Shown here: positions 1 to 64,000 of the stretch, piece after piece
Numbering within the stretch: the stretch's first letter is position 1
How the letters are laid out: the number at the start of each line of letters is the position of its first letter
Source of the DNA: Murinocardiopsis flavida
GTDB taxonomy: Bacteria; Actinomycetota; Actinomycetes; Streptosporangiales; Streptosporangiaceae
DNA length: 64,000 nt
NCBI RefSeq assembly: GCF_003014485.1
Contig: NZ_PYGA01000001.1
Span: 248,001 to 312,000 of the forward strand
Direction of reading: 5' to 3'
Position numbers and translations under genes: made by a program
The notes under the pieces: generated by a model
Told to the model about the DNA's origin: nothing
What the model saw: only the letters and a program-made list of their open reading frames with translations
The model's database searches: none

Positions 1-723
1 ATGACCACCGGGCTGTTCGACCTGCTCGACCCGGAGGAGCAGCGCTTCGTCGTCGGCCACGAGGTCGGCCACATCCTGTCGGGGCACGCGGTGTACCGCA
101 CGATGCTGCTGGCGCTCATCCAGCTCGCCGCCCGCGTCGCGTGGATCCCCCTCGGCTACATCGGCATCCGCGCCATCGTGGCGGCCCTGGAGGAGTGGTA
201 CCGCAAGTCGGAACTGTCGTGCGACCGCGCCGGCGTGCTGGCCTGCCAGTCCCCCGAGGCCGGCAAGCGCGCGCTGATGAAGATGGCCGGCGGCTCCCGC
301 CTCGCCGAGATGAACTCCGACGCGTTCCGCGACCAGGCCAAGGAGTACGACCGCGGCGGCGACGCCCGCGACGGCCTCCTCAAGCTGCTCAACCTCATCG
401 GCCAGACCCACCCGTTCGCCGTCGTCCGCTTCGCCGAGCTCGACCGGTGGATCGAGGACGGCTCCTACCGCCGCATCCTCAACGGCGACTACCCCCGCCG
501 CGACACCGACCGCGACGCCTCCGTCGGCGAGGAGGCGCGCAACGCCGCCAACTCCTACAAGGAGTCGTGGGAGCGCACCACCGACCCGTTCGTCGGCACC
601 CTGCGCGACGTCGCCGGGAGCGCGGCGAACGCGGGCGGCAAGCTGTTCGACTCGGTGGCCGACCGCTGGAAGAACGGCGGCGGACGCGGCGGCGACAGCA
701 GCAGCGACCAGAACCAGCGCTAG
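1..723 (+). CDS. M48-family zinc metallopeptidase, 5' end outside the window
   Basis: The reading frame is open from the first base, and the first ATG lies just before the catalytic helix, so the true start is probably upstream. The zinc-binding motif HEVGH sits at residues 20-24, inside FVVGHEVGHILSGHA. A hydrophobic stretch follows at about 34-62. A downstream Glu in the ELSCDRAG segment (about residue 72) fits the third zinc ligand of M48 peptidases. The C-terminal 60 residues are charged and rich in Gly and Ser. M48 proteases such as HtpX are membrane-associated and degrade misfolded membrane proteins. Substrate unknown. Family assignment is secure; the start is not. Confidence 0.85.
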   Translation: MTTGLFDLLDPEEQRFVVGHEVGHILSGHAVYRTMLLALIQLAARVAWIPLGYIGIRAIVAALEEWYRKSELSCDRAGVLACQSPEAGKRALMKMAGGSRLAEMNSDAFRDQAKEYDRGGDARDGLLKLLNLIGQTHPFAVVRFAELDRWIEDGSYRRILNGDYPRRDTDRDASVGEEARNAANSYKESWERTTDPFVGTLRDVAGSAANAGGKLFDSVADRWKNGGGRGGDSSSDQNQR

Positions 724-1004
724 CGAGTCCGCGGTCGCGACCGGGCCTCGGTGGTGGCCGGGGCGCGGTAGCGACCAGGGCGCGCGGCCGACCCGGACCC
801 GTCGTGGGATTAGCCGGGCCGCCCCGCGGGCCCTGGCCGGAACCGGCCGGGGGTGCCACCCACCGCGTCCGGGGCGGCGGCCGCCGCTCTGACCGGCGCA
901 CCCTCGCGGCCCGGCGGCCGCACGGCACCCGGTGGATCAGCGACCGGCCTGGGCTAGCATGCCTCGACGCCCTCCCCCCGAGGGGCAAGCCGAGGAGCTT
1001 ACCC

Positions 1005-2381
1005 ATGCGCGCGCTGAAGATCCCTCTGTCGGCCCTGCGGCTCGCCGCGGTGTTCGCGGTGCCGCTCGCGGTCTGGTTCGGTTTCGGGGAGTTCTCCCGG
1101 ACCTGCCTCACCCTGCTGGGCGGCTACCTGTCGCAGGACGCCGACTCCCTCGTCCGCCAGACCCTCAACGTCCTCGTGTTCACCGTCCTCGTCATGGCGA
1201 CCGCCGTGTCCTCGCTGGGGATGCTGTACACGCTCCGCAGCGGGATCGCGCTCCCCCGCGGGGCCGCGCGCCACCGCAGGCAGGGGTTCTTCGAGGTCCT
1301 GAGCCGCACCATGATGCCGTTCGTGCTGCTGTACGTGCTGTGGGGGCAGCTGATCTCCGACGTCGGCGCGTTCGACCAGGCGCGGGTGGCGGAGGAGGTC
1401 GCGCTCACCACCTACGGCCGCGGCGAGACCGCCGCCCCCGCCGGCATCGTCACCGACCTGCGGGTGGCCGTCGCGGCGGCGTGCGCGGCCCTCGTCCTGC
1501 GCATGCTGCTGGAGCACCTGCACCGGCGGCGCGGCGGCGTGCTCCCCACTGTCGGCGCCGCCTTCTGCGAGACCGCGTTCACCCTCTTCGCCGTGAGTTC
1601 GCTGAGCCGGCTGATGGGCCGGTTCAACGGCTGGCTCGACCAGCGGGTCGCCGTCCGTGCGGCGGGCGACGTGTGGGAGTCCGCGATAGCGCTGGTCCCG
1701 GGGCTGCCCGAGGTCTTCGCCTGGCTGTCGGACTCCTGGCCGGACATCTCCAGCGGCATCGCGCTGCCATTGGTGTGGCTGATGATCGCCACCCTGGTCT
1801 ACGGCGTCGACATCGAGAGCTACCCGCACTCCTTCGCCGCGCGGCACTGGAGCGCGGCACGCGACCGCATGGGCGCCGCGCCGACCCACCTGCACCGCGC
1901 GATCGCCACAGGCACCCGCGGCGGGTGGGAGAAGTACGGGCCGGTGCTGCACGCCTTCCGGTTCCTGGCCGGTGCGGGGATGCCGGTCCTCGCGGCGTTC
2001 GTCCTCTGCTACAGCCTCGCCGAGTACGCCGCGCAGTGGCTGTGGCTGCTGGCGACCGAGCTGATCGGCCCGCACGAGGCCACCTGGTGGTACGTCGCCA
2101 TCGGGCCGCTGGACGTCGGGCGCGACCTGGTCGCGGCGGTGCTCACCACGACCGTCCTCGGCGCAGCGGTGCACGTCGTCCTCGAACCGAACATCGGGGC
2201 GGGCGAGACCCGGCGGCGGAGCGGCCCGCGCACCCCGCCGGGCGAGGGCGCCCCGGGGGACGGCGCCGCGCGGGTCGACATCCCGAGGGACGACACCCCG
2301 CTCACCCGCGCATCCGCAGGGAGTGCGTCCACGGCGGGGACTCCCCCGGCTCCAGGATCGGCGCCTTCGGAGACACGGTGA
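1005..2381 (+). CDS. Polytopic membrane protein, unknown function
   Basis: 458 residues starting at the ATG at 1005, preceded by a GAGGAG-like ribosome-binding site at 992-997. The same frame is open far upstream, but the amphipathic start MRALKIPLSALRLAAVFAVP marks the real N-terminus. About eight hydrophobic segments are visible, near residues 5-22, 50-72, 100-116, 148-166, 176-196, 248-266, 318-350 and 355-378. The C-terminal 70 residues are polar, rich in Pro, Gly and Arg, and probably cytoplasmic. I recognise no family. Its last 80 bp overlap, tail to tail, the 3' end of the minus-strand gene at 2302-2982, so either stop could be affected by drift in the disordered tails. Confidence 0.75.
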   Translation: MRALKIPLSALRLAAVFAVPLAVWFGFGEFSRTCLTLLGGYLSQDADSLVRQTLNVLVFTVLVMATAVSSLGMLYTLRSGIALPRGAARHRRQGFFEVLSRTMMPFVLLYVLWGQLISDVGAFDQARVAEEVALTTYGRGETAAPAGIVTDLRVAVAAACAALVLRMLLEHLHRRRGGVLPTVGAAFCETAFTLFAVSSLSRLMGRFNGWLDQRVAVRAAGDVWESAIALVPGLPEVFAWLSDSWPDISSGIALPLVWLMIATLVYGVDIESYPHSFAARHWSAARDRMGAAPTHLHRAIATGTRGGWEKYGPVLHAFRFLAGAGMPVLAAFVLCYSLAEYAAQWLWLLATELIGPHEATWWYVAIGPLDVGRDLVAAVLTTTVLGAAVHVVLEPNIGAGETRRRSGPRTPPGEGAPGDGAARVDIPRDDTPLTRASAGSASTAGTPPAPGSAPSETR

Positions 2382-2982
2382 GCACCACGTCGATGTCGTC
2401 GGCGACCTGTTCGGGGATGTCGCCCCACACGCGCAGGACCACCGGCTGCCTCTCGACGTCGACACGCCGGTACGCCTCGAAGCCGGGCACCGCGCCCCAG
2501 CGGCGGTCGTCGGTGTCGGCGAAGTCGACGGTCGTCATCTTCCCCTTGTCGCCGTACGACGACTCCCTGACGATGCGGTCGATCCGGTCGGTGTCGCCGG
2601 TGATCTCGATCAGCGCCTCGCGCTGGGCCCAGCCCTTCGGGGCCCCCTGTCCCGCGATCGGCTCGTCCGGCTCGGCCGGGGCCCTGACGAGGCGCCACGT
2701 CAGCCCCTTGTAGCGCGCCGAGCCGTCGGCACCGGCGTCCGTGATGTCCTCACCCTGCATGTGCCGCCGGGTGTCGGCGATGTCGGAGCGCATCCGCAGC
2801 GCGATGGTGCCGCCGATGAGCAGCACAGCGGCGAGGACCAGGGCGGTGCCGCGCAGGATGCGGCGCCCGATGCCGCGCCGGCGGCGGCCGGCGCGGCGCG
2901 CGGCGGGGACCGCCGCGGGCACGAGGGGGTCCGCTGCCGACGGCGTCGACGGCGGGGCGGTGCGCGGCTCGTGCTGGTTCAC
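2302..2982 (-). CDS. Single-span membrane-anchored protein, third gene of a coupled operon
   Basis: 226 residues. The GTG at 2982 overlaps the TGA of the upstream gene in a GTGA junction, which fixes the start and implies translational coupling. A Pro/Ala/Arg-rich cytoplasmic N-terminus of about 45 residues is followed by one membrane helix (LRGTALVLAAVLLIGGTIAL). The rest is a polar extracytoplasmic domain of about 150 residues. Its pattern (YKGLTWRLVRAP, then ALIEITGD, then a proline-rich end) resembles an Ig-like beta-sandwich. No catalytic motif is seen. It is related in layout to the two genes upstream and probably acts with them. Confidence 0.7.
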   Translation of the reverse strand: MNQHEPRTAPPSTPSAADPLVPAAVPAARRAGRRRRGIGRRILRGTALVLAAVLLIGGTIALRMRSDIADTRRHMQGEDITDAGADGSARYKGLTWRLVRAPAEPDEPIAGQGAPKGWAQREALIEITGDTDRIDRIVRESSYGDKGKMTTVDFADTDDRRWGAVPGFEAYRRVDVERQPVVLRVWGDIPEQVADDIDVVLTVSPKAPILEPGESPPWTHSLRMRG

Positions 2983-3635
2983 TCGTACTCCGGCAGTTCG
3001 TAGGCGTCGCGCGCATCGCGCGCCGACTCCGCGTCGAGCCCGAGGTCGACCTCGACGCCCGGGGCGAGGCGGGCGTCCTGCCACGGCAGCCCGGTGAACT
3101 CCTCGTCGATCAGCCCGGGAGGGTCGGTCAGGCGCATGCGCAGACCGTCGAGGTCCTCGGGCGGAACGTCGAACACGAACGTGACGCCCATGGCCCGGCC
3201 CATGGGCACCTGGTCGCCGCGCTCGGCGGGCGGGAGGAACGCGCCCGATCCGGTGCGCATCTCCACCCCGTCGGCGGTGATCGCCCGCGCACCGTCGATG
3301 GGGTCGGTGAGCGCGCGCCGGGTCGCGGTGGTGCGGCCCTGCACGATCACCCAGACGAGGTCGGTTTTGAACAGCCGCTTCGATGCGACGGTGTCGCTGA
3401 AGCCCGTGTCGGGGCGGGTGCGCACCGCCTTGGCGAGCACCACCTTGTCGGCGGTGAAGGTGAAGTCGAGGGTGCCGAGCTTCTCGCCGACGGCGCCGCT
3501 GTCGCCGAGCGGGCGGTAGCGCTCCTCGTAGGTCGGCATGGCATCGCGCACCGCCAGGGTCGCGGCCAGGGCGGCGACCGTGAAGACGGCGCCCGCGCAC
3601 GCGCGGACCCACCGCATGACGGCGGCTCCGTTCAC
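2979..3635 (-). CDS. Single-span extracytoplasmic protein, second gene of the coupled operon
   Basis: 218 residues. Its ATG at 3635 overlaps the preceding stop (ATGA), and its own stop overlaps the next start. The N-terminal helix (about residues 8-28, ACAGAVFTVAALAATLAV) is an uncleaved signal anchor. It is followed by a beta-rich soluble domain with the segments LDFTFTADKVVLAKAVR and DLVWVIVQGR. This resembles the spacing of small DUF4352-like beta-sandwich domains, but I cannot assign it firmly. No cysteine pair or enzyme motif is visible. The three genes form one transcription unit reading leftwards from 4318. Confidence 0.7.
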   Translation of the reverse strand: MNGAAVMRWVRACAGAVFTVAALAATLAVRDAMPTYEERYRPLGDSGAVGEKLGTLDFTFTADKVVLAKAVRTRPDTGFSDTVASKRLFKTDLVWVIVQGRTTATRRALTDPIDGARAITADGVEMRTGSGAFLPPAERGDQVPMGRAMGVTFVFDVPPEDLDGLRMRLTDPPGLIDEEFTGLPWQDARLAPGVEVDLGLDAESARDARDAYELPEYE

Positions 3636-4318
3636 CTCTCCTCCTCGACCGGGGTCACGACCTGGAACGCCATCCTCGGTCGCGGATCGTCGGAGCCCTC
3701 CAGCGGGCCGTCGTGATCGTCCTCAAGCTCGGGCAGCCAGTAATCGGGGATGTCGTAGAAGTCGACGCCGCGCGGTTCGTAGGTGGCGAGCTCCACCGTG
3801 ACCTCCTCGGGCGGCTCACGGTCGGCGGGAAGGAGCCACTCGGTGTGGAACCCGACCTCGACCTGTGCGGGGAAGTAGAACTCCCGCCGGTCGGAGCTGC
3901 GCACACTCAGCCCGTAGGAGTTGAAGTAGTCGTCCTCTCCGGCGCGCACCTTCATGCGGGGGATCAGGACCTTCTCGCCCTCCTCATGCGTCGAGGTGCC
4001 CAGGTAGTTCATGGGGTCGTAGACCTTGGTGTCCAGGTTGGTCACGCGCATCTCCAGGCGGATGATGCGCTGCGGTTCGGTGATCTTCCTGGCCTCGGCC
4101 TCCGGGGAGTCGGGGTCGAGCCGCCCGGCTTCGACGGCGCGGACGACCTTGGCGGTGAACGCGCCCTGGTCGATCTCCGCGCCGGGGGCGATCCGCTCGG
4201 GCCCTTCCTCGGGCGCCTTGTCGAACCCGCCGAGGGCCCACACCGCCCCCATCCCTGCCGCGAGCACGCCGACGACCCCGATGGCGAGGGGGCGCGTGAC
4301 GCGGGAATCGGAGAGCAC
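3632..4318 (-). CDS. Single-span extracytoplasmic protein, first gene of the coupled operon
   Basis: 228 residues from the GTG at 4318; the frame is open further upstream, but that part is low-complexity Pro/Arg. One membrane helix lies at about residues 9-30 (PLAIGVVGVLAAGMGAVWAL). The following domain alternates hydrophobic residues and ends in an acidic tail rich in Asp and Glu. Segments such as IIRLEMRVTNLDTKVYDP look like the conserved strand pair of extracytoplasmic Ig-like (DUF4352-type) domains that stabilise or modulate membrane proteins. It is the promoter-proximal gene of the operon. Function unknown. Confidence 0.7.
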   Translation of the reverse strand: MLSDSRVTRPLAIGVVGVLAAGMGAVWALGGFDKAPEEGPERIAPGAEIDQGAFTAKVVRAVEAGRLDPDSPEAEARKITEPQRIIRLEMRVTNLDTKVYDPMNYLGTSTHEEGEKVLIPRMKVRAGEDDYFNSYGLSVRSSDRREFYFPAQVEVGFHTEWLLPADREPPEEVTVELATYEPRGVDFYDIPDYWLPELEDDHDGPLEGSDDPRPRMAFQVVTPVEEER

Positions 4319-4380
4319 ACCGCGATGGTAGAGAAGCCCGCCCCCGTTGGAAAGCGAGCTTCCGGCGACGGCCGCGGCCG

Positions 4381-4560
4381 GATGCGGACCGGGCGGCTCC
4401 GCCGCGCGTTCCGGAGACGGCCCGGGCCGAATGCGGACACCGGGCCGGAGGCCGGGTGAGGCGGTATGCGAGCGGGCCGGAGTCCAAGCGGGCCGGGATG
4501 AGGGCCGGGCCGGAGTCCGGGCGGGGCGGGATGCGTCAGGGCCGGGATGCGGGCGGGCCG
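4381..4560. repeat. Degenerate GC-rich short repeats between operon and TetR gene
   Basis: The spacer is built from variations on gggccggagtcc and gccgggatgcggg, each seen two or more times with changing spacers. No ORF or clear hairpin is supported here. It resembles the other short-repeat intergenic tracts of this window. Confidence 0.5.
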
Positions 4561-4574
4561 CTCCCCGTGCGCGG

Positions 4575-5249
4575 TCAGGTGCCGGGCGGCGGGGGTTCCC
4601 AGCGCTCCGAGAAGAGTTCGTAGCCCGGCGGGGCCCCGGGGAGCGGGCGCGGGGCAGGCGCGCGCAGGCCGTCGAGCGCGATGGCGGTGATCCTGGCCCT
4701 GGAGTTGCGGGCGGCCTCGACAAGGTCCGGCCGCCCCTGCCGGCCGAGCTGTTCGAGCAGCGGCGACCTGCCGAGTTGTTCGAGCAGGAGGTGCAGGTCG
4801 ATGACCGTGACGTCGCTCCTCAGCACGCCCGCCGCGTGCGCACGCTCCACCAGCAGCGCCGCGGCGGCGTCGGACCGGGTGTTCTTGTCGGCCATCTCCT
4901 CGGTGATCTCGATCATCCCGGCGATGGGTCCGAGCGAGCCGGAGCCCAGCGCTACGCCGGTGGTCACGTAGTGCGCCAGGCCCTCCCACGGGTCGTCGTG
5001 GGCGAGGCCGTCCTCGGCGGCCGCGAGCCACTGGTCGAGCGACACCGCGCAAAGGTGCTGGAACAGCTCGCTCTTCGTGCGGTAGCGGCGGTACAGCGTG
5101 CCGATCCCGACCCCCGCACGCGCTGCGATGGCGGCGACGGAGGCGTGCGCGCCGTCCTCGGCGAGGACATCATGCGCCGCGCGGAGCAGAGCGCGGTCGT
5201 TGGCCTCGGCGTCGACCCGCCGGTGGGCCCTGCGTGCTGGCTTCGTCAT
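4575..5249 (-). CDS. TetR/AcrR-family transcriptional regulator
   Basis: 224 residues from the ATG at 5249 (a GTG directly before it is an alternative). The N-terminal DNA-binding domain (about 15-62) contains the canonical helix-turn-helix VAAIAARAGVGIGTLYRRYR. The C-terminal ligand domain is divergent, as usual in the family, and includes a local duplication (LEQLGRSPLLEQLGRQGRPD). TetR proteins dimerise on palindromes and release DNA on ligand binding. Two near-identical 17-bp palindromes lie immediately upstream (5270-5317), consistent with autorepression. The target may also include the plus-strand gene at 5485. Ligand unknown. Confidence 0.9.
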   Translation of the reverse strand: MTKPARRAHRRVDAEANDRALLRAAHDVLAEDGAHASVAAIAARAGVGIGTLYRRYRTKSELFQHLCAVSLDQWLAAAEDGLAHDDPWEGLAHYVTTGVALGSGSLGPIAGMIEITEEMADKNTRSDAAAALLVERAHAAGVLRSDVTVIDLHLLLEQLGRSPLLEQLGRQGRPDLVEAARNSRARITAIALDGLRAPAPRPLPGAPPGYELFSERWEPPPPGT

Positions 5250-5269
5250 CACCGGGATCCTATCCCTTG

Positions 5270-5317
5270 CGGAGCGATTCGCTCCGCTATAGCCTCAAAG
5301 CGGAACGAAACGCTCCG
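5270..5317. promoter_or_regulatory. Paired TetR operator candidates
   Basis: Two 17-bp sites, cggagcgattcgctccg (5270-5286) and cggaacgaaacgctccg (5301-5317), match at 14 of 17 positions and are each dyad-symmetric. Their centres are 31 bp apart, about three helical turns. They lie 21-68 bp upstream of the TetR start, where autoregulatory operators are normally found. Confidence 0.65.
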
Positions 5318-5365
5318 GAAAAGATGGGAAGCGCGGCCGCCGCGCTTCCGCCGGGGGCGCACGAC

Positions 5366-5433
5366 AGCACGGACCACGCACGGACCACGCATGACGGCCC
5401 GTGCACGGTCCACGCACGACGGCCCGCGCACGG
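5366..5433. repeat. Short tandem and direct repeats upstream of SnoaL-like gene
   Basis: An 11-bp unit, cacggaccacg, is tandemly duplicated at 5366-5376 and 5377-5387. An 18-bp unit beginning gacggcccg is repeated at 5391-5408 and 5416-5433 with one mismatch. They separate the TetR operators from the gene at 5485. Confidence 0.6.
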
Positions 5434-5484
5434 TCGGCGGACTACGCGACCTATGCGGACCACGCGGACTATTGGGGGTTCACG

Positions 5485-5919
5485 ATGACCGAAACACCGA
5501 CCACCGCAGAGGCGCAGGGCGCCGCGGAGGCAGAGGACGCCGAGACTGCGATCCGCCGGCTCGTCGCTGACGCGGAGCGGCACCAGACCGACCTCGGGCT
5601 GATCGACCTGCACACACCCGACACGGCGATCGTGAACATCGCGGGCCGCCGGGTCCTCAGCGGGGACAACCTCAGGCAGGCCATGGCAGCGGCCCTGGCG
5701 TCGCCGATGGCGAAGGTGCTGACCCGGGTGGAGATCGAGGACATCCGCTTCACCCGGCCCGACGTCGCCGTCGTGAGCTGCGTCAAGCACGTCTCCGACG
5801 AACGCGACCCCGGCTCCGCGCCGCTGCCGTCGACCGGCAGCCTCACCTACGTCCTCGTACGCGACGACGGCACGTGGCGAATCGCCCTGGCACAGACCAC
5901 CCCTATCGCGGGCACCTGA
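5485..5919 (+). CDS. SgcJ/EcaC-type SnoaL-like (NTF2 fold) protein
   Basis: 144 residues from the ATG at 5485. After a 15-residue Ala/Glu-rich leader comes a single NTF2-like domain, with the features AIRRLVADAERHQTDLGLID at the start, VNIAGRRVLSGDNLRQAM in the middle, and LTYVLVRDDGTWRIALAQTT at the end. The closing strand is characteristic of SgcJ/EcaC and SnoaL-like proteins. Members occur in antibiotic clusters and as stand-alone proteins of unknown activity; no biosynthetic cluster is visible here. It is divergent from the TetR gene and separated from it by 235 bp of operators and repeats, so it may be a TetR target. Confidence 0.75.
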   Translation: MTETPTTAEAQGAAEAEDAETAIRRLVADAERHQTDLGLIDLHTPDTAIVNIAGRRVLSGDNLRQAMAAALASPMAKVLTRVEIEDIRFTRPDVAVVSCVKHVSDERDPGSAPLPSTGSLTYVLVRDDGTWRIALAQTTPIAGT

Positions 5920-6081
5920 CCGGGGCCCGGTCTCGTGTCGGGGGCGCGGGCCGAGAGCGTCCTTGTGCGCAGCGGACCTGGGCAGGGCTGCCGTTGAGCC
6001 TGCGCAGCAGCGTCGGCCGAACGGACGCCGGAGGTTCGGCGACCGGGTCGTCCCGCAGTCTCCGGACTGGACGAGGAGGGG

Positions 6082-7341
6082 CTACCGGAGGTGGCCGTCG
6101 CCGGTCACCACGTACTTGGTCGACGTCATCTCCGGCAGCCCCATGGGCCCGCGCGCGTGCAGCTTCTGGGTGGAGATGCCGATCTCGGCGCCGAACCCGA
6201 ACTCGCCGCCGTCGGTGAACCGGGTGGAGGCGTTCACCATCACCGCGGCGGAGTCGACCCGCGCGACGAACCGGCGCGCCGCCGACTGCGACTCGGTGAC
6301 GATCGCCTCGGTGTGGTCGGTGGAGTAGCGGCGGATGTGCGCCACCGCCTCGTCCAGGGAGTCGACCACCTTCACGGCGAGGTCGGCCGACAGGTACTCG
6401 GTCGACCAGTCGGCGTCGTTCGCCGCGACCACGTTCTCGGCGTCGAGTGCGTGCACCCGCTCGTCGCCGTGCACTGTCACCCCCCGTTCCCGCAGCTCCG
6501 GGAGCAGCAGCGGCAGGAACTTCCCGTAGACCGAGGCGTGGACGAGCAGGGTCTCGGCGGTGTTGCAGGTCGACAGCCGCTGCGTCTTGGAGTTCAGCGT
6601 GATGGCGACCGCCTTGCGCAGGTCGGCGTCCGCGTCCACGTACACGTGGCAGTTGCCGGCCCCGGTCTCGATGACGGGGACCGTCGAGCCCTCCACCACG
6701 GCTTGGATGAGCGCGGCCCCGCCGCGCGGGATCAGCACGTCCACGAGGCCGCGCGCCCGCATCAGGTGCTGCGCGGAGTCGCGCCCGGTGCCGGGCACGA
6801 GCTGCACCGCGTCCACCGGGACCTCGGTGTCCGCGAGAGCCGCGCGCAGCACCTCGGCGATGCGCGAGTTGGAGGAGTACGCCGACGACGAGCCGCGCAG
6901 CAGCGCGGCGTTGCCGCTTTTCAGGCAGAGGGCCGCGGCGTCGACGGTGACGTTGGGGCGTCCCTCGTAGATGATGCCGATGACACCGAGAGGCACTCGG
7001 ACCTGGCGCAGTTCGAGCCCGTTGGGCAGGGTCCGGCCGCGCACCACCTCCCCGACGGGGTCGGGGAGGTCGCAGACGTCGCGTACCGCGTCGGCGATGT
7101 CGTTCACGCGCTCGACGGTGAGGGCGAGGCGGTCGACCATCGCCTCGCTCTCCCCGTTGTCGCGGGCGCGGGCGACGTCGTCGGCGTTCGCCGCGACGAT
7201 CGACGCGGACTCGGCGACGAGGGCGTCTGCGATCGCCAGCAGGGCGGCGTCCTTCGCGGCCCTGCTGAGGGGCGCGAGGTCGGCGGCGGCGTCCTTGGCG
7301 CGCTCCGCGACCAGGCGGACGTCCCTCTCGGTGTCACTCAT
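6082..7341 (-). CDS. proA: Gamma-glutamyl phosphate reductase
   Basis: 419 residues, the usual family length. It reduces gamma-glutamyl phosphate to glutamate semialdehyde with NADPH, the second step of proline synthesis. The aldehyde-dehydrogenase-type catalytic Cys is C259 in [15 protein letters not shown]. Other family signatures are [20 protein letters not shown] near residue 124 and [20 protein letters not shown] near the C-terminus. In Streptomyces proA follows proB directly; here proB lies at 24730-25902 with about 17.4 kb of accessory genes between. The gene appears intact. It stands alone, with the next gene downstream (5485) on the opposite strand. Confidence 0.97.
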
Positions 7342-7406
7342 GGTGGGCTACTCGGCTTTCGTGCGATGGATCGGAGTCGGCGGACGCGGACTAGTGGACC
7401 AGTGGG

Positions 7407-7652
7407 CTAGAGGGCGTCGCCCCGGAGCACCCGCGCAAAGGCGGCCCACTCCGAGGCGGCAAAGGGCAGGAACCCCAGATCAGGATGCTTGGAGTCCCGA
7501 ACAGCGGCCCCAGTGGGGAGGTCGGCAACCTCGACGCAGTTGTCGCCGCTTGAGGAATACGAAGAGGTGCGGAAGGCGGGGGTGGCGTGCGCGACCTGGA
7601 CGCAGTTGTCGCCACCCGATGAGTACGAAGACTTACTGAAGTTCAGGATCAT
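7407..7652 (-). CDS. DUF397 protein with a duplicated N-terminal motif
   Basis: 81 residues; its ATG overlaps the stop of the XRE gene (ATGA). DUF397 proteins are small partners of XRE/DUF5753 regulators in actinomycetes, of the kind represented by WhiJ-associated proteins. The family core KSSYSS..NCVEVA occurs twice here, as FSKSSYSSGGDNCVQVA (residues 5-21) and FRTSSYSSSGDNCVEVA (27-43). A single copy is normal. The rest is canonical: AAVRDSKHPDLGFLPFAASEWAAFARVL. The duplication is also visible in the DNA as a repeated cgcagttgtcgcc. Confidence 0.88.
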   Translation of the reverse strand: MILNFSKSSYSSGGDNCVQVAHATPAFRTSSYSSSGDNCVEVADLPTGAAVRDSKHPDLGFLPFAASEWAAFARVLRGDAL

Positions 7653-8512
7653 TTGCCATCCCGCTGCTTATGTTCGACAGAGATTGAGTTGATCATTTCG
7701 AGAGATTCCGTCGGGCCGAGCGCCAGATTCTGGATGGCATCAAAAATCAGGACATGCCGATCGAAATAAGAGAAATCTTCGACATACAAGGCTTCGAGCC
7801 CAGTAGGAATGAAGACGACCCCTGGCTCAGGCCGAGGAAAATCGAACAAAGAGAAGGCGCCGTCCATCGCCGGATGCGCACCGATGGTATCCGGGATCAC
7901 CAGAACCGTTACCTTATAGTGTGCGGTCATCCCAGCGAGAAAATGCAATTGTGCGGCCATGGTCTCGGATGACCCGACTGTCTTTCGTAGGGCCGGTTCA
8001 TCGATCACCGCCGTCAACTGCGGCCCCCGAGGGTGATCAAGGACTCGGCGTCGGATCATCCGCGATTCGACCTTGCGGTCGATCTCCCCGGGAGGAACAA
8101 TCTGACTGGCCATGGCTACTGATGCGGCGTACTCAGGCGTTTGCAGAAGTCCCGGTATCAAGACAGATTCATAGGTTCTGATCCGGGTCGCTTCAGCCTC
8201 GAACTCCGGCAGGGGCCCAGTGAAGAGGTCCTGATATTCATGCCAATCACTGCGCCCGCGCGCCTGCTCCGACAGGCTGAGCAGATGATCACGCTCATCG
8301 CCCTGGATGTCGTAGACGTCCAGGATCGCCGCGACCTCTTTCGGGCGCGGGATCTTCCACTCATTGCGTTCGATCCGGGTGAGCTTGGTTGCGGACGACC
8401 AGCCCAACCGTCCGGTGACCTCCGCAGCGGTCAGCTTCGCGTCCGATCGCAGACGGCGAAGGGCCGCCGACAAGCGTCGGCGACGCACGCCCGGCGAGTG
8501 CCCTTCGGCCAC
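7649..8512 (-). CDS. XRE-family regulator with DUF5753 domain
   Basis: 287 residues from the GTG at 8512, which follows a strong GGAGGAGAGG ribosome-binding site; a longer frame exists but starts in Arg-rich sequence. An N-terminal helix-turn-helix (about 8-60, LTAAEVTGRLGWSSATKLTRIER) is followed by a DUF5753 domain (about 95-275; landmarks YESVLIPGLLQTPEYAA, ALRKTVG, LHFLAGM, VVFIPTGLEALYVED). Such proteins pair with DUF397 partners and act as developmental regulators or toxin-antitoxin-like modules. Base composition is less GC-rich than neighbouring core genes, fitting horizontal acquisition. It is divergent from the small gene at 8637. Confidence 0.92.
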   Translation of the reverse strand: MAEGHSPGVRRRRLSAALRRLRSDAKLTAAEVTGRLGWSSATKLTRIERNEWKIPRPKEVAAILDVYDIQGDERDHLLSLSEQARGRSDWHEYQDLFTGPLPEFEAEATRIRTYESVLIPGLLQTPEYAASVAMASQIVPPGEIDRKVESRMIRRRVLDHPRGPQLTAVIDEPALRKTVGSSETMAAQLHFLAGMTAHYKVTVLVIPDTIGAHPAMDGAFSLFDFPRPEPGVVFIPTGLEALYVEDFSYFDRHVLIFDAIQNLALGPTESLEMINSISVEHKQRDGK

Positions 8513-8636
8513 GCGGTCACCTCTCCTCCTTCTGGTGCTCCCGATCGTAGTGCGCGCAACCCGGCCGAAAAATTTGAGCGAATACCGGAGCCAGTCGGGC
8601 ACCCACGGTGCCCACCTCCCTCAAGGAGCTGCTCCC

Positions 8637-8942
8637 ATGACGACCACCCAGGTAGACCTGACGACGTCCATCGTCCAGATCATCAAGGGCGGGGAGCCCG
8701 ATGAGGACGGTTTCACCCTCATCGGCCACGAATCCCCCCGGCGGATCACCCTGTGCGCCACCGGCTGCGCGTGCAGGGCCACGGCCCTCATGGTCGACTT
8801 CTGGGAACTGGTCGAGCAGTACGACGTCTACTCCCCCAAGACCGATATCTGGCTGCGCATCATCCCCTTGGGCGAGACGGCCCCTCTCCCCGAAGGCGCG
8901 AGCCTCCTCGAAGAACGCTCCGTCTTCTACGGCATCGGCTGA
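8637..8942 (+). CDS. Small protein with a Cys cluster, unknown function
   Basis: 101 residues from the ATG at 8637, preceded by an AAGGAG site at 8623-8628. A longer frame runs upstream but would overlap the divergent XRE promoter. Residues LCATGCACRA hold three cysteines (C-x3-C-x-C). The protein is acidic, without signal peptide or membrane helix. I recognise no family. The position, head-to-head with the XRE/DUF397 pair across 124 bp, suggests it is the regulated partner. Confidence 0.65.
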   Translation: MTTTQVDLTTSIVQIIKGGEPDEDGFTLIGHESPRRITLCATGCACRATALMVDFWELVEQYDVYSPKTDIWLRIIPLGETAPLPEGASLLEERSVFYGIG

Positions 8943-9019
8943 CCCGCCCCACGCTGTGCCCGGCGCTCCCCATCGAGTCCTCATACCGAGGTGGAGTTTC
9001 GGCTCCTCGGGGTCGGTCC

Positions 9020-9038
9020 GTCTGCGGGGCGGCCTTGT
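9020..9038. repeat. Dispersed 19-bp repeat, copy 1
   Basis: gtctgcggggcggccttgt is found again without mismatch at 13977-13995. Both copies lie in intergenic DNA of the accessory block. Confidence 0.7.
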
Positions 9039-9232
9039 CGCTGGCCCGCAGACGGGCGGTCTGCGGTCAAAAGCAGCACCGAGGGCGGCGGGTGGCCCGG
9101 GTCAGCGGTCACCGGCGGCGGGGCGCATGCACCAAGACTGCGTTGGCGTCAGTTGATTGCGCCGAGACTGCACGCCCCGTCGTTCTCGGCACCGGGACAC
9201 CGCCGCCGTGTCCGCTTCCCCCCGGTTCCGTT

Positions 9233-9293
9233 GCTGATCTTGACGAAACTGTTCCCTCAACCGCCGCGGAGGGAACAGTTCGTCAAGATCAGC
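9233..9293. repeat. Long near-perfect inverted repeat (MITE/REP-like)
   Basis: The left arm, 9233-9258, begins gctgatcttgacgaaactg. The right arm, 9269-9293, is its complement except for one missing A. The loop is 10 nt (9259-9268). With 25 paired bases it is too long and too AT-balanced to look like an ordinary terminator of this genome. No T-run follows on either side. A miniature transposable or REP-type element is the better guess. Confidence 0.7.
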
Positions 9294-9339
9294 GGGGGAT
9301 GCGGAGGGATCGGTCATCGGCCGGCCGTACCCGGTGTTG

Positions 9340-9450
9340 GTCGACGGCGATGACCTCGACCTCCGCCAAAAGGTCGGGGCGGCCCAAGCGGGTGGCGCCG
9401 GACAGCACGCCGGGCGGACGGACGTCGAACTCCGCCAAGCGGCCCGCGAG
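9340..9450 (-). pseudogene. Truncated RidA-family gene fragment
   Basis: Read on the minus strand, this encodes the C-terminal 36 or so residues of a RidA-family protein (RLAEFDVRPPGVLSGATRLG and what follows). It is about 90% identical over 108 bp to the 3' end of the intact gene at 10148-10540. The upstream two-thirds of the gene are missing, and the break lies just before the start of the YciI gene. Substitutions are a mix of silent and conservative changes, so it looks like a diverged paralogue later truncated, not a very recent copy. Confidence 0.75.
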
Positions 9451-9472
9451 CGGTCTTCGGTAGGTTTGCTGC

Positions 9473-10051
9473 ATGCCGTTCTATGTTCATGCCGAGGACA
9501 GGCCAGGGGTCGGGGCCGAACTGGAAGGCCTCGCCGAAGCGCACTGGTCGTACATGGACGGCTTCGCCGACCGGCTCATCCTGCGCGGCCCCACGGTCTC
9601 GGCGGACGGGACCGAGCACACGGGCAGCGTCCATGTGGTCGACCTGGCCGACCGCGCCGATGCGGACCGGTTCGCGGTCGAGGAGCCCTTCTGGTCGGCC
9701 GGCCTCTACCGGGACATCACGACCGTCCGAGCCGTCGTCCTACTCGACCGCAAACCCGCCGAGGACCCACGCGCATCAGTCCCGAACGCGCTGGTCACAT
9801 GCCAATGGGCCCCGGAGCTTCGCGACGCCGGCGGCACCGAACCGCACCTGCTCGGCGCCGAGCCGGACGACCGCGTGGGCTTCGTGGCCGTTCTGACCAA
9901 CGAGGACCAGTCCCACACGACGGGGATCGTCGCGGTCGTCAGGGCCCACCAGGACGAGGCGGCGAAGCTCGTCCAGCCAATCGCGGACCGGCTCGCGGGC
10001 ACAACCGCACCCCTGACCGCCCAGCGCTGGGAACGCGGCGGGCGCTCCTAG
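9473..10051 (+). CDS. YciI-family protein with a C-terminal extension
   Basis: 192 residues from the ATG at 9473. Residues 1-95 are a YciI-like domain: AEAHWSYMDGFADRLILRGP, then HTGSVHVVDLADRADADRF, then a closing GLYRDITTVRAVVLLDR. YciI domains are ferredoxin-like folds with a conserved His-Asp pair and uncertain enzymatic role. Residues 100-192 form a second, unrecognised alpha/beta region not found in single-domain YciI proteins. The gene sits between two direct repeats of the RidA 3' end (9340-9447 and 10151-10258), which suggests that it arrived by or caused a rearrangement. Confidence 0.8.
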   Translation: MPFYVHAEDRPGVGAELEGLAEAHWSYMDGFADRLILRGPTVSADGTEHTGSVHVVDLADRADADRFAVEEPFWSAGLYRDITTVRAVVLLDRKPAEDPRASVPNALVTCQWAPELRDAGGTEPHLLGAEPDDRVGFVAVLTNEDQSHTTGIVAVVRAHQDEAAKLVQPIADRLAGTTAPLTAQRWERGGRS

Positions 10052-10147
10052 CTGGGAGACGCCGGGAGCCCGCCTGGGTTGGGCGTCCCGTAGGGCTCGA
10101 AGAACCCGGAGGCGCCGCCCGCTCCGCCGGTTCCAACGGGGCCGGAG

Positions 10148-10540
10148 TCAGTCGGCGGCGATGACCTCGATCTCCACCAGGAGGTCGGGGCGGCCCAGGC
10201 GGGTGGTGCCGGACAGCACTCCGGGCGGACGGACGTCGAACTCCGCCAGGCGATCCGCCAAGGCGTCACCCGCGTGCTCGAAGAACGCGTCGACATCGGT
10301 GACGTGTGTGTTCATACGGACGATGTCGGCGAGGCTCATCCCGGCCTTGTCGAGAACGGCCGCCACGTTGTCGAGCGCGAGGAGCGTCTGCGCCCGCATG
10401 TCCCCGGGGTGCCGCGACTCGCCTTCGGGCGAGACCGAGCACTGGCCGCTGACGAACAGCAGCCGCCGGTGCCCTTCGATCATGACCCCCTGGTCGAGGC
10501 CCTCCGGGTAGCTCCACGGGTTCACGACGGTGCGCTGCAT
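10148..10540 (-). CDS. RidA/YjgF-family protein
   Basis: 130 residues from the ATG at 10540 (an upstream in-frame start would add four residues). RidA proteins hydrolyse reactive enamine/imine intermediates released by PLP enzymes. Family landmarks are LLFVSGQCSVSPEGE near residue 30, DNVAAVLDKAGMSLADIVRM near 65, and the closing RPDLLVEIEVIAAD. The final segment carries the Glu-Ile-x-x-Ile-Ala strand typical of the trimer core. Subgroup and substrate cannot be fixed. A truncated homologue lies 700 bp away. Confidence 0.88.
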   Translation of the reverse strand: MQRTVVNPWSYPEGLDQGVMIEGHRRLLFVSGQCSVSPEGESRHPGDMRAQTLLALDNVAAVLDKAGMSLADIVRMNTHVTDVDAFFEHAGDALADRLAEFDVRPPGVLSGTTRLGRPDLLVEIEVIAAD

Positions 10541-10782
10541 GGCTGTCCTCATTCCTGTCCCTGCGAGTCAGCAGTCGGTGCGCTGCCGGACGGCGGTGCA
10601 CTCGCACCGTAGAAGTTCAGGTTAGGTCGAGGTCAAGGGGGCTTTCCGCCGGTCACGGGCTTCCGTCGGGATTCGGACGTCACCGGTGCGCAACTCTCCG
10701 CAGTATCCGCTCAACTTTCCGGGGGAGCCGCGCGTCATACGCGTGAACTGATCGCGATCCCACCATTAACGGGAGTTGTCGG

Positions 10783-11895
10783 ATGCACCAGACCGGTTGG
10801 CACGGGCGGCACACCGCACGAGTACGCACAGGCGCAGCGGGCGCCTTCGCCCTGGCGGCGGTGGCCGCACTGGCGGCCCCCGCGCAGGCCGCCCCGCAAT
10901 GGACCCAGGTCCACGGGTCGGCCGAGCTAGGCGGCTCGTTCGACGCCGTCGCGGCGGTCGACGGCGCGAACATCTGGGCGTTCGGCGACGACAGCGCCCA
11001 GAACGACGGCGCGACCTGGGTGCACCGCTGGGACGGCGAGAAGTGGCAGAAGGAGGCCACGCCCGACGGCTGGAGCGTCGTGCCCAGCACCGCCGACGCG
11101 TCAGCGGCCGACGACGTGTGGGCGGCGGGGCGCTCTCCCGAGGGCGGGGCATCGTCCCTCCACTTCGACGGCGACAAGTGGGAGGCCATCGAACTCGACC
11201 CGGCGCTGACCCCCACCGACATCGAGGCGATCGACCCCGACAACGTGTGGATGCTGGCGAAGCCCGTCGACGGCTACGACCGGGCGACGTTCTTCGACGG
11301 CGAGATCTGGCGCGACTACCCCGCTCCGGCGGCGCACAACGCGCTGTCGGCGGTGTCGGCCGACGACGTCTTCGCTGTTGGCGGCGGCGACGGCGGCCAG
11401 CCGGGCGTCGAGCGCTGGGACGGTGAGAAGTGGACCCCGATGGAGGTGCCGAAGGTCGACCTGCCCGGCGGCGAGGCGAGCGCGGTCTTCGAGGACGTGT
11501 TCGCGCGCTCGGCCGACGACGTGTGGGCGGCCGGCGGGGTCTCCTGGAAGGACGGCGACGACGTGAACCACTCCCGTCCGCTGCTCGCCCACTTCGACGG
11601 CGACGCCTGGAGCATCGTCGAGACCGAGGGCGACGCCGCATACGACGCGGTCGCCGACGACGGTGACGGCGGCCTGTGGCTCAACGAGGGCTCGTGGAAC
11701 CCGACCTTCGTGCACCGCACCGCTGGCGGCGAGACCACCCGGCAGCAACTGACCGACGACAAGTACGACCTGTCGATCCCGACCCTGGCACACGTCCCCG
11801 GCGGTAACGGGGCCGTCGCCGTCGGCACCGCGTTCGAGGAGGGCGACCCCGACGTCTTCACCGACCACGGCGTGGTCTTCGGAACGGGTCTCTAG
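10783..11895 (+). CDS. Secreted beta-propeller-like protein
   Basis: 370 residues. A signal peptide with a twin-basic start and an Ala-rich core ends at about residue 36 (PAQA|AP). The mature part is built of repeats with the pattern ADDVWAAG (also DNVWMLA, ADDVFAVGG) followed by a strand ending WDGEKW or FDGDKW, about six or seven times. That spacing suggests a secreted propeller of the kind found in Gram-positive surface proteins. It is rich in Asp and Trp and has no catalytic residues I can identify. Preceded by a GGGAG site and a 230-bp spacer shared with the divergent RidA gene. Confidence 0.78.
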   Translation: MHQTGWHGRHTARVRTGAAGAFALAAVAALAAPAQAAPQWTQVHGSAELGGSFDAVAAVDGANIWAFGDDSAQNDGATWVHRWDGEKWQKEATPDGWSVVPSTADASAADDVWAAGRSPEGGASSLHFDGDKWEAIELDPALTPTDIEAIDPDNVWMLAKPVDGYDRATFFDGEIWRDYPAPAAHNALSAVSADDVFAVGGGDGGQPGVERWDGEKWTPMEVPKVDLPGGEASAVFEDVFARSADDVWAAGGVSWKDGDDVNHSRPLLAHFDGDAWSIVETEGDAAYDAVADDGDGGLWLNEGSWNPTFVHRTAGGETTRQQLTDDKYDLSIPTLAHVPGGNGAVAVGTAFEEGDPDVFTDHGVVFGTGL

Positions 11896-12040
11896 ACCGT
11901 TCGCTGTCGCTGTCGTTGTCGCTGCTGCTGTCTCCGCCGGAGACCGGGGGCGGCCGCGGCGGCCGGGGCGACCCGGGACAGCGGGTAACCGGGGGCGGGC
12001 GCAGTTCGGCGCCCGCCCCCGGCGTGTGCGCCCGGGTCCG

Positions 12041-12180
12041 CCGCTGGAGGTCGGGGTCCGCGGCCGCATGTCGGGGCACGCTGCTACAGGTGGGGGTCCG
12101 GGGCCGCTGGCCGGAGCCCGCTGCTACAGCTCGGGGCACGGAGCCGCAGGCCGGAGTCCACTGCTACAGCTCGGGGTCCG
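12041..12180. repeat. 40-bp tandem repeat reaching into marR-type gene
   Basis: Units start at 12041, 12081, 12121 and 12161, exactly 40 bp apart; the last is partial. Each of the last three begins ctgctacag and continues with a variant of gtcggggtccg and a ggccgg-rich half. The terminal unit supplies the stop codon (12164-12166) and last codons of the minus-strand MarR gene. Confidence 0.85.
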
Positions 12181-12667
12181 CGGCGAGGGCGCGCTCGTAT
12201 GCCGCCATGGTCCGCACGAAGGTGGCGCGCTCCTCGGGGGTCAGCGGGTCGAGCGCGCTGCGCCACGCAGCGGCGCTCCTGGCCAGCCAGGCGTCCACCG
12301 CGTCCCTGTTCGCTTCGGCGATGCTGACGACGGTGCGGCGCCGGTCGGCGTCGTCCTCTGTGCGGTCCAGGACGCCCCTGCGGTTGAGGTCGCCGACCAT
12401 CAGGCTGACCGTCGCCGGGGCGACCTCCAGGCGGCGCGCGAGCTCGTTGACGCCGAGCGGCCCATCGAAGAGCAGGTAGGCCAGCAGCGACAGGTGCCGC
12501 GGCGCGAGGTTCGCGGACTTGAGCCGCTCGGGCGGCGGCGTGCGCTTGGCCCTGCCGACCAGGCGGGGCATCAGCAGCAGCAGGGTCCTGATGCCCTCAT
12601 CGACGCTCATGCCCTCCGCTGCGTCCGACCCCGCCGCGCGCTCCCCGCCGCTCTGCTCTGTTGACAT
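12164..12667 (-). CDS. MarR-family transcriptional regulator
   Basis: 167 residues. The winged helix lies at about 50-120: PRHLSLLAYLLFDGPLGVNE, the recognition helix ARRLEVAPATVSLMVGDLNR, and the wing LDRTEDDADRRRTVVSI. MarR dimers bind short palindromes and respond to phenolics or oxidants. The gene is divergent from the nitroreductase-hemerythrin fusion at 12779 across 111 bp that contains two matching dyads. It therefore probably represses both itself and the fusion gene. The 3' end including the stop codon lies in a 40-bp tandem repeat, so the C-terminus may vary between strains. Confidence 0.92.
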   Translation of the reverse strand: MSTEQSGGERAAGSDAAEGMSVDEGIRTLLLLMPRLVGRAKRTPPPERLKSANLAPRHLSLLAYLLFDGPLGVNELARRLEVAPATVSLMVGDLNRRGVLDRTEDDADRRRTVVSIAEANRDAVDAWLARSAAAWRSALDPLTPEERATFVRTMAAYERALAADPEL

Positions 12668-12686
12668 ACCTGTGACTCCAAATTAA

Positions 12687-12722
12687 CTTTGCTTTCAAAG
12701 ATAAATACCTTCGTTGTCAAAG
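12687..12722. promoter_or_regulatory. Paired MarR operator candidates
   Basis: ctttgctttcaaag (12687-12700) and cttcgttgtcaaag (12709-12722) are related dyads 22 bp apart, two helical turns, in an AT-rich island between the divergent MarR and fusion genes. The position overlaps the expected core promoters of both. Confidence 0.65.
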
Positions 12723-12778
12723 AGGCTAGTCGGAACAGCATCTGACACCCGAGGTTCCGACCTGGGAGGATCCCGTCC

Positions 12779-13906
12779 ATGCCCGAAGAGCAACAGCAGC
12801 CTTCGCCCGCCGAGTTCAACCGCCGGGTCATCGCGGAGTTCCGGCAGAACGCCGGTCGGGTCGGCGGCCCGTTCGACGGCGCGCCCCTCGTCCTGGTCAC
12901 GAGCACCGGAACGAGGACGGGGCGGCGGCACACCACACCGACCATGTACCTGCGCGACAACGGACGGATCGTGGTGTTCGCGTCCAACGCGGGCTTCGAC
13001 CACAACCCGGCCTGGTTTCACAACATCAGCGCCGATGCGCGCGTGACCGTGGAGATCGCGGCCGACAGCGCCACAGAGGCGGAAGCCGACCAGCCCGACA
13101 CGACCCGCGACGGCGTAACCAACCTGGACGCGACCCGCGACGGAGTGACGACCCTGGACGCGATCGCGACCGTCCTGCACGGCGCCGAGCGCGACCGCCT
13201 CTACGCCCGGCAGGCACGCCTCGTCCCCGCGTTCGCCGACTACGAGGCCAAGACCGAACGGATCATCCCCGTCGTCGCACTCCGCCCCCTGCGCCCGGCG
13301 GGCGACGGCGCACGCGCATACGCCCTCAGCGAGGAACTGGTGCACATCCACGACGGGATGCGCCGCGAACTCGCCGACATCCGCGCCCAACTCGGCACCG
13401 CCGCCGGGACGGCCACGGCCCAGGCGGGGGCCCACACAGGGGGCGGCGCGGAGGTCGACACAGGGGCCCACTCGGAGGTCGACACGGAGGCCAGCGGGAA
13501 GGCCACGGCCCACCCCCGGGCCTACACGCTGGCCCACACGGGGGCCGACACGGAGACCGGCGGAACCGCCACGCCCCACACGGAGGTCGGCGCCGAGCTG
13601 CGCTCCCGCTGCCTGGCGTTCTGCGCCGGGCTGCACGAGCACCACACCAAGGAGGACGGCTCCGCGTTTCCACCGTTGGAGGAGCGGTTCCCCGAACTCG
13701 CACCCGCGCTCGCCCGGCTCAGGGCGGAGCACACGGCCGTCGCTCGGATCAACGCCGACCTCACCGCGCTATTGGCAGAGGACAGCTGCACCGACCCCGC
13801 GACACTGCGCGCCCGCTTCGACGAGCTGAGCGGCGAACTGGAAGACCACTTCGACTACGAGGAGGCGCAACTCGCCACCTCACTCGACACCCTGTTCCCC
13901 CGCTGA
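12779..13906 (+). CDS. F420-type nitroreductase-hemerythrin fusion protein
   Basis: 375 residues, preceded by GGGAGG. Residues 10-175 are a deazaflavin-dependent nitroreductase (Ddn-like) domain: FNRRVIAEFRQNAGRVGGPF, LVLVTSTGTRTGRRHTTPTM, HNPAWFHNISADARVTVE and closing YEAKTERIIPVV. Residues 183-370 are a hemerythrin domain with probable iron ligands H191, H288 or H289, E292, H318, H357 and E361. Two repeat-derived insertions interrupt it: a duplicated DTTRDGVTNL unit at 108-128, encoded by a 30-bp tandem repeat, and a Thr/His/Gly/Ala linker at about 205-272. The pairing suggests F420H2-dependent reduction coupled to an O2- or redox-sensing di-iron site. This is inference; activity is unknown. 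Confidence 0.88.
   Translation: MPEEQQQPSPAEFNRRVIAEFRQNAGRVGGPFDGAPLVLVTSTGTRTGRRHTTPTMYLRDNGRIVVFASNAGFDHNPAWFHNISADARVTVEIAADSATEAEADQPDTTRDGVTNLDATRDGVTTLDAIATVLHGAERDRLYARQARLVPAFADYEAKTERIIPVVALRPLRPAGDGARAYALSEELVHIHDGMRRELADIRAQLGTAAGTATAQAGAHTGGGAEVDTGAHSEVDTEASGKATAHPRAYTLAHTGADTETGGTATPHTEVGAELRSRCLAFCAGLHEHHTKEDGSAFPPLEERFPELAPALARLRAEHTAVARINADLTALLAEDSCTDPATLRARFDELSGELEDHFDYEEAQLATSLDTLFPR
13097..13168. repeat. 30-bp in-frame tandem repeat
   Basis: Units at 13097-13126 and 13127-13156, with a partial third to 13168, all starting gac(a/g)cgacccgcgacgg or a degenerate form. They add about 20 residues to the nitroreductase domain of the fusion gene. Confidence 0.75.
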
Positions 13907-13976
13907 GTTCCCGCGCTGACCACGCGGAAAATGCCCCCCTCAATCACGGGTGGACCTACGGCGTATTGGACCGAAG

Positions 13977-13995
13977 GTCTGCGGGGCGGCCTTGT
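13977..13995. repeat. Dispersed 19-bp repeat, copy 2
   Basis: Identical to 9020-9038. It lies in the 133-bp spacer between the fusion gene and the MerR gene, 45 bp from the MerR stop. Confidence 0.7.
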
Positions 13996-14039
13996 TGCAG
14001 CTCGGGACGCGGGTGACCTGCGGGGAAGAGCAACAATTT

Positions 14040-14951
14040 CTAGGTGGCGGGTGAGTCTTGGGCGGACAGTTCTATGGCCAGTTCCATACAGCGCCATTGG
14101 GCTGGGGAGACGTCGTAGGGCATCTTGCCGATGGCCTCGAACGCGCTCATGGAGCCGGCCTCCCGCCTGCCGGAGCCGAGGTCGGCCCCGTCCTCGCCGT
14201 CATCGGCGGGAGCGGGGTGCAAAGTGTCCCAGGCGTCGAAGAGGGCATCGTCGTCCTTATCCAGGCCGGACTCCTCGATGACGGCGTGCAGGGCGCTTTC
14301 GAAGGTGTGCCGCTCGACGGCCACCTGAGCCACCCGTGGATCATCGACGGCGACGCTGTCATCGAGTGCCTCCTCGGCGTCATCGATGCGGTCGGAATCC
14401 TCCCGCAGAGTGGGATGCGTGGCCAGGGCGATGAAGCGGGTGGCCTGGACGGCCGCGCCGAGCGGGCCGAAGATCCGCTCAGTGACCAGCAGGGTGTCCA
14501 GGTCCGCCTGACGCAGGGAGCCCTCGGGCAGGCTCTTGAGACGGTCGGTCACGAAGTCGGAGAGCAGGCCCATCCGGCTGCCCTCGGTGCGCATCCGCTG
14601 CACGGCCATCCGTTGCCGCCCCAATTCCGCCTCCTGCTCGGCGAGGGTTTCCTCCAACCGCTCCAGGGTGCCCGCGATACCGTCTCCGCTGTCCGCACCG
14701 GCGAAAGCCGCGCCGGTGGTAAAGGCGTCACGGATGTCGTCGAGGGCGATCCCGGCGTCGGCCATCTTGCGAATCCACAGCAGGCGGATCATGTCCTCGT
14801 AGCCGTAGCGGCGGCGGTCATCGCCGCCCCGCTCAGGCTCGGGGAGCAGGCCGATCTCGTGGTAATGGCGAATCGCCCGTGGCGTGGTGCCGGCGAAGGC
14901 CGCCGCGTCACCGATCTTGACCTGGCGGGGTGGCGTGAAAGACGAGTGCAT
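14040..14951 (-). CDS. MerR-family transcriptional regulator
   Basis: 303 residues from the ATG at 14951; the frame is open upstream but lacks MerR-like sequence. The N-terminal winged helix (about 12-80) shows VKIGDAAAFAGTTPRAIRHY and HEIGLLPEPERGGDDRRRYG, followed by MIRLLWIRKMADAGIALDDI. A coiled coil (about 105-140, TLERLEETLAEQEAELGRQR) mediates dimerisation. The large C-terminal helical domain is an effector region without the Cys ligands of metal sensors. The effector is unknown. Upstream lies an IS remnant, which may have replaced its original neighbour. Confidence 0.9.
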   Translation of the reverse strand: MHSSFTPPRQVKIGDAAAFAGTTPRAIRHYHEIGLLPEPERGGDDRRRYGYEDMIRLLWIRKMADAGIALDDIRDAFTTGAAFAGADSGDGIAGTLERLEETLAEQEAELGRQRMAVQRMRTEGSRMGLLSDFVTDRLKSLPEGSLRQADLDTLLVTERIFGPLGAAVQATRFIALATHPTLREDSDRIDDAEEALDDSVAVDDPRVAQVAVERHTFESALHAVIEESGLDKDDDALFDAWDTLHPAPADDGEDGADLGSGRREAGSMSAFEAIGKMPYDVSPAQWRCMELAIELSAQDSPAT

Positions 14952-15090
14952 GAGCAGGGACCTTTCCTCAAGGGATCGGGGCGTAAGTCCACAGGACCAC
15001 ATGCCGCTACGGAAGGTGCAACTCCATACACTCCGTCCCGCGCCAATGCCAGGCGATGCGCCCTTCCTCCGTGATGACCGCACGGAGCAG

Positions 15091-15318
15091 CGGGCGGGTT
15101 CTCGGCCGGCCGACACCGGGCCGGGGCAGCCCGATCGCGTTCAGGACCGGCTCGAACTGTGGACTGTCACCGCGCTGCCCAGCGGTGATCAGCAGCGACA
15201 ACTGCTTCTGTCCCTGCTCACACGCCAGATGAATCTTCGTGGTGAACCCGCCTCGCGACCGGCCCAGTCCATGGTCTTCAGGTCCGGTGTTCACTCCGCC
15301 TGGCGGTTCCTTCTGCAC
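15091..15318 (-). pseudogene. IS5-type transposase remnant
   Basis: A minus-strand frame carries about 76 residues of an IS5-group DDE transposase: DHGLGRSRGGFTTKIHLACE and LLITAGQRGDSPQFEPVL, then PRPGVGRPRTRP. Sequence before DHGLG and after the RTRP box is missing; the frame continues leftwards to 15007 into unrelated sequence. The normal DKAYSS segment and the catalytic Glu region are absent. No terminal inverted repeats were seen. It is inactive, and marks past insertion between the MerR and DinB genes. Confidence 0.85.
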
Positions 15319-15328
15319 AGCACCGCGC

Positions 15329-15370
15329 CGACGGCACCACCGGCCTACGGCCTAGCCGGTGGTGCCGTCG
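15329..15370 (-). terminator. Hairpin at the end of the DinB gene
   Basis: Perfect 16-bp arms, 15329-15344 and 15355-15370, enclose a 10-nt loop, directly after the stop codon region of the DinB gene. No T-run follows, so this is a hairpin-only terminator candidate, common in high-GC actinomycetes. Confidence 0.65.
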
Positions 15371-15371
15371 A

Positions 15372-15884
15372 TTAGACGCCGGTGACGCCGTCGATGCGTT
15401 CGCGGAGCAGGTCGGCGTGGCCGTTGTGGCGGGCGTACTCCTCGATCATGTGGACGTAGATCCACCTGAGGTTGACCTCCTGGCCCATGAAGGCGCCGGT
15501 GTCGGTCAGGGCCCGCCCGGCGCAGAGTTCCCGCGCGGCGGCGACCTCCGTGTTCCAGGTGGCGAGGGCCGCGTCCAGGGTGGCGCCCGCGGACAGCTCG
15601 AATCCGCCGTCGGGACCGTTCGGGTCGGCCTGGGGGTCGTAGATGGGCGGGACCTGCTCCCCTGCGAAGACGCGGCGGAACCAGTTCCGCTCCACCTCCG
15701 CCATGTGCTGGACGAGGCCGGTCGGCGTGAACCCCGACGGCGGCACCGACGCGGTGGCCGCTTGTGCGTCGTCCAGCCCTTCGCACTTCATGGCGAGGGT
15801 GGCGCGGTGGAAGTCGAGCCAACCTTCGAGGGTGGTGCGCTCGTCGGCGTTCAGGGGCGGCATGGGTCGTTCGATCGTGCTCAC
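15372..15884 (-). CDS. DinB-family (DUF664-type) protein
   Basis: 170 residues. It is a four-helix DinB fold. The first metal ligand region is [20 protein letters not shown] near residue 58, and the C-terminal pair lies in [18 protein letters not shown] near residue 145. DinB proteins of actinomycetes include mycothiol-dependent transferases; whether this one uses mycothiol cannot be read from sequence. The gene ends in the hairpin at 15329-15370. It has no obvious operon partner. Confidence 0.88.
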
Positions 15885-15950
15885 CGGTTGATTATTACCG
15901 TTGGTGGGAACGGGCCGCGCACCGGGTCGACCGGCAGCGCGGACGGCAGC

Positions 15951-15984
15951 GCGGACGGCAGGCGGCCCACCGCCTGCCGTCCGC
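15951..15984 (-). terminator. Hairpin downstream of DUF418 gene
   Basis: Perfect 15-bp arms (15951-15965, 15970-15984) around a 4-nt loop, 119 bp past the stop of the DUF418 gene. There is no T-run. Confidence 0.6.
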
Positions 15985-16102
15985 TGGACTTGACTCAGTC
16001 CTGCCGACGCGCGCCGTCCGCCGGAACCGGCTCAGCGCCACCGCCTGCCCTCCTCCGAACCCCGCTCAGCCCGGTCGCCGCTTGCCGCTCGCCGGACCCG
16101 GC

Positions 16103-17575
16103 TCAATCCTGCCGGCGTGCGCCGTAGGTGAGGCGGCGCAACAGGGCTTCGGCGGGACCCTGCCGCCCGGCGCGCTCCAGTGCGTAGGCGCCCACGACCG
16201 TGGCCAGCCACACGGCCACAGCGAACGCCGCCATTGACGCGCTGCCGAAGTACGCGCCGAGTCCGAGCCCCCAGGCCGCCAGCACCGGGGAGAAGATCAG
16301 GGAGTGGCCGAGGTAGCAGGACAGCGATCGCTTGCCCGTCGCCGCCACAGCCGCGACCATCGTCGCTCCCACCCCGGCTGCCGCACCCGCTGCACCCCTC
16401 GCGCCCGCTGCGTCCACCGCAGTGGTCGCACCCACTGCGCCCGTCGCGCCCACCGCACCCGCTGCGCCGGTCGGGGCGTTGGCACCCTTCGCACCGGTCG
16501 GGGCGGCGGCACGCGTGCGCTGCGCACGTGTCGAGATCCAGTGGGCGAGCAGGGCGAACACCGCCACGTAGCCCAGTCCCCCCGCGATGCCGGTCGTGCT
16601 CTGGACGGCCGCGAGCACGCCCTCCTCCGACACCGCTTCCGGAGGCACGTCCAGCACGCCGACGTGGGCGAGCGCCGCGGGCAGTCCGCCGAGCCAGCCC
16701 ACCGCGAGCCCGACTCCCGCCGTCCACCCGAGCAGCCGCAGGTGGCGGTGCGGCTCTTCCAGGATGTTCCTGCGCGCCGCCCAGAATCCGAGCAGCATCA
16801 CCGCGTGGCTGCCGAAGGCGAGGAGCCCGCCCCCGAGGGTGACGAACGCCCACGTCGAAAGCCGGGTGCCGATAGCGGTGACCGGGTCGGCCTCCCCCGA
16901 CGCGTAGTACACGGTCGACGGCTTTGTCGCGGCCGTACCGAGCTGGGCGAGGTCCCCGTTGGCGATGGCCCACACCGCCTCCACCCCCGGGATGGCCACC
17001 AGCGCCGCGGCGATCGCGGCCCACACCAGCAGGGTTCCGCTGCGCCGCCGCAGGAACAGCCAGACCAGGATGAGGCTCGCCAGCCCGTAGGACCCGACGA
17101 TGTCGCCCGCCATGAGCAGGGCGGCGTGCACGAACCCGAACGCGATCAGCAGCAGGCCGCGGCGGCTCAGCAGCACGCACGCCGCGCGCTCGGACGTCCC
17201 CGCCGTGGTCTGTCGCAGGTACAGCCGCATGATCCCGTAGCCGAAGAGGAACGCGAACAGCGGGTAGGCGCGCAGGTCCAGCATGGTGATCATCAGGAAC
17301 TGGACGACGCGGTCGAGTGCCGAGCCGTCGACCGGGTGCCACCCCGACGCGCCGTGCTCGGCGGCCCACAGGTAGAAACCGGTGTTTGACAGGACGATGA
17401 GCAGCAGCATGAAACCGCGCGCCACGTCGGGTGCCAGCGCCCGCTCTGACGCGCGCACGCCGCCGCGCCGCGCGCCCTTGCTCGGCGGCGGTGAGTCAGC
17501 GGGCGGCGGTGGGTCGGCGGGCGGCGGTGGGTCGGCGGGCGGCTGAGTGGTAGGCCGTTCGTCGGGTCGGTGCAT
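16103..17575 (-). CDS. DUF418-family polytopic membrane protein
   Basis: 490 residues from the ATG at 17575; the frame extends upstream through repeats that are unlikely to be translated. A Pro-rich N-terminus (PPPPADPPPPADSPPP) precedes about ten membrane helices. Family landmarks are LAPDVARGFMLLLIVLSNTG, LRAYPLFAFLFGYGIM, and the C-terminal GKRSLSCYLGHSLIF. DUF418 proteins are acyltransferase-3-like membrane proteins of unknown function. Between the helices near residues 352-405 there is an inserted Gly/Ala/Thr/Val low-complexity loop (such as TGAAGAVGATGAVGATTAVD) encoded by about 9-bp repeats. No ribosome-binding site is obvious. Confidence 0.85.
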   Translation of the reverse strand: MHRPDERPTTQPPADPPPPADPPPPADSPPPSKGARRGGVRASERALAPDVARGFMLLLIVLSNTGFYLWAAEHGASGWHPVDGSALDRVVQFLMITMLDLRAYPLFAFLFGYGIMRLYLRQTTAGTSERAACVLLSRRGLLLIAFGFVHAALLMAGDIVGSYGLASLILVWLFLRRRSGTLLVWAAIAAALVAIPGVEAVWAIANGDLAQLGTAATKPSTVYYASGEADPVTAIGTRLSTWAFVTLGGGLLAFGSHAVMLLGFWAARRNILEEPHRHLRLLGWTAGVGLAVGWLGGLPAALAHVGVLDVPPEAVSEEGVLAAVQSTTGIAGGLGYVAVFALLAHWISTRAQRTRAAAPTGAKGANAPTGAAGAVGATGAVGATTAVDAAGARGAAGAAAGVGATMVAAVAATGKRSLSCYLGHSLIFSPVLAAWGLGLGAYFGSASMAAFAVAVWLATVVGAYALERAGRQGPAEALLRRLTYGARRQD

Positions 17576-17696
17576 GACAACGACGCTAGAAACGGGACCG
17601 CGGGCGGCGCGTCGGCCGAAAGGCGCGCTCGCACCGACCCAAGTATTCGCCGGAAGCACCTCCGCGGACCGGAAGTCGCGGTCACCCTCCGCAGAG

Positions 17697-17806
17697 CGGC
17701 GACCGGGCGGCGACCGGGCGGAGGCCGGGTGGAGGCCAGGTGGGGACCGGGCAGAGGCCAAGCGGCGGCCGGACGAGGGCCGAGCGGGGCCCGACAGAGG
17801 GACTGG
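17697..17806. repeat. 11-bp tandem repeat array
   Basis: Ten consecutive 11-bp units, beginning cggcgaccggg twice without change and then degenerating (cggaggccggg, tggaggccagg and so on) but keeping exact 11-bp phase. It lies between the divergent genes at 17575 and 17852, immediately upstream of the latter. Confidence 0.8.
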
Positions 17807-17851
17807 GCAGGGGCCATAGGCGTCGCCCGTACGATCCGAGAGGGAGGCGTG

Positions 17852-18406
17852 ATGGCGGGTGCGGCAGTGGGGCTGTGGCGGTTCGAGCGGCACGACCCGC
17901 AGGTGGTCCGCGCCGATGCCGTGTCATGGCTCCGGCGCTACTGCGAGCCCATCGAGATCAGCGCCGAGGGCGACGTGTCCTGTTGGATCGACGGCGCGCT
18001 CACCGGCGCGGAACTGGGCGAACCGCACTTCGACGCCGCCGCAACGGGCCGGATCACACTTTCGGCGGACGACGACGTTCCCGCGTCCGACGACGACTAC
18101 TCCCCCCTCGCCCGGTCGCCCGTCCAAGGGTCGGTGCTGTGGGCCGGCTCGGCGGGGCGGGCGAACCAGCTGCTCCTGGGGCATGTGGCACGGGCGCTCG
18201 CCCAGCGGTGGGACGCCCTCGTCGACTTCGACGGGCTCCTCCTCGGCCGTGACCCGCACGGCCCGCCGCTGCTCCGGTCGCTCCCCGGAGCCCTGTACGA
18301 GGTCCCCTACGCCACCGACGACGGCCAGCGCCTCCGCCGCCATGTGGGCGATTCCGAGTTCCTCGCCGCCTGGCTCCGGCACCCGCGCTTCCACCTCGTC
18401 GAATAG
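17852..18406 (+). CDS. Hypothetical cytoplasmic protein, possibly DUF6368-like
   Basis: 184 residues from the ATG at 17852 (a GTG immediately before is possible), with GGGAGG at 17842-17847. The opening AGAAVGLWRFERHDPQVVRA and the ending LGDSEFLAAWLRHPRFHLVE-like segment (VGDSEFLAAWLRHPRFHLVE) resemble small actinomycete proteins of the DUF6368 type, but I hold this weakly. The centre, GRANQLLLGHVARALAQRWD then LVDFDGLLLG, is predicted alpha/beta. It has no signal or membrane segment and ends directly in a strong hairpin. Its promoter region is an 11-bp repeat array. Confidence 0.7.
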   Translation: MAGAAVGLWRFERHDPQVVRADAVSWLRRYCEPIEISAEGDVSCWIDGALTGAELGEPHFDAAATGRITLSADDDVPASDDDYSPLARSPVQGSVLWAGSAGRANQLLLGHVARALAQRWDALVDFDGLLLGRDPHGPPLLRSLPGALYEVPYATDDGQRLRRHVGDSEFLAAWLRHPRFHLVE

Positions 18407-18432
18407 CCCCGGCCCCCAATGGGGGCCGGGGC
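18406..18432 (+). terminator. Hairpin terminator of the 17852 gene
   Basis: 12-bp perfect GC arms with a 3-nt loop; the first arm base is the last base of the TAG stop codon. No T-run. Confidence 0.7.
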
Positions 18433-18462
18433 CAGAGTTGGCGTACTACGGGATGGCCGGTC

Positions 18463-18521
18463 GGCCTGACCGGACCGATCAGACCGCTCGGGTCTATCGG
18501 GTCTACCGGGCCGGTCAGGCC
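18463..18521. terminator. Nested inverted repeat, convergent terminator candidate
   Basis: 11-bp arms ggcctgaccgg (18463-18473) and ccggtcaggcc (18511-18521) enclose a smaller agacc/ggtct hairpin. It lies between the convergent 17852 and 18550 genes and probably serves the minus-strand gene. Confidence 0.5.
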
Positions 18522-18549
18522 AGTCGAGCCGGTACTGGGACGGGCTCCG

Positions 18550-19527
18550 CTAGAACGCCTTGCCCGCGGCCTTCGCCGCCCGCTCTGCGTCCTCGCCGCG
18601 CTGCTCCCCTGCCTGCTTCAGGCCGGCGGAGCGGTCGCCCTTGACCGCGGACGCGCGCGACTTCGCCGCCGGGATCTCGCCGAACTCGCCGCCCACGGTG
18701 CCGCGCACCCGGTTGTCGGCGCCCTTCAGCGCGACGGGGTCGTTGCCGGACGCGGTGAGGTCGCCGCGGATGATGTTGCCGTTGACGTGGATGTCGGCGG
18801 TGTTGTCGGTGATCGCGACGTTGCCGCCCCAGTAGGAGGTGTCGCCGCACGAGCTCTGCGGACCGTCGGAGCCGATCTGCACCGTGGCGGAGTTGCCGCT
18901 GTAGGCGGCGTTGCCGTGGACCTCGCTGGCGCACACGACGCTGCCCTCTGCGGCGCCCTTCACGGTCAGGCCGCCGTCGACGGCGGAGTCGTAGATGTCG
19001 GCGAACCCGACACCGTCGGCGCTGACCTTGCCGCCGACACCGGTCGACTCCGCGAACAGGTTGCCGGTCGCCGCGCTGAGGCCGCCCTTGACCTCGGAGC
19101 CGTAGAGGAACAGGGCCCCGGTCTCGATGCCGCCGTCGGCCGCCACCGCGCGCACGTTCTGCCCGAGGGTGGAGCCGTCGAGGTAGGTGCCGAACGCGCC
19201 CCGCGCGGTGACGTTCCCGGCAACGGAGGTGTTGACGGCGTCGAGGTAACCGTCCTGGGCGACGGCCACCGTGCCCTTGAACGTGCCGTCCTCGACCACC
19301 AGGTCGGCGCCGGACCGCACCGTGACGTTGCCGTCGACGGTGGTGCCGGTGAGGTCGCAGGACTTGCCCTTGGCGACCACAAGGTCACCGGGGACGGTGA
19401 CCGCCCCGCCTACCCCATCGCAGTAGGTGACCAGGTCGGCGACAGCGGGGGATGCCAAAGCCGTAAGCGCGACGGAACCGCCGACGGCGGCAAGGGAGGA
19501 TGCCGCGACGAACTGCCGGAGCTTCAT
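18550..19527 (-). CDS. Secreted polymer-forming beta-helix protein
   Basis: 325 residues from the ATG at 19527, with GAGAGG upstream. The signal peptide ends at about residue 30 (SPAVA|D). The mature region is a ladder of short turns such as TVDGNVTVRSGADLVVEDGT, SVAGNVTARGAFGTYLDGST and SAVDGGLTVKG, typical of a right-handed beta-helix of the bactofilin/polymer-forming type, but exported. Cysteines at CDGVGG, SCDL, VVCAS and SSCGD could form disulfides. The C-terminal 55 residues are charged, Ala/Lys/Glu-rich and likely helical. No sortase or anchor motif is present. A structural surface role is inferred. Confidence 0.78.
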   Translation of the reverse strand: MKLRQFVAASSLAAVGGSVALTALASPAVADLVTYCDGVGGAVTVPGDLVVAKGKSCDLTGTTVDGNVTVRSGADLVVEDGTFKGTVAVAQDGYLDAVNTSVAGNVTARGAFGTYLDGSTLGQNVRAVAADGGIETGALFLYGSEVKGGLSAATGNLFAESTGVGGKVSADGVGFADIYDSAVDGGLTVKGAAEGSVVCASEVHGNAAYSGNSATVQIGSDGPQSSCGDTSYWGGNVAITDNTADIHVNGNIIRGDLTASGNDPVALKGADNRVRGTVGGEFGEIPAAKSRASAVKGDRSAGLKQAGEQRGEDAERAAKAAGKAF

Positions 19528-20033
19528 GGATGTGTGCCTCTCGTGGAAGGTGAGCGCCGAGTGAAAGCTGCGAGCGGGGTAAAGACAGACTAAAGAAAGC
19601 AGCGCAAGGCGAACAGAGGACGAGCAGAGGAAAACCGTTGCGGGAATGGCGGGTGGGCAGTGGGCGCACCCGCGCCGCCCGTAAGACACCTGGCGAAGCC
19701 CCGGAAACACCGGCACCCCGACCGCATCCGGACACCAGGCGAACCCCCAGGGAACGCCAGCGCACCGGCCACACCCGAACACCAAGCAAGGCCCGTGGGC
19801 CACCAGGCGCACCGGCTCCACCCACCGGCCCCCACGCCCCGGCCACCGCCCCAGGAGCCGACGGACGCCTGGGCCCTCGACTCCCCAGCGCCCCACGACC
19901 CCGCCAACCGGACGCACCAACAGCCGGACGCACCACCAACCCCGGATCGTCCAGAAGGTGTCCGGCAGTGCGGTCGGCTATGCGGCCGACGCTGCGCCGG
20001 GCGCTCCAGATCCACCCCGCCCGCGCCGCCCAC
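19528..20033. other. Intergenic region, C-rich on the plus strand
   Basis: About 500 bp with strong C-over-G skew and recurring words such as caccggc, ccaggcg and cccacc. The frames that remain open across it come from this composition and show no domain or initiation signal. It should contain the promoter of the beta-helix gene next to 19528. I see no RNA gene. Confidence 0.5.
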
Positions 20034-21053
20034 TCAGGCGAGCCGCGCCTCCAGGACCTCCATGTCGAGCGGCAGCGGGTGGCGGGCCGCCGGGACCAGG
20101 CCGGCACCGGCGAGCAGCCGGTCGTATTCGTCGGGGGTCCGCTCCCGCGCGCCGGTCATGACGACCAGCATGTGCAGGTCCCAGTAGGACGCGAAGGACG
20201 CCGGCCGCCCGGGGTCGAGCGGGCGTTCGATGATCAGCAGCCGCGAGTCCGGTCCCATGGCGGCCGCGCAGTTGGCGAGGATGCTGGAGCACTCGCCGTC
20301 GCCCCAGTCGTGCAGGATCCGGGACAGCACGTACAGGTCGGCGCCTTCGGGCACCGCCTGGAAGAAGTCGCCCGTGCGGAGGTCGAGCCGGTCGGCGACC
20401 GCGGTCCCCTCGATGCGGCGGCGGACCGGTTCGAGCACGTCGGCGCGTTCCAGCAGCACGCCCTGGGCCTCTGGCGCCGCCGCCAGCAGCGTTTCGAGGA
20501 GGGCGCCCGAGCCGCCGGCGATGTCGACGATGCCGCGCACCCCCGCCAGTTCGACCGCGCGCGGGACCTCCGCGAAGAACACCGACCCCGCCGACATCGC
20601 CCGGTCGAATGTGCGGGCCAGCTCCGGTTCCCCGTTGGCGTACTCGAAGAACGGCTTGCCGTACACAGTGGAGAACGACTCACGGCCGGTGCGCACGACG
20701 TCCTCGAAGCGGCCCCAGGCGTCGTAGAACGGGTCGCCGTAGATGAGGGCGAGGTCGCGCATCGACCCGGTGTCGTCGGAGCGCAGGGAGTCGCCCAGTG
20801 GGGTCGTCGTGAACCCGTCCCCTGTGCTGTCCACGATCCCCAGCCCGGTCAGCAGGCGCAGCAGCCGCACCAGGGCGTCGGGGTCGGTTCCGGTGCGCCG
20901 GGCGAGCTCGGCACCGCTCACGGGGTCGCCGTCCATCGCGTCGATGACGCCGAGCTTGACCGTGACGAAGATGGCCTTCGTTGTCCACGCGCCGGTCATC
21001 AGGTTCAGCATCGTCCGGGGGATGTGGTCGTCGGCCACCGGATCGGTCTCCAC
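20034..21053 (-). CDS. O-methyltransferase family 2 (COMT/hydroxyneurosporene type)
   Basis: 339 residues from the GTG at 21053; a GTG at 21107 would add 18 residues, and neither has a clear ribosome-binding site. The N-terminal dimerisation winged helix spans about 15-95 (LGVIDAMDGDPVSGAELARR, LRLLTGLGIVD). The SAM-binding motif is GVRGIVDIAGGSGALLETLL near residue 170. Later landmarks are SRILHDWGDGECSSILANCA and SRLLIIERPLDP. Such enzymes methylate phenolic or polyketide hydroxyls. No biosynthetic cluster surrounds it, so its substrate is unknown. Confidence 0.88.
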   Translation of the reverse strand: METDPVADDHIPRTMLNLMTGAWTTKAIFVTVKLGVIDAMDGDPVSGAELARRTGTDPDALVRLLRLLTGLGIVDSTGDGFTTTPLGDSLRSDDTGSMRDLALIYGDPFYDAWGRFEDVVRTGRESFSTVYGKPFFEYANGEPELARTFDRAMSAGSVFFAEVPRAVELAGVRGIVDIAGGSGALLETLLAAAPEAQGVLLERADVLEPVRRRIEGTAVADRLDLRTGDFFQAVPEGADLYVLSRILHDWGDGECSSILANCAAAMGPDSRLLIIERPLDPGRPASFASYWDLHMLVVMTGARERTPDEYDRLLAGAGLVPAARHPLPLDMEVLEARLA

Positions 21054-21223
21054 TTCATCGCTTGCGCCACTGCTGGCGGCGTGCCTGGCTGGGGCGCGCC
21101 GCGGCACTCCCCGTGCGACGGCGCTCGCACGCCGACACTAATCGGCCGGGCCGACCGGGCCGGAGCACCCCGCCGCACACAGCGGGCTCCCGTTCACCGC
21201 CGCGCCGAACTAGGATGCCCCGC

Positions 21224-21883
21224 ATGTCGTCATTCGCGGGCCCGCCACCTCCGCCTTGGCCGCGCCCGGGCCACCCCGAGACCACGGTCATGCGGCCGCC
21301 GACCAGCGCGGGCCCCTACCTCAAGTTCATCGGTCTGTGGACGCCCGTCCTCGGGATGCTGTTCGTCGTCCTGCTCCTCCTTGCGTCCATCCCCTTCGAG
21401 ACCATGCAGGAGGGCACCGGCACACCGGCCGGTATCGCCGTCGGCTCCGTGGGCGTGCTGATCGCGGCCGGGTCGCTGCTGTACAAGAAGCACCGCGCGC
21501 AGACCGGGACGCAGGTCATCGTCTCCCCCGTCGGCGTGGAACTGCGCGACGCCATGGGGTTCGAGGTGCGGTTGCGCTGGGCCGACGTCACCGCTGTCGG
21601 CACCGTCCACGACCAGCAGTCGAAGCGGCAGCCGCTCAACACCCGCGGCGGCGTGCAGGTGCAGACCCCGGTCGCCAGCTCCGACGGGCTCATCGGCTGG
21701 GGCGAACGGGTCGTCCCGCGCCGCGCGCCCCTCTGGCTGCGGGAGCACATGGCGTCCCAGCCCACCAACCCGCAGACCGGGCAGCACAGCGTCGCGATCT
21801 CCTTCTCCGCTGCGGGCGAGCCGGGGTTCGGCAACCCCCTCCTCCAACAGACCCACCGCTACCGACCCGACCTCCTCCGCTGA
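21224..21883 (+). CDS. Two-helix membrane protein with a PH-like cytoplasmic domain
   Basis: 219 residues from the ATG at 21224, with AGGA eight bases upstream; the ATG at 21215 is an alternative. A Pro-rich N-terminus is followed by two helices (about 38-58, LWTPVLGMLFVVLLLLASIP; about 70-88). The rest resembles a bacterial PH-like domain: TGTQVIVSPVGVELRDAMGF then VRLRWADVTAVGTVHDQ. Function unknown. Confidence 0.75.
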   Translation: MSSFAGPPPPPWPRPGHPETTVMRPPTSAGPYLKFIGLWTPVLGMLFVVLLLLASIPFETMQEGTGTPAGIAVGSVGVLIAAGSLLYKKHRAQTGTQVIVSPVGVELRDAMGFEVRLRWADVTAVGTVHDQQSKRQPLNTRGGVQVQTPVASSDGLIGWGERVVPRRAPLWLREHMASQPTNPQTGQHSVAISFSAAGEPGFGNPLLQQTHRYRPDLLR

Positions 21884-21952
21884 CCAGCAATGCAAGGCAG
21901 CCGCCGCGGGCCCCCGCTGCACGATACTCCGCGAAGCGGGCGCAGTGGGGGC

Positions 21953-22020
21953 GTGCGGAGCATCCAGCGGACAGGCGGAGAGAGGGTTGGTTGCCGTCGC
22001 GAGTGCGGAGCATCCGGCGG
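21953..22020. repeat. 18-bp direct repeat pair
   Basis: gtgcggagcatccagcgg at 21953-21970 and gtgcggagcatccggcgg at 22003-22020, one mismatch, offset exactly 50 bp, in the spacer between convergent genes. Confidence 0.6.
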
Positions 22021-22149
22021 CACGAAGCACCACGGCCCCTACGCCTGAGGTCGCCAGGGCCGTGAACCCGCCCCCTTCGCCTCCGGGGACCGCGACATCC
22101 CTCTCGCGCCCGTTGATGCAACGGCGTTGCGGCGGTCGGCGGCGTCACC

Positions 22150-22362
22150 TCACCCACGTGCGCGGTCCACTGCCCCGCCCGATGCCATGACGGCCACGCC
22201 CAGCACGAGCAGCGCGATGTTGGTGAACACCTCGTTGCCGGCGTAGAAGTCCATGTGCTTGGCGAGGAACCAGAACGGGCTGGGTCCGAAGAAGTACCCG
22301 ATGAACCCGACCGCGCCCTGGACCGCGATCAGGAAGCCCACGGTTTCGATGATCTTTCGCAT
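22150..22362 (-). CDS. Small two-helix membrane protein
   Basis: 70 residues from the ATG at 22362. Helix 1 is about residues 4-26 (IIETVGFLIAVQGAVGFIGY), helix 2 about 45-64 (VFTNIALLVLGVAVMASGGA). The loop between them carries GPSPFWFLAKHMDFYAG. It resembles small integral membrane proteins common in actinomycetes without assigned function. It ends near convergent gene 21224. Confidence 0.65.
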   Translation of the reverse strand: MRKIIETVGFLIAVQGAVGFIGYFFGPSPFWFLAKHMDFYAGNEVFTNIALLVLGVAVMASGGAVDRARG

Positions 22363-22523
22363 GCCGATCACGGTAGGCAGCGGCTGCCCGCTGCCGGATC
22401 GCCTGTGCGGCGCGTTCCCCCCGCCGAAGGGCCTCGGCCGCACACTGCCGCACCGACGCAGGGATGACCCGCGGCGCCCGGCCGCCAACTTTGGTCTATT
22501 TTCGCCGCGCACCGCCGCCGGGT

Positions 22524-22561
22524 GGCGGGAAGTACCCGCCGAGGTCGCCTAGATTCCGGGT
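22524..22561 (+). promoter_or_regulatory. Probable promoter of a leaderless sensor-kinase mRNA
   Basis: TAGATT at 22549-22554 is a good -10 box placed seven bases before the ATG at 22562, implying a leaderless transcript. A ggcggg/cccgcc dyad (22524-22529, 22535-22540) overlaps the -35 region and could bind a regulator, for example the cognate response regulator. Confidence 0.5.
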
Positions 22562-23959
22562 ATGAGCACCTCGCAGCAGCCGTCGGAGCGCCGCGCCCGC
22601 CGCGGCTACCCGTGGCTGCTGCCGTCCACCCTGCTCGACGCGGACGCGCCCGACACCGGCGGCCGTCCCGTCCGCCGCACCGTGCGCGACTGGGCCGTCG
22701 ACATCGCGTGCTTCCTCCTCGCCGTCGCATTCAGCCTGGTGATGGCGGCGGAGCTGTACAGCTTGGACCTCCCCCGCCCACTCCTCATCGCTGACCAGGT
22801 GGTCGGGGCGCTGGCCTGTGCGGCGATCTGGCTGCGCCGACGCTGGCCGCTCGCCCTGTGTCTCGTGCTGACCCCGCTGTCCGTGCTCTTCCCGATGGCG
22901 GCGGGCGCGACGCTGGTCGCACTGTTCACCGTGACGGTGCACCGGCCGTTCCCCCTCGTGGCGCTCGCCGGAGCCGTCAATCTTCTCGCCGGGGCGATCG
23001 GCCCACTGATCCGCCCCGACCAGGACTTCGGCTTCGGGTTCAATCTCGCGCTCGGGGCCGTCATCACCCTCACGGTGATCGGGTGGGGGATGTTCGTGCG
23101 GGCCCGCCGCCAACTCGTCCTGTCCTACCGCGAACGCGCCCGGCGCGCCGAGACCGAGGCGAACCTGCGCGCCGCGCAGGCCCAGCAGGAGGCCCGCACC
23201 CAGATCGCCCGCGAGATGCACGACGTGCTCGGCCACCGCCTGTCGCTGCTGAGCGTGCACGCGGGCGCGCTGGAGTTCCGCCCCGACGCCCCACCGGAGG
23301 ACGTCGCGAAGGCCGCCGGGGTGATCCGGGCCAGCGCCCACCAGGCCATGCAGGACCTCCGCGAGGTGATCGGGGTGCTACGCGCGCCCGTCGGGACCGA
23401 CGGACCGGCGCCCGGCACCGCCGTCCAGGGCGACGAGCGGCCGCAGCCCGACCTGCGCGCACTGGGCCGGCTCGTCGAGGAGTCCCGGCAGGCGGGGATG
23501 CGGGTCGCCCTGACGACGGAGGTCGGCGCCGAGTCGGGCAGGTCCGGGACCGGCGAGACCGAGTCCGAGACGGGGGCACCTGCGGCGGAGGTTCCCGAGA
23601 TAGCCGTGCCCGAAGCGATCGGCCGCACCGCCTACCGGATCGTCCAAGAGGGACTCACCAACGCCCGCAAGCACGCCCCCGGCGGCGCGGTCGCCGTGAC
23701 CGTGGCGGGCTCCCCCGGCGACGGCCTGCGCCTCGAACTCCGCAACCCCACCGCCCCAGCACGCACCGCCTCAGCACGCACCGGCCCGGCCCCCGGCGAC
23801 GGCCAAGCCCACGGCCGGGGCCGAGACCCGGGCCAGGACCAGGGCCAGGGCCTCATCGGACTTGCCGAACGCGCCGCGCTCGCCGGTGGCCGCATCGAGC
23901 ACGAAGTCACCGGATCCGGCGACTTCGTCCTGACCGCCTGGCTACCCTGGCCGCCATGA
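22562..23959 (+). CDS. NarL-type sensor histidine kinase
   Basis: 465 residues. About five membrane helices occupy residues 45-180, followed by a HisKA_3 dimerisation domain with phospho-acceptor H220 in REMHDVLGHRLSLLSVHAG. The HATPase region carries RTAYRIVQEGLTNARKHAPG (N box) and closes with GQGLIGLAERAALAGGRIEH. Two low-complexity insertions interrupt the catalytic domain, around 310-335 (Gly/Glu/Thr) and 395-430 (Ala/Thr/Pro, then Gly/Gln), the latter just before the G2-like GQGLIGL. The stop overlaps the response regulator start (ATGA), so both are co-translated. The signal is unknown. Confidence 0.93.
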   Translation: MSTSQQPSERRARRGYPWLLPSTLLDADAPDTGGRPVRRTVRDWAVDIACFLLAVAFSLVMAAELYSLDLPRPLLIADQVVGALACAAIWLRRRWPLALCLVLTPLSVLFPMAAGATLVALFTVTVHRPFPLVALAGAVNLLAGAIGPLIRPDQDFGFGFNLALGAVITLTVIGWGMFVRARRQLVLSYRERARRAETEANLRAAQAQQEARTQIAREMHDVLGHRLSLLSVHAGALEFRPDAPPEDVAKAAGVIRASAHQAMQDLREVIGVLRAPVGTDGPAPGTAVQGDERPQPDLRALGRLVEESRQAGMRVALTTEVGAESGRSGTGETESETGAPAAEVPEIAVPEAIGRTAYRIVQEGLTNARKHAPGGAVAVTVAGSPGDGLRLELRNPTAPARTASARTGPAPGDGQAHGRGRDPGQDQGQGLIGLAERAALAGGRIEHEVTGSGDFVLTAWLPWPP

Positions 23960-24639
23960 CCGAGCCCGCTCCCGCACCCATCCGCGTCCTCCTCGTGGAC
24001 GACGACGCCCTCGTCCGCTCCGGCCTCGCCCTGATGCTCGGCGGCGCCCCCGATATCAGCGTCGTCGCCGAGGCCGCCGACGGCGCCGAGGTCGCCCGGC
24101 TGGTCGCGCAGCACGGCCCCGACGTGGTGCTCATGGACATCCGCATGCCGGGCGTCGACGGGCTCGCCGCCACCGAGGCGCTGCGGCGCGGGAAGGGAGC
24201 CCCCGAGGTCGTCATCCTCACGACCTTCGACGCCGACGAGCACGTTGTCCGCGCGCTGCGCGCGGGCGCGGCGGGCTTCGTCCTGAAGGACACGCCGCCG
24301 GCCGAGATCGTCGCCGCGGTGCGCCGGGTGGCGGCGGGCGAACCCGTCCTGTCGCCGGCGGTGACCCGGCGGCTCATCGCGCACGTCGCCGACGGCAGGG
24401 GCGACGAGCGCAAGGATCGCTCGCGCGTCCGGTTGGAGGCGTTGAACAGCCGCGAACGCGACGTCGCGGTCGCCATCGGGCAGGGCAAGTCCAACGCGGA
24501 GATCAGCGCCACCCTCTACATGAGCGTCGCGACGGTCAAGACGCACGTGTCGCGCATCCTCACCAAGCTCGACCTGAACAACAGGGTGCAGATCGCCATG
24601 CTCGCCCACGACGCCGGGCTCCTCGACGACGCCGACTGA
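23956..24639 (+). CDS. NarL/LuxR-family response regulator
   Basis: 227 residues. The receiver domain has acidic pocket DDD at 15-17, phospho-acceptor D61 (VVLMDIRMPGVDGL) and the conserved Lys in FVLKDTPP. A LuxR-type helix-turn-helix follows at about 160-220 (LNSRERDVAVAIGQGKSNAE, then MSVATVKTHVSRILTKLDL). It is the partner of the upstream kinase, with which it overlaps by 4 bp. Target genes are not apparent locally. Confidence 0.95.
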   Translation: MTEPAPAPIRVLLVDDDALVRSGLALMLGGAPDISVVAEAADGAEVARLVAQHGPDVVLMDIRMPGVDGLAATEALRRGKGAPEVVILTTFDADEHVVRALRAGAAGFVLKDTPPAEIVAAVRRVAAGEPVLSPAVTRRLIAHVADGRGDERKDRSRVRLEALNSRERDVAVAIGQGKSNAEISATLYMSVATVKTHVSRILTKLDLNNRVQIAMLAHDAGLLDDAD

Positions 24640-24700
24640 CCGCGCACTACCGGCTGACGACGAGCCGACACCCAGGCGGCGCCGGCCGACACCGCCCGCC

Positions 24701-24729
24701 CCGCCCCCGCCGCTCCGTGGCGGGGGCGG
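24701..24729. terminator. Bidirectional hairpin between convergent RR and proB genes
   Basis: 11-bp arms ccgcccccgcc (24701-24711) and ggcgggggcgg (24719-24729), 7-nt loop, abutting the proB stop codon. Confidence 0.7.
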
Positions 24730-25902
24730 TCAGTCCGCCGGGCCGGCCAGGACGACGAGGTTGTCGCGGTGCACGATCTCCCGCTCGTACTCCGGGCCGA
24801 GTTCGCGCGCGAGCCACCGGGTGGAGCGGCCCATCAGGCCGGGGACCTCGGCGGCATCGTAGTTGACCAGGCCGCGCGCGACGATGCGGCCGTCCTCGTC
24901 GCGCAGGTCGACGGGGTCGCCGGCGGAGAACTCGCCCTCGACCTTGACCACCCCCGCCGGCAGCAGCGACGCCCTGCGGTGCGCCACCGCGCGCACCGCG
25001 CCGGGGTCGAGGACCACGCTGCCGCGCCCTGCCGTGGCGTGCGCCAGCCACAGGTGCCGGGTCGAGGGGCGGCGCCCCTCGGCCGGGGTGAACAGGGTGC
25101 CGACGGGTTCACCGGCGAGCGCGGGGCCGACGTTCTCGGCCGAGGTCAGCACCGCGGGCACGCCCGCGGTCGTCGCGATCCGGGCGGACTCCACTTTGGT
25201 GACCATGCCGCCGGTGCCGACCCCCCGCTTGCCCGCGCTGCCGATGTCGACGCCGGCAAGGTCGTCGGCCCCCCGGACCTCGGGGATGCGGCGGGCGCCG
25301 GGACGGGCCGGGTTGCCGTCGTACAGCGCGTCGACGTCGGACAGCAGCACCAGGGCGTCGGCCCGCAGCAGGTGCGCGACGAGCGCGGCGAGCCGGTCGT
25401 TGTCGCCGAACCGGATCTCGTGGGTGGCGACCGTGTCGTTCTCGTTGACGACCGGCACCGCCCCGATCTCCAGCAGCCGGGTGAGGGTGCGCTGGGCGTT
25501 GCGGTAGTGCGCCCGGCGCATGAGGTCGTCGACCGTCAGCAGCACCTGCGCCGCGGTGAGGGAGTGCCGCGCGAACGCACCGCTGTAGTGCGCCACCAGC
25601 AGGCCCTGGCCGACGCTTGCCGCGGCCTGCTGGGTGGCGAGATCGCGCGGCCGCCGGGCCAGGCCCAGCGGGGCCGTCCCCGCGGCGACGGCGCCCGAGG
25701 AGACCAGGACGATCTCGACGCCCGCCGCGCGCCGGGCCGCGAGGACGTCGGCGATCCCGGCGACCCGGTCGCGGTCGATCCGCCCGTCGGGCGTCGTCAG
25801 GGAGGACGACCCCACCTTGACCACGACCCGGCGGGCACCGGTCAGCTCGGCGCGCGGCGCCGCGCCGCCGGTGTGCGGTGCCGCCGCGCCGCCTACGTCC
25901 AC
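24730..25902 (-). CDS. proB: Glutamate 5-kinase
   Basis: 390 residues, GTG start. It phosphorylates glutamate to gamma-glutamyl phosphate, the first and feedback-controlled step of proline synthesis. The amino-acid kinase domain (about 22-275) shows VVVKVGSSSLTTPDG, IVLVSSGAVAAGTAPLGL, VVNENDTVATHEIRFGDNDR and GVGTGGMVTKVESARIAT. A C-terminal PUA domain (about 300-385) makes it the long, two-domain form. It starts 25 bp after the obg stop and is probably in the obg transcription unit. Its usual follower, proA, is 17.4 kb away. Confidence 0.97.
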   Translation of the reverse strand: MDVGGAAAPHTGGAAPRAELTGARRVVVKVGSSSLTTPDGRIDRDRVAGIADVLAARRAAGVEIVLVSSGAVAAGTAPLGLARRPRDLATQQAAASVGQGLLVAHYSGAFARHSLTAAQVLLTVDDLMRRAHYRNAQRTLTRLLEIGAVPVVNENDTVATHEIRFGDNDRLAALVAHLLRADALVLLSDVDALYDGNPARPGARRIPEVRGADDLAGVDIGSAGKRGVGTGGMVTKVESARIATTAGVPAVLTSAENVGPALAGEPVGTLFTPAEGRRPSTRHLWLAHATAGRGSVVLDPGAVRAVAHRRASLLPAGVVKVEGEFSAGDPVDLRDEDGRIVARGLVNYDAAEVPGLMGRSTRWLARELGPEYEREIVHRDNLVVLAGPAD

Positions 25903-25927
25903 GTCCCGTCCTCTGCGCCGCCTGCGG

Positions 25928-27322
25928 TCACGACCGCCGCCGGTCGGCCCGGTCGACGCCGTCGAGCCGGGAGTCGGTGCCGCGCGGGCCGATGGGGGTC
26001 TGGTCGGCGTCGAGCGAGGGGTCCCAGTCGAACACGACGGAGTCGTCCTCGTCGCCGATGTAGACCTCGGCGCCGGGGAGCGCCCCGGCCTTGGCCAGCG
26101 CCGCCTCGATACCGAGGCGGTTCAGCCGGTCGCCGAGGTAGCCCACCGCCTCGTCGTTGGAGAAGTCGGTCTGGCGCACCCACCGCGCCGGCTTGTCGCC
26201 GCGGATCCGGAAGGCGTTCTCGCCGGCCCTGACCACCTCGAAGGAGACGCCGCCGAGCTGCTTGGGCCGCAGCACCACCCGGGTCGGTTCGGGCTCCGGG
26301 CGCGCGGCGCGGGCCGCCTCGACCTGCGCCGCCATGGCGAAGGTGAGTTCGCGCAGCCCTTCGCGCGACGCCGCGGAGACGGTGCACACGGTGAGGCCCC
26401 GCTCGGTGAGCATCGGGGTGACGAACTCGGCGAGCTCCCGCGCCTCGGGCACGTCGGCCTTGTTCAGCACCACGATGCGCGGGCGGTCGGACAGGTCGGT
26501 GCCGACCTTCTCGCCGTAGGCGGCGAGTTCGGCCTCGATGACGTCGAGGTCGCTGAGCGGGTCGCGGCCCTGCTCGAAGGTCGCGCAGTCGAGCACGTGC
26601 ACGAGCGTGGAGCAGCGTTCCACGTGCCGCAGGAAGCCCAGCCCCAGCCCCTTGCCGTCGCTCGCCCCGGGGATCAGGCCGGGGACGTCGGCGACGACGA
26701 ACTGGGTGGCGCCGGCCTCGACCACCCCGAGGTTGGGGATGAGGGTCGTGAACGGGTAGTCGGCGATCTTGGGCCGCGCCGCCGACACCGCGGCGATCAG
26801 CGACGACTTGCCCGCGCTGGGGAAGCCCACCAGGCCGACGTCGGCGATGGTCTTGATCTCCAGCCGGACGTCGGCTTCGTCGCCGGGCTCGCCCTTGAGC
26901 GCGAACCCGGGCGCCTTGCGCTTGGGTGACGCCAGCGCGGCGTTGCCGAGGCCGCCGTGCCCGCCTTCGGCGATGACCAGGCGGGTGCCGGCCCCGATGA
27001 GGTCGGCGATCACCGCGCCGTCGGGGGAGGTGACAACGGTGCCGTCGGGCACCGGCAGCACCAGTTCGGTCCCGTTGGCGCCGGAGCGGTGCCCGCCCTG
27101 CCCCGGTGTGCCGTTCGCCGCCTTGCGGTGCGGGCGGCGCTGGTATTCCAGCAGGGTGGCGACGTTGGGGTCGACCTCCAGCACGACGTCGCCGCCCCTG
27201 CCGCCGTTGGCGCCGTCGGGGCCGCCCAGCGGCTTGAACTTCTCACGGTGTACGGAGGCGCAGCCGTGCCCGCCGTCACCGGCCTTGAGGTGCAAGACCG
27301 CTTCGTCGACGAAGTCCGGCAT
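25928..27322 (-). CDS. obg: GTPase Obg (CgtA), ribosome assembly factor
   Basis: 464 residues with GGAG before the ATG. The Gly-rich Obg fold spans about 1-158 ([20 protein letters not shown]). The G domain runs about 160-335 with P-loop [16 protein letters not shown] (G3), NKAD (G4) and SAAS (G5). A C-terminal OCT domain (about 350-430) ends in [17 protein letters not shown]. Obg binds the 50S subunit and links GTP level to ribosome maturation and, in Streptomyces, to development. It follows the rplU-rpmA pair but is separated from it by a strong terminator, so it likely has its own promoter within 27323-27392. Confidence 0.97.
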
Positions 27323-27392
27323 GGTTTCTCCTGTACTCGATCCGAAGGCCGCCGCCGCCCGGACGGCGTCCGATAAAACCGGCCCGACGAAA

Positions 27393-27433
27393 ACGCGTAG
27401 GGCGGGCCAGCAGAACTGGCCCGCCCTACGCGT
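27393..27433 (-). terminator. Intrinsic terminator of rplU-rpmA
   Basis: Perfect 18-bp arms (27393-27410 and 27416-27433), 5-nt loop, followed on the minus strand by TTTT. This is the most canonical intrinsic terminator of the minus-strand core cluster. Confidence 0.9.
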
Positions 27434-27464
27434 CAGAACTCTCAGTGGCGTCGCGCCGGTGGCC

Positions 27465-27731
27465 CTACTCTGCGGGGGCCGGTGCCGGGACGATGCTCAC
27501 GGCCTTGCGGCCGCGCACCCGGCCGAACTCCACGCTACCCGCGACCAGCGCGAACAGGGTGTCGTCGCCGCCGCGGCCGACGTTGAGGCCGGGGTGGAAG
27601 TGGGTACCGCGCTGGCGGATCAGGATCTCGCCGGCGTTCACGGCCTGCCCGCCGAAGCGCTTGACGCCCAGGCGCTGGGCATTGGAGTCGCGGCCGTTAC
27701 GGCTGGACGATGCGCCCTTTTTGTGTGCCAT
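27465..27731 (-). CDS. rpmA: 50S ribosomal protein L27
   Basis: 88 residues, standard length. Start [20 protein letters not shown] has the direct actinobacterial N-terminus, without the cleavable extension found in some Firmicutes. Core [20 protein letters not shown] and the closing [15 protein letters not shown] match L27 throughout. L27 reaches into the peptidyl-transferase centre. It is 15 bp downstream of rplU, co-transcribed, and ends at the terminator at 27393-27433. Confidence 0.98.
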
Positions 27732-27746
27732 GTCGCGCTCCTCCTG

Positions 27747-28058
27747 CTACTTCGCGTTGATGCCGGTGACGCGGACCCGGGTGTACTTCTGGCGGTGCCC
27801 CAGGCGCTTCTTGTAACCGGTCTTGTTCTTGTACTTGATGATGTTGATCTTGGGGCCCTTGACCTCGCCGAGAACCTCGGCGCTGACCTGGTAGCCGCCC
27901 AGCTCGGACCCCTCGGTGACGACCTTGTCGCCGTCGACGACCAGGATGGGCTCCCACTTGAGGGTGGAGCCGACCTCGTCGGTCACCTTGTCGATCTTCA
28001 AGACGTCATCGACGGAGACCTTCTCCTGTCGGCCGCCCGCTCGCACGATCGCGTACAC
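27747..28058 (-). CDS. rplU: 50S ribosomal protein L21
   Basis: 103 residues from the GTG at 28058, giving the standard VYAIVRAGGRQEKVSVDDVL start; the frame is open upstream but the extra sequence is not L21. The end IIKYKNKTGYKKRLGHRQKY is diagnostic. L21 binds 23S rRNA domain II. It heads the rplU-rpmA unit with a long leader (28059-about 28200). Confidence 0.97.
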   Translation of the reverse strand: MYAIVRAGGRQEKVSVDDVLKIDKVTDEVGSTLKWEPILVVDGDKVVTEGSELGGYQVSAEVLGEVKGPKINIIKYKNKTGYKKRLGHRQKYTRVRVTGINAK

Positions 28059-28215
28059 CGGGAAACTCACTTCCTTGCTCGCTTGAAGAAACATGCGCTC
28101 ATGAATCGACCGCAATCCAACCGCTCGCCTCCCCGATGGGGGGCGTGGAATCGAAAGGAGGTCTCGGGCGCGCGAACATGTGGGGCGCGCCGACGCACCG
28201 TCCATAAGATTACCA
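28059..28215 (-). promoter_or_regulatory. rplU leader with candidate promoter
   Basis: On the minus strand, TAATCT near 28206-28211 is a plausible -10 box, giving a leader of about 140 nt. The leader contains a short ccccatcgggg hairpin around 28130-28142, followed by an AT-richer segment up to the GTG. Such leaders upstream of rplU can mediate ribosomal-protein feedback, but I cannot match a known leader family. Confidence 0.4.
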
Positions 28216-28263
28216 CCCGCCCATCGGGGACGAGCACGCTCATCAGGGACCGGTAAAGGCCCC

Positions 28264-31050
28264 TCAGCCGGCCTCCGCCGCGGCCTCGGACGCCGCCGAC
28301 GCGGCCTTGGTGCGCCGGGTCCGGCGGCGGCGCGGACGCTCCGCCTCGGGCTCCGCGGCGACCTCAGCCGGCGCGGTGTCGACCGCCGCGGCCGGCGCCT
28401 CGGCCTCCGGGGCGTCCTTCTCGGCGCCCTTGGCGTCGTCCTTCCGGCTGCGGCGGGGCGACTTCCGCGGCTTCTTCGCCGGGGCCTCCGCCGCCGGGGC
28501 CTCGGGCTCCGCTTCGGGTTCGGGCGCGGCCTCCGCCGGTTCGCGGACCTGTTCGTCGGCCGCGGCGTCGTCCTTGGCCGGCTTGTCCTGGGACTTGCCC
28601 TTCTTCTTGCGCCCGCCGCCGGAGGACTGCTGCCCGCTCTGGCCGCCACCGCCGTTGCCGTTGCCGGACCCCTTGGCCTCCACCGGCTCGGTGGAGATCA
28701 TCAGCCCGCGCCCGTTGCAGGTCTCGCAGGTGTGCGAGAACGCCTCCAGCAGGCCCTGGCCGACCCGCTTGCGGGTCATCTGCACGAGGCCCAGCGAGGT
28801 CACCTCGGCGACCTGGTGCTTGGTGCGGTCGCGCGAGAGGCACTCCAGCAGCCGCCGCAGCACGAGGTCGCGGTTGGACTCCAGCACCATGTCGATGAAG
28901 TCGATGACGATGATGCCGCCGATGTCGCGCAGCCGCAGCTGGCGGACGATCTCCTCGGCGGCCTCCAGGTTGTTCTTGGTGACGGTCTCTTCGAGGTTGC
29001 CGCCCTGGCCGGTGAACTTGCCGGTGTTCACGTCGACCACGGTCATGGCCTCGGTCCGGTCGATGACCAGCGACCCGCCGCTCGGCAGCCAGACCTTGCG
29101 GTCGAGCGCCTTGGCGATCTGCTCGTCGATGCGGTACGCCTCGAAGACGTCGCGCTCGCCGTCGTACTTCTTGAGCCGCTCGGCCAGGTTCGGCGCCACG
29201 TAGTCGACGTACTCCTCGACCGTGGCCTGCGCCTCCTCACCGGCGACCACCATGGAGGAGAAGTCCTCGTTGAAGACGTCGCGCACGACCCGGATGGTGA
29301 GGTCGGGCTCGCTGTTGAGCAGCGACGGCGCGCTCGCGGTCTTCGACTTCTTCTTGATCGACTCCCACTGCTTGGCGAGCCGGGTGATGTCGCGCTCCAG
29401 CTCCTCCTCGCTCGCCCCCTCGGACGCGGTGCGCACGATGACACCGGCGTTCTCGGGCATGACCTTCTTCAGGATCTGCTTGAGCCGCGCGCGCTCCTTG
29501 TCGGGGAGCTTGCGGCTGATCCCGGTCATCGAGCCTTCGGGGACGTAGACGAGGTAGCGGCCGGGAAGGCTGATCTGGCTGGTCAGCCGGGCGCCCTTGT
29601 GACCGAGCGGGTCCTTGGTGACCTGCACCAGGACCGACTGCCCCGACTTCAGCGCGGACTCGATGCGCTTGGGCTGGCCCTCCAGCCCGGACGCGTCCCA
29701 GTTGACCTCGCCCGCGTACAGCACGGCGTTGCGGCCCTTGCCGATGTCGACGAACGCCGCCTCCATCGACGGCAGCACGTTCTGCACCCGGCCCAGGTAG
29801 ACGTTGCCGACGTAGGACTTGTGGCTCGCGCGGTCGACGTAGTGCTCGACGAGGACGTCGTCCTCGAGCACCGCGATCTGGGTGCGCTCGCCGTTGCGGC
29901 GGATGACGAGGTCGCGCTTGACCGCCTCGCGGCGCGCCAGGAACTCCGACTCGGTGATGATCGGCGCGCGGCGGCGGCCCTGCTCGCGGCCCTCGCGGCG
30001 GCGCTGCTTCTTGGCTTCGAGCCGGGTCGAGCCGCGGACCGACTGGACCTCGTCCTCGATGGGACGCTCGGGGCGCGGTTCGCGCACCCGCACGACGGTG
30101 TTGGGCGGGTCGTCGGTCCCGCCGCCGCCGTCGTCGTCGCCGCTGGCGCGCCGCCGCCTGCGGCGGCGCCTGCGGCTGGAGGCGGAGTCGTCGCCGTTGT
30201 CGTCGGAGTCGTCCGCTGCGGAACCGCCGCTGCCGCCGTCGCGGCCGGCGGATTCGGTCGAGCCGTCGGCACCGCCGTCGGCGGAGTCGCGGCCCGAGCC
30301 GCCGGAGGTCTCGGCGCCCCCTTCGTCGCCGCGGAGCTTGCCCCTGCCGCGGCCGCCCCTGCGCCTGCGCCGCCGCGAGGGGCGGTCGTCGTCATCGTCG
30401 TCGTCATCGTCGGACTCCGCAGCCTCGGCCTCGGCCTCCGCCGGGGCGGGTGCGGCCTCCTCGACCACCCGCGCGACCCGCTTGCTCTCGGCGCGGGCCG
30501 GTGCGACGGGCGGCTGGAACAGCACCATGGCGGGCCGGAACGAGAGCTGGTCGGCGTCCTCGGCGTCCTCGGCGAGTTCGGGGTCCTCGGCGTCGTCGAG
30601 GCGAACGGCCTCCTCGGCGAACGGGTCGCCGGCCTCGGGCGCGGCGTTCTCGGCCGGGACCGGCGCCACGGGCGCGGGCTCCTCCGGCGCCGCGGCCGCG
30701 GCCTTGGTCCGCCGGGTACGCGTGGTCTTCGCCCGGGTGCGCTTCGCGGCGGGCGCGGGGGCCTCCTCCTCGGCGGGGGCCTGCCCGGCTTCCTCGGCTG
30801 CGACGTCCTCGATCACGGCGGAGTCGGTGCCGGCGGCCACCGTCGTGGGCGCGGCGGGGGCGGGCTCGGGTTCGGGCGGCGGGCCGGCGGCGCGGCGGGC
30901 GCCGCGCCCCTTGCCCGGCGCACTCACCTGCACCTGGACGTCCTCGGACTGCGGAACCGCCGTCGTGGCGTTCGCGGTCCGGTCGGTTTCTTCGTCTGTA
31001 GTTGTGCCCGCGGTGCCTTCGGCACCGCTACTGGGCTCGTTTTCGAGCAT
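28264..31050 (-). CDS. rne: Ribonuclease E/G family protein
   Basis: 928 residues, with GGGAG upstream of the ATG. A long acidic/Ala-rich and then Arg-rich N-terminal extension (about 1-370, including runs of Asp followed by RRRRRGGRGRG) precedes the catalytic core. The core shows the S1 region (YVGNVYLGRVQNVLPSMEAA), the DNase I-like site IGGIIVIDFIDMVLESNRDL with the metal-binding Asp residues, and the zinc-link CETCNGRG. A second low-complexity tail of about 170 residues follows. This layout, with scaffolds on both sides, matches actinobacterial RNase E/G, which initiates mRNA decay and rRNA processing. It precedes rplU. Confidence 0.95.
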   Translation of the reverse strand: MLENEPSSGAEGTAGTTTDEETDRTANATTAVPQSEDVQVQVSAPGKGRGARRAAGPPPEPEPAPAAPTTVAAGTDSAVIEDVAAEEAGQAPAEEEAPAPAAKRTRAKTTRTRRTKAAAAAPEEPAPVAPVPAENAAPEAGDPFAEEAVRLDDAEDPELAEDAEDADQLSFRPAMVLFQPPVAPARAESKRVARVVEEAAPAPAEAEAEAAESDDDDDDDDDRPSRRRRRRGGRGRGKLRGDEGGAETSGGSGRDSADGGADGSTESAGRDGGSGGSAADDSDDNGDDSASSRRRRRRRRRASGDDDGGGGTDDPPNTVVRVREPRPERPIEDEVQSVRGSTRLEAKKQRRREGREQGRRRAPIITESEFLARREAVKRDLVIRRNGERTQIAVLEDDVLVEHYVDRASHKSYVGNVYLGRVQNVLPSMEAAFVDIGKGRNAVLYAGEVNWDASGLEGQPKRIESALKSGQSVLVQVTKDPLGHKGARLTSQISLPGRYLVYVPEGSMTGISRKLPDKERARLKQILKKVMPENAGVIVRTASEGASEEELERDITRLAKQWESIKKKSKTASAPSLLNSEPDLTIRVVRDVFNEDFSSMVVAGEEAQATVEEYVDYVAPNLAERLKKYDGERDVFEAYRIDEQIAKALDRKVWLPSGGSLVIDRTEAMTVVDVNTGKFTGQGGNLEETVTKNNLEAAEEIVRQLRLRDIGGIIVIDFIDMVLESNRDLVLRRLLECLSRDRTKHQVAEVTSLGLVQMTRKRVGQGLLEAFSHTCETCNGRGLMISTEPVEAKGSGNGNGGGGQSGQQSSGGGRKKKGKSQDKPAKDDAAADEQVREPAEAAPEPEAEPEAPAAEAPAKKPRKSPRRSRKDDAKGAEKDAPEAEAPAAAVDTAPAEVAAEPEAERPRRRRTRRTKAASAASEAAAEAG

Positions 31051-31210
31051 CCGGGCGGTCTCCCGTCAGAGTCCCCGGGCGCGGCACCGTTCCGTTCGGA
31101 TCTTTTCGTGCCGCTGCGCGCGGGAACTGTCGTCTCTATGTCGTCACCGGCCGCGCTCTGGGCGCAGCCGGGTCAAAGTCTGCAAAGGTCGCCCACGTTC
31201 CACGGTGTGG

Positions 31211-32137
31211 TCACGCATCTGACGTGCTCCGCGCGGGCGTCGACAACGGCGGTGTCTCCGGTACGAGGCCGACCGGTACGGTCGGCGCCGTCCGCTCGCC
31301 GGGTGGTCCGCCGATGCGACCGGCGTCCCGGTCGGCGGCGGTACCAACGGCGAATGGATCGCCGATCGTTCCGGCGGTCTCGTCAAGGGGCCCCTGCGCC
31401 AGCCTGGTCATCAGCGGTGATGACGGCGGCGCGAGGCCGGCCACCTGGCGGAGACCGGTCACCACGTCGTCGGGTCGAACGGCAGGTGTCGTGTGCCGGA
31501 CGACCATGCGAAGTATGGCATATATATCGTATTGCACCGCTGAGGCACGCGGGTCCGATTCCATCCGGACCACGGCCTCCCTGGTATCGAAGCGACGGCG
31601 GCCCTTCTTGGTGACCCGCTCCACCTCGACCGAATCGGCCGCGAGGAACACGGCCACCGCCGCCGCGGCGTCGCCGGGTGCGACTCCGGGCATCTCCACT
31701 CGCCATTCCGACGCCTGGAGACGGTCGGCCAGACCGTCGGGACCCGCCTCGACGACCTCGACGATGTCGATGCCATCGGGCATGGCCCGGTCGAGCCGGG
31801 ACCGGACGTCGTCCGGGTCGCCGTGCGCGGCGAGCGTCATCTCGAAGTACTCCGCCTCACTGGCGACCCCGGTGGGGGCGGCGCCGGTGTAGGAGAGCTT
31901 CGGGTGCGGCGAGAACCCCGCTGAGAACGCCACGGGAACCGCGGCCCTGCGCAACGCGCGCTCCAGCGCCCGGGCGATGTCGCGATGGCTCGCGAACCGC
32001 ATCCGACCGCGCTTGGCGTAGCGGACGCGCAGGCGTTGCGCCCGGTCTCCGTTGGAGGACGGGTGAGCGTCCTCAGGTGCGGGGGGCAGTGCTGCTCCTT
32101 TCCGTCCAGGTTCGACCGGCCGCCGGGTGTGTCCCAT
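31211..32137 (-). CDS. TIGR03936-type radical-SAM-associated protein (DUF2344)
   Basis: 308 residues from the ATG at 32137 (AGGG six bases upstream). The domain begins at LRVRYAKRGRMRFASHRDIA, continues AFSAGFSPHPKLSYTGAAPT and VASEAEYFEMTL, and is complete by about residue 205. The C-terminal 100 residues are variable. This family nearly always neighbours, or is fused to, the TIGR03960 radical-SAM protein, here encoded 510 bp upstream. The biochemical role is unknown; the pair is suspected to modify RNA or a ribosomal component because of linkage with rne, rplU and rpmA. Confidence 0.9.
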   Translation of the reverse strand: MGHTRRPVEPGRKGAALPPAPEDAHPSSNGDRAQRLRVRYAKRGRMRFASHRDIARALERALRRAAVPVAFSAGFSPHPKLSYTGAAPTGVASEAEYFEMTLAAHGDPDDVRSRLDRAMPDGIDIVEVVEAGPDGLADRLQASEWRVEMPGVAPGDAAAAVAVFLAADSVEVERVTKKGRRRFDTREAVVRMESDPRASAVQYDIYAILRMVVRHTTPAVRPDDVVTGLRQVAGLAPPSSPLMTRLAQGPLDETAGTIGDPFAVGTAADRDAGRIGGPPGERTAPTVPVGLVPETPPLSTPARSTSDA

Positions 32138-32647
32138 TGCACCCTGCGTGCCGACCCGCGGAGCGGCCGTGCCGCCGCGGGTCAACCGGCTGTCTCTTCG
32201 AGGTGGCCCCTGGTGTGAGGCCGCCTCCCATTCAGGTTACGGTGCGCTCCAAGGCCGTCGCGCCAGCGGCCCCTGGCCGGGGCCGTCGGCGGCGCGCACC
32301 GTGCGGTGGGCCCGGTGCCGCCCCGAGGCGGCGCCCGGCTCCGCGCGGTCCACACGTGTGGCCTTCCCCGCCGGGGGGCGGTTGAAAAGCCGTCGGCCGC
32401 GGCCCCCGACCCGGCCGCCCGCCCGTGGCCGAACCCTGCCACGGGCCCTCCGCGACCTGCGGCGCCGGAACCCGCAAGAAATTCTTCAAAGAATCTTCGC
32501 GGGCATGCAAACCATTCGGAGCGCCCACTCGTCTTAGTACACGTACGGCCCGGCGCGAGCGGGGCGCCGGGCCGTACTTCATCCTCTGCCCGGTGCCACG
32601 GCACCGGGCTTTTGCGTTGTCAGGGGCCGGTGTTGTCAGGGGCCCAT
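32138..32647. other. Non-coding region between the radical-SAM pair
   Basis: No CDS is supported over 510 bp. The right third carries one AT-rich and two GC-rich stem-loops (32471-32613). The left part is GC-rich without clear structure and should hold the promoter of the TIGR03936 gene. Confidence 0.6.
32471..32613 (+). ncRNA. Candidate structured small RNA with intrinsic terminator
   Basis: Three stem-loops occur in a row: cccgc...gcggg around an AT-rich core (32471-32503); 14-bp perfect arms at 32543-32556 and 32564-32577; and gcccggtgcc/ggcaccgggc (32588-32597, 32600-32609) followed by TTTT at 32610-32613. The T-run places termination on the plus strand, yet every gene between 24.7 and 47.4 kb is on the minus strand. 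A plus-strand small RNA is the simplest reading. No promoter was fixed. Confidence 0.4.
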
Positions 32648-34582
32648 TCAGGCGATGGTCAGCGGGAGCAGCTTGGAGCGGTCGCTCGGGCCGATCTGGA
32701 TCTCGGTGCCCATGCTCGGGCACACCCCGCAGTCGTAGCAGGGCGTCCACCGGCAGTCGTCGACCTCGACCGACTCCGAGCCGTGCAGGGAGTCCTGCCA
32801 GTCCTGCCAGAGCCAGTCGCGGTCGAGCCCGGCGTCGAGGTGGTCCCACGGCAGCACTTCGTCCTGGTCGCGCTCGCGCACGGTGAAGAAGTCGAGGTCG
32901 ACCCCTGCCTTCGGGAGCTCCGCCGCGGCGCAGCCCGCCCAGCGGTCGTAGCTGAAGTGCTCGCTCCACCCGTCGAACCGGGCGCCGTCGCGCCACACCG
33001 CCTCCACGACGGCGCCCACGCGGCGGTCGCCCCGCGACAGCAGCCCTTCGATGATGGACGGGCGGCCCTCGTGGTAGCGCAGCCCGACCGACTTGCCGTA
33101 GCGCTTGTCGTCGCGCAGGGCGGCGCGCAGCTTGCGCAGCCGCGCGTCGACCACCTCGTGCGCGGTCTGCCCGGCCCACTGGAACGGGGTCTGCGGCTTG
33201 GGCACGAACCCGCCGATGGACACGGTGCAGCGGATGTCCTTGCGGCCCGTGACCTCGCGCCCGGTCCTGATGACCTCCCGCGCGAGGTCGGCGATGGCGA
33301 GCACGTCCTCGTCGGTCTCGGTGGGCAGCCCGCACATGAAGTACAGCTTCACCTGGCGCCACCCGGCGGCGTAGGCGGCCGTGACGGTGCGGATCAGGTC
33401 GGCCTCGGTGACCATCTTGTTGATGACCCGGCGCATGCGCTCGCTGCCGCCCTCAGGGGCGAAGGTCAGCCCCGACCGGCGGCCGTTGCGGGTGAGCTCG
33501 TTGGCGAGCTCGATGTTGAACGCGTCGACCCGCGTGGACGGCAGGGACAGCCCGGTTCCGGTGCCCTCGTAGGAGTCGGCGAGGTCCTTCGCGATACCGC
33601 CGATCTCGGAGTGGTCGGCGCTCGACAGCGACAGCAGGCCGACCTCCTGGAATCCGGAGGACTTCACGCCGTCGGCCACCATCGCCGTGACGGTGTCGCG
33701 GCTGCGCTCGCGGACCGGGCGGGTGATCATCCCGGCCTGGCAGAACCGGCAGCCGCGCGTGCAGCCGCGGAAGATCTCCACGCTGTAGCGCTCGTGGACC
33801 GACTCCGCCATGGGCACGATGGGGTTCTTCGGGTAGGGCCACTGGTCGAGGTCCATCACCGTGTGCTTCTGCACCTGCCACGGGACGCCCGCGCGGTTGG
33901 GGCTGTAGCGCTCGATCCTGCCGTCGGGCAGGTAGCCGACGTCGTAGAACCGCGGGATGTACACCCCGCCGCCCGCGGCGAGGCGCAGCAGCAGGCCGTC
34001 GCGCCCGCCGGGCCGCCCCTCGCGCTTCCACTCGCGGATGACCTCGGTGATGGCGAGGGTTATCGCCTCGCCGTCGCCGAGCACCACCGCGTCGAGGAAG
34101 TCGGCGATGGGTTCGGGGTTGAACGCCGAGTGGCCGCCGGCGAGGACGACCGGGTGGTCCGCCCCGCGGTCGGCGGAGCGCAGCGGGATGCCCGCGAGGT
34201 CGAGGGCCGTGAGCATGTTGGTGTAGCCCATCTCGCTGGCGAAGCTCAGCCCCAGCACGTCGAAGGCGCCCACGGGGCGGTGGGCGTCGACCGTGAACTG
34301 GGGGATCCCGTGCTCGCGCATGATCCGTTCGAGGTCGGACCAGACGGAGTACGTGCGCTCGGCGAGGACCCCCTCGCGCTCGTTCAGCACCTCGTAGAGG
34401 ATCTGCACGCCCTGGTTGGGCACGCCCACCTCGTAGGCGTCGGGGTACATCAGCGCCCACCGGACCTCGGCGCCGTCCCAGTCCTTGATGACGGAGTTCA
34501 ACTCGCCGCCCACGTACTGGATGGGCTTCTGCACGCTGGCGAGCAGCGGTTCGAGCCGGGGGAAGACGGATTCGACGGGCAT
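32648..34582 (-). CDS. TIGR03960-family B12-binding-like radical SAM protein
   Basis: 644 residues from the ATG at 34582 (MPVESVFPRLEPLLASVQKP); an earlier in-frame start adds six residues. A degenerate B12-binding-like domain covers about 30-200 (ALMYPDAYEVGVPNQGVQIL, VVLAGGHSAFNPEPIADFLD). The radical-SAM domain begins with the cluster motif CTRGCRFC (C-x3-C-x2-C). Other motifs are FAPEGGSERMRRVINKMVTE and LYFMCGLPTETDED. Near the C-terminus, CYDCGVCPSMG may bind a second iron-sulfur cluster. The reaction is unknown. It lies downstream of rodA and upstream of its usual partner TIGR03936. Confidence 0.95.
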   Translation of the reverse strand: MPVESVFPRLEPLLASVQKPIQYVGGELNSVIKDWDGAEVRWALMYPDAYEVGVPNQGVQILYEVLNEREGVLAERTYSVWSDLERIMREHGIPQFTVDAHRPVGAFDVLGLSFASEMGYTNMLTALDLAGIPLRSADRGADHPVVLAGGHSAFNPEPIADFLDAVVLGDGEAITLAITEVIREWKREGRPGGRDGLLLRLAAGGGVYIPRFYDVGYLPDGRIERYSPNRAGVPWQVQKHTVMDLDQWPYPKNPIVPMAESVHERYSVEIFRGCTRGCRFCQAGMITRPVRERSRDTVTAMVADGVKSSGFQEVGLLSLSSADHSEIGGIAKDLADSYEGTGTGLSLPSTRVDAFNIELANELTRNGRRSGLTFAPEGGSERMRRVINKMVTEADLIRTVTAAYAAGWRQVKLYFMCGLPTETDEDVLAIADLAREVIRTGREVTGRKDIRCTVSIGGFVPKPQTPFQWAGQTAHEVVDARLRKLRAALRDDKRYGKSVGLRYHEGRPSIIEGLLSRGDRRVGAVVEAVWRDGARFDGWSEHFSYDRWAGCAAAELPKAGVDLDFFTVRERDQDEVLPWDHLDAGLDRDWLWQDWQDSLHGSESVEVDDCRWTPCYDCGVCPSMGTEIQIGPSDRSKLLPLTIA

Positions 34583-34718
34583 TGGTCGGGCCTTTCGCAC
34601 GCGGGTCCCCGGACGGCCGGTCTCCGGCGGAGGGCCGGCCCTGCCGCCGATGCGGATCCGGCTCGTCCACGCCGGATCCGCCCAGGCTAGCCGTTCCCAC
34701 CCCAGGGCTTTCCCACCC

Positions 34719-35912
34719 TCACTCGAAACCGCGGTCTCGCGCGTGGATGCCCAGGACCAGGCCGACCGCCACCAACTGGGCGATCGCCGCCGTTCCCCCG
34801 TAGGACACGAACGGCAGCGGGAGCCCGGTGATCGGCATGATGCCCAGTGTCATCCCGATGTTGATGAAGCTCTGGAAGGTGAGCCACGCGGCGACGCCGA
34901 CGCACACGAGGCGGCCGTACGGCTGCTCGCACCGCGCCGCGATGCGCAGGACCCGCCAGATGACGGCGCCGAGCAGGCCGATGATGAGGACACCGCCGAT
35001 GAAGCCCAACTCCTCGCCCGCGACGGTGAAGATGAAGTCGGTGTGCTGCTCGGGCACGAAGCGGCCGCTGGTCTGCTCGCCTTTGAACAGACCGGTGCCG
35101 TGCAGGCCGCCGGAGCCGATGGCGATGATGGCCTGGTTGGCGTTGTACCCGGCGCCGCGCGGGTCGGCGGCGGGGTCGATGAAGGTGGCGAACCGCGCGA
35201 GCTGGTAGGACTTGAGCAGCCCGAACCACCAGACGCTGCCGGCCGCGAGCAGCCCGCAGCCGATGAGGCCGATCACCCACCGCACCGGGGCGCCCGACAG
35301 GGTCAGCATCGACAGGTAGATGACGCCGAGCACCATCGCGGTGCCGAGGTCCGGCTGGGCCAGGATGAGGCCCATGGGCACCGCCAGCGCCACCAGGCTG
35401 GCGAGGACGTCGCGGGTCGTGGGCGCGCGCTCGCCGTCGCGCGGTTCGCCCAGGAGCATGCCGACCCCGAGGATCAGCCCGATCTTGGCGACCTCGCCGG
35501 GTTGGGCCTGGAAGCCGCCGATGACGATCCAGGAGCGGGAGCCGTTGACGACGGCGCCGAGCGGGGTGAGGACGAGGGCCAGGCCCACCGCGGCGACCAC
35601 GAACACGATCGGCGCGTAGGCGCGCGGTTTGCGGTAGTCGACCGACGCGACCAGCAGGCAGCCGACGAACCCGATGCCGAGGTTGATCAGGTGCCGTTCG
35701 ACGAACGTCGCCGCTTCGGCCTGGTCGACGTGGCCGAGTGTGGACGCCCACACCAGCAGCGTCCCGAGCAGCGAGAGTGCGGCGACGGCGAGCAGCAGCA
35801 CCCAGTCGACGCGGCGCGGCACGCCCGCCGCCATGAGGCGGGCCGCGCGCCCGGGCGCGCGGATCGGCGCCAGGTGCGTGACGGGGTCGACCTGCGCGGG
35901 TCCTCCCTTCAT
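34719..35912 (-). CDS. rodA: SEDS peptidoglycan glycosyltransferase RodA
   Basis: 397 residues; its ATG overlaps the PBP2 stop (TGATG). About ten membrane helices. SEDS signatures are GSRSWIVIGGFQAQPGEVAK, LAQPDLGTAMVLGVIYLSML, HTDFIFTVAGEELGFIGGVL and TGLPLPFVSYGGTA; the catalytic Asp of SEDS polymerases is the D of QPDLGT or the equivalent loop. With PBP2 it forms the elongation synthase; the Streptomyces counterpart (sfr) is needed for spore wall and hyphal growth. It is the last gene of the mre cluster. Confidence 0.96.
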   Translation of the reverse strand: MKGGPAQVDPVTHLAPIRAPGRAARLMAAGVPRRVDWVLLLAVAALSLLGTLLVWASTLGHVDQAEAATFVERHLINLGIGFVGCLLVASVDYRKPRAYAPIVFVVAAVGLALVLTPLGAVVNGSRSWIVIGGFQAQPGEVAKIGLILGVGMLLGEPRDGERAPTTRDVLASLVALAVPMGLILAQPDLGTAMVLGVIYLSMLTLSGAPVRWVIGLIGCGLLAAGSVWWFGLLKSYQLARFATFIDPAADPRGAGYNANQAIIAIGSGGLHGTGLFKGEQTSGRFVPEQHTDFIFTVAGEELGFIGGVLIIGLLGAVIWRVLRIAARCEQPYGRLVCVGVAAWLTFQSFINIGMTLGIMPITGLPLPFVSYGGTAAIAQLVAVGLVLGIHARDRGFE

Positions 35913-38107
35913 CACGGGCGGAACCCTTCGGGGAGGTCGACGCTGCCGTCGGGTTTCACGGCGGGCAGCTCCTTCGGCGGTGCGCCGTCGGGCATGGCCG
36001 GTTCGGTCTTGCCCTTCTTGGGTTTCGCCCCCTTGGCGCCCTCGGCGTCGTCGGTCTTCGGGGCGAAGCCGTAGATGCCGTCGTAGATCTTGCGGACGAC
36101 GGGGGCGGCGTTGGTGCCGCCGGTACCGGACTGGGAGAGCAGCGCCACGACGGCGAACTGCGGGTCGTCGGCAGGGGCGTAGGACGCGAACCAGGCCGAG
36201 GACTCCTTCCCGTTGCTGGAGGCCGAACCCGTCTTGCCGGCGATCGGCACCTGGTCGAGCGGGAAGTCCGTGAACGCCCCGCGGGCGGTCCCGCTCTTGG
36301 GCACGTCGCGCAGCGCGGTCTGGAGGTACTTCAGCGTCTCGTCGCTGATCGGGAGCTTGCCGGCCTTGACGGGTTCGACGGGGTCGACCGTCTTGCCGTC
36401 GGCCGAGACGAACGCCTTGGCGACCCGGGGCTCGTACAGTGTCCCGCCGTTGGCGATGGCGGCGTAGGCGCGCGCCAACTGCAACGGGGTCACCAGCACG
36501 TCGCCCTGGCCGATGGCGAAGTTCGCCGCGTCGCCGGCCCGGTACACCCAGCCGTCCTTGCACTGCTCCTTGGCGACCTGGAGCAGGTAGCCGTCCTGGG
36601 CGCCGCCTTCGCCCCGGCCGCCCTTGGCGAGCTTGCAGTTCGCCTCCCTGGTGGTCTCCCAGTAGTCCTTCTTCCACTCGCGCGAGGGGATGCGGCCGGC
36701 CGACTCGTGCGGCAGGTCGATCCCCGTCGGCGCGCCGAACCCGTAGCCCTTCGCCATGCGGGACATGGAGTCCTTGGGGTTCTTGGGCTTCATGCCGCCG
36801 TCCTGCTTCCACATGTCGTACGCGAGCTGGTAGAAGACGGTGTTGCAGGAGACCTCGATGGCCTTGCGCAGGCTGATGGAGCCGTGCGCGCCGCCCTCGT
36901 AGTTCTCGAAGGACCGGTTGCCCACCATCACCGAGCTGGGGCAGTTGTAGATGCCGTCGCGCGACGACCCGTTCTCGACCGCCGCGGACAGGGTCGACAC
37001 CTTGAACGTCGACGCCGGGGGGAACTCGCCCTGGACCGCGCGGGAGGTCAGCGGCTGCCCGGCGTCCTTGCTCAGCAGGTCGTTGTAGGTCTTCTGGTCG
37101 ATGCCGCCCTCCCAGACCTTGGGGTCGTAGGTGGGCACGCTCGCCATGGCGACGACGCGCCCGGTGCGCACGTCGAGCACGACGCTCGCGCCGGAGTCGG
37201 CGGGTTTGCCCTCGGCGCGGGCCTTGTCGAGCCCTTCGGCGAGCGCCTCCTCGGTGATCTTCTGGACCTTGGCGTCCATCCCCGTCACCAGGTGCTGGCC
37301 GGGTTCGGGCGCGGTCTCCTTGACCATTCCGGTGACGTTGCCCTTGCTGTCGACGGCGAGCTTGCGCAGGCCCGCTTCGCCGCGCAGCCGCTGGTCGTAG
37401 ACTGCTTCGAGGCCGTCGCGGCCCACCTGGTCGACACCGCTGAACTGGGTGCGCAGCTTGTGCCGCTTCTCCAGCTCGTCCTGGGTGACGGGCTGGAGGT
37501 AGCCGAGCACCTGCGCTGCGGCCTTGCCGCCGGGGTATTCGCGCTGCGCGTGCTGCTGGGCCGAGATTCCCGGGAACTCCTCCTGCCGCTCCATGATCTG
37601 GAGGGCGACCTTGGGTTCCACGTCCTCGGCGAGGGTGATGGGCTGGTAGGGCGACCCCGGCCAGCAGGGCCGCGACACTGTGGGGCCGCAGAGGCGGGTG
37701 CGGCCGCGCAGCTCCTTGTAGTCGGTGTCGAGCACCTCGGCGAGCCGGGTGAGGACGCCGGCGCCGCCGTCCTCCTGCTGCGCCAGCGCGTGGAAGTCGG
37801 CGGAGACCACGAGTTCGGTGTTGTTGCGCACGAGCGGGCGGCCGGCGGCGTCCAGGATCTGCCCCCGCGTCGCGGGGACCATCAGGTCCTGGGTGCGGTT
37901 CTCCTCGGCTGCCTGCTGGTAGTACGACGCCATGGGGACCTGGAGGTACCAGAGGCGGCCCGCCAGGACGACGAGCATCGCCACGATCAGTACCTGCGCG
38001 ATGACCAGGCCGATGGTGCCGGGCGCGCCGCGGCGCGCCGGTGCGGTGGCGCGGTCGGGCAGGGTCGCGGAACGGCGCCGCGACGAGGCGCGTCGGAACG
38101 GTCTCAC
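35912..38107 (-). CDS. mrdA: Penicillin-binding protein 2 (class B transpeptidase)
   Basis: 731 residues from the GTG at 38107, overlapping the mreD stop (GTGA). A basic N-terminus and one anchor helix (about 33-53, IGLVIAQVLIVAMLVVLAGR) precede the dimerisation/pedestal domain and the transpeptidase domain. Active-site motifs are the SxxK in FPPASTFKVS, SCN in IEVSCNTVFYQ and KTG in VPIAGKTGSASS. A Lys/Pro-rich cytoplasm-distal tail of about 50 residues ends in DLPEGFRP. It crosslinks wall made by RodA. Confidence 0.96.
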   Translation of the reverse strand: MRPFRRASSRRRSATLPDRATAPARRGAPGTIGLVIAQVLIVAMLVVLAGRLWYLQVPMASYYQQAAEENRTQDLMVPATRGQILDAAGRPLVRNNTELVVSADFHALAQQEDGGAGVLTRLAEVLDTDYKELRGRTRLCGPTVSRPCWPGSPYQPITLAEDVEPKVALQIMERQEEFPGISAQQHAQREYPGGKAAAQVLGYLQPVTQDELEKRHKLRTQFSGVDQVGRDGLEAVYDQRLRGEAGLRKLAVDSKGNVTGMVKETAPEPGQHLVTGMDAKVQKITEEALAEGLDKARAEGKPADSGASVVLDVRTGRVVAMASVPTYDPKVWEGGIDQKTYNDLLSKDAGQPLTSRAVQGEFPPASTFKVSTLSAAVENGSSRDGIYNCPSSVMVGNRSFENYEGGAHGSISLRKAIEVSCNTVFYQLAYDMWKQDGGMKPKNPKDSMSRMAKGYGFGAPTGIDLPHESAGRIPSREWKKDYWETTREANCKLAKGGRGEGGAQDGYLLQVAKEQCKDGWVYRAGDAANFAIGQGDVLVTPLQLARAYAAIANGGTLYEPRVAKAFVSADGKTVDPVEPVKAGKLPISDETLKYLQTALRDVPKSGTARGAFTDFPLDQVPIAGKTGSASSNGKESSAWFASYAPADDPQFAVVALLSQSGTGGTNAAPVVRKIYDGIYGFAPKTDDAEGAKGAKPKKGKTEPAMPDGAPPKELPAVKPDGSVDLPEGFRP

Positions 38108-38652
38108 CGGGCGACCCCCCTGCTCAGCCAGGGCGCGTCGCCGATGGCGGCGAACTCGTCGTGGTCCATCCTGCGCAGCAGCCACAGCGCCGGGTACAGC
38201 ACGAACGGGCTGAGGACCATGGTCATCAGCAGCGTGGCCGGGACGACGACGGCGACCGCTCCCAGTCCGACGCGCGGGTCGCCCAGCACCATGCCGATGA
38301 AGGCGAACCCCAGGCACACGGCGAGCGTGGCCCCGGCGGCGACGCCGAGCGGCCACAGCCACGAGCGCCCATTCGACTCGCGCAGGCTGCCGACTGCGTA
38401 GCCGGCCAGGCACAGCAGCAGCGCGTAGCGGCCGATCTCATGGTCGGCCGGCGGCAGGACGTCGACGGCGAGCCCGCCGCAGAACCCCGCGAACGCCCCT
38501 GCGGCGCTGGTGCCGCTCAGGGCGATCGCGACCACGACGAGGATCACCAGGTCGGGCGCCACCCCCCAGGGCAGCGGCAGCCGGTCGACCAGTGCCGTCT
38601 GGACCAGTACGGCCGCGATCAGCAGTCCGATCGCGGCGAATCCCCGTTTCAC
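38104..38652 (-). CDS. mreD: Rod-shape protein MreD
   Basis: 182 residues with five or six membrane helices, starting MKRGFAAIGLLIAAVLVQTA. The central FCGGLAVDVLPPADHEIGRY, with GRYALLLCLAGYAVG after it, is the recognisable MreD motif. It overlaps mreC and PBP2 genes by 4 bp each, so the whole chain is translationally coupled. MreD sits in the elongation complex with MreC. Confidence 0.93.
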   Translation of the reverse strand: MKRGFAAIGLLIAAVLVQTALVDRLPLPWGVAPDLVILVVVAIALSGTSAAGAFAGFCGGLAVDVLPPADHEIGRYALLLCLAGYAVGSLRESNGRSWLWPLGVAAGATLAVCLGFAFIGMVLGDPRVGLGAVAVVVPATLLMTMVLSPFVLYPALWLLRRMDHDEFAAIGDAPWLSRGVAR

Positions 38653-39707
38653 CGGTCCTCCCCTGAGCCGTCCGGGTCGCGCGGCCGGTCGGATTCGGCG
38701 TCGGCCGCCGGTCCGTCCTCGGCCGGGGCGTCCTCCTCGGACGCCTTCTTCCTGTCGGCCGCGGCCTTCTTCTCCGCCGCGGTCTGCTTCTTGCCGGCCT
38801 TCTCCTTCCCGTCCTTCTCCTTCGGGTCGCCGGGCTTGGGCGGCAGGACGGCGTCGCGCGGGTCCTCCTTCGGACCGGCGACGACCACGCCGACGATGTC
38901 CAGCGCGCTGACGTCCACGACCGGGGCGACCTGCGCGGTGCGGCTGAGCGCGCCGGGCGTGTCCTCGACCTTCTCGACCGTGCCGACGGGCACCCCCGGA
39001 ACGAACGGCGCGCCGCCGTGCGACCCGAGGGTGACGATCCGCTCCCCCTTGCCGACCTTCGCCGAGGCGTCGAGCAGCTCGAAGCGCAGCGGGGCGGTCT
39101 CGGCGATGGAGCGCGACGCCCCGCTGATGGTGCCGATCTCCTCGGACCCCTCCAGCCGGGCGCCGACGGTGGACGCCCCGTCGGTGAGCAGCAGCACCGT
39201 CGAGGTGTCGGTCCCGGCGCGGACGACCCGGCCCACGAGTCCGTCGCCGTTGACGACGGTCTGGTCGCGGCGCACGCCGTCGCGGGTGCCGACATCGAGG
39301 GTCACCGTGTCGGCGTAGCCCTGCGGGGTCAGGTGGGTCACGGCGTTGGCGCCGACGATCTCGTAGCCGCCGAGGCCGGACAGGTTCAGCAGGCGTTCCA
39401 GCTCGCCCGAGCGGCCTTCGTCGCGCTCCTGGGCGCCGATCTGCCGGGTGAGTTCGGAGTTGCGCGCCTTGAGGTCCTCGATCTCCTCGCGTGCTCCGGG
39501 CGCCGCGAGCGCGGCGCGGTAGGTGTCGGATACCGGGCCGGTGACGGTGGTCACCGCTGCGGACACGGGCCCGAACACCGCGGCGCCCGCTGTGCGGGCG
39601 CCCTTGGTGACGGGGTCGCCGCCGCCGCGCGCGTCGAGCACGAGCAGCACGACGCAGGCGGTGAGCAGGACGCCGAGGACGACCCGCGACCGGGAGGCGT
39701 CGCGCAT
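38649..39707 (-). CDS. mreC: Rod-shape-determining protein MreC
   Basis: 352 residues from the ATG at 39707 with GGGGAGG upstream; a GTG at 39719 is an alternative start. One anchor helix (about 8-24), a coiled coil (about 65-100, EIEDLKARNSELTRQIGAQE), then the two beta-barrel domain of MreC with GTRDGVRRDQTVVNGDGLVG and GSHGGAPFVPGVPVGTVEKV. A Lys/Glu/Asp-rich tail of about 75 residues is longer than in E. coli and typical of actinomycetes. MreC activates PBP2 from outside the membrane. Confidence 0.95.
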   Translation of the reverse strand: MRDASRSRVVLGVLLTACVVLLVLDARGGGDPVTKGARTAGAAVFGPVSAAVTTVTGPVSDTYRAALAAPGAREEIEDLKARNSELTRQIGAQERDEGRSGELERLLNLSGLGGYEIVGANAVTHLTPQGYADTVTLDVGTRDGVRRDQTVVNGDGLVGRVVRAGTDTSTVLLLTDGASTVGARLEGSEEIGTISGASRSIAETAPLRFELLDASAKVGKGERIVTLGSHGGAPFVPGVPVGTVEKVEDTPGALSRTAQVAPVVDVSALDIVGVVVAGPKEDPRDAVLPPKPGDPKEKDGKEKAGKKQTAAEKKAAADRKKASEEDAPAEDGPAADAESDRPRDPDGSGEDR

Positions 39708-39776
39708 GTCAGGCGGCACCTCCCCTGGGCGCGCCGCCGAGGCGGCGGGGCGGGCTCCCCGCGCGCCGCGGCGCCA

Positions 39777-40811
39777 TCAGCGCCGCCTTTCCGGGACGAG
39801 CACCTGGTTGAGGCGTTCGTAGTTCTCGACGCAGGTGCCGGTGCCGACCGCGACGGAGTCGAGGGCGTTCTCGGCGACGTGGATGGGCATCCCCGTCTCG
39901 TGCCGGAGCCGTTCGTCCAGGCCGCGCAGCAGCGCGCCGCCGCCGGTGACGGCGACCCCCCGGTCCATGATGTCGCCGGAGAGCTCCGGCGGGCATTTGT
40001 CCAGCGAGGTGCGGACCGCGTCGATGACGGCGGTGACCGGTTCCTCTATCGCGTGGCGGACGTCGGCGGCCGACATCACCACCGTCTTCGGGAGCCCGCT
40101 GATGAGGTCGCGGCCGCGCACCTCGGCGTGCAGCTCCTCGGAGCCGGTGGGGTACGCCGACCCGATGGCGACCTTCAGCTCCTCGGCGGTGCGCTCCCCG
40201 ATCATCAGGGAGTACTCCTTCTTGACGTAGGTCATGATCGCCTGGTCGAGCTCGTCGCCGCCCACTCGGATCGACTGCGAGGTGACGATCCCGCCCATGG
40301 AGATGACGGCGACCTCGGTGGTGCCGCCGCCGATGTCGACGACCATGTTCCCGGTGGGCTCGTGGACCGGCAGCCCGGCGCCGATCGCGGCCGCCATGGG
40401 CTCTTCGATGATGTAGACCCGGCGGGCGCCGGCCTGGTACCCGGCCTCCTTGACCGCGCGGTGCTCGACCGAGGTGATCCCGCTGGGCACCGCGACGATG
40501 ATGCGGGGCTTGGCGAAATGGCGGCGGCGGTGGATCTTCTGGATGAAGTAGCGGAGCATCCGCTCGGTGATCTCGAAGTCGGCGATGACGCCGTCCTTCA
40601 GCGGCCGCACCGCGTGGATGTTGGTGGGCGTGCGGCCGATCATCTGCTTGGCCTCGATGCCGACCGCGACGATGCGGCCGGTCGAGGTGTTCAGGGCGAC
40701 GACCGAGGGTTCGTTGAGCACGATCCCGCGGCCCCGCACGTACACGAGGGTGTTGGCGGTACCGAGGTCGACCGCCATGTCGCGGCCGAGAAAGGAAAGG
40801 TTATTGGTCAT
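39777..40811 (-). CDS. mreB: Actin-like cell-shape protein MreB
   Basis: 344 residues, standard length, with GAGGA seven bases before the ATG. Phosphate-1 motif [20 protein letters not shown], connect segments [20 protein letters not shown] and [20 protein letters not shown], and adenosine motif [17 protein letters not shown] are all present. MreB filaments position the elongation machinery; in sporulating actinomycetes it acts mainly in spore wall formation. First gene of the mre cluster; its promoter must lie in 40812-40965. Confidence 0.97.
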
Positions 40812-40971
40812 GAATCGTCCTCAGCGGCACCAATCGGGTGCATCGCACACGGAGCGGTCAATACGGCGGCGATCCCACCTGGATGTGGATCCAGTACTCG
40901 CAATCGTAACGGTCCGGAGTTGAACGGTTACGCAAACACACCGAATTGTTGTCGTCGCCGAGGACGAAAAA

Positions 40972-40996
40972 GTGCCGGAGGCTACCCCTCCGGCAC
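40972..40996 (-). terminator. Intrinsic terminator of ndk
   Basis: Arms gtgccggagg (40972-40981) and cctccggcac (40987-40996), 5-nt loop. The flanking A-run at 40967-40971 reads as TTTTT on the minus strand, directly after the hairpin. It separates ndk from mreB. Confidence 0.9.
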
Positions 40997-41013
40997 CGAC
41001 CCCACCTGGGCGA

Positions 41014-41421
41014 TCAGCCCAGGTCGGGGAAGAACAGCTTGATCTCGCGCTCGGCCGAATACGTGGAATCGGAACCGTGCACCAGGTTCGCCTGCACCTC
41101 CAGGGCGAAGTCGCCGCGGATCGTGCCGGGACCGGCCGCGACGGGGTCGGTGGCGCCGGCCAGCGCGCGGAACGCCTCGACCGAGCGCTCGCCCTCCAGG
41201 ACCATGGCGATCAGCGGGCCGCTGGTGATGAACTCGACCAGGGAGGGGAAGAACGGACGGGAGGCGTGCTCCTCGTAGTGCGTCTTGGCGGTGCCCTCGT
41301 CCAGGGTGCGCAGTTCCATGGCGACGATCCGCAGGCCCTTGCGCTCGATCCGGGTGAGGATCTCGCCGACGAGGTTGCGGGCCACGCCATCGGGCTTGAT
41401 CAGGACAAGGGTGCGCTCCAC
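41014..41421 (-). CDS. ndk: Nucleoside-diphosphate kinase
   Basis: 135 residues from the GTG at 41421, after GAGGAGAG; the longer open frame is not Ndk sequence. [20 protein letters not shown] at the start and the phospho-histidine H115 in [17 protein letters not shown] are diagnostic. It balances NTP pools by phosphate transfer through the His. Ends in the terminator at 40972-40996. Confidence 0.97.
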
Positions 41422-41800
41422 GGCAGATCTCTCCTCGGCTTCGAGCGGGTTTCGGTCATACGGGCCCCAAGATCCGGCGGTGTACCGGATGGGGTACTTC
41501 TGGTCGGCGCGCACCGGGCGGTGCCGGGCCGGCCCGCGGCGCGGCTCGGCGCGCGGGTGCCGGAACGCCCCGCGCCATGCACGGCGGGCGGCCGAGGAAA
41601 CCCTACCGGTTCGGCCGCCCCCATCGGGTGCCGCGCCGAACACCCGCCGCGGGACCCACGGCACGGCGTCCCACGGACACCGCCTGGGCACTCACCGCCG
41701 CGTTGGCCACGGAACGGCATCACGGACACCGCCTCGCCCCCTACTCCCCTGCGAGGGCCACCGCAGCGCTCACGGCGTCCCACGGACACCGCCGCGGCAC
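41422..41800. other. Intergenic region with 23-bp direct repeats
   Basis: A 23-bp sequence starting cacggcgtcccacggac occurs perfectly at 41662-41684 and 41771-41793, and in degenerate form around 41709-41734. No CDS is supported. The ndk promoter should be within about 100 bp of 41421. Confidence 0.65.
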
Positions 41801-42148
41801 TCACTCCGCTGCGGGGACCGCCTCCGCGCGCTGCCGTTCGATCGCGTCGGTACTGCGGCCCAGCATGAACCCCGTGACCCACAGTCCCGCGAAGATGGCG
41901 GCGACGATCCACAGCATCGGCACGGCGAAGCTGCTCACCAGGAACGCGGCCTGGAGCACCCAGCCGCCCGCGTGCGCCCAGCCGTGCTTGCGCTGCAAAC
42001 CGGCGAGCAGCACCGCGGCGACCGCCATCCCGCCCCAGACCAGGCCCGCGACGCCGGGCGCGACACCGCCCTGCATGATGGCGACCGGGATGGCGAGGCC
42101 GATGGCGACGGACTCCAGCACGAGCACGACAGCACAGATGGTGCGCAC
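41801..42148 (-). CDS. DUF4233 membrane protein
   Basis: 115 residues, GTG start. Four hydrophobic helices (MRTICAVVLVLESVAIGLAI; VAGLVWGGMAVAAVLLAGL; AHAGGWVLQAAFLVSSFAVP; MLWIVAAIFAGLWVTGFMLG). DUF4233 genes follow folC in most actinomycetes, and this one starts 6 bp after the folC stop. Function unknown. The GRSTDAIERQRAEA tail is cytoplasmic. Confidence 0.9.
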   Translation of the reverse strand: MRTICAVVLVLESVAIGLAIPVAIMQGGVAPGVAGLVWGGMAVAAVLLAGLQRKHGWAHAGGWVLQAAFLVSSFAVPMLWIVAAIFAGLWVTGFMLGRSTDAIERQRAEAVPAAE

Positions 42149-42154
42149 GGTCGG

Positions 42155-43492
42155 TCACTCCCCTTTCAGCAGGTGCACGGCGTCGCCCGCGGTGACGACG
42201 GATCCGGTGATCAGCACGCCCGTCCCGGTGGGCTCGCCGCCCTCCTCCGCCAGCGCGAGCGCCGCGTCGATGGCGTCGTCGAGCCGGGAAGCGGTGTGCA
42301 CACGATCGGCCCCGAACACCGAAGCGGCGCGCTCGGCGAGTTCCCCGGCGCCGAGGCTGCGCGCCGCGGAGTTGCGGGTCGCCACGATCTCGCTGAGGAC
42401 GGGTTCGAGCGCTTCGAGCATGCCGTCGACGTCCTTGTCGCCCATGATCGCGACCACGCCGACGAGCCGGGTGAAGGAGAACTCCTCCTGCACGGTTTCG
42501 ACCACCGCCGCCATACCGGCGGGGTTGTGCGCCGCGTCGACCAGGATCGTTGGGCTGCTGCGCAGGACCTGCATGCGGCCCGGCGACTCGACCGCGGCGA
42601 ACGCCGCCCGCACCAGCTCGCCGTCGAGGGCGTCGTCGCCCTCGGCGGGCGCCGCGAACGCCTCGACGGCGGCCAGCGCCACCGCGGCGTTGCCGGCCTG
42701 GTGCGCGCCGAACAGCGGCAGGAAGACGTCGTCGTAGCCGCCGCGCAGGCCCTTGAGCGAGAGCCGCTGTCCGCCCACGGCGACGTCGCGCTCGGCCACC
42801 CCGAATTCGAGGCCCTCACGCGCGACGGTCGCGCCGATCTCGGCGCAGTGCTCCATCAGCACCTCGGCCGCAGCCAGCGGCTGCTGGGCGAGCACGGCCA
42901 CCGACCCCGGCTTGATGATCCCGGCCTTCTCCCCGGCGATGCCCTCGACGGTGTCGGGCAGGAACTCGGTGTGGTCGATGCCGATGGGCGTGACCACGGC
43001 GACGTCGGCGTCGGCGACGTTGGTGGCGTCCCAGGACCCGCCTATGCCGACCTCGATCACCGCGACGTCGACGGGGGCGTCGGCGAACGCCGCGTACGCC
43101 ATGACGGTGAGCACCTCGAAGAACGACATGGCGACGTCGTTGCCGGAATCGACCATCTGCACGTACGGGATGACGTCCGCATAGGTCGCGACGAACGCCT
43201 CTTCGCTGATGGGCTCGCCGTCGATGACGATGCGCTCGCGCATGGTCCGCAGATGCGGGCTGGTGTAGCGCCCCACCCGCAACCGCCGCTCCCGCAGCAG
43301 GCCGTCGACCATCCGCGCGGTGGAGGTCTTACCGTTCGTCCCGGTCAAATGCACGACCCGGAAGTTGCGCTGCGGATCCCCCAGCAGATCCAGCGCCGCC
43401 CGCACCCGATCCAACGTCGGATCGATATCGGTCTCGACGGCCCGGGCCAGGATGGCGGCCTCAACAGCACGGTAATCGGGTATGGAGGTCAC
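42155..43492 (-). CDS. folC: Dihydrofolate synthase/folylpolyglutamate synthase
   Basis: 445 residues from the GTG at 43492. Mur-ligase fold with ATP-binding P-loop VVHLTGTNGKTSTARMVDGL, substrate region RVGRYTSPHLRTMRERIVID, and VIEVGIGGSWDATNVADADV then GIDHTEFLPDTVEGIAGEKA. The C-terminal domain has ILVDAAHNPAGMAA. It adds glutamate to folates. In Streptomyces it follows valS, which is not found next to it here. It heads a folC-DUF4233 unit. Confidence 0.96.
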   Translation of the reverse strand: MTSIPDYRAVEAAILARAVETDIDPTLDRVRAALDLLGDPQRNFRVVHLTGTNGKTSTARMVDGLLRERRLRVGRYTSPHLRTMRERIVIDGEPISEEAFVATYADVIPYVQMVDSGNDVAMSFFEVLTVMAYAAFADAPVDVAVIEVGIGGSWDATNVADADVAVVTPIGIDHTEFLPDTVEGIAGEKAGIIKPGSVAVLAQQPLAAAEVLMEHCAEIGATVAREGLEFGVAERDVAVGGQRLSLKGLRGGYDDVFLPLFGAHQAGNAAVALAAVEAFAAPAEGDDALDGELVRAAFAAVESPGRMQVLRSSPTILVDAAHNPAGMAAVVETVQEEFSFTRLVGVVAIMGDKDVDGMLEALEPVLSEIVATRNSAARSLGAGELAERAASVFGADRVHTASRLDDAIDAALALAEEGGEPTGTGVLITGSVVTAGDAVHLLKGE

Positions 43493-43602
43493 AGTCTTCC
43501 GAAGGTCAGGGTGGGTACGGCTGCCCCAAGTCTAATCCGCCCCCACCACCCGCCCCACGCACCCACCCCTCGTGCCATGAGCGCTGGCGGAACACACGAG
43601 GC

Positions 43603-45642
43603 TCAGTCCGGGGAGCCAACACCGCCGAGTTCGGCCAGGTTTCGCCGTGTCAGGACGGTATCGGGGTGGCTGTCTCCGAGAAGCCGCTCCTGATCTCCGA
43701 GCACGCTGCGGAGCCGTGCCTCGGCTTCCGCGCGAGCCCCGAGGCGACCTGCGATCCACGCGGTCGCATGGCGGGCACGAAGGGTATCCGGGTGCGTGGA
43801 GCCCAGCGAATGCTCGCGCGAGTGCAGGATGCGTTCATAAAGCGCCGCCGCTTCCGGGAGGTCTCCCTGCCGTTGCGCAATCCAGGCGAGGGCGAGGAGG
43901 GTCGAAAGGGTATCCCTGTGCTCCGAGCCAAGCATGCGCATCCGCATCTCGTACACTTCGCCGAATTCGGCTCTGGCCCGATCGAGTTCGCCGCGTTGTG
44001 CCGATATCCACGCCAGTCCCTGGCGGGCACGCATTGCCCCCGCGTGTTGCTGCTCGTTCCTCTTCGCGTGCAGTCGAAGCGCCAGTCGGTACTCGGCTTC
44101 TGCCGAATCGTGGTCGCCCATCTCTGCCAACAGCCATGCGAGCCCGCGATGGGCGGTGACCGTGTCGCCGTCCTCCTCTCCCAGGACACGGCGGCGGGCT
44201 TCGAGGATCGCGACGTACTCCGGATGTGCACGCTCCAACTCCCCGCGGCGAACCAGCGCAAACGCCAGACGGTGCCGGGTTCGCAGTGTGTCGGGGTGGT
44301 CGTCCCCCAACACGATGGACTGCACTTCGAGACCTGCGCCGTAGGCGCTCTCCTCCATCACCAGATCGCGGCCCTCGTCCATGTGGACGAGTTCGAAGGC
44401 GGCCGCCACGACAGCGATGGCCTGGTCGCCGAATTGCCGACGCGTCGTCTCTGCGACTACGGGATGCATCCCGACGGTCGGTTCGCCGTTGACCGAACTC
44501 ATATCGATCAGGCTGCGCGAGGCGAGTTCCATCAACGCTCGATCGACGTCGGCGGCTGTCAGCGCTTCCGTACCGATATCCACGATGGATCCGGCAAGCC
44601 GCTCGGCCGCGAGCCGTCGGACGGGGACCCTGGCTCCTCGATGGCCGAGGAGCGCCAGGATCGAGAGCAGGGGGCGTGCATGCGAATGCTCCGGAATGAA
44701 CGATGTCACCGAAAAATCCCAAACTCGTGTCAGTAGCGATTGCTGCTCGTCCGCTGTCGAACTCTCCGCACCTGAGGGAGTATCCGCATGTATCGATACC
44801 TGAAGGTGGGCCAGTGCCCCTTCGTATCCGTCAATCGCCAGCGGATGCTCTCGTATCAGCCTGCCGACGAGGCGGAGTGCCAGCCCGACGCCGCCCAGGA
44901 GTTCCGCAAGATCCCAGGCGGCCCTGGGAATCGGGGTTTCCGCATCCTGAGCGGCGACTGCCGCATGGTCCCGCAGGACGAGCACTGAATCAGTGACAGG
45001 CAACGGATCCACTGCGTGCATGCGGGCGGGGCGCCACACATCGTGCCGACCGACCCTGGAGGTCACCAGCGTCGTCCCCGCCATGCTCCCGCGAATCCAG
45101 CCCCTGCTTCCTCCGGGCACACCACCATCAGCGATATCGGCGACGTGATCAAGACTGTCGAATACCAGCAGCCACGGCTCAGGACTCGCATGCAGCCACT
45201 GCCAGGCCCAACGGCAGGCGCGCTGGGGCAAGCCCGAATAGTGGATCGCATCGGTCATGGAGCCGCCGAGTTCCACGGCAACCCAGAGCATCGACGCCAT
45301 CATCTGCTCCGGATGCACCCAGAACACCGGAATACCCTGGCTTTCCGCCTGCTCGGCGAGTGCCTGCGCGACCGTGGTCTTGCCACAACCGCCGAGACCG
45401 TGCAGCACCCGCGGTACACCATCGGGTTCCGAGAGCAGTGCAGTCAGCTCGGCCATGATTTCGCGGCGGTCGCGAAGCGGACCTTCCAAATTAGGCGGGT
45501 CGAGGCTGACGTCATCAAGCCTGCCCGGCCCGGAGCCAAGGGGATCGCCCGCGGACGCAGCGTAGATGTGCACTCCGCCACGGATGCTTCCTGCCTGCAC
45601 GAGATGGCCGCTGACGTTTCCGTGTGAGGCGTTCTCGGTCAC
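43603..45642 (-). CDS. STAND/NLR-like NTPase with C-terminal TPR repeats
   Basis: 679 residues, GTG start. The N-terminus has GNVSGHLVQAGSIRGGVHIY (residues 8-27), resembling the pseudo-palindromic, RHIM-like amyloid signalling motifs described in bacterial NLR-type proteins. The NTPase domain has P-loop GLGGCGKTT (82-90), Walker B PWLLVFDSLDH (156-166) and sensor TLVTSR (191-196). A winged-helix region follows. From about residue 450 there are five or six 42-residue TPR units with the signature LG..HPDTL..R. A ligand-gated switch is expected: TPRs sense, the NTPase oligomerises, and the N-terminal motif recruits an effector. No effector gene is adjacent. Base composition is less GC-rich than the core genes around it. 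Confidence 0.88.
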   Translation of the reverse strand: MTENASHGNVSGHLVQAGSIRGGVHIYAASAGDPLGSGPGRLDDVSLDPPNLEGPLRDRREIMAELTALLSEPDGVPRVLHGLGGCGKTTVAQALAEQAESQGIPVFWVHPEQMMASMLWVAVELGGSMTDAIHYSGLPQRACRWAWQWLHASPEPWLLVFDSLDHVADIADGGVPGGSRGWIRGSMAGTTLVTSRVGRHDVWRPARMHAVDPLPVTDSVLVLRDHAAVAAQDAETPIPRAAWDLAELLGGVGLALRLVGRLIREHPLAIDGYEGALAHLQVSIHADTPSGAESSTADEQQSLLTRVWDFSVTSFIPEHSHARPLLSILALLGHRGARVPVRRLAAERLAGSIVDIGTEALTAADVDRALMELASRSLIDMSSVNGEPTVGMHPVVAETTRRQFGDQAIAVVAAAFELVHMDEGRDLVMEESAYGAGLEVQSIVLGDDHPDTLRTRHRLAFALVRRGELERAHPEYVAILEARRRVLGEEDGDTVTAHRGLAWLLAEMGDHDSAEAEYRLALRLHAKRNEQQHAGAMRARQGLAWISAQRGELDRARAEFGEVYEMRMRMLGSEHRDTLSTLLALAWIAQRQGDLPEAAALYERILHSREHSLGSTHPDTLRARHATAWIAGRLGARAEAEARLRSVLGDQERLLGDSHPDTVLTRRNLAELGGVGSPD

Positions 45643-45762
45643 GGTTCAGGTCACTCCCGCGCATCAATCCATGGATATGTCCATGATGACTCACCGCCGC
45701 TGACATGCCGACCTCGCCCGGCGCACCGCGGTTCCCCGACCCACTGGGCAGGGGAACAGCGG

Positions 45763-45795
45763 GCGGCCCACCGACCCGGTGGGGTGGTGGGCCGC
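45763..45795 (-). terminator. Hairpin downstream of the LVIVD gene
   Basis: 10-bp arms gcggcccacc (45763-45772) and ggtgggccgc (45786-45795) with a 13-nt loop, 21 bp past the stop of the LVIVD gene. No T-run. Confidence 0.55.
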
Positions 45796-45815
45796 TGCTG
45801 CTGTACCGGTCGGGG

Positions 45816-47222
45816 TCAGTAGGTGGGCTGGTTCTGCGGGTTGAGTTCGTCGTATTCGACGTCCTCGGCCTTCTTGAGGCGGCGGTCGTTGAGCTTCAGG
45901 ACGTCGAAGCCCATGCGCATCTCGTTGGAGTAGACGTGGCCGTTGTAGTAGTACGCCGACCACGTTCCGCCGCCGAGGCCCTCAGGGTGCGGGCCGCGGT
46001 CGAAGTAGCCGATCTCCTTCGGCCGGGACGGGTTGTTGAAGTCGATGATCGACACGCCGCCCTGGTACCAGGACTGCACGAAGTAGTCCTTGCCCTTGAC
46101 CGGGATCAGCGAGCCGTTGTGGGCGACGCAGTTCTCGGTGTCGGTCTGGTGGCGGGGCAGCTTGAAGTAGCTCGCGAACTTCAGCTCGGGGCCCTTGCCC
46201 TTTCCGACGTCGCCCTTGAGCCGGTAGATGGCGTCGGCGCCGCGCTCGGGGCCGACCTCCTCGTTGCAGGTGGCCGCGCCGCCGCCGCCGAGTTCGTCGG
46301 TGAAAAGGACGGCCTTGGCGTCGTTGGTGAAGGTCGCCGAGTGCCAGAACGCGAAGTTCTCGTCCTGGATCTGCTCGATGACCTTGGGTTCGGTGCGGTC
46401 GCTGATGTCCATCAGCACACCGTCGCCCATGCACGCGCCGGCGGCGATGTCCTTCTCGGCGAAGACCGTGATGTCGTGGCAGCCCTCGGTGGGCCGCAGC
46501 AGGCCGGGCTGGTCGTGGTTGCCGCCCTCGGGGAAGAGCACCGGGGTACTGACGATGTCGGCCGAGGCCGGGTCGTCCTTGGGGACCTCGATGATCGAGA
46601 TCTTGTCGTGGGGCGGCTTGCAATTGGGGAACTTCTCGGAGGGGCCGTAGGACGACACGTAGATGTAGTCGGTGTCCTTGTCGCCCGGCACCAGGGTGTT
46701 GGTGTGGGAGCCGCAGTCGGTGCGCACCGCCGACACGTACTCCGGGTTCTTCTTGTCGGAGATGTCGAAGATGCGCATGCCCTCGAACGCGCCGGGGTCC
46801 TCGGCGGTGGCCTCGGGCGCGCCGCAGTCCTCGCCCTTGCGCGGGTAGTCGACCGAGAAGTACAGCAGGTCGCCGCTGACCGACACGTCGCCCTGGCCGC
46901 CCTCGCACAGCACGGTGCTGACGATCTCGGGCTCGGCCGGCGTGGAGATGTCGTAGATGACGAAACCGTCGTAGTTGCCGCCGATGGCGTAGTCACCGGT
47001 GAACGCGAGGTCGGAGTTGGTGTTGTCGACGGGTGCCGGCTTGCGGATGTTGGCGAGGTGCTCCACGTTGTCGCTGGAGTCGATCTCGCCCGCTCCGGGG
47101 GCGTCGGCCGACGCCGCCGAGGGGATCAGTGCCGCCCCCAGGGCCAGTGCCGCCGCGGCGGCCAGGGCGGTGGCCCTGCGCCAGGGGCGTGGCGCCCGTA
47201 AGGGGGTGGGGGGTGACGCCAT
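45816..47222 (-). CDS. Secreted LVIVD-repeat protein
   Basis: 468 residues with GAGGAG before the ATG. The signal peptide ends at about residue 39 (SAASA|D). The mature protein has repeated strands such as YDGFVIYDISTPAEPEIVST, MRIFDISDKKNPEYVSAVRT and VSIIDFNNPSRPKEIGYFDR, the LVIVD pattern of a predicted beta-propeller. It contains about eight cysteines, including CHDITVFAEKDIAAGACMGD, and several conserved His residues, which fits an exported metal- or redox-related propeller. It is divergent from a DUF305 lipoprotein gene, a pairing I infer to be functional. Confidence 0.85.
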   Translation of the reverse strand: MASPPTPLRAPRPWRRATALAAAAALALGAALIPSAASADAPGAGEIDSSDNVEHLANIRKPAPVDNTNSDLAFTGDYAIGGNYDGFVIYDISTPAEPEIVSTVLCEGGQGDVSVSGDLLYFSVDYPRKGEDCGAPEATAEDPGAFEGMRIFDISDKKNPEYVSAVRTDCGSHTNTLVPGDKDTDYIYVSSYGPSEKFPNCKPPHDKISIIEVPKDDPASADIVSTPVLFPEGGNHDQPGLLRPTEGCHDITVFAEKDIAAGACMGDGVLMDISDRTEPKVIEQIQDENFAFWHSATFTNDAKAVLFTDELGGGGAATCNEEVGPERGADAIYRLKGDVGKGKGPELKFASYFKLPRHQTDTENCVAHNGSLIPVKGKDYFVQSWYQGGVSIIDFNNPSRPKEIGYFDRGPHPEGLGGGTWSAYYYNGHVYSNEMRMGFDVLKLNDRRLKKAEDVEYDELNPQNQPTY

Positions 47223-47297
47223 GCGGACTCCTCATGGTCAGGACGGACACTTCACGGCAGCAGAAAAATACCGACAGTTGACCCTATTTGTACAGAT

Positions 47298-47329
47298 CGC
47301 ATAAGCTACCAAATGAGTAGGTTTATGCG
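47298..47329. promoter_or_regulatory. Inverted repeat between LVIVD and DUF305 genes
   Basis: cgcataa (47298-47304) and ttatgcg (47323-47329) flank an 18-bp centre in the only AT-rich part of the divergent spacer. ttgacc at 47278-47283 could be a -35 box with cataag at 47300-47305 as its -10 for the plus-strand gene, so a bound regulator would block it. Confidence 0.45.
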
Positions 47330-47457
47330 CTGAGGTCGCATGGTCGCGGCGCCTGTCCGCATCCGGCCTCTGGACACCGGCCCCTCCGGTGCCCGACGAT
47401 GCGTGCATCGCCCGGGCCCACCCCCCGGGTCCGATCCGGCGGACGGGAGCCCTCACA

Positions 47458-48105
47458 GTGCGGCGTTGGCACATGGTTGCGGCGGCGGCCGCCCTGGTCC
47501 TGGCGGCGGGGTGCGCCGAGGAGCCCGCCCCGGTCCTGGCCCCCAAGGGGCCCGGCGAAGGCAACGCCACCGTCACGGACGAACGCACGGCGACCGCCGG
47601 CGGCGCGAAGCGCAACGACGCCGACACCGCCTACGTCCGGAAGATGATCCACCACCACCGCCAGGCCGTCGTGATGACCGACCTGGTGCCCGACCGCGCG
47701 CACCGCGGCGGCATCGAGAAGATCGCCGACCGCATGTCCGTCGCGCAGGGCACCGAGATCGACGCCATGGAGCAGTGGCTCGACAAGGGCGAGTGCAAGG
47801 CGAAGGCCGAGGAGCCCGGGCACGACCACGGCGGCTCCGACAACGCCGCGTGCCCCCCGATCGACCACGACTCCATGCCGGGCATGGCGTCGAAAGCGCA
47901 GCTGGCCGACTTGAAGGACGCCGAGGGCAAGGAGTTCGACACCCTGTTCGTCGACCTGATGACGACCCACCACGAGGGGGCCATCACCATGGCGGAGGAC
48001 GTCGTCAAGAACGGCAAGGACACCATGATCAGGTCGATGGCCAACGACGTCATCGTCGAACAGCGCACCGAGATCGACCGGATGGACTCGGTCCTCGACG
48101 GCTAG
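47458..48105 (+). CDS. DUF305 lipoprotein
   Basis: 215 residues from the GTG at 47458, with GGGAG upstream. A lipoprotein signal ends in AAALVLAAGC, with lipidated Cys about residue 17. Two DUF305 modules follow: YVRKMIHHHRQAVVMTDLVP and LFVDLMTTHHEGAITMAEDV, each with the His-rich motif of the family. A His-rich linker (GHDHGGSDNAACPPIDHDSM) lies between. DUF305 is a ferritin-like helical domain linked to metal handling, often copper. Divergent from the LVIVD gene. Confidence 0.92.
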   Translation: MRRWHMVAAAAALVLAAGCAEEPAPVLAPKGPGEGNATVTDERTATAGGAKRNDADTAYVRKMIHHHRQAVVMTDLVPDRAHRGGIEKIADRMSVAQGTEIDAMEQWLDKGECKAKAEEPGHDHGGSDNAACPPIDHDSMPGMASKAQLADLKDAEGKEFDTLFVDLMTTHHEGAITMAEDVVKNGKDTMIRSMANDVIVEQRTEIDRMDSVLDG

Positions 48106-48247
48106 ATCGTTGATGGGCGGGCGTCGTGGCGCCGGAAATCGCGTCGCGCACCGGCGTCGGTGAACAGGTGACCAGGGACGCGTCCGGGCCGGTGCCGCAG
48201 CACCACGCGGGTCCGGGTGGGGGCCGGCCGATGGCAGACTCCAGGCC

Positions 48248-49252
48248 ATGACAGAACGGGAGACTCCCGGTGCGCCGCCATCGCGGAGGCGGCGGAGGTG
48301 GGCGGCAGCGGGCATCGTCCTGCTGCTCGTCGCCGGTGGCGTATGGGCGAACAACACGTCGCTCTTCGGCTCCACGGCAGGCAAGGCGCCCCGGGTGCTG
48401 GCGCACCGCGGGCTGAGCCAGACCTTCGACGCATCAGGGGTCGGGAACGACACCTGCACGGCCGAGCGCATCCACCCTCCCGAGCACGACCACCTGGAGA
48501 ACACCCTCTCCGGGATGCGGGCCGCCTTCGACGCGGGGGCCGACGCCGTCGAACTCGATGTCCACATCACCGCCGATGGCGACTTCGCGGTGTTCCATGA
48601 CTGGGAGGTCGGCTGCCGGACCGATGGCAGCGGCACCACCAGGGATCACACCATGGCCGAGCTCAAGGAGCTCGACATCGGCTACGGGTACACGCCCGAT
48701 GGCGGTAGGACCCATCCATTCCGGGGCCAGGGCAAGGGCGCGCTGCCGTCCCTGGGCGAGGTGTTGGCGGAGTTCCCCACAGAGCCCCTGCTCATCCACG
48801 TCAAGAGCGACGACCCCGCCGAAGGCGAGGCGCTGGCGGACCGCCTGGCCCGGTTGCCCGACCGGCGCCTCGGCGAGGTGACCGTCTACGGCGGGGACGC
48901 GCCGGTGGCCGCGTTGCGCGATCGGATGCCGGGACTCCGGGTGATGTCCAAGGAGATCATGCTCGACTGCCTGCTGGCCTACGAGGCCGTGGGCTGGACC
49001 GGCCACGTCCCCGCAGCCTGCTCCGGCGTGCAGTTGCACATCCCCGAGGGCTACGCGCCGTGGCTGTGGGGGTGGCCCTCGACGTTCGTCGCGCGGATGG
49101 AGGCGGTGGACACGCGGGTGGTGCTGGTCGCGGGGTCCGGCGGGTTCTCCGAAGGGTTCGACACCCGTGAATCACTGGAGCGCGTTCCCGACGGCTTCAC
49201 CGGGACCATTTGGACCAACCGGGCCGACCGGATCGCACCGCTGGTCCGGTGA
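48248..49252 (+). CDS. Glycerophosphodiester phosphodiesterase, membrane-anchored
   Basis: 334 residues. A basic cytoplasmic segment and one helix (about 18-34, AAAGIVLLLVAGGVWANN) precede a GDPD TIM barrel. Catalytic landmarks are VLAHRG at the start, the ENTLSGM segment, DAVELDVHITADGDFAVFHD (metal-binding Glu/Asp and the second His), and LLIHVKSDD. A 20-residue Cys-containing insertion lies after the first His. These enzymes release glycerol-3-phosphate from phospholipid head groups. It stands alone on the plus strand. Confidence 0.9.
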   Translation: MTERETPGAPPSRRRRRWAAAGIVLLLVAGGVWANNTSLFGSTAGKAPRVLAHRGLSQTFDASGVGNDTCTAERIHPPEHDHLENTLSGMRAAFDAGADAVELDVHITADGDFAVFHDWEVGCRTDGSGTTRDHTMAELKELDIGYGYTPDGGRTHPFRGQGKGALPSLGEVLAEFPTEPLLIHVKSDDPAEGEALADRLARLPDRRLGEVTVYGGDAPVAALRDRMPGLRVMSKEIMLDCLLAYEAVGWTGHVPAACSGVQLHIPEGYAPWLWGWPSTFVARMEAVDTRVVLVAGSGGFSEGFDTRESLERVPDGFTGTIWTNRADRIAPLVR

Positions 49253-49388
49253 CGGCGGGCCGACGGTTCGGAACGCCAGGTGCACGGGAATGCCTCCGGG
49301 CCGGTCGCCACCCGCCGACCTTCGACGCCCTTCGCCGTGTGCGCAGCGGGTTTCAGCACACCCCCATCAACGATCCCGACCGGGAGGG

Positions 49389-49898
49389 TCAGTCCCCTTT
49401 CCGGTCGGGCAGCAGCTCCGGTGCGCCCTTGGCGCAGGTGATCCGCATGTCGACGTCGTTCTCGCCGTGCTCGAACTCCACCGACACGTCGTCGTCGGGG
49501 CCCGGCTCGACGTCGTCGACCGAGTAGCCCTGCGCGGGGGTCCACCACGCCAGGACCGCGCGGTCGCCGGCGCAGTACGCCGCGACCGAACCGCCGTCGC
49601 TCTGGAGGACCTTGGTGGGCCCCTTCCGCGCATCGGGGTTGGTCTGGGCGCCGTCGGGCGGCGCGGGCTCCTGCGAGGGCGAGGACGAAGGCGCCGACGC
49701 GCCGGGCGACACCGGCGGCGTGCGCTGCGCCGCGCGGTCGGAGTCGAGCTCGCGCTGCGCGCTCTCCTGGCTCACCGGCTCGACGGAGTCTGAGGTGATA
49801 CCGGTGCCGAGCAGGGTGACGGCGGTGACCCCGACCGCCACCGCGACCACCGCCGCGACACACCACCCGGCGATCGCGAGCACGGACTGGCGTTTCAT
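49389..49898 (-). CDS. Membrane-anchored extracytoplasmic protein divergent from a two-component system
   Basis: 169 residues from the ATG at 49898, with GGGAG upstream. One helix at about residues 5-32 (VLAIAGWCVAAVVAVAVGVT) is followed by a Ser/Pro/Asp-rich spacer and a compact C-terminal domain with two cysteines (VAAYCAGDRAVLAWWTPAQG and MRITCAKGAPELL). I know no function. Its head-to-head position with the OmpR/HK pair suggests it is regulated by, or feeds signal into, that system. Confidence 0.75.
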   Translation of the reverse strand: MKRQSVLAIAGWCVAAVVAVAVGVTAVTLLGTGITSDSVEPVSQESAQRELDSDRAAQRTPPVSPGASAPSSSPSQEPAPPDGAQTNPDARKGPTKVLQSDGGSVAAYCAGDRAVLAWWTPAQGYSVDDVEPGPDDDVSVEFEHGENDVDMRITCAKGAPELLPDRKGD

Positions 49899-49924
49899 GG
49901 CTCCCACAGTGGCAGGCGTGTTCC

Positions 49925-49937
49925 TAACCGCAGGTTA
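49925..49937. promoter_or_regulatory. Operator candidate between divergent TCS genes
   Basis: A perfect dyad taacc-gca-ggtta (49925-49937) lies 26 bp from the membrane protein start and 63 bp from the response regulator start. tacggt at 49989-49994 could be the -10 of a leaderless response-regulator mRNA. Confidence 0.45.
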
Positions 49938-50000
49938 ACGCGGGACTATCGCGGCGCTGCGCCGCCCCCGCTCCCCCGCCCCGTTGGTTACGGTGCAGGC

Positions 50001-50720
50001 GTGGCCCAGTTACTGCTGATCGAAGACGACCCCACCATCCGCTCCTCACTGAGCCGTGCCCTGGGCGAGCGCGGGCACGCCGTCACATCGGCGCCCACGG
50101 CGATGGCCGGCCTGCGCGACGCCGTCGACGCCCGCCCCGACCTCGTCGTCCTCGACCTCGGGCTGCCCGACCTCGACGGCCTGGAGATGCTGCGGATGCT
50201 GCGCGCCGTCTCGCGCGTGCCGGTCATCGTCGCCACCGCCCGCGACGACGAGCGCGAGATCGTGCGCGCCCTGGACGCCGGCGGCGACGACTACGTCGTC
50301 AAGCCGTTCAGCGCGGCCCAGCTCGACGCCCGCATCCGGGCGGTCCTGCGCCGGTTCGGCACCGCCGACGCCGGCGAGGAGACCGCCGTCGGCGTCGGCG
50401 GCCTGCGCGTCGACTCCGCCACCCGCGAGGCGTCCCTCGACGGCACCGCGCTGGACCTCACCCCCAAGGAGTTCGACCTGCTGCACTACCTCGCCGCCCG
50501 CTCGGGCCAGGTGGTGTCGAAGAAGGAGCTGCTGACCGAGGTGTGGCAGGTGCCCTACGGCGGCGCCGACAAGTCCGTCGACGTGCACCTGTCATGGCTG
50601 CGCCGCAAGCTCGGGGAGACGGCGCAGTCGCCCCGCTACCTCCAGACCGTGCGCGGCGTCGGGGTCAAGCTCACGGCGCCCCCGGACGCCGCCGGCGGCG
50701 GGACCGGCGACCCCGCATGA
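50001..50720 (+). CDS. OmpR/PhoB-family response regulator
   Basis: 239 residues, GTG start, likely leaderless. The receiver domain has acidic residues at 9-10, phospho-acceptor D52 (LVVLDLGLPDLDGLEML) and K101 (DDYVVKPFSA). The C-terminal winged helix (about 130-225) carries LDLTPKEFDLLHYLAARSGQ, DKSVDVHLSWLRRKLGE and YLQTVRGVGVKL. Its stop overlaps the kinase start by 4 bp (ATGA). The signal and regulon are unknown. Confidence 0.95.
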   Translation: MAQLLLIEDDPTIRSSLSRALGERGHAVTSAPTAMAGLRDAVDARPDLVVLDLGLPDLDGLEMLRMLRAVSRVPVIVATARDDEREIVRALDAGGDDYVVKPFSAAQLDARIRAVLRRFGTADAGEETAVGVGGLRVDSATREASLDGTALDLTPKEFDLLHYLAARSGQVVSKKELLTEVWQVPYGGADKSVDVHLSWLRRKLGETAQSPRYLQTVRGVGVKLTAPPDAAGGGTGDPA

Positions 50721-51994
50721 GGCGCCGCCTGATGCTGCTGGTCCTGGCGACCAGCTCCCTCGTCCTCGTGGCGTTCCTCGTGCCGCTGGCCGTCCTGGTG
50801 GGCGACGTCGCCCACGACCGCGCCATCAGCAGCGCGTCGCTGGAGGCCCGCACCCTGAGCGTCGTCGCGACCGGCGACGAGGCGGCGCTGCGCTCCGCCG
50901 TCCAGCGCATCAACACCGGCGAGCAGTTCCCCGTGACGGTGTTCCGCCCCGACGGCGCCGAACTCGGCGCGGCCGCCGAGCGGAGCCCCGCGGTCCAACT
51001 CGCCCGCTCCACCAGCCGGACCCTCAGCGCCGAGCTGCCCGACGGCGGCATCGAGGTGTTGACCAGCGTCGGAGCGTCCGAGGGCACCACGGTCATCCGG
51101 GTGTACGTGAGCCAGGAGCAGCTGACCGCCGGCGTCTACCGGGCGTGGATCATCCTCGCCCTCCTCGGCCTGGCCCTGCTGGCACTGAGCATGCTCGTCG
51201 CGGAGCGCCTCGGCCGGTCGCTGGTGGGCTCGATCGGCGAACTGGCGGTCACCTCGCGCCGCCTCGCGGGCGGCGACCTCACCGCGCAGGCGCGGCCGAA
51301 CGGCCCGGCCGAGATCGAGGCGGTCGCGGCGACCCTCAACACCCTGGCCGCGCGCATCACCGAACTGCTGGTGGCCGAGCGCGAGCGGGTCGCCGACCTG
51401 TCGCACCGGGTGCGCACACCGCTGACGGCGCTCAAGCTCGACGCGGAGTCCGTGCGCGACCCGCAGGACCGCGAGCGGCTGGAGACGTCCATCGCCGCAC
51501 TGGAGCGGGCGGTCACCCAGACCATCAACGAGGCCCGCGAACCCGCCGGCGAGGGCGGCGCGTGCGACGCCACCCGGGTGGTAAGGGAGCGCGTGGAGTT
51601 CTGGAGCGTGCTCGCCGAGGACCAGGAGCGCCCGTTCTCGGCCCTGCTGCCCGACGGCCCGCTGCTGGTGCGGATCTCCGAGGCCGAACTGGCGCCCGCG
51701 GTCGACGCGCTGCTGGGAAACGTGTTCGCGCACACCCCCGAAGGGACGGCGTTCTCGGTGCGGCTCACCGCCGACGCGGGCGGCGGCGCGGTGCTCCAGG
51801 TGCGCGACGAGGGCCCCGGGCTGCCGAGGTCGGCCGCCCAGCGGGGCCGCAGCGGGGCGGGGTCGAGCGGGCTGGGCCTCGACATCGCCCGCCGCGCGGC
51901 CGAGAGCTCCGGCGGCTCCTGGGCCACCGATTCGCCCGGCGGGGCGCGGATCACCCTGCGGCTGGGCCCGCCCGACGGAGCGGCGGCGGGCTGA
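50717..51994 (+). CDS. Sensor histidine kinase of the OmpR-type system
   Basis: 425 residues. Two membrane helices (about 7-28, 143-163) flank an extracytoplasmic sensor of about 110 residues. HAMP lies at about 165-217, HisKA with H230 in [20 protein letters not shown], then HATPase with [17 protein letters not shown] (N box), VRDEGPGLP (G1) and [19 protein letters not shown] (G2). The HRVRTP variant of the H box is common in actinomycetes. It ends 9 bp from the clpX stop, on the opposite strand. Confidence 0.95.
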
Positions 51995-52003
51995 GCGCGC
52001 GGC

Positions 52004-53290
52004 TCAGGCGGTCTTCTCCTCGGGGGGCTCCTCGGCGCCCTTGAGCTTGGTGCGCGGCACGATCGTGGGGTTCACGTGCTCCAGCACCGCCTCGCGGGTG
52101 ATGATGACCTGCCCGACGTCCTCGCGGCTGGGGACCTCGTACATCACCGAGAGCAGGACCTCCTCGATGATGGCGCGCAGGCCCCGCGCGCCCGTGCCGC
52201 GGATGATGGCCTGCTCGGCGATGGCGTCGAGGGCGTCGTCGGAGAACTCCAGCTCGACGTTGTCGAGCTCGAACAGCCGCTGGTACTGCTTGACCAGCGC
52301 GTTCTTCGGCTCGGTGAGGATCTGCACGAGCGCGGGGCGGTCGAGGTTGTGCACGCTGGTGATGACCGGCAGCCGCCCCACGAACTCCGGGATCATGCCG
52401 AACTTCAGCAGGTCCTCGGGCATGATCTCGGCGAAGTGGTCGGCGGCCCCGACCGCCTTCGACGGACGCAGGGTGGCGTTGAAGCCCATGCCCTGCTTGC
52501 CCACCCGCTGCTCGATGATCTGCTCCAGGCCGGCGAACGCCCCACCGACGATGAACAGCACGTTGGTGGTGTCGATCTGGATGAACTCCTGGTGCGGGTG
52601 CTTGCGCCCGCCCTGGGGCGGCACACTCGCCGTGGTGCCCTCGAGGATCTTCAGCAGCGCCTGCTGCACGCCCTCGCCCGACACGTCGCGGGTGATCGAC
52701 GGGTTCTCGCTCTTGCGCGCGACCTTGTCGACCTCGTCGATGTAGATGATGCCGGTCTCGGCCTTCTTGACGTCGTAGTCGGCGGCCTGGATCAGCTTCA
52801 GCAGGATGTTCTCGACGTCCTCGCCGACGTACCCGGCCTCGGTGAGGGCCGTGGCGTCGGCGATGGCGAACGGGACGTTCAGGATGCGGGCGAGGGTCTG
52901 CGCAAGCAGGGTCTTGCCCGACCCGGTGGGGCCCAGCAGCAGGATGTTGGACTTGGCGATCTCGATGTCGGCCTCGCGCGCGGCGGACTCGCCCTCGGAC
53001 TGCACGCGCTTGTAGTGGTTGTACACCGCGACCGACAGCGACTTCTTGGCCTGGTCCTGGCCCACCACGTAGGAGTCGAGGAACTCGTAGATCTCCCGCG
53101 GTTTGGGCAGGCGGTCCCACTTCATCTCGGTGGTGTCGGCGAGCTCTTCCTCGATGATCTCGTTGCAGAGGTCGATGCACTCATCGCAGATGTACACACC
53201 GGGGCCGGCAATGAGCTTCTTCACCTGCTTCTGGCTCTTGCCGCAGAACGAGCACTTCAGCAGGTCTCCACCGTCGCCGATGCGTGCCAC
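52004..53290 (-). CDS. clpX: ClpX, ATP-dependent Clp protease unfoldase subunit
   Basis: 428 residues from the GTG at 53290, with AAGGAG upstream. The N-terminal zinc domain has [20 protein letters not shown] and CDECIDLC. The AAA+ core has Walker A GPTGSGKT, Walker [10 protein letters not shown], pore-loop region [16 protein letters not shown], and the IGF-like ClpP-docking loop within the expected stretch. The small sensor-2 domain ends [17 protein letters not shown]. It feeds unfolded substrates to ClpP1P2. Separated from clpP2 by 295 bp, so probably its own promoter. Confidence 0.97.
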
Positions 53291-53424
53291 CCAGCCACTC
53301 CTTAAAACGTCGGCCGCCCCAACGGCGTGCCTACCGCGGCACGCCCCCGGCCTCGAAGAACGTTGCGACCATCACCTGCCGGCAGCACGGACCATGCGCT
53401 GGAGCACGGCGCCGCTTTATCCAC

Positions 53425-53442
53425 CGCTTATCAGGATAAGCG
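53425..53442. promoter_or_regulatory. Palindrome upstream of clpX
   Basis: cgcttatc-ag-gataagcg, a perfect 8-bp dyad with 2-bp centre, in an AT-rich patch of the clpX-clpP2 spacer. On the minus strand it contains TATCCT, a possible -10. A gctttatcc half-site lies 10 bp away. The binding factor is unknown. Confidence 0.5.
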
Positions 53443-53585
53443 CTCTCCTCGGAGCCGGTAACAGGGCGATCTGTGCGTCGTTCCCCCGAGCCTAAGCCAA
53501 GAAGCGGGCCGGACACACCGCACGCCGATCTCGGCGTGTGGGCGCCGGCCCGGTTCGCGAACAGCCGATCCCCGCCGAAATGCCC

Positions 53586-54245
53586 CTATTGCAGGGAACT
53601 CTTCCGGTACGGCATCACTTCGTCGACGATGCCGTAGTCCTTTGCTTCCTGCGCGGTGAGGATCTTGTCGCGCTCGATGTCGCGGGAGACATCCTCCGGC
53701 GTCTTGTCGGTGTGCCGGGCCAGGGTCTTCTCCATCTGCTCACGGATCCGCATGATCTCGTTCGCCTGGATCTCGATGTCGGCCGCAGCGCCGTAGCTGC
53801 CCTCCATGGCGGGCTGGTGGATCATCACCCGCGCGTTGGGCAGCGCGGCCCGCTTGCCCTTGGTGCCGCCGGCGAGGAGGACGGCCGCGGCCGACGCCGC
53901 CTGGCCGATGCAGACCGTGGCGATGTCGGGGCGCACGAACTGCATGGTGTCGTAGATGGCCATCAGTGCCGTGAACGACCCGCCGGGCGAGTTGATGTAC
54001 AGCGTGATGTCGCGCTCGGAGTCCATGTGCTCCAGCGTGATGAGCTGGGCCATGATGTCGTTCGCCGACACGTCGTCGATCTGCGAGCCGACGAAGATGA
54101 TGCGGTCCTCGAAGAGCTTGTTGTACGGGTTCATCTCCTTGACGCCGTACGACGTGCGCTCGACGAAGGAGGGCAGGATGTAGCGGCTCTGCGGAGAGTC
54201 GGGCGCCATCCCGCCGCCGTAGAGGTTGGGGTTGAACTGGGTCAT
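53586..54245 (-). CDS. clpP2: ClpP2, ATP-dependent Clp protease proteolytic subunit
   Basis: 219 residues from the ATG at 54245 with GAAGG seven bases before; an upstream in-frame start is possible. The catalytic Ser is S118 ([11 protein letters not shown]) and the His is H143 ([11 protein letters not shown]); the catalytic Asp follows in the later helix region. NSPGGS at 85-90 is the substrate-binding strand. Actinobacteria make mixed ClpP1P2 tetradecamers. The gene is 36 bp downstream of clpP1 and co-transcribed. Confidence 0.96.
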
Positions 54246-54281
54246 TTCCTGGCCTTCCACACTGCGGGTCGCGACTGCTGC

Positions 54282-54887
54282 CTAGAGGTGTCCGCCGGTC
54301 ACAACGTCGACGGTCCCTTCGAGGACCTCGTCGATGAACCCGTAGTCCTTGCCCTCCTGGGCGGTGAACCAGCGGTCGCGGTCGGCGTCCTTCTCCAACT
54401 GCTCCTTGGTCTGCCCGGTGTGCAGCGCCGTACGCTCGAAGAACATGCGCTTCACGTACAGCAGCTGGTCGGCGAGGATGCGGATGTCCGACGCCGTGCC
54501 GCCGATCCCGCCCGAGGGCTGGTGCATCATGATGCGGGTGTGCGGCAGGGCGTAACGCTTGCCGGGGGCGCCCGCGCAGAGCAGCATCTGCCCCATGGAG
54601 GCGGCCATGCCCATGCCCACGGTGCGGACGTCGTTGGGGATGTACTGCATGACGTCGTAGATTGCCATGCCCGCGGTGACCGACCCGCCGGGCGAGTTGA
54701 TGTACAGCGTGATGTCCCGCTGGCGGTCCTCGGCCGACAGCAGCAGCAGCTCGCCGACAAGGCGGTTGGCGATCTCGTCGTCGACCTGCTGGCCGAGGAA
54801 GATGATGCGCTCGCGAAGCAGGCGCTGCGGGGTCTGATCGAACATCGAGGGAAGCGGCGACTCGTTGGTTCGGGCGTCGATTCGCAT
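54282..54887 (-). CDS. clpP1: ClpP1, ATP-dependent Clp protease proteolytic subunit
   Basis: 201 residues from the ATG at 54887; the frame continues to a GTG at 54971 and no candidate has a clear ribosome-binding site, so the start is uncertain. Catalytic S97 lies in GMGMAASMGQMLL, H122 in IMMHQPSGGIGG. INSPGGSVTAGMAIYDVM gives the substrate strand. First gene of a clpP1-clpP2 unit; a ClgR-type box lies about 110 bp upstream. Confidence 0.95.
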   Translation of the reverse strand: MRIDARTNESPLPSMFDQTPQRLLRERIIFLGQQVDDEIANRLVGELLLLSAEDRQRDITLYINSPGGSVTAGMAIYDVMQYIPNDVRTVGMGMAASMGQMLLCAGAPGKRYALPHTRIMMHQPSGGIGGTASDIRILADQLLYVKRMFFERTALHTGQTKEQLEKDADRDRWFTAQEGKDYGFIDEVLEGTVDVVTGGHL

Positions 54888-54997
54888 TGACTCGTTACTG
54901 GTCGGAGGCACTCTCGTCACCTGCTCCGGAATCGAAACTGTTGCGACGCTTGCGACACTAACGCTCTTCACACAGCCGCTTAGACGATTCGTGGCCC

Positions 54998-55015
54998 TGT
55001 TCGCTTTTAGCGCAG
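54998..55015. promoter_or_regulatory. Candidate ClgR operator upstream of clpP1
   Basis: tgttcgcttttagcgcag agrees with the reported ClgR consensus WNNWCGCYNANRGCGWWS at 16 of 18 positions, as I recall that motif. ClgR activates clpP operons in Streptomyces, Mycobacterium and Corynebacterium. The distance to the probable clpP1 promoter fits. Confidence 0.55.
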
Positions 55016-55068
55016 GTGCCAGCCGCGGCGACCTGCGAATTGAGCGCAGGGCGAACGTTGCCGGGTGA

Positions 55069-55110
55069 CACCAGGGCCCCGCGCCGACTGCTCGGCGCGG
55101 GGCCCTGGTG
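55069..55110 (-). terminator. Strong hairpin after tig
   Basis: Perfect 19-bp GC arms (55069-55087, 55092-55110) with a 4-nt loop, 51 bp past the tig stop. No T-run. It insulates clpP1P2 from tig. Confidence 0.85.
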
Positions 55111-55160
55111 CGGTGCCCGTACGGGACTGCCGGACGGGACTACGCGGGTTGCCGCGCGGG

Positions 55161-56618
55161 CTACTTGGACTCGGCCGGCGCCGCGTCCTCGGCGGTGTCG
55201 GCCGCAGCCTCGGCCGGCCGGTCGCCGGCCTCGGCGGACGCGTCCGCGGACTCGTCGGCCGGGTCCTCTGCGGCCTCGTCGTCGTTGGCCGCCTCGGCGG
55301 TCTCGCCCTGCGGGGTGTCCTGCTCGACGGTGTTGCCCGACTCGTCGGTGATGACGGCGGACCCCATGACCAGGTTCATCGCCTTGGAGCGGACGACCTC
55401 GGTGTAGGCGACCCGGATCTGGTTCGACTCGACCAGGTGCTGCACCAGCTGGTCCGGCGAGACGCCCATGCGCTGCGCCTGCTCGGTGATGAACTGGCCG
55501 AGCTCGTCGTTGTCTGCTGCAATGTCGTTCTGGAGCGCGAGCTGGTCGAGGACGAACCCGGACTTCACCGCGGCGCGGGCGCCCTTTGTGAGCTCCTCCT
55601 CGAACTCCTCCTCGGTCTGCTCCTGGGACTCGAAGTAGCCCTCCTTGGTCAGCCCGCTCTGCGTGAGCTGCTGCTCGAGGCTCTCGCGGCGCCGGGTGAC
55701 CTCCTCCTCGACGATGCTGTCGGGAAGGGGGAGGTCGATGGAGTCGACCAGCTGCTCCAGGGCGCGGTCGCGGCCCTGGGAGACCTGCTGCACCCGGCGG
55801 ACCTGCTCCATGCGGCCGCGGACGTCGTCGCGCAGCTCAGCGATGGTGTCGAACTCGCTCGCCATCTGGGCGAACTCGTCGTCGAGCTCGGGGAGCTCCT
55901 TCACCTTGACGCTGTGCACGGTGACGGTGACGTCGGCTTCCTTGCCCTCGTGCTCGCCGCCGACGAGCTTGGTGGAGAAGGTCGAGGACGCGCCCTCGGC
56001 CATGCCCACCAGGGCTTCGTCGAGCCCGTCGAGCATGGTGTTGGTGCCGATCTCGTACGAGATGCCGGACGCCTGGACGTCCTCCAGCTTCTCGCCGTCG
56101 ATGGCGGCGGAGAGGTCGATGGAGAGGTGGTCGCCGGTCTCGGCGGGGCGGTCGGCGCCGACGAGGGTGCCGAACCGCTCGCGGAGGTTGGCGACCTGGT
56201 CGTCGACCTGCTCGTCGGTCAGTTCGGCGTCATCGACGGTGACCTCGATGCCTTCGTAGCCGGTGACCTCGAACTTCGGCCGGACGTCGACCTCGGCGGT
56301 GAAGGACAGCTCGTCGTTGTCCTCCAGCTTGGTGATCTCCACCTCGGGCTGGCCGAGCGCGAAGATCTCCTCCTTCTGGACGGCCTCGTTGTACAGCTCC
56401 GGAACGGCGTGGTTCACCGCTTCGCTGATCACCGCGCCCCGCCCGACGTAACGGTCGATCAGCCGTGCCGGGGCCTTGCCCGGGCGGAAGCCCTTGATCC
56501 GGACCTGCTTGGCGAGCGACTTGTATGTCACGTCGAAGGCGTGGTCGAGTTCCTTGAAGGGAACTTCGATGGTCAGCTTGACCCGGGTCGGGCTCAGCTC
56601 CTCGACATCGGTCTTCAC
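55161..56618 (-). CDS. tig: Trigger factor, ribosome-bound chaperone and prolyl isomerase
   Basis: 485 residues from the GTG at 56618. The ribosome-binding domain includes the signature KGFRPGKAPARLIDRYVG near residue 43. The FKBP-type domain covers about 150-240 (DHLSIDLSAAIDGEKLED). The C-terminal chaperone domain follows, and then a tail of about 55 residues very rich in Glu, Ala and Asp, beyond the E. coli length. Upstream of clpP1P2-clpX, as in most actinomycetes. Confidence 0.96.
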   Translation of the reverse strand: MKTDVEELSPTRVKLTIEVPFKELDHAFDVTYKSLAKQVRIKGFRPGKAPARLIDRYVGRGAVISEAVNHAVPELYNEAVQKEEIFALGQPEVEITKLEDNDELSFTAEVDVRPKFEVTGYEGIEVTVDDAELTDEQVDDQVANLRERFGTLVGADRPAETGDHLSIDLSAAIDGEKLEDVQASGISYEIGTNTMLDGLDEALVGMAEGASSTFSTKLVGGEHEGKEADVTVTVHSVKVKELPELDDEFAQMASEFDTIAELRDDVRGRMEQVRRVQQVSQGRDRALEQLVDSIDLPLPDSIVEEEVTRRRESLEQQLTQSGLTKEGYFESQEQTEEEFEEELTKGARAAVKSGFVLDQLALQNDIAADNDELGQFITEQAQRMGVSPDQLVQHLVESNQIRVAYTEVVRSKAMNLVMGSAVITDESGNTVEQDTPQGETAEAANDDEAAEDPADESADASAEAGDRPAEAAADTAEDAAPAESK

Positions 56619-56851
56619 GGGGCGGTACTCCTAGATTTCCGGCTGTTTTCCGGTACGACCCGGCACTTGACGGCACGGCTCACTTACAACGACGCTTCCG
56701 TGCGGCGGACGGCCGGCGCTCACCGCGGGCGTCCCGGACGACTTGGCTCGTTGCGCGATTATCCTGCTGATCACGCCAAGTCTAGGACAGGTGTGCGGGC
56801 GCTCAGGGACATCGCGGAAGCAGTGCGGGAATCCCCGGAGCCGTTTTCTCG

Positions 56852-56926
56852 TCGGGGAGGCGGGATTCGAACCCGCGGCCTCATGCTCCCAAAGCATGCG
56901 CGCTAACCAAGCTGCGCTACTCCCCG
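56852..56926 (-). tRNA. tRNA-Pro (anticodon TGG)
   Basis: 75 nt. Acceptor cggggag pairs with ctccccg; D arm gcgc/gcgc; anticodon arm catgc-tttggga-gcatg; T arm gcggg-ttcgaat-cccgc; discriminator A. The CCA end is not encoded. Confidence 0.95.
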
Positions 56927-57046
56927 TGACCGACGCGCCAGAGCACCGCGCGGCGCGGTAATCCGTGCGCGGTCGGCGCCTGAGAGACTGTAGTCTGTCC
57001 TCGTCGGCCTCACGAGTCTAGAGGAGATTCGCGCAGCCGAGGACAC

Positions 57047-57117
57047 GCGGGCGTAGTTCAATGGTAGAACTCCAGCCTTCCAAGCTGGCCATGCCGGTTC
57101 GATCCCGGTCGCCCGCT
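57047..57117 (+). tRNA. tRNA-Gly (anticodon TCC)
   Basis: 71 nt. Acceptor gcgggcg/cgcccgc; anticodon arm ccagc-cttccaa-gctgg; T arm ccggt-tcgatcc-cggtc with the usual TTC; discriminator T. CCA is not encoded. It is followed by a hairpin terminator. Confidence 0.95.
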
Positions 57118-57127
57118 CTGCACCGCC

Positions 57128-57170
57128 CGAAGGCCAGGTCAGCCGGTATCAATCCGTGACCTGGCCTTCG
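57128..57170 (+). terminator. Terminator after tRNA-Gly
   Basis: 14-bp perfect arms cgaaggccaggtca (57128-57141) and tgacctggccttcg (57157-57170), 15-nt loop, 10 bp after the tRNA. Confidence 0.75.
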
Positions 57171-57393
57171 CGCTGTCCGGCCCCGATCCCGGGTCCGCCG
57201 CACCGCGCCCGGGGCGGCTGGCGCCCGGATCGCGCGCCTGGGAGCATCGGTGCTGCCGGCGGGCTGCGGGAATAGCGGAACCCGCGATCCTCGTTGCCGG
57301 TTCCAGTGCGCCCGGTGCCTTTGCAGAGAGGTGCCCTTGCACGGAATCCCCGCGGCCGGTGCTTATGACGACCTGTTTGGACGGAACCCGAAG

Positions 57394-57897
57394 ATGGCGA
57401 GTAGCGATCCCGAAGGCGACGACGCGGCCGCGCTCGCGCTCCGCTGGTACGCGGGGCCGCCCGCCGAGCGGCCCGTCGCGGTGGTGACCGGCGCCTTCGA
57501 CGTGCTGCACGTGGGCCACGTGCGCTTCCTCTCCGCTGTCCGCGAGAGGGGGTTCCCGCTGGTCGTCGGGGTCGAGGACGACGCACGGGTGCGTTCCTGG
57601 AAGGGCACCGGGCGGCCGGTCCACGCCGAGGCCGATCGCGCCGAGATGCTCGCCGCGCTGCGCTGCGTCGACGGCGTGTTCACCGTCTCCGGTCCGCCGG
57701 AGACGGTCGGGTGGCAGGCCTACGCCGCGCTGCTGGCCCCGCTGGACCCCGCTGCCCTCGCGTACACGGCGGGCGATCCGCACTCCGCGGCGAAGCGGCT
57801 GGGCGCCGAGGCGCTCGGCGCGCACGCGTGGGAGCTGCCGTTCACGGCCGGGCGCTCGACGAGCGCGACCCTGGGGCGGCTGGCCGGATCGCTGTAG
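57394..57897 (+). CDS. Cytidylyltransferase-like nucleotidyltransferase
   Basis: 167 residues from the ATG at 57394. The fold opens with VAVVTGAFDVLHVGHVRFLS, containing the HxGH nucleotide-binding motif of the TagD/RfaE/NadD superfamily, and ends with a AGRSTSATLGRL segment that takes the place of the ISSTxIR motif. The middle, VGVEDDARVRSWKGTGRPVH, resembles the RfaE C-terminal domain (ADP-heptose type). Substrate is undetermined; a glycerol-phosphate or sugar-phosphate is possible. Stand-alone, plus strand. Confidence 0.85.
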   Translation: MASSDPEGDDAAALALRWYAGPPAERPVAVVTGAFDVLHVGHVRFLSAVRERGFPLVVGVEDDARVRSWKGTGRPVHAEADRAEMLAALRCVDGVFTVSGPPETVGWQAYAALLAPLDPAALAYTAGDPHSAAKRLGAEALGAHAWELPFTAGRSTSATLGRLAGSL

Positions 57898-57912
57898 CCC
57901 GGCCCGGGCCCG

Positions 57913-58887
57913 CTACAGCCACTTGCTCCGCTTGAACCCCACGAACAGGGCGATGCACGCCCCCGCGATGAAGATCATCGCCGAGGGGTAGCCCCACACC
58001 GACTTGAGCTCCGGCATGTGGGTGAAGTTCATCCCGTAGACCCCGGCGACCATGGTCGGCACCGCCATGATGGCGGCCCACGCGGTGATGCGCCGGCCGT
58101 CGTCGTTCTGCTGCACGCTCACCTGGGCGAGGTAGGCCGACATCACCTGGGGCAGCAGTTCGTTGATCGAGGCGACCTTGCCGTTGACCTGCATGACGTG
58201 GTCGGCGACGTCGCGGAAGAACGGCATCGCGCCGGCGGTCACCCGGACGGTGTCGCCCGCGACGATCGCGTTCATCACCGGCACCAGGGGCTGGATGGCG
58301 TTGTGCATTTGCAGGACCTCGCGCTTGAGGGCGTAGATCTCGCTCGCGAGGGTCCCCTTGAGGCTGAGGAACACCCGCTCCTCCAGCTCGGTGACCGCGT
58401 CCTGCACCTGGTCGGCGATCTCCACGTACTCGTCGACGATGGCGTCGAGGACGCCGTAGAGCACCACCGGGGCGCCGAACTCCAGCAGCTCGGGGTCGCC
58501 GTCGAGGCGGTGGCGCACCGGGCCCAGCGGGTCGATGTCGCCGTGCCGGACGGTCACGACGTAGTTGCGGCCGAGGAAGACCAGCACCTCGCCGGACTCG
58601 ACGTCGCGGGTGTCGGGATCGTAGGTGAGCGCCTTGAGCACCACGAGCACGACCTTGCCGTAGCGCTCCAGTTTCGGGCGCTGGTGCGGGCTCAGGGCGT
58701 CCTCGACGGCGAGGGGGTGGAGCTCCAGCTCCTTCGCCGCCAGCTCGAACTCCTCGGCGGTGGGCTCGTGGAGGTCGATCCAGCAGAAGGCGTTGTCGTC
58801 TTTGCGCAGAGCCTCGTCAAGGGCGTCGCTGATGTCGCCGTCGACGAGCTCGCGTCCATTCGCGCGGTAGATCGCGCATTCCGTCAT
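57913..58887 (-). CDS. corA: CorA-family magnesium/cobalt transporter
   Basis: 324 residues from the ATG at 58887. The large cytoplasmic funnel domain is followed by two helices; the selectivity motif GMN is in GVYGMNFTHMPELKSVWGYP. The C-terminus KRSKWL has the usual basic end. It acts as a pentamer and takes up Mg2+. A 17-bp palindrome lies 48 bp upstream. No known Mg2+ riboswitch structure is seen in the short leader. Confidence 0.95.
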   Translation of the reverse strand: MTECAIYRANGRELVDGDISDALDEALRKDDNAFCWIDLHEPTAEEFELAAKELELHPLAVEDALSPHQRPKLERYGKVVLVVLKALTYDPDTRDVESGEVLVFLGRNYVVTVRHGDIDPLGPVRHRLDGDPELLEFGAPVVLYGVLDAIVDEYVEIADQVQDAVTELEERVFLSLKGTLASEIYALKREVLQMHNAIQPLVPVMNAIVAGDTVRVTAGAMPFFRDVADHVMQVNGKVASINELLPQVMSAYLAQVSVQQNDDGRRITAWAAIMAVPTMVAGVYGMNFTHMPELKSVWGYPSAMIFIAGACIALFVGFKRSKWL

Positions 58888-58934
58888 CACGGCGGACCAT
58901 TATTGCCAGTGGATCCGAGGAGCAGAACCTCCGC

Positions 58935-58951
58935 GTCTCAACGTTTGAGAC
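58935..58951. promoter_or_regulatory. Palindrome upstream of corA
   Basis: gtctcaa-cgt-ttgagac, perfect 7-bp arms, within the 179 bp between corA and the next gene. It is AT-rich and placed where a repressor would act. Regulator unknown. Confidence 0.5.
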
Positions 58952-59069
58952 ATAACAGGAGTTCCCGGCCCTCATGACCGGAAGCGGACACGATCGCGGC
59001 CCTGGTGATGCCCCACCAGCACCAGGCGAATCCGCGGGGAGCGGGCCGCGCCCCTCCCCGCGGGACCGG

Positions 59070-60968
59070 TTACCGGCGAGCCGCCGCGCGCCGCTCCTGG
59101 GCCTCCTGCGGGGCGAACTGGGTGCGGTACAGCGACCGGTACAGCCCGTCCTGCGCGAGCAGCTCCTCGTGGGTGCCGCGCTCCAGGATCCGGCCGTCCT
59201 CCAGCACCAGGATCTGGTCGGCGTCGCGCACCGTCGCCAGCCGGTGGGCGATCACGAGGGAGGTGCGGCCCTCCAGCGCGGTGGTCAGCGCCTCCTGGAC
59301 GGCGGCCTCCGACTCGGAGTCCAGGTGCGCGGTCGCCTCGTCCAGCACCACCACCGACGGCGCCTTGAGCAGCAGCCGGGCGATGGCGAGGCGCTGCTTC
59401 TCGCCGCCGGACAGCCGGTACCCGCGGTCGCCCACCATGGTGTCGAGGCCGTCGGGGAGCGCGTCGAGCAGGGTGCCGAGCTGGGCGGCGCGCATCGCCT
59501 CGGCGAGTTCGGCCTCGGTGGCGTCGGGGCGCGCGTAGCGCAGGTTCGCGCCCACGGTGTCGTGGAAGAGCTGGGTGTCCTGGGTGACCACGCCGACGGC
59601 GTCGCGCAGCGACTGGATCCGGGCGTCGCGCAGGTCGAGCCCGCCGATGCGCACCGCGCCCGCCGTCGGGTCGTACAGCCGCGACACCAGGTGCGTGAGC
59701 GTCGACTTGCCCGCGCCCGACGGCCCGACCAGCGCCACCAGCGTGCCGGGCTCGGCGGTGAAGGACACTTCGCTGAGGACCTGGGTGTCGTCGATCGACT
59801 CGGTGTGCGGGACGACCTCCAGCGACTCCAGCGACGTCTCGGCCGCGTTGGGGTAGCTGAAGGACACCCGGTCGAACTCCACCGGCAGCGGGCCGTCGGA
59901 AAGATCGCGCGCGTCGGGCTTCTCGTCGATCATCGGCTTCATGTCGAGGACCTCGAACACGCGGTCGAAGCTGACCAGCGCCATCATGACGTCGACGTGC
60001 ACGTTCGACAGCGCGGTGATGGGCCCGTACAGGCGCACCAGCAGAGTCGTCAGTGCGACGAGGGTGCCCAGGTCGAACGCGCCGCCGACCACCAGGGTGC
60101 CGCCTACCCCGTAGACGACCGCGGTCGCCAGCGAGGTGATCAGGCCGATCATCGTGAACAGCAGGCCGCCGATCACGGTGCGCTTGACCCCGATGTCGCG
60201 CACGCGGGCGGCCTTGTCGGAGAACACGCCGCTCTCCTCGTGCGGGCGCCCGTACAGCTTCACCAGCATGGCGCCGCCGACGTTGAAGCGCTCGGTCATC
60301 AGCGAGTTCATCTCGGCGTTGAGGTCCATGCCGTCGCGTGCGACCCCTGCCAACCGGCGGCCGAGCAGTTTGGCGGGCAGGATGAACAGCGGGACCAGCA
60401 GCAGCGCGATGATGGTGATCTGCCACGACAGCACCAGCATCGTGGTGAGTACGGCTGCCACGCTGATCAGGTTCGACACCACCTGCTGGAGGACGGAGGT
60501 GATGGCCTGCTGGGCACCGACGACATCGGTGTTCAGCCGGTTGGTCAGCGACCCGGTCTGGGTGCGGGTGAAGAACGCCAGTGGCATGCGCTGCACATGC
60601 GTGAACACCTGGGTACGCAGCAGGTAGATCACGCCCTCGCCGATGCGCGCCGACAGCCAGCGCCCGGCCAGTCCGAGGACGGACTCGACCAGCGCGAGAC
60701 CGCCGACGCCCAGCGCCAGCACGGTGACGAGCGTGGAGTCGCCCTTGCCGATCCCGTCGTCGATGATCGCCTTCAGCAGCAGCGGGTTCGCGACGACGAT
60801 CCCCGAACTGACCGAGGTCAGCAGCAGGAACACCACGATGGAGCGCCAGTGCGGGCGCGCGTAGCCCCAGATGCGGCCGAGTGTGCCCGGGGTGAGGCTG
60901 GGTTTGTCGGTCACACCTTCGTTTACAAGAGAGCGGTAGGCGGGCGGACCGCCCATCATCATTGACAT
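59070..60968 (-). CDS. ABC exporter half-transporter (permease-ATPase fusion)
   Basis: 632 residues, AGAGG before the ATG. Six membrane helices (about 38-330) are fused to the ATPase: Walker A VALVGPSGAGKSTLTHLVSR, signature YRLSGGEKQRLAIARLLLK, Walker B VVVLDEATAHLDSES and H-loop VIAHRLATVRDAD. Within the TM domain, the usual FxRxxTGxLxNRLNTDV stretch is intact. It likely works as a homodimer exporting a lipid, drug or peptide. An unusual acidic insertion of about 25 residues (SLESLEVVPHTESIDDTQ) precedes the Walker A strand. Confidence 0.93.
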   Translation of the reverse strand: MSMMMGGPPAYRSLVNEGVTDKPSLTPGTLGRIWGYARPHWRSIVVFLLLTSVSSGIVVANPLLLKAIIDDGIGKGDSTLVTVLALGVGGLALVESVLGLAGRWLSARIGEGVIYLLRTQVFTHVQRMPLAFFTRTQTGSLTNRLNTDVVGAQQAITSVLQQVVSNLISVAAVLTTMLVLSWQITIIALLLVPLFILPAKLLGRRLAGVARDGMDLNAEMNSLMTERFNVGGAMLVKLYGRPHEESGVFSDKAARVRDIGVKRTVIGGLLFTMIGLITSLATAVVYGVGGTLVVGGAFDLGTLVALTTLLVRLYGPITALSNVHVDVMMALVSFDRVFEVLDMKPMIDEKPDARDLSDGPLPVEFDRVSFSYPNAAETSLESLEVVPHTESIDDTQVLSEVSFTAEPGTLVALVGPSGAGKSTLTHLVSRLYDPTAGAVRIGGLDLRDARIQSLRDAVGVVTQDTQLFHDTVGANLRYARPDATEAELAEAMRAAQLGTLLDALPDGLDTMVGDRGYRLSGGEKQRLAIARLLLKAPSVVVLDEATAHLDSESEAAVQEALTTALEGRTSLVIAHRLATVRDADQILVLEDGRILERGTHEELLAQDGLYRSLYRTQFAPQEAQERRAAARR

Positions 60969-61144
60969 CTGCGACCTCTACGTTCCACACGGCGGGGAGA
61001 CCGTCCGTGTCGCATGGGCAAACACCCGCGGGGCGGGATTGATTTCCACGCGCTCCGGCCCGTGCTCCCGCGGCGCGGAGCCGGACCGGGCGCGGCGGGC
61101 CGGTCGCGGCAACGGGGGTGTGCCGCGGCCGGCGGGGCCGCCGG

Positions 61145-62734
61145 TCAGGCCGACGCGTCCGCCTTCTCCTCCGACGCGATACCGGGCTCGGTCCCCAGCG
61201 GCTTCTCCTTGATCAGGAAGGTCAGGGCGAATCCGATGAGCGCGATGGGCGCCATGTACAGGAAGACGGGCGGCAGCGCATCAGCGAACGCGTGCACGAC
61301 GAAGTCGCGCGCCTGCGGCGGCAGCGCCTGGAGCATCTCGGGGGTCAGGGAGCTGACACCGCCCTCGCCGCCGGTCGCTCCGCCCAGCTTCGCCTCGGCC
61401 TGCGGCGGGAGGGACGACATCTGGTCGGTCAGCCGGTGCACGAAGATCGACCCGCCGACGGCGATCCCGAACGACGCCCCGATCTGGCGGAAGTAGTTGG
61501 TCGCCGAGGTCGCGGTGCCGAGGAGCTTGCGTGGGGCGGAGTTCTGCACGATGAGCACCAGGTTCTGCATGACCGACCCCACACCGAGGCCGATCACCAG
61601 CATCGCCAGCGCGTTGTAGGCGTAGGGGGTGTCGGCGTCCATGCGCGACAGCAGCACCAGGCCGACGGTCATGACCGCGGTCCCGACCATCGGGAAGATC
61701 TTGTAGCGGCCGGTGGAGCTGATGATGCGGCCCGAACTGATGGTGGCCGTGAGCATGCCGACGACCATGGGGATCATCATGAGCCCCGACTCGGTGGCGC
61801 TCGCGCCGTTGACCATTTGCAGGAAGGTCGGCAGGTAGGCCACCGTCGAGAACATCGCGATGCCGACCGTGATGCCGATGAGCGATGCGAGCACGAAGTC
61901 GCGGTCGCGGAACAGCGACAGCGGGATGATCGGGTCGCTGGCGTAGGTCTCCGCTATCACGAACAGTACGGCGAACACCACGGTGCCGATGCCGAGCCCG
62001 ATGATGACCGGGCTGGTCCAGTCGTACTGGTTGCCGGCCCAACTGGTGAACAGCACGACGCAGGCGCTGGCAGCCGCCAGCAGGATGGTGCCGATGTAGT
62101 CGAGCTTGGGTTTCGGGCCGGTGACCTTCGGCAGGTGCAGCACCACGGCGATGGTGAACAGCGCGATCAAGCCGAGCGGCAGGTTGATGTAGAAGATCCA
62201 GCGCCAGTTGAGCTGGTCGGTGAACACGCCGCCGAGCAGCGGGCCCGCTACCGAGGAGAGCCCGAACACGCCGCCCATGAGGCCCATGTACTTGCCGCGC
62301 TCGCGGGGCGAGACGAGGTCGCCGATGACGGCCTGCGCGCAGATCATGAGCCCGCCGCCGCCGATGCCCTGGATCGCGCGGAACAGGATGAGCTGCGTCA
62401 TGTCCTGGGCGATGCCGCAGAGCATCGAACCGATCAGGAAGGTCACGATCGCGAACTGGAAGACCATTTTGCGGCCGAACAGGTCGCCGGCCTTGCCGTA
62501 GATGGGCATGCCGATGGTCGCCGCGAGGATGTAGGCGGTGACCACCCAGGACAGGTGCTCCAGCCCGTGCAGCTCGCCGACGATGGTCGGCAGGGCCGTC
62601 GACACGATGGTCTGGTCGAGGGCTGCCAGCAGCATCGCCAGCATGATGCCGACGAACACCCAGCCGAGCTGCCGCTTCGATAACGGTGCGGACGGTGTGG
62701 GCGCGGGCGCGGATTCCGCGCTGGTGGAGGCCAT
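61145..62734 (-). CDS. DHA2-family MFS multidrug exporter (EmrB/QacA type)
   Basis: 529 residues from the ATG at 62734 with AGGAG upstream. Fourteen membrane helices. Motif D1-like LAALDQTIVSTALPTIVGEL in helix 1, motif A GKAGDLFGRK, motif C region GLSSVAGPLLGGVFTDQLNW and WRWIFYINLPLG. A periplasmic loop near the last helices is extended. It is 122 bp downstream of a TetR gene in the same direction and probably co-regulated by it. Substrates not predictable. Confidence 0.94.
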   Translation of the reverse strand: MASTSAESAPAPTPSAPLSKRQLGWVFVGIMLAMLLAALDQTIVSTALPTIVGELHGLEHLSWVVTAYILAATIGMPIYGKAGDLFGRKMVFQFAIVTFLIGSMLCGIAQDMTQLILFRAIQGIGGGGLMICAQAVIGDLVSPRERGKYMGLMGGVFGLSSVAGPLLGGVFTDQLNWRWIFYINLPLGLIALFTIAVVLHLPKVTGPKPKLDYIGTILLAAASACVVLFTSWAGNQYDWTSPVIIGLGIGTVVFAVLFVIAETYASDPIIPLSLFRDRDFVLASLIGITVGIAMFSTVAYLPTFLQMVNGASATESGLMMIPMVVGMLTATISSGRIISSTGRYKIFPMVGTAVMTVGLVLLSRMDADTPYAYNALAMLVIGLGVGSVMQNLVLIVQNSAPRKLLGTATSATNYFRQIGASFGIAVGGSIFVHRLTDQMSSLPPQAEAKLGGATGGEGGVSSLTPEMLQALPPQARDFVVHAFADALPPVFLYMAPIALIGFALTFLIKEKPLGTEPGIASEEKADASA

Positions 62735-62856
62735 GATCGGAGTGCTCCTGTGTCGTTCGGGCGGCGTGCCCTGGTTCGGCATGGTCGTCCCTGCCGCTGG
62801 CGGGGTGGTGCTGGAGGCCGGGCGGTGCGGGCCGCCCTACCGGGGTTCCGTGCGGG

Positions 62857-63465
62857 TCAGAGCCCCTGCTTCAGCACGTCGAACGTCTCGTTGAGGATGC
62901 TGTGCGCGTCCTGGGCGCCTTCGGTCGCGACCCACCTGCGCATGGCGAACCGGACAGCGGTGGTCGCGACGGCCGCGACGATCTGCGGGTGCAGCTCTTC
63001 GGGATCGGTGTGGTCGCGGGCGGCGATCGCCGTGACCAGTTCGCGCTCGGTCTCGTGGAAGACGGCCATGAACCGCGGCGCCAGCTGCGGTTCGCGCACG
63101 AACAGGCTCTTGCGCTGCCGCATCTCCTCGACGGAGGGGACGGCGTCGCCGGTCGGCACCGCCGAGGCGAGCAGCGCCTTCAGGTCGTCGATGCGGTCGC
63201 CGGTGGGCCCGCCCGCCGTGTAGACCGCGAGCGCCGCCGCTGTCGGGCGGGGCGGGCCGTCGCCGACGACGGCGTCCTCTTTGGACGGAAAGTAGTTGAA
63301 GAAGGTCCTGGTGGAGACTCCGGCCGCCGCGGCGATGTCCTCGACCGTGACGCTGTCCAACCCGTGTTCGACGGTCAGCCGGACGGCCGCGCGCAGCAGC
63401 GCCCGCCGCGTCTCGCGCTTCTTCCGCTCGCGCAGGCCGATCGGGTCCCCTGAAGTCATGGCCAT
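62857..63465 (-). CDS. TetR-family regulator of the adjacent MFS exporter
   Basis: 202 residues from the ATG at 63465; the ATG at 63459 is a close alternative. The HTH is VEDIAAAAGVSTRTFFNYFP (about 36-55), with RERKKRETRRALLRAAVRLT before it. The C-terminal ligand domain closes with AMRRWVATEGAQDAHSILNE, typical of the AcrR-like group. AT-rich repeats immediately upstream (63478-63515) are the probable operator; derepression by an exporter substrate is the expected logic. Confidence 0.93.
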   Translation of the reverse strand: MAMTSGDPIGLRERKKRETRRALLRAAVRLTVEHGLDSVTVEDIAAAAGVSTRTFFNYFPSKEDAVVGDGPPRPTAAALAVYTAGGPTGDRIDDLKALLASAVPTGDAVPSVEEMRQRKSLFVREPQLAPRFMAVFHETERELVTAIAARDHTDPEELHPQIVAAVATTAVRFAMRRWVATEGAQDAHSILNETFDVLKQGL

Positions 63466-63477
63466 ATTTTTGCAGAT

Positions 63478-63515
63478 CATGAAAAATTGCGCAACATGAA
63501 TTTTTGCGTGACATG
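63478..63515. promoter_or_regulatory. AT-rich operator region of TetR-MFS unit
   Basis: A 17-bp unit, catgaaaaattgcgcaa (63478-63494), is repeated as catgaatttttgcgtga (63495-63511), followed by another catg. The first unit contains the palindrome ttgcgcaa. It stands out from the surrounding GC-rich DNA and lies just before the TetR start. Confidence 0.55.
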
Positions 63516-63747
63516 CATCTCAGCTCGGACACCCGGCCTCCCCCGCCGTGCCGCTCCCCCGCGCAGACCGTGCCGGCGCGTTCCGGGACCACCTGCCCCG
63601 CCGCGCCCGGGGCTAACGGTGCCGACCGGCGCCCCCGCCGCGGCCGGACGGCGCGCCGCGCGAGTACGGTGGGCTGGTCACAGCCGCGCAGCGGCCTCCG
63701 GGCGCCGCCGCGCACGGTGGCCGACGACAGGGAGGGACGCACACCAC

Positions 63748-64000
63748 GTGACGGCACCGGACACAACGGCAGCGGACACGGCAGAGCCGTCCGGCCGCCC
63801 CGTCGTCGCCGCCGACGGGGTCGACCTCGTCCGCAACAGGCGCGCACTGCTCGACCAGGTGAGCATGGTGGTGCGCCCCGGCGAGCACTGGGCGCTGATC
63901 GGCCCCAACGGGGCGGGCAAGTCCACCCTCGTCTCCCTGCTCTCCGCACAGCAGCACCCCACCCGCGGCAGCGTCGAGGTACTCGGCCGCCTGCTGGGCC
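63748..64000 (+). CDS. ABC transporter ATP-binding protein, 3' end outside the window
   Basis: 84 residues are visible from the GTG at 63748, with GGGAGG about 11 bases upstream. After a 20-residue polar leader, VSMVVRPGEHWALIGPNGAG then KSTLVSLLSAQ gives an intact Walker A. The GEHWALIGPNG form is typical of stand-alone ATPases of the ModF or YlmA type. The signature and Walker B motifs would lie beyond the window. Confidence 0.88.
   Translation, partial: MTAPDTTAADTAEPSGRPVVAADGVDLVRNRRALLDQVSMVVRPGEHWALIGPNGAGKSTLVSLLSAQQHPTRGSVEVLGRLLG

Follow-up and report, generated by a model that had tools for sequence, protein, structure and literature searches.

An intergenic promoter–hairpin element of Murinocardiopsis flavida, most likely an ECF-controlled small RNA related to a sigma-gene leader

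The intergenic region between the TIGR03960 and TIGR03936 genes of Murinocardiopsis flavida contains a conserved plus-strand element that, judged from its sequence and those of its relatives, is most likely an ECF-controlled small RNA with a promoter and a hairpin in common with a sigma-gene leader. We consider it rather probable that the locus is a small plus-strand RNA gene with an ECF promoter, whose hairpin was kept from the leader of a lost sigma gene and acts in trans. The element lies in a 64,000-nt stretch of contig NZ_PYGA01000001.1 (the window), and its parts and neighbours are as follows.

28264–31050, minus strand: RNase E/G family gene (rne; TIGR00757, 520.2 bits against a cut-off of 325.95).
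31211–32185 (open reading frame bounds, start provisional), minus strand: TIGR03936 gene, divergent neighbour (190.4 bits against a cut-off of 71.9).
32471–32505, plus strand: AT-rich tract forming an imperfect stem upstream of the -35-like block, read as putative UP-like promoter DNA.
32506–32513, plus strand: -35-like block TGCAAACC, with TG..AACC in 33 of 33 aligned rows.
32530–32536, plus strand: -10-like block CGTCTTA, with GTC 17 nt after AACC (16 nt to the C of CGTC).
32543–32577, plus strand: 14-bp hairpin with loop GAGCGGG, the conserved core, assessed by covariation and a wobble strand test.
32578–32587, plus strand: G-free tail TTCATCCTCT, with 0–12% G per position in 59 elements of the window's hairpin type.
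32588–32613, plus strand: intrinsic terminator with a 9-bp stem, a loop of 4 and TTTT (stem 32588–32609), variable in position among relatives.
32648–34600, minus strand: TIGR03960 B12-binding radical SAM gene, convergent neighbour (688.8 bits against a cut-off of 462.3).

Stem-loops and terminator of the window locus

The first-pass annotation had noted an absence of plus-strand genes between about 24.7 and 47.4 kb, and this is borne out among the open reading frames tested. In two sets covering 24.7–48.6 kb (3 + 7 family-matching frames), every family match lies on the minus strand, and four plus-strand frames from the same interval gave none. The minus-strand frame at 43603–45642 encodes a tetratricopeptide-repeat protein whose NACHT score (26.3) falls just under the cut-off of 26.7.

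The canonical hairpin with TTTT that the same annotation had reported is found at 32588–32613. Eight of its nine base pairs are G-C and the T run follows the stem directly, as in an intrinsic terminator. The plus strand of the 64 kb has no other perfect hairpin of at least 9 bp (loop 3–8) with TTTT behind it, and such sites averaged 0.0 on both strands together in 20 first-order Markov shuffles. Stems of at least 14 bp also averaged 0.0 in shuffles; the real window holds a few besides 32543–32577. Two stem-loops precede the terminator, as described earlier: the AT-rich, imperfect one at 32471–32505 and the middle one at 32543–32577, with 14 perfect base pairs. The earlier emphasis on the terminator is not upheld, since the conserved core is the middle hairpin and the position of the terminator is unconserved. 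The AT-rich stem sits upstream of the promoter-like blocks and is probably outside the RNA. The region 32440–32640 folds with unusual stability on both strands (z -4.4 and -4.1), so folding alone cannot assign the strand.

Covariation and strand of the hairpin

A DNA search with query 32050–32700 matched 227 of 297 family genomes, many in short GC-rich stretches only; the window genome is the sole member of its genus in the family genome set. The best matches centre on query positions 482–528, which correspond to 32531–32577 of the window. A plus-strand alignment of 33 rows (31 distinct) was built from the window and 32 loci with a window-like hairpin, after removal of L012, L029, L031 and L032 (second copies of L048, L060 and the window). 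A more diverse alignment holds 44 rows, from which L150 and L161 (no promoter blocks) and L130 (a near-copy of L124) were dropped.

In the 33-row alignment, all 434 stem cells pair and three pairs contain double changes; each of the five one-sided changes leaves G-U when the plus strand is read and A-C when the minus strand is read. In the 44-row alignment, 97.9% of the cells pair, with double changes in 7 of 13 pairs (66 cells). The covariation score of 0.339 compares with 0.134 in shuffles (none of 500 as high), and slid controls reach 0.070 at best. At least as many pairs with double changes arose in 58 of 500 shuffles, and at least as many pair types in 26 of 500. The loop core AGCGGG is present in all 44 rows. 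Compensatory changes, whose absence across relatives had been named beforehand as evidence against an RNA, are therefore present in the middle stem.

The inner 12 pairs of the 44-row alignment contain eight G-U cells and no A-C cell; the outermost pair, which is not universal, has four G-U and six A-C cells. Among 116 distinct elements, selected by a pattern equally open to G-U and A-C at the counted positions, G-U is seen on the plus strand in 7 distinct hairpins and A-C in 0, or in 12 against 0 when the next outer pair is included, both being small counts. Compensatory changes together with strand-specific wobble pairs are the marks of a structured plus-strand RNA, and they indicate that the folded molecule is most likely plus-strand RNA.

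These data bear on two other readings. The conserved element could be a minus-strand feature and form part of the leader or control region that serves the TIGR03936–rne operon. This was our first reading, drawn from the strand-neutral block spacing and dropped after the wobble test and the other loci. In the window's clade the element does sit upstream of that operon, the block spacing is fixed whichever strand is read, and the region folds equally on the minus strand. We now consider it improbable, given that one-sided changes read as G-U on the plus strand (7 against 0) would be A-C on the other, and given the occurrence of the element away from rne in other genera. Moreover, a -10-like site for TIGR03936 seems to be located past the element, which the operon RNA would then exclude. 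Alternatively, the hairpin arms could be a DNA palindrome serving as the operator of a repressor or activator by the promoter. The perfect palindrome does adjoin the promoter-like blocks, and a dimer site would also change symmetrically. The asymmetric invariant loop and the restriction of one-sided changes to G-U point instead to folded RNA and leave the operator very improbable.

Conserved blocks are also seen on the minus strand ahead of TIGR03936 in relatives (CTTTTCAAC, and GGGAACAGCACATACGTGTG with a small hairpin; window 32060–32460), and the -10-like site CACCGTAACCT lies on the minus strand within the same interval. These blocks may be a promoter region or a second RNA.

Promoter-like blocks and upstream tract

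In all 33 aligned loci, TG..AACC, a variable stretch of exactly 17 bases and GTC stand ahead of the hairpin on the plus strand, and AACC-N17-GTC is present in 43 of the 44 rows of the diverse alignment. Immediately ahead of GTC, 14 of the 33 rows have C, which makes the motif AACC-N16-CGTC; the 19 rows with TGGCAACC have A. In 20 of the 33 loci, AACC lies outside the match that brought the locus in; in 17 of these the match starts after query position 464, and L020, L021 and L023 were found by the TIGR03960 protein. The spacing from GTC to the hairpin is 8–9 nt in all 59 elements of the window's hairpin type (116 elements examined).

ECF sigma promoters combine a -35 element containing AAC with a -10 element containing CGTC at such a spacing, and AACC-N16-CGTC shares this anatomy, so that the blocks have the shape of an ECF sigma-factor promoter. 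From this shape, the RNA start is expected at, or within about 2 nt of, the hairpin foot. The promoter-like blocks, the compensatory changes and the G-U pairs without A-C in the inner stem together argue for a plus-strand small RNA convergent with TIGR03960. A small RNA either antisense to or convergent with this radical-SAM gene had been suggested; in the window, the predicted RNA would be convergent rather than antisense.

The 42 nt ahead of TG..AACC average 49% AT in 64 elements of the window's hairpin type, against 25–34% AT in the flanks of 14 of those loci. The excess is weak in some loci (29% against a 27% flank in L033, and likewise barely above the flank in L029). The same stretches fold slightly better than shuffles (mean z -1.4; 30% below -2). 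The AT-rich stem at 32471–32505 is probably UP-like promoter DNA rather than RNA, the likeness to an UP element being our assumption; alternatively, it may be a binding site.

Tail and 3' end

Hairpin types were sorted by the letters at the hairpin foot, irrespective of locus. In the window's type, the tail that follows 32543–32577 is a G-free pyrimidine tract with more C than T; G is rare from +1 to +10 (59 elements) and returns at +11 to +14. Over the same ten positions, G makes up 5–14% in 22 elements of the sigma-gene type and, less strictly, 3–26% in 31 elements of a third type. The terminator of the window begins exactly at +11 after the 14-bp hairpin. The distance from the hairpin to the TIGR03960 stop codon ranges from 18 to 395 nt in 33 loci, and length and 3' end are unconserved. 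Only the hairpin and the tail are thus common, and the predicted RNA could be about 45 nt long, or about 71 nt if it extends to TTTT. An RNA of greater length would be antisense to TIGR03960 in four relatives, where the stop codon of that gene lies only 18–35 nt past the hairpin.

The variable 3' side could also be expected if the site served merely as a terminator region used jointly by convergent or adjacent units and contained no separate RNA gene. Strong hairpins do lie ahead of the TIGR03960 stop codon at variable distances in relatives, and a looser terminator scan of the surrounding 9 kb, which gave 2 sites against 3.4 (sd 1.9) in shuffles, shows no terminator enrichment. We nevertheless regard a simple terminator region as improbable, as a terminator needs neither blocks spaced by a fixed 17 nt, nor an invariant loop, nor a place before sigma genes.

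The main rival to a trans-acting RNA is a promoter-proximal attenuator, in which transcription would stop after about 45 nt, at the hairpin and its pyrimidine tract, and read-through would feed the next gene; the window locus would then be a leftover or a transcriptional sink with no function in trans. The element stands directly ahead of a gene in many loci, the tail from +1 to +10 is G-poor and T-rich where the sigma gene follows (22 elements, T at most 55% per position), and a few tails are U-rich (L134, L294, L302). The window-type tail, however, is C-rich rather than U-rich, and a terminator needs no invariant loop core such as the AGCGGG found in 44 of 44 rows. Retention of the element without a sigma gene, in 35 rne-type and 8 APH-type loci among the matches listed, also speaks against attenuation, which we therefore judge unlikely.

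Distribution and gene contexts

A covariance model of promoter and hairpin (R1; E of 0.001 or better) matched 158 of 341 family genomes and 51 of 68 genera, some by chance; among 40 further R1 places inspected, two were chance matches (L150, L161). A broader model, R2, matched 31 of 394 genomes drawn from the class, 26 of them inside the family. The five matches outside it are all weak: four (L188–L191) were inspected and lack promoter blocks, and the fifth is G502. No credible member outside the family was found among these 394 genomes or in plasmids and phages, the latter giving no match at 1e-5. Other R2 matches in the window genome, C11:58329 (33.6 bits), L193, L195 and L196, do not have the AACC-N17-GTC–hairpin arrangement; this check left out L194 and L197.

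A pattern scan of named genomes gave at least 119 stretches, and the context counts rest on 80 of these. Among these matches listed, 35 of 80 lie by TIGR03960 and/or TIGR03936 without a sigma match, and 12 lie ahead of an ECF sigma gene. A further 8 precede a phosphotransferase gene in convergent orientation (identified in L124 as APH by Pfam) and lack a sigma match, 3 lie ahead of an AsnC-type gene (Pfam in L159) and 2 ahead of a common open reading frame. Six of the 80 fall in no class, one (L292) is cut by a contig end, and 13 are chance matches with no second arm. In L251, L288 (from Thermobifida fusca) and L309, the strict second-arm pattern was missed and the hairpin is visible by eye.

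The element also precedes AsnC-type regulators (L145, L148, L159, L263, L273, L314), a lipoprotein-like gene (L126) and genes for a DMFA2_C-domain protein (L142) and a glyoxalase-like protein (L146), which hints at a possible regulon larger than the sigma gene alone. The record titled Glycomyces fuscus (L260, NYMS01000062.1) carries a TGGCAACC-type element at the rne locus, as in Nocardiopsis records, and its name may be wrong.

The associated sigma gene and the proposed origin of the element

The 12 sigma cases among the matches listed come from Thermomonospora (2), Actinomadura (2), Actinoallomurus (4), uncultured genomes (3) and Allonocardiopsis opalescens. The sigma proteins behind the element have roughly 430–600 residues, with ECF domains and long extensions after a zinc-type motif. 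Their matches to sigma-70 region 2 and to the ECF superfamily are near the cut-offs: Sigma70_r2 is above its cut-off in L151 and L162 and the ECF superfamily in L151, and L129 falls just below both. The zinc-type HxxxCxxC motif is present in 11 of 15 aligned rows, and the other four end before it. A promoter common to the element and the sigma gene suggests that the sigma gene may be autoregulated.

Two kinds of locus occur with and without the sigma gene. At the rne locus of Allonocardiopsis (L317), TIGR03936 is divergent and is followed by the element and then the sigma gene; the 35 other rne-locus cases among the matches listed carry the element without a sigma match. An APH gene is convergent behind the sigma gene in 6 of the 12 sigma loci listed. 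The 8 sigma-less APH loci listed are all from uncultured genomes, and their APH gene ends 93–188 nt after AACC. The gene upstream of the element in L283, with solute-binding and VWA domains, shows 60–74% identity in all four other sigma-bearing APH loci compared (L310 left out) and about 30% identity in 6 of the 8 sigma-less loci. The remaining two are cut 230–323 nt upstream and match the sigma-less type. APH loci with and without the sigma gene have this upstream neighbour in common. For both kinds of locus, loss of the sigma gene is the simpler reading, because element and sigma gene occur together in several genera; gain may still apply in some lineages.

Among 30 element-bearing genomes from the window's clade, a profile of the sigma N-terminus at 1e-20 found a relative in 10 and none in the other 20. 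There is no relative at this threshold in the window genome or in 8 genomes of genus g67; weaker matches in the window genome reach 8.7e-14 at best. The lack of a close sigma homologue in these 20 genomes, where the promoter would need a reader, counts against the proposed mechanism. One candidate reader, the SigE-like sigma gene at L198 (E 6.6) in the window genome, seemed to share this promoter in the form AAACC-N16-CGTCCTA. Orthologues are present in all 30 relatives searched. The frame was read by eye in the 12 of 30 loci whose upstream sequence, taken in the sense direction, shows the motif (the remaining 18 were in the opposite orientation or lack it); there the motif is in-frame with the gene and falls in a conserved stretch. 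The motif was rejected as a promoter because of this in-frame, conserved position.

Proposed mechanism and hairpin arrays

In the mechanism that we favour, an ECF-type sigma factor would recognize TGCAAACC-N16-CGTCTTA (32506–32536) and transcription would start from the foot of the 14-bp hairpin. The resulting RNA of about 45 to 71 nt would comprise the GAGCGGG-loop hairpin and the G-free tail, to which this genome adds the terminator. The element would descend from the 5' leader of an ECF52/53-like sigma gene. Some relatives have all three parts together, promoter, hairpin and gene; the corresponding loci of the window's clade lack the gene, and there only the leader would remain. The hairpin would bind a partner in trans, protein or RNA, through its loop. 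Such binding is suggested by the persistence of the element without the sigma gene, by the invariant AGCGGG and by rare arrays of three to four hairpins.

These arrays are found in L125 (3 hairpins), L128 (4) and L138 (3), each following a single promoter; no other segment among the 95 examined has at least 3. The extra stems of L138 are 9–10 bp long, and L259 has a weak second hairpin. The predicted fold of three L128 repeats favours a long-range duplex over individual hairpins, and the stability of the L151 leader does not exceed that of its shuffles (z 0.27). Arrays of three or four hairpins would fit a titrating RNA. The fuller proposal of a trans-acting hairpin RNA family derived from an ECF52/53-like leader, with the sigma gene lost at two loci and arrays that titrate a common partner, is put forward tentatively.

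Comparison with known systems

ECF-sigma-dependent small RNAs exist in Escherichia coli, namely MicA and RybB. The element resembles them as a short hairpin RNA predicted behind an ECF-type promoter and free-standing between genes. It differs in phylum and sequence and in that its promoter and hairpin are found at the head of a sigma gene as well; neither a target nor a connection to Hfq is known for the hairpin RNA. CsrB/RsmZ-type sponge RNAs contain many hairpins with a GGA loop motif. L125, L128 and L138 likewise repeat hairpins with one loop sequence, but the element usually has one hairpin, as in the window, and its loop is AGCGGG rather than GGA; the window locus is thus not a sponge RNA of this type.

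ECF52 and ECF53 sigma factors carry fused zinc, transmembrane and proline-rich parts, as described in the consulted portions of work on SCO4117 and its group (PMC8999054, PMC5826349). The sigma proteins behind the element resemble this group in having ECF domains and HxxxCxxC, a comparison made with published descriptions only. The promoter motif proposed for SCO4117, CSGYN-17bp-SRHA, differs from the motif found here, and the portions of PMC8999054 and PMC5826349 consulted make no mention of a leader hairpin for SCO4117 or ECF52/53.

Scr3202 (RF02833), a small Streptomyces RNA with two hairpins, gave a weak match over 32537–32614; at 25.4 bits (minus strand) and 20.7 bits (plus strand), it was rejected against a gathering cut-off of 52. 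Ms1 RNA, an intergenic actinobacterial small RNA that has been reported from Nocardiopsis and Thermobifida too, was set apart by context alone: in the part of PMC9130861 consulted, its neighbours are HAD hydrolase and oxidoreductase genes, as opposed to TIGR03960 and TIGR03936 here. At Rfam gathering cut-offs, the window gives two tRNAs only, both elsewhere, and L125, L128, L151 and L317 give none. We recognized no account of the element in openly licensed PubMed Central papers.

If the proposal is right, the element represents a structured RNA family across one actinobacterial family, with members in Nocardiopsis, Thermobifida, Streptomonospora, Actinomadura, Thermomonospora and other genera and without a matching Rfam entry. 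It would illustrate how a regulatory leader can become a small RNA that stands by itself, since both states, protein gene present or absent, are seen at corresponding loci. The element would also supply a candidate promoter motif for sigma factors with poorly known targets, and AACC-N17-GTC plus hairpin would be a searchable mark for their regulons.

Other repeats and hairpins in the window

The direct repeat GTTGTCAGGGGCC occurs in two copies 16 bases apart at 32616–32644, between the terminator and the TIGR03960 stop codon. A 9–10 bp hairpin at 40972–40996, with AAAA before the stem on the plus strand, has the shape of a minus-strand terminator. Further perfect long hairpins (14–19 bp) are located at 11989–12022, 15951–15984, 27393–27433 and 55069–55110, and the hairpin at 55 kb gives a weak minus-strand match to R1.
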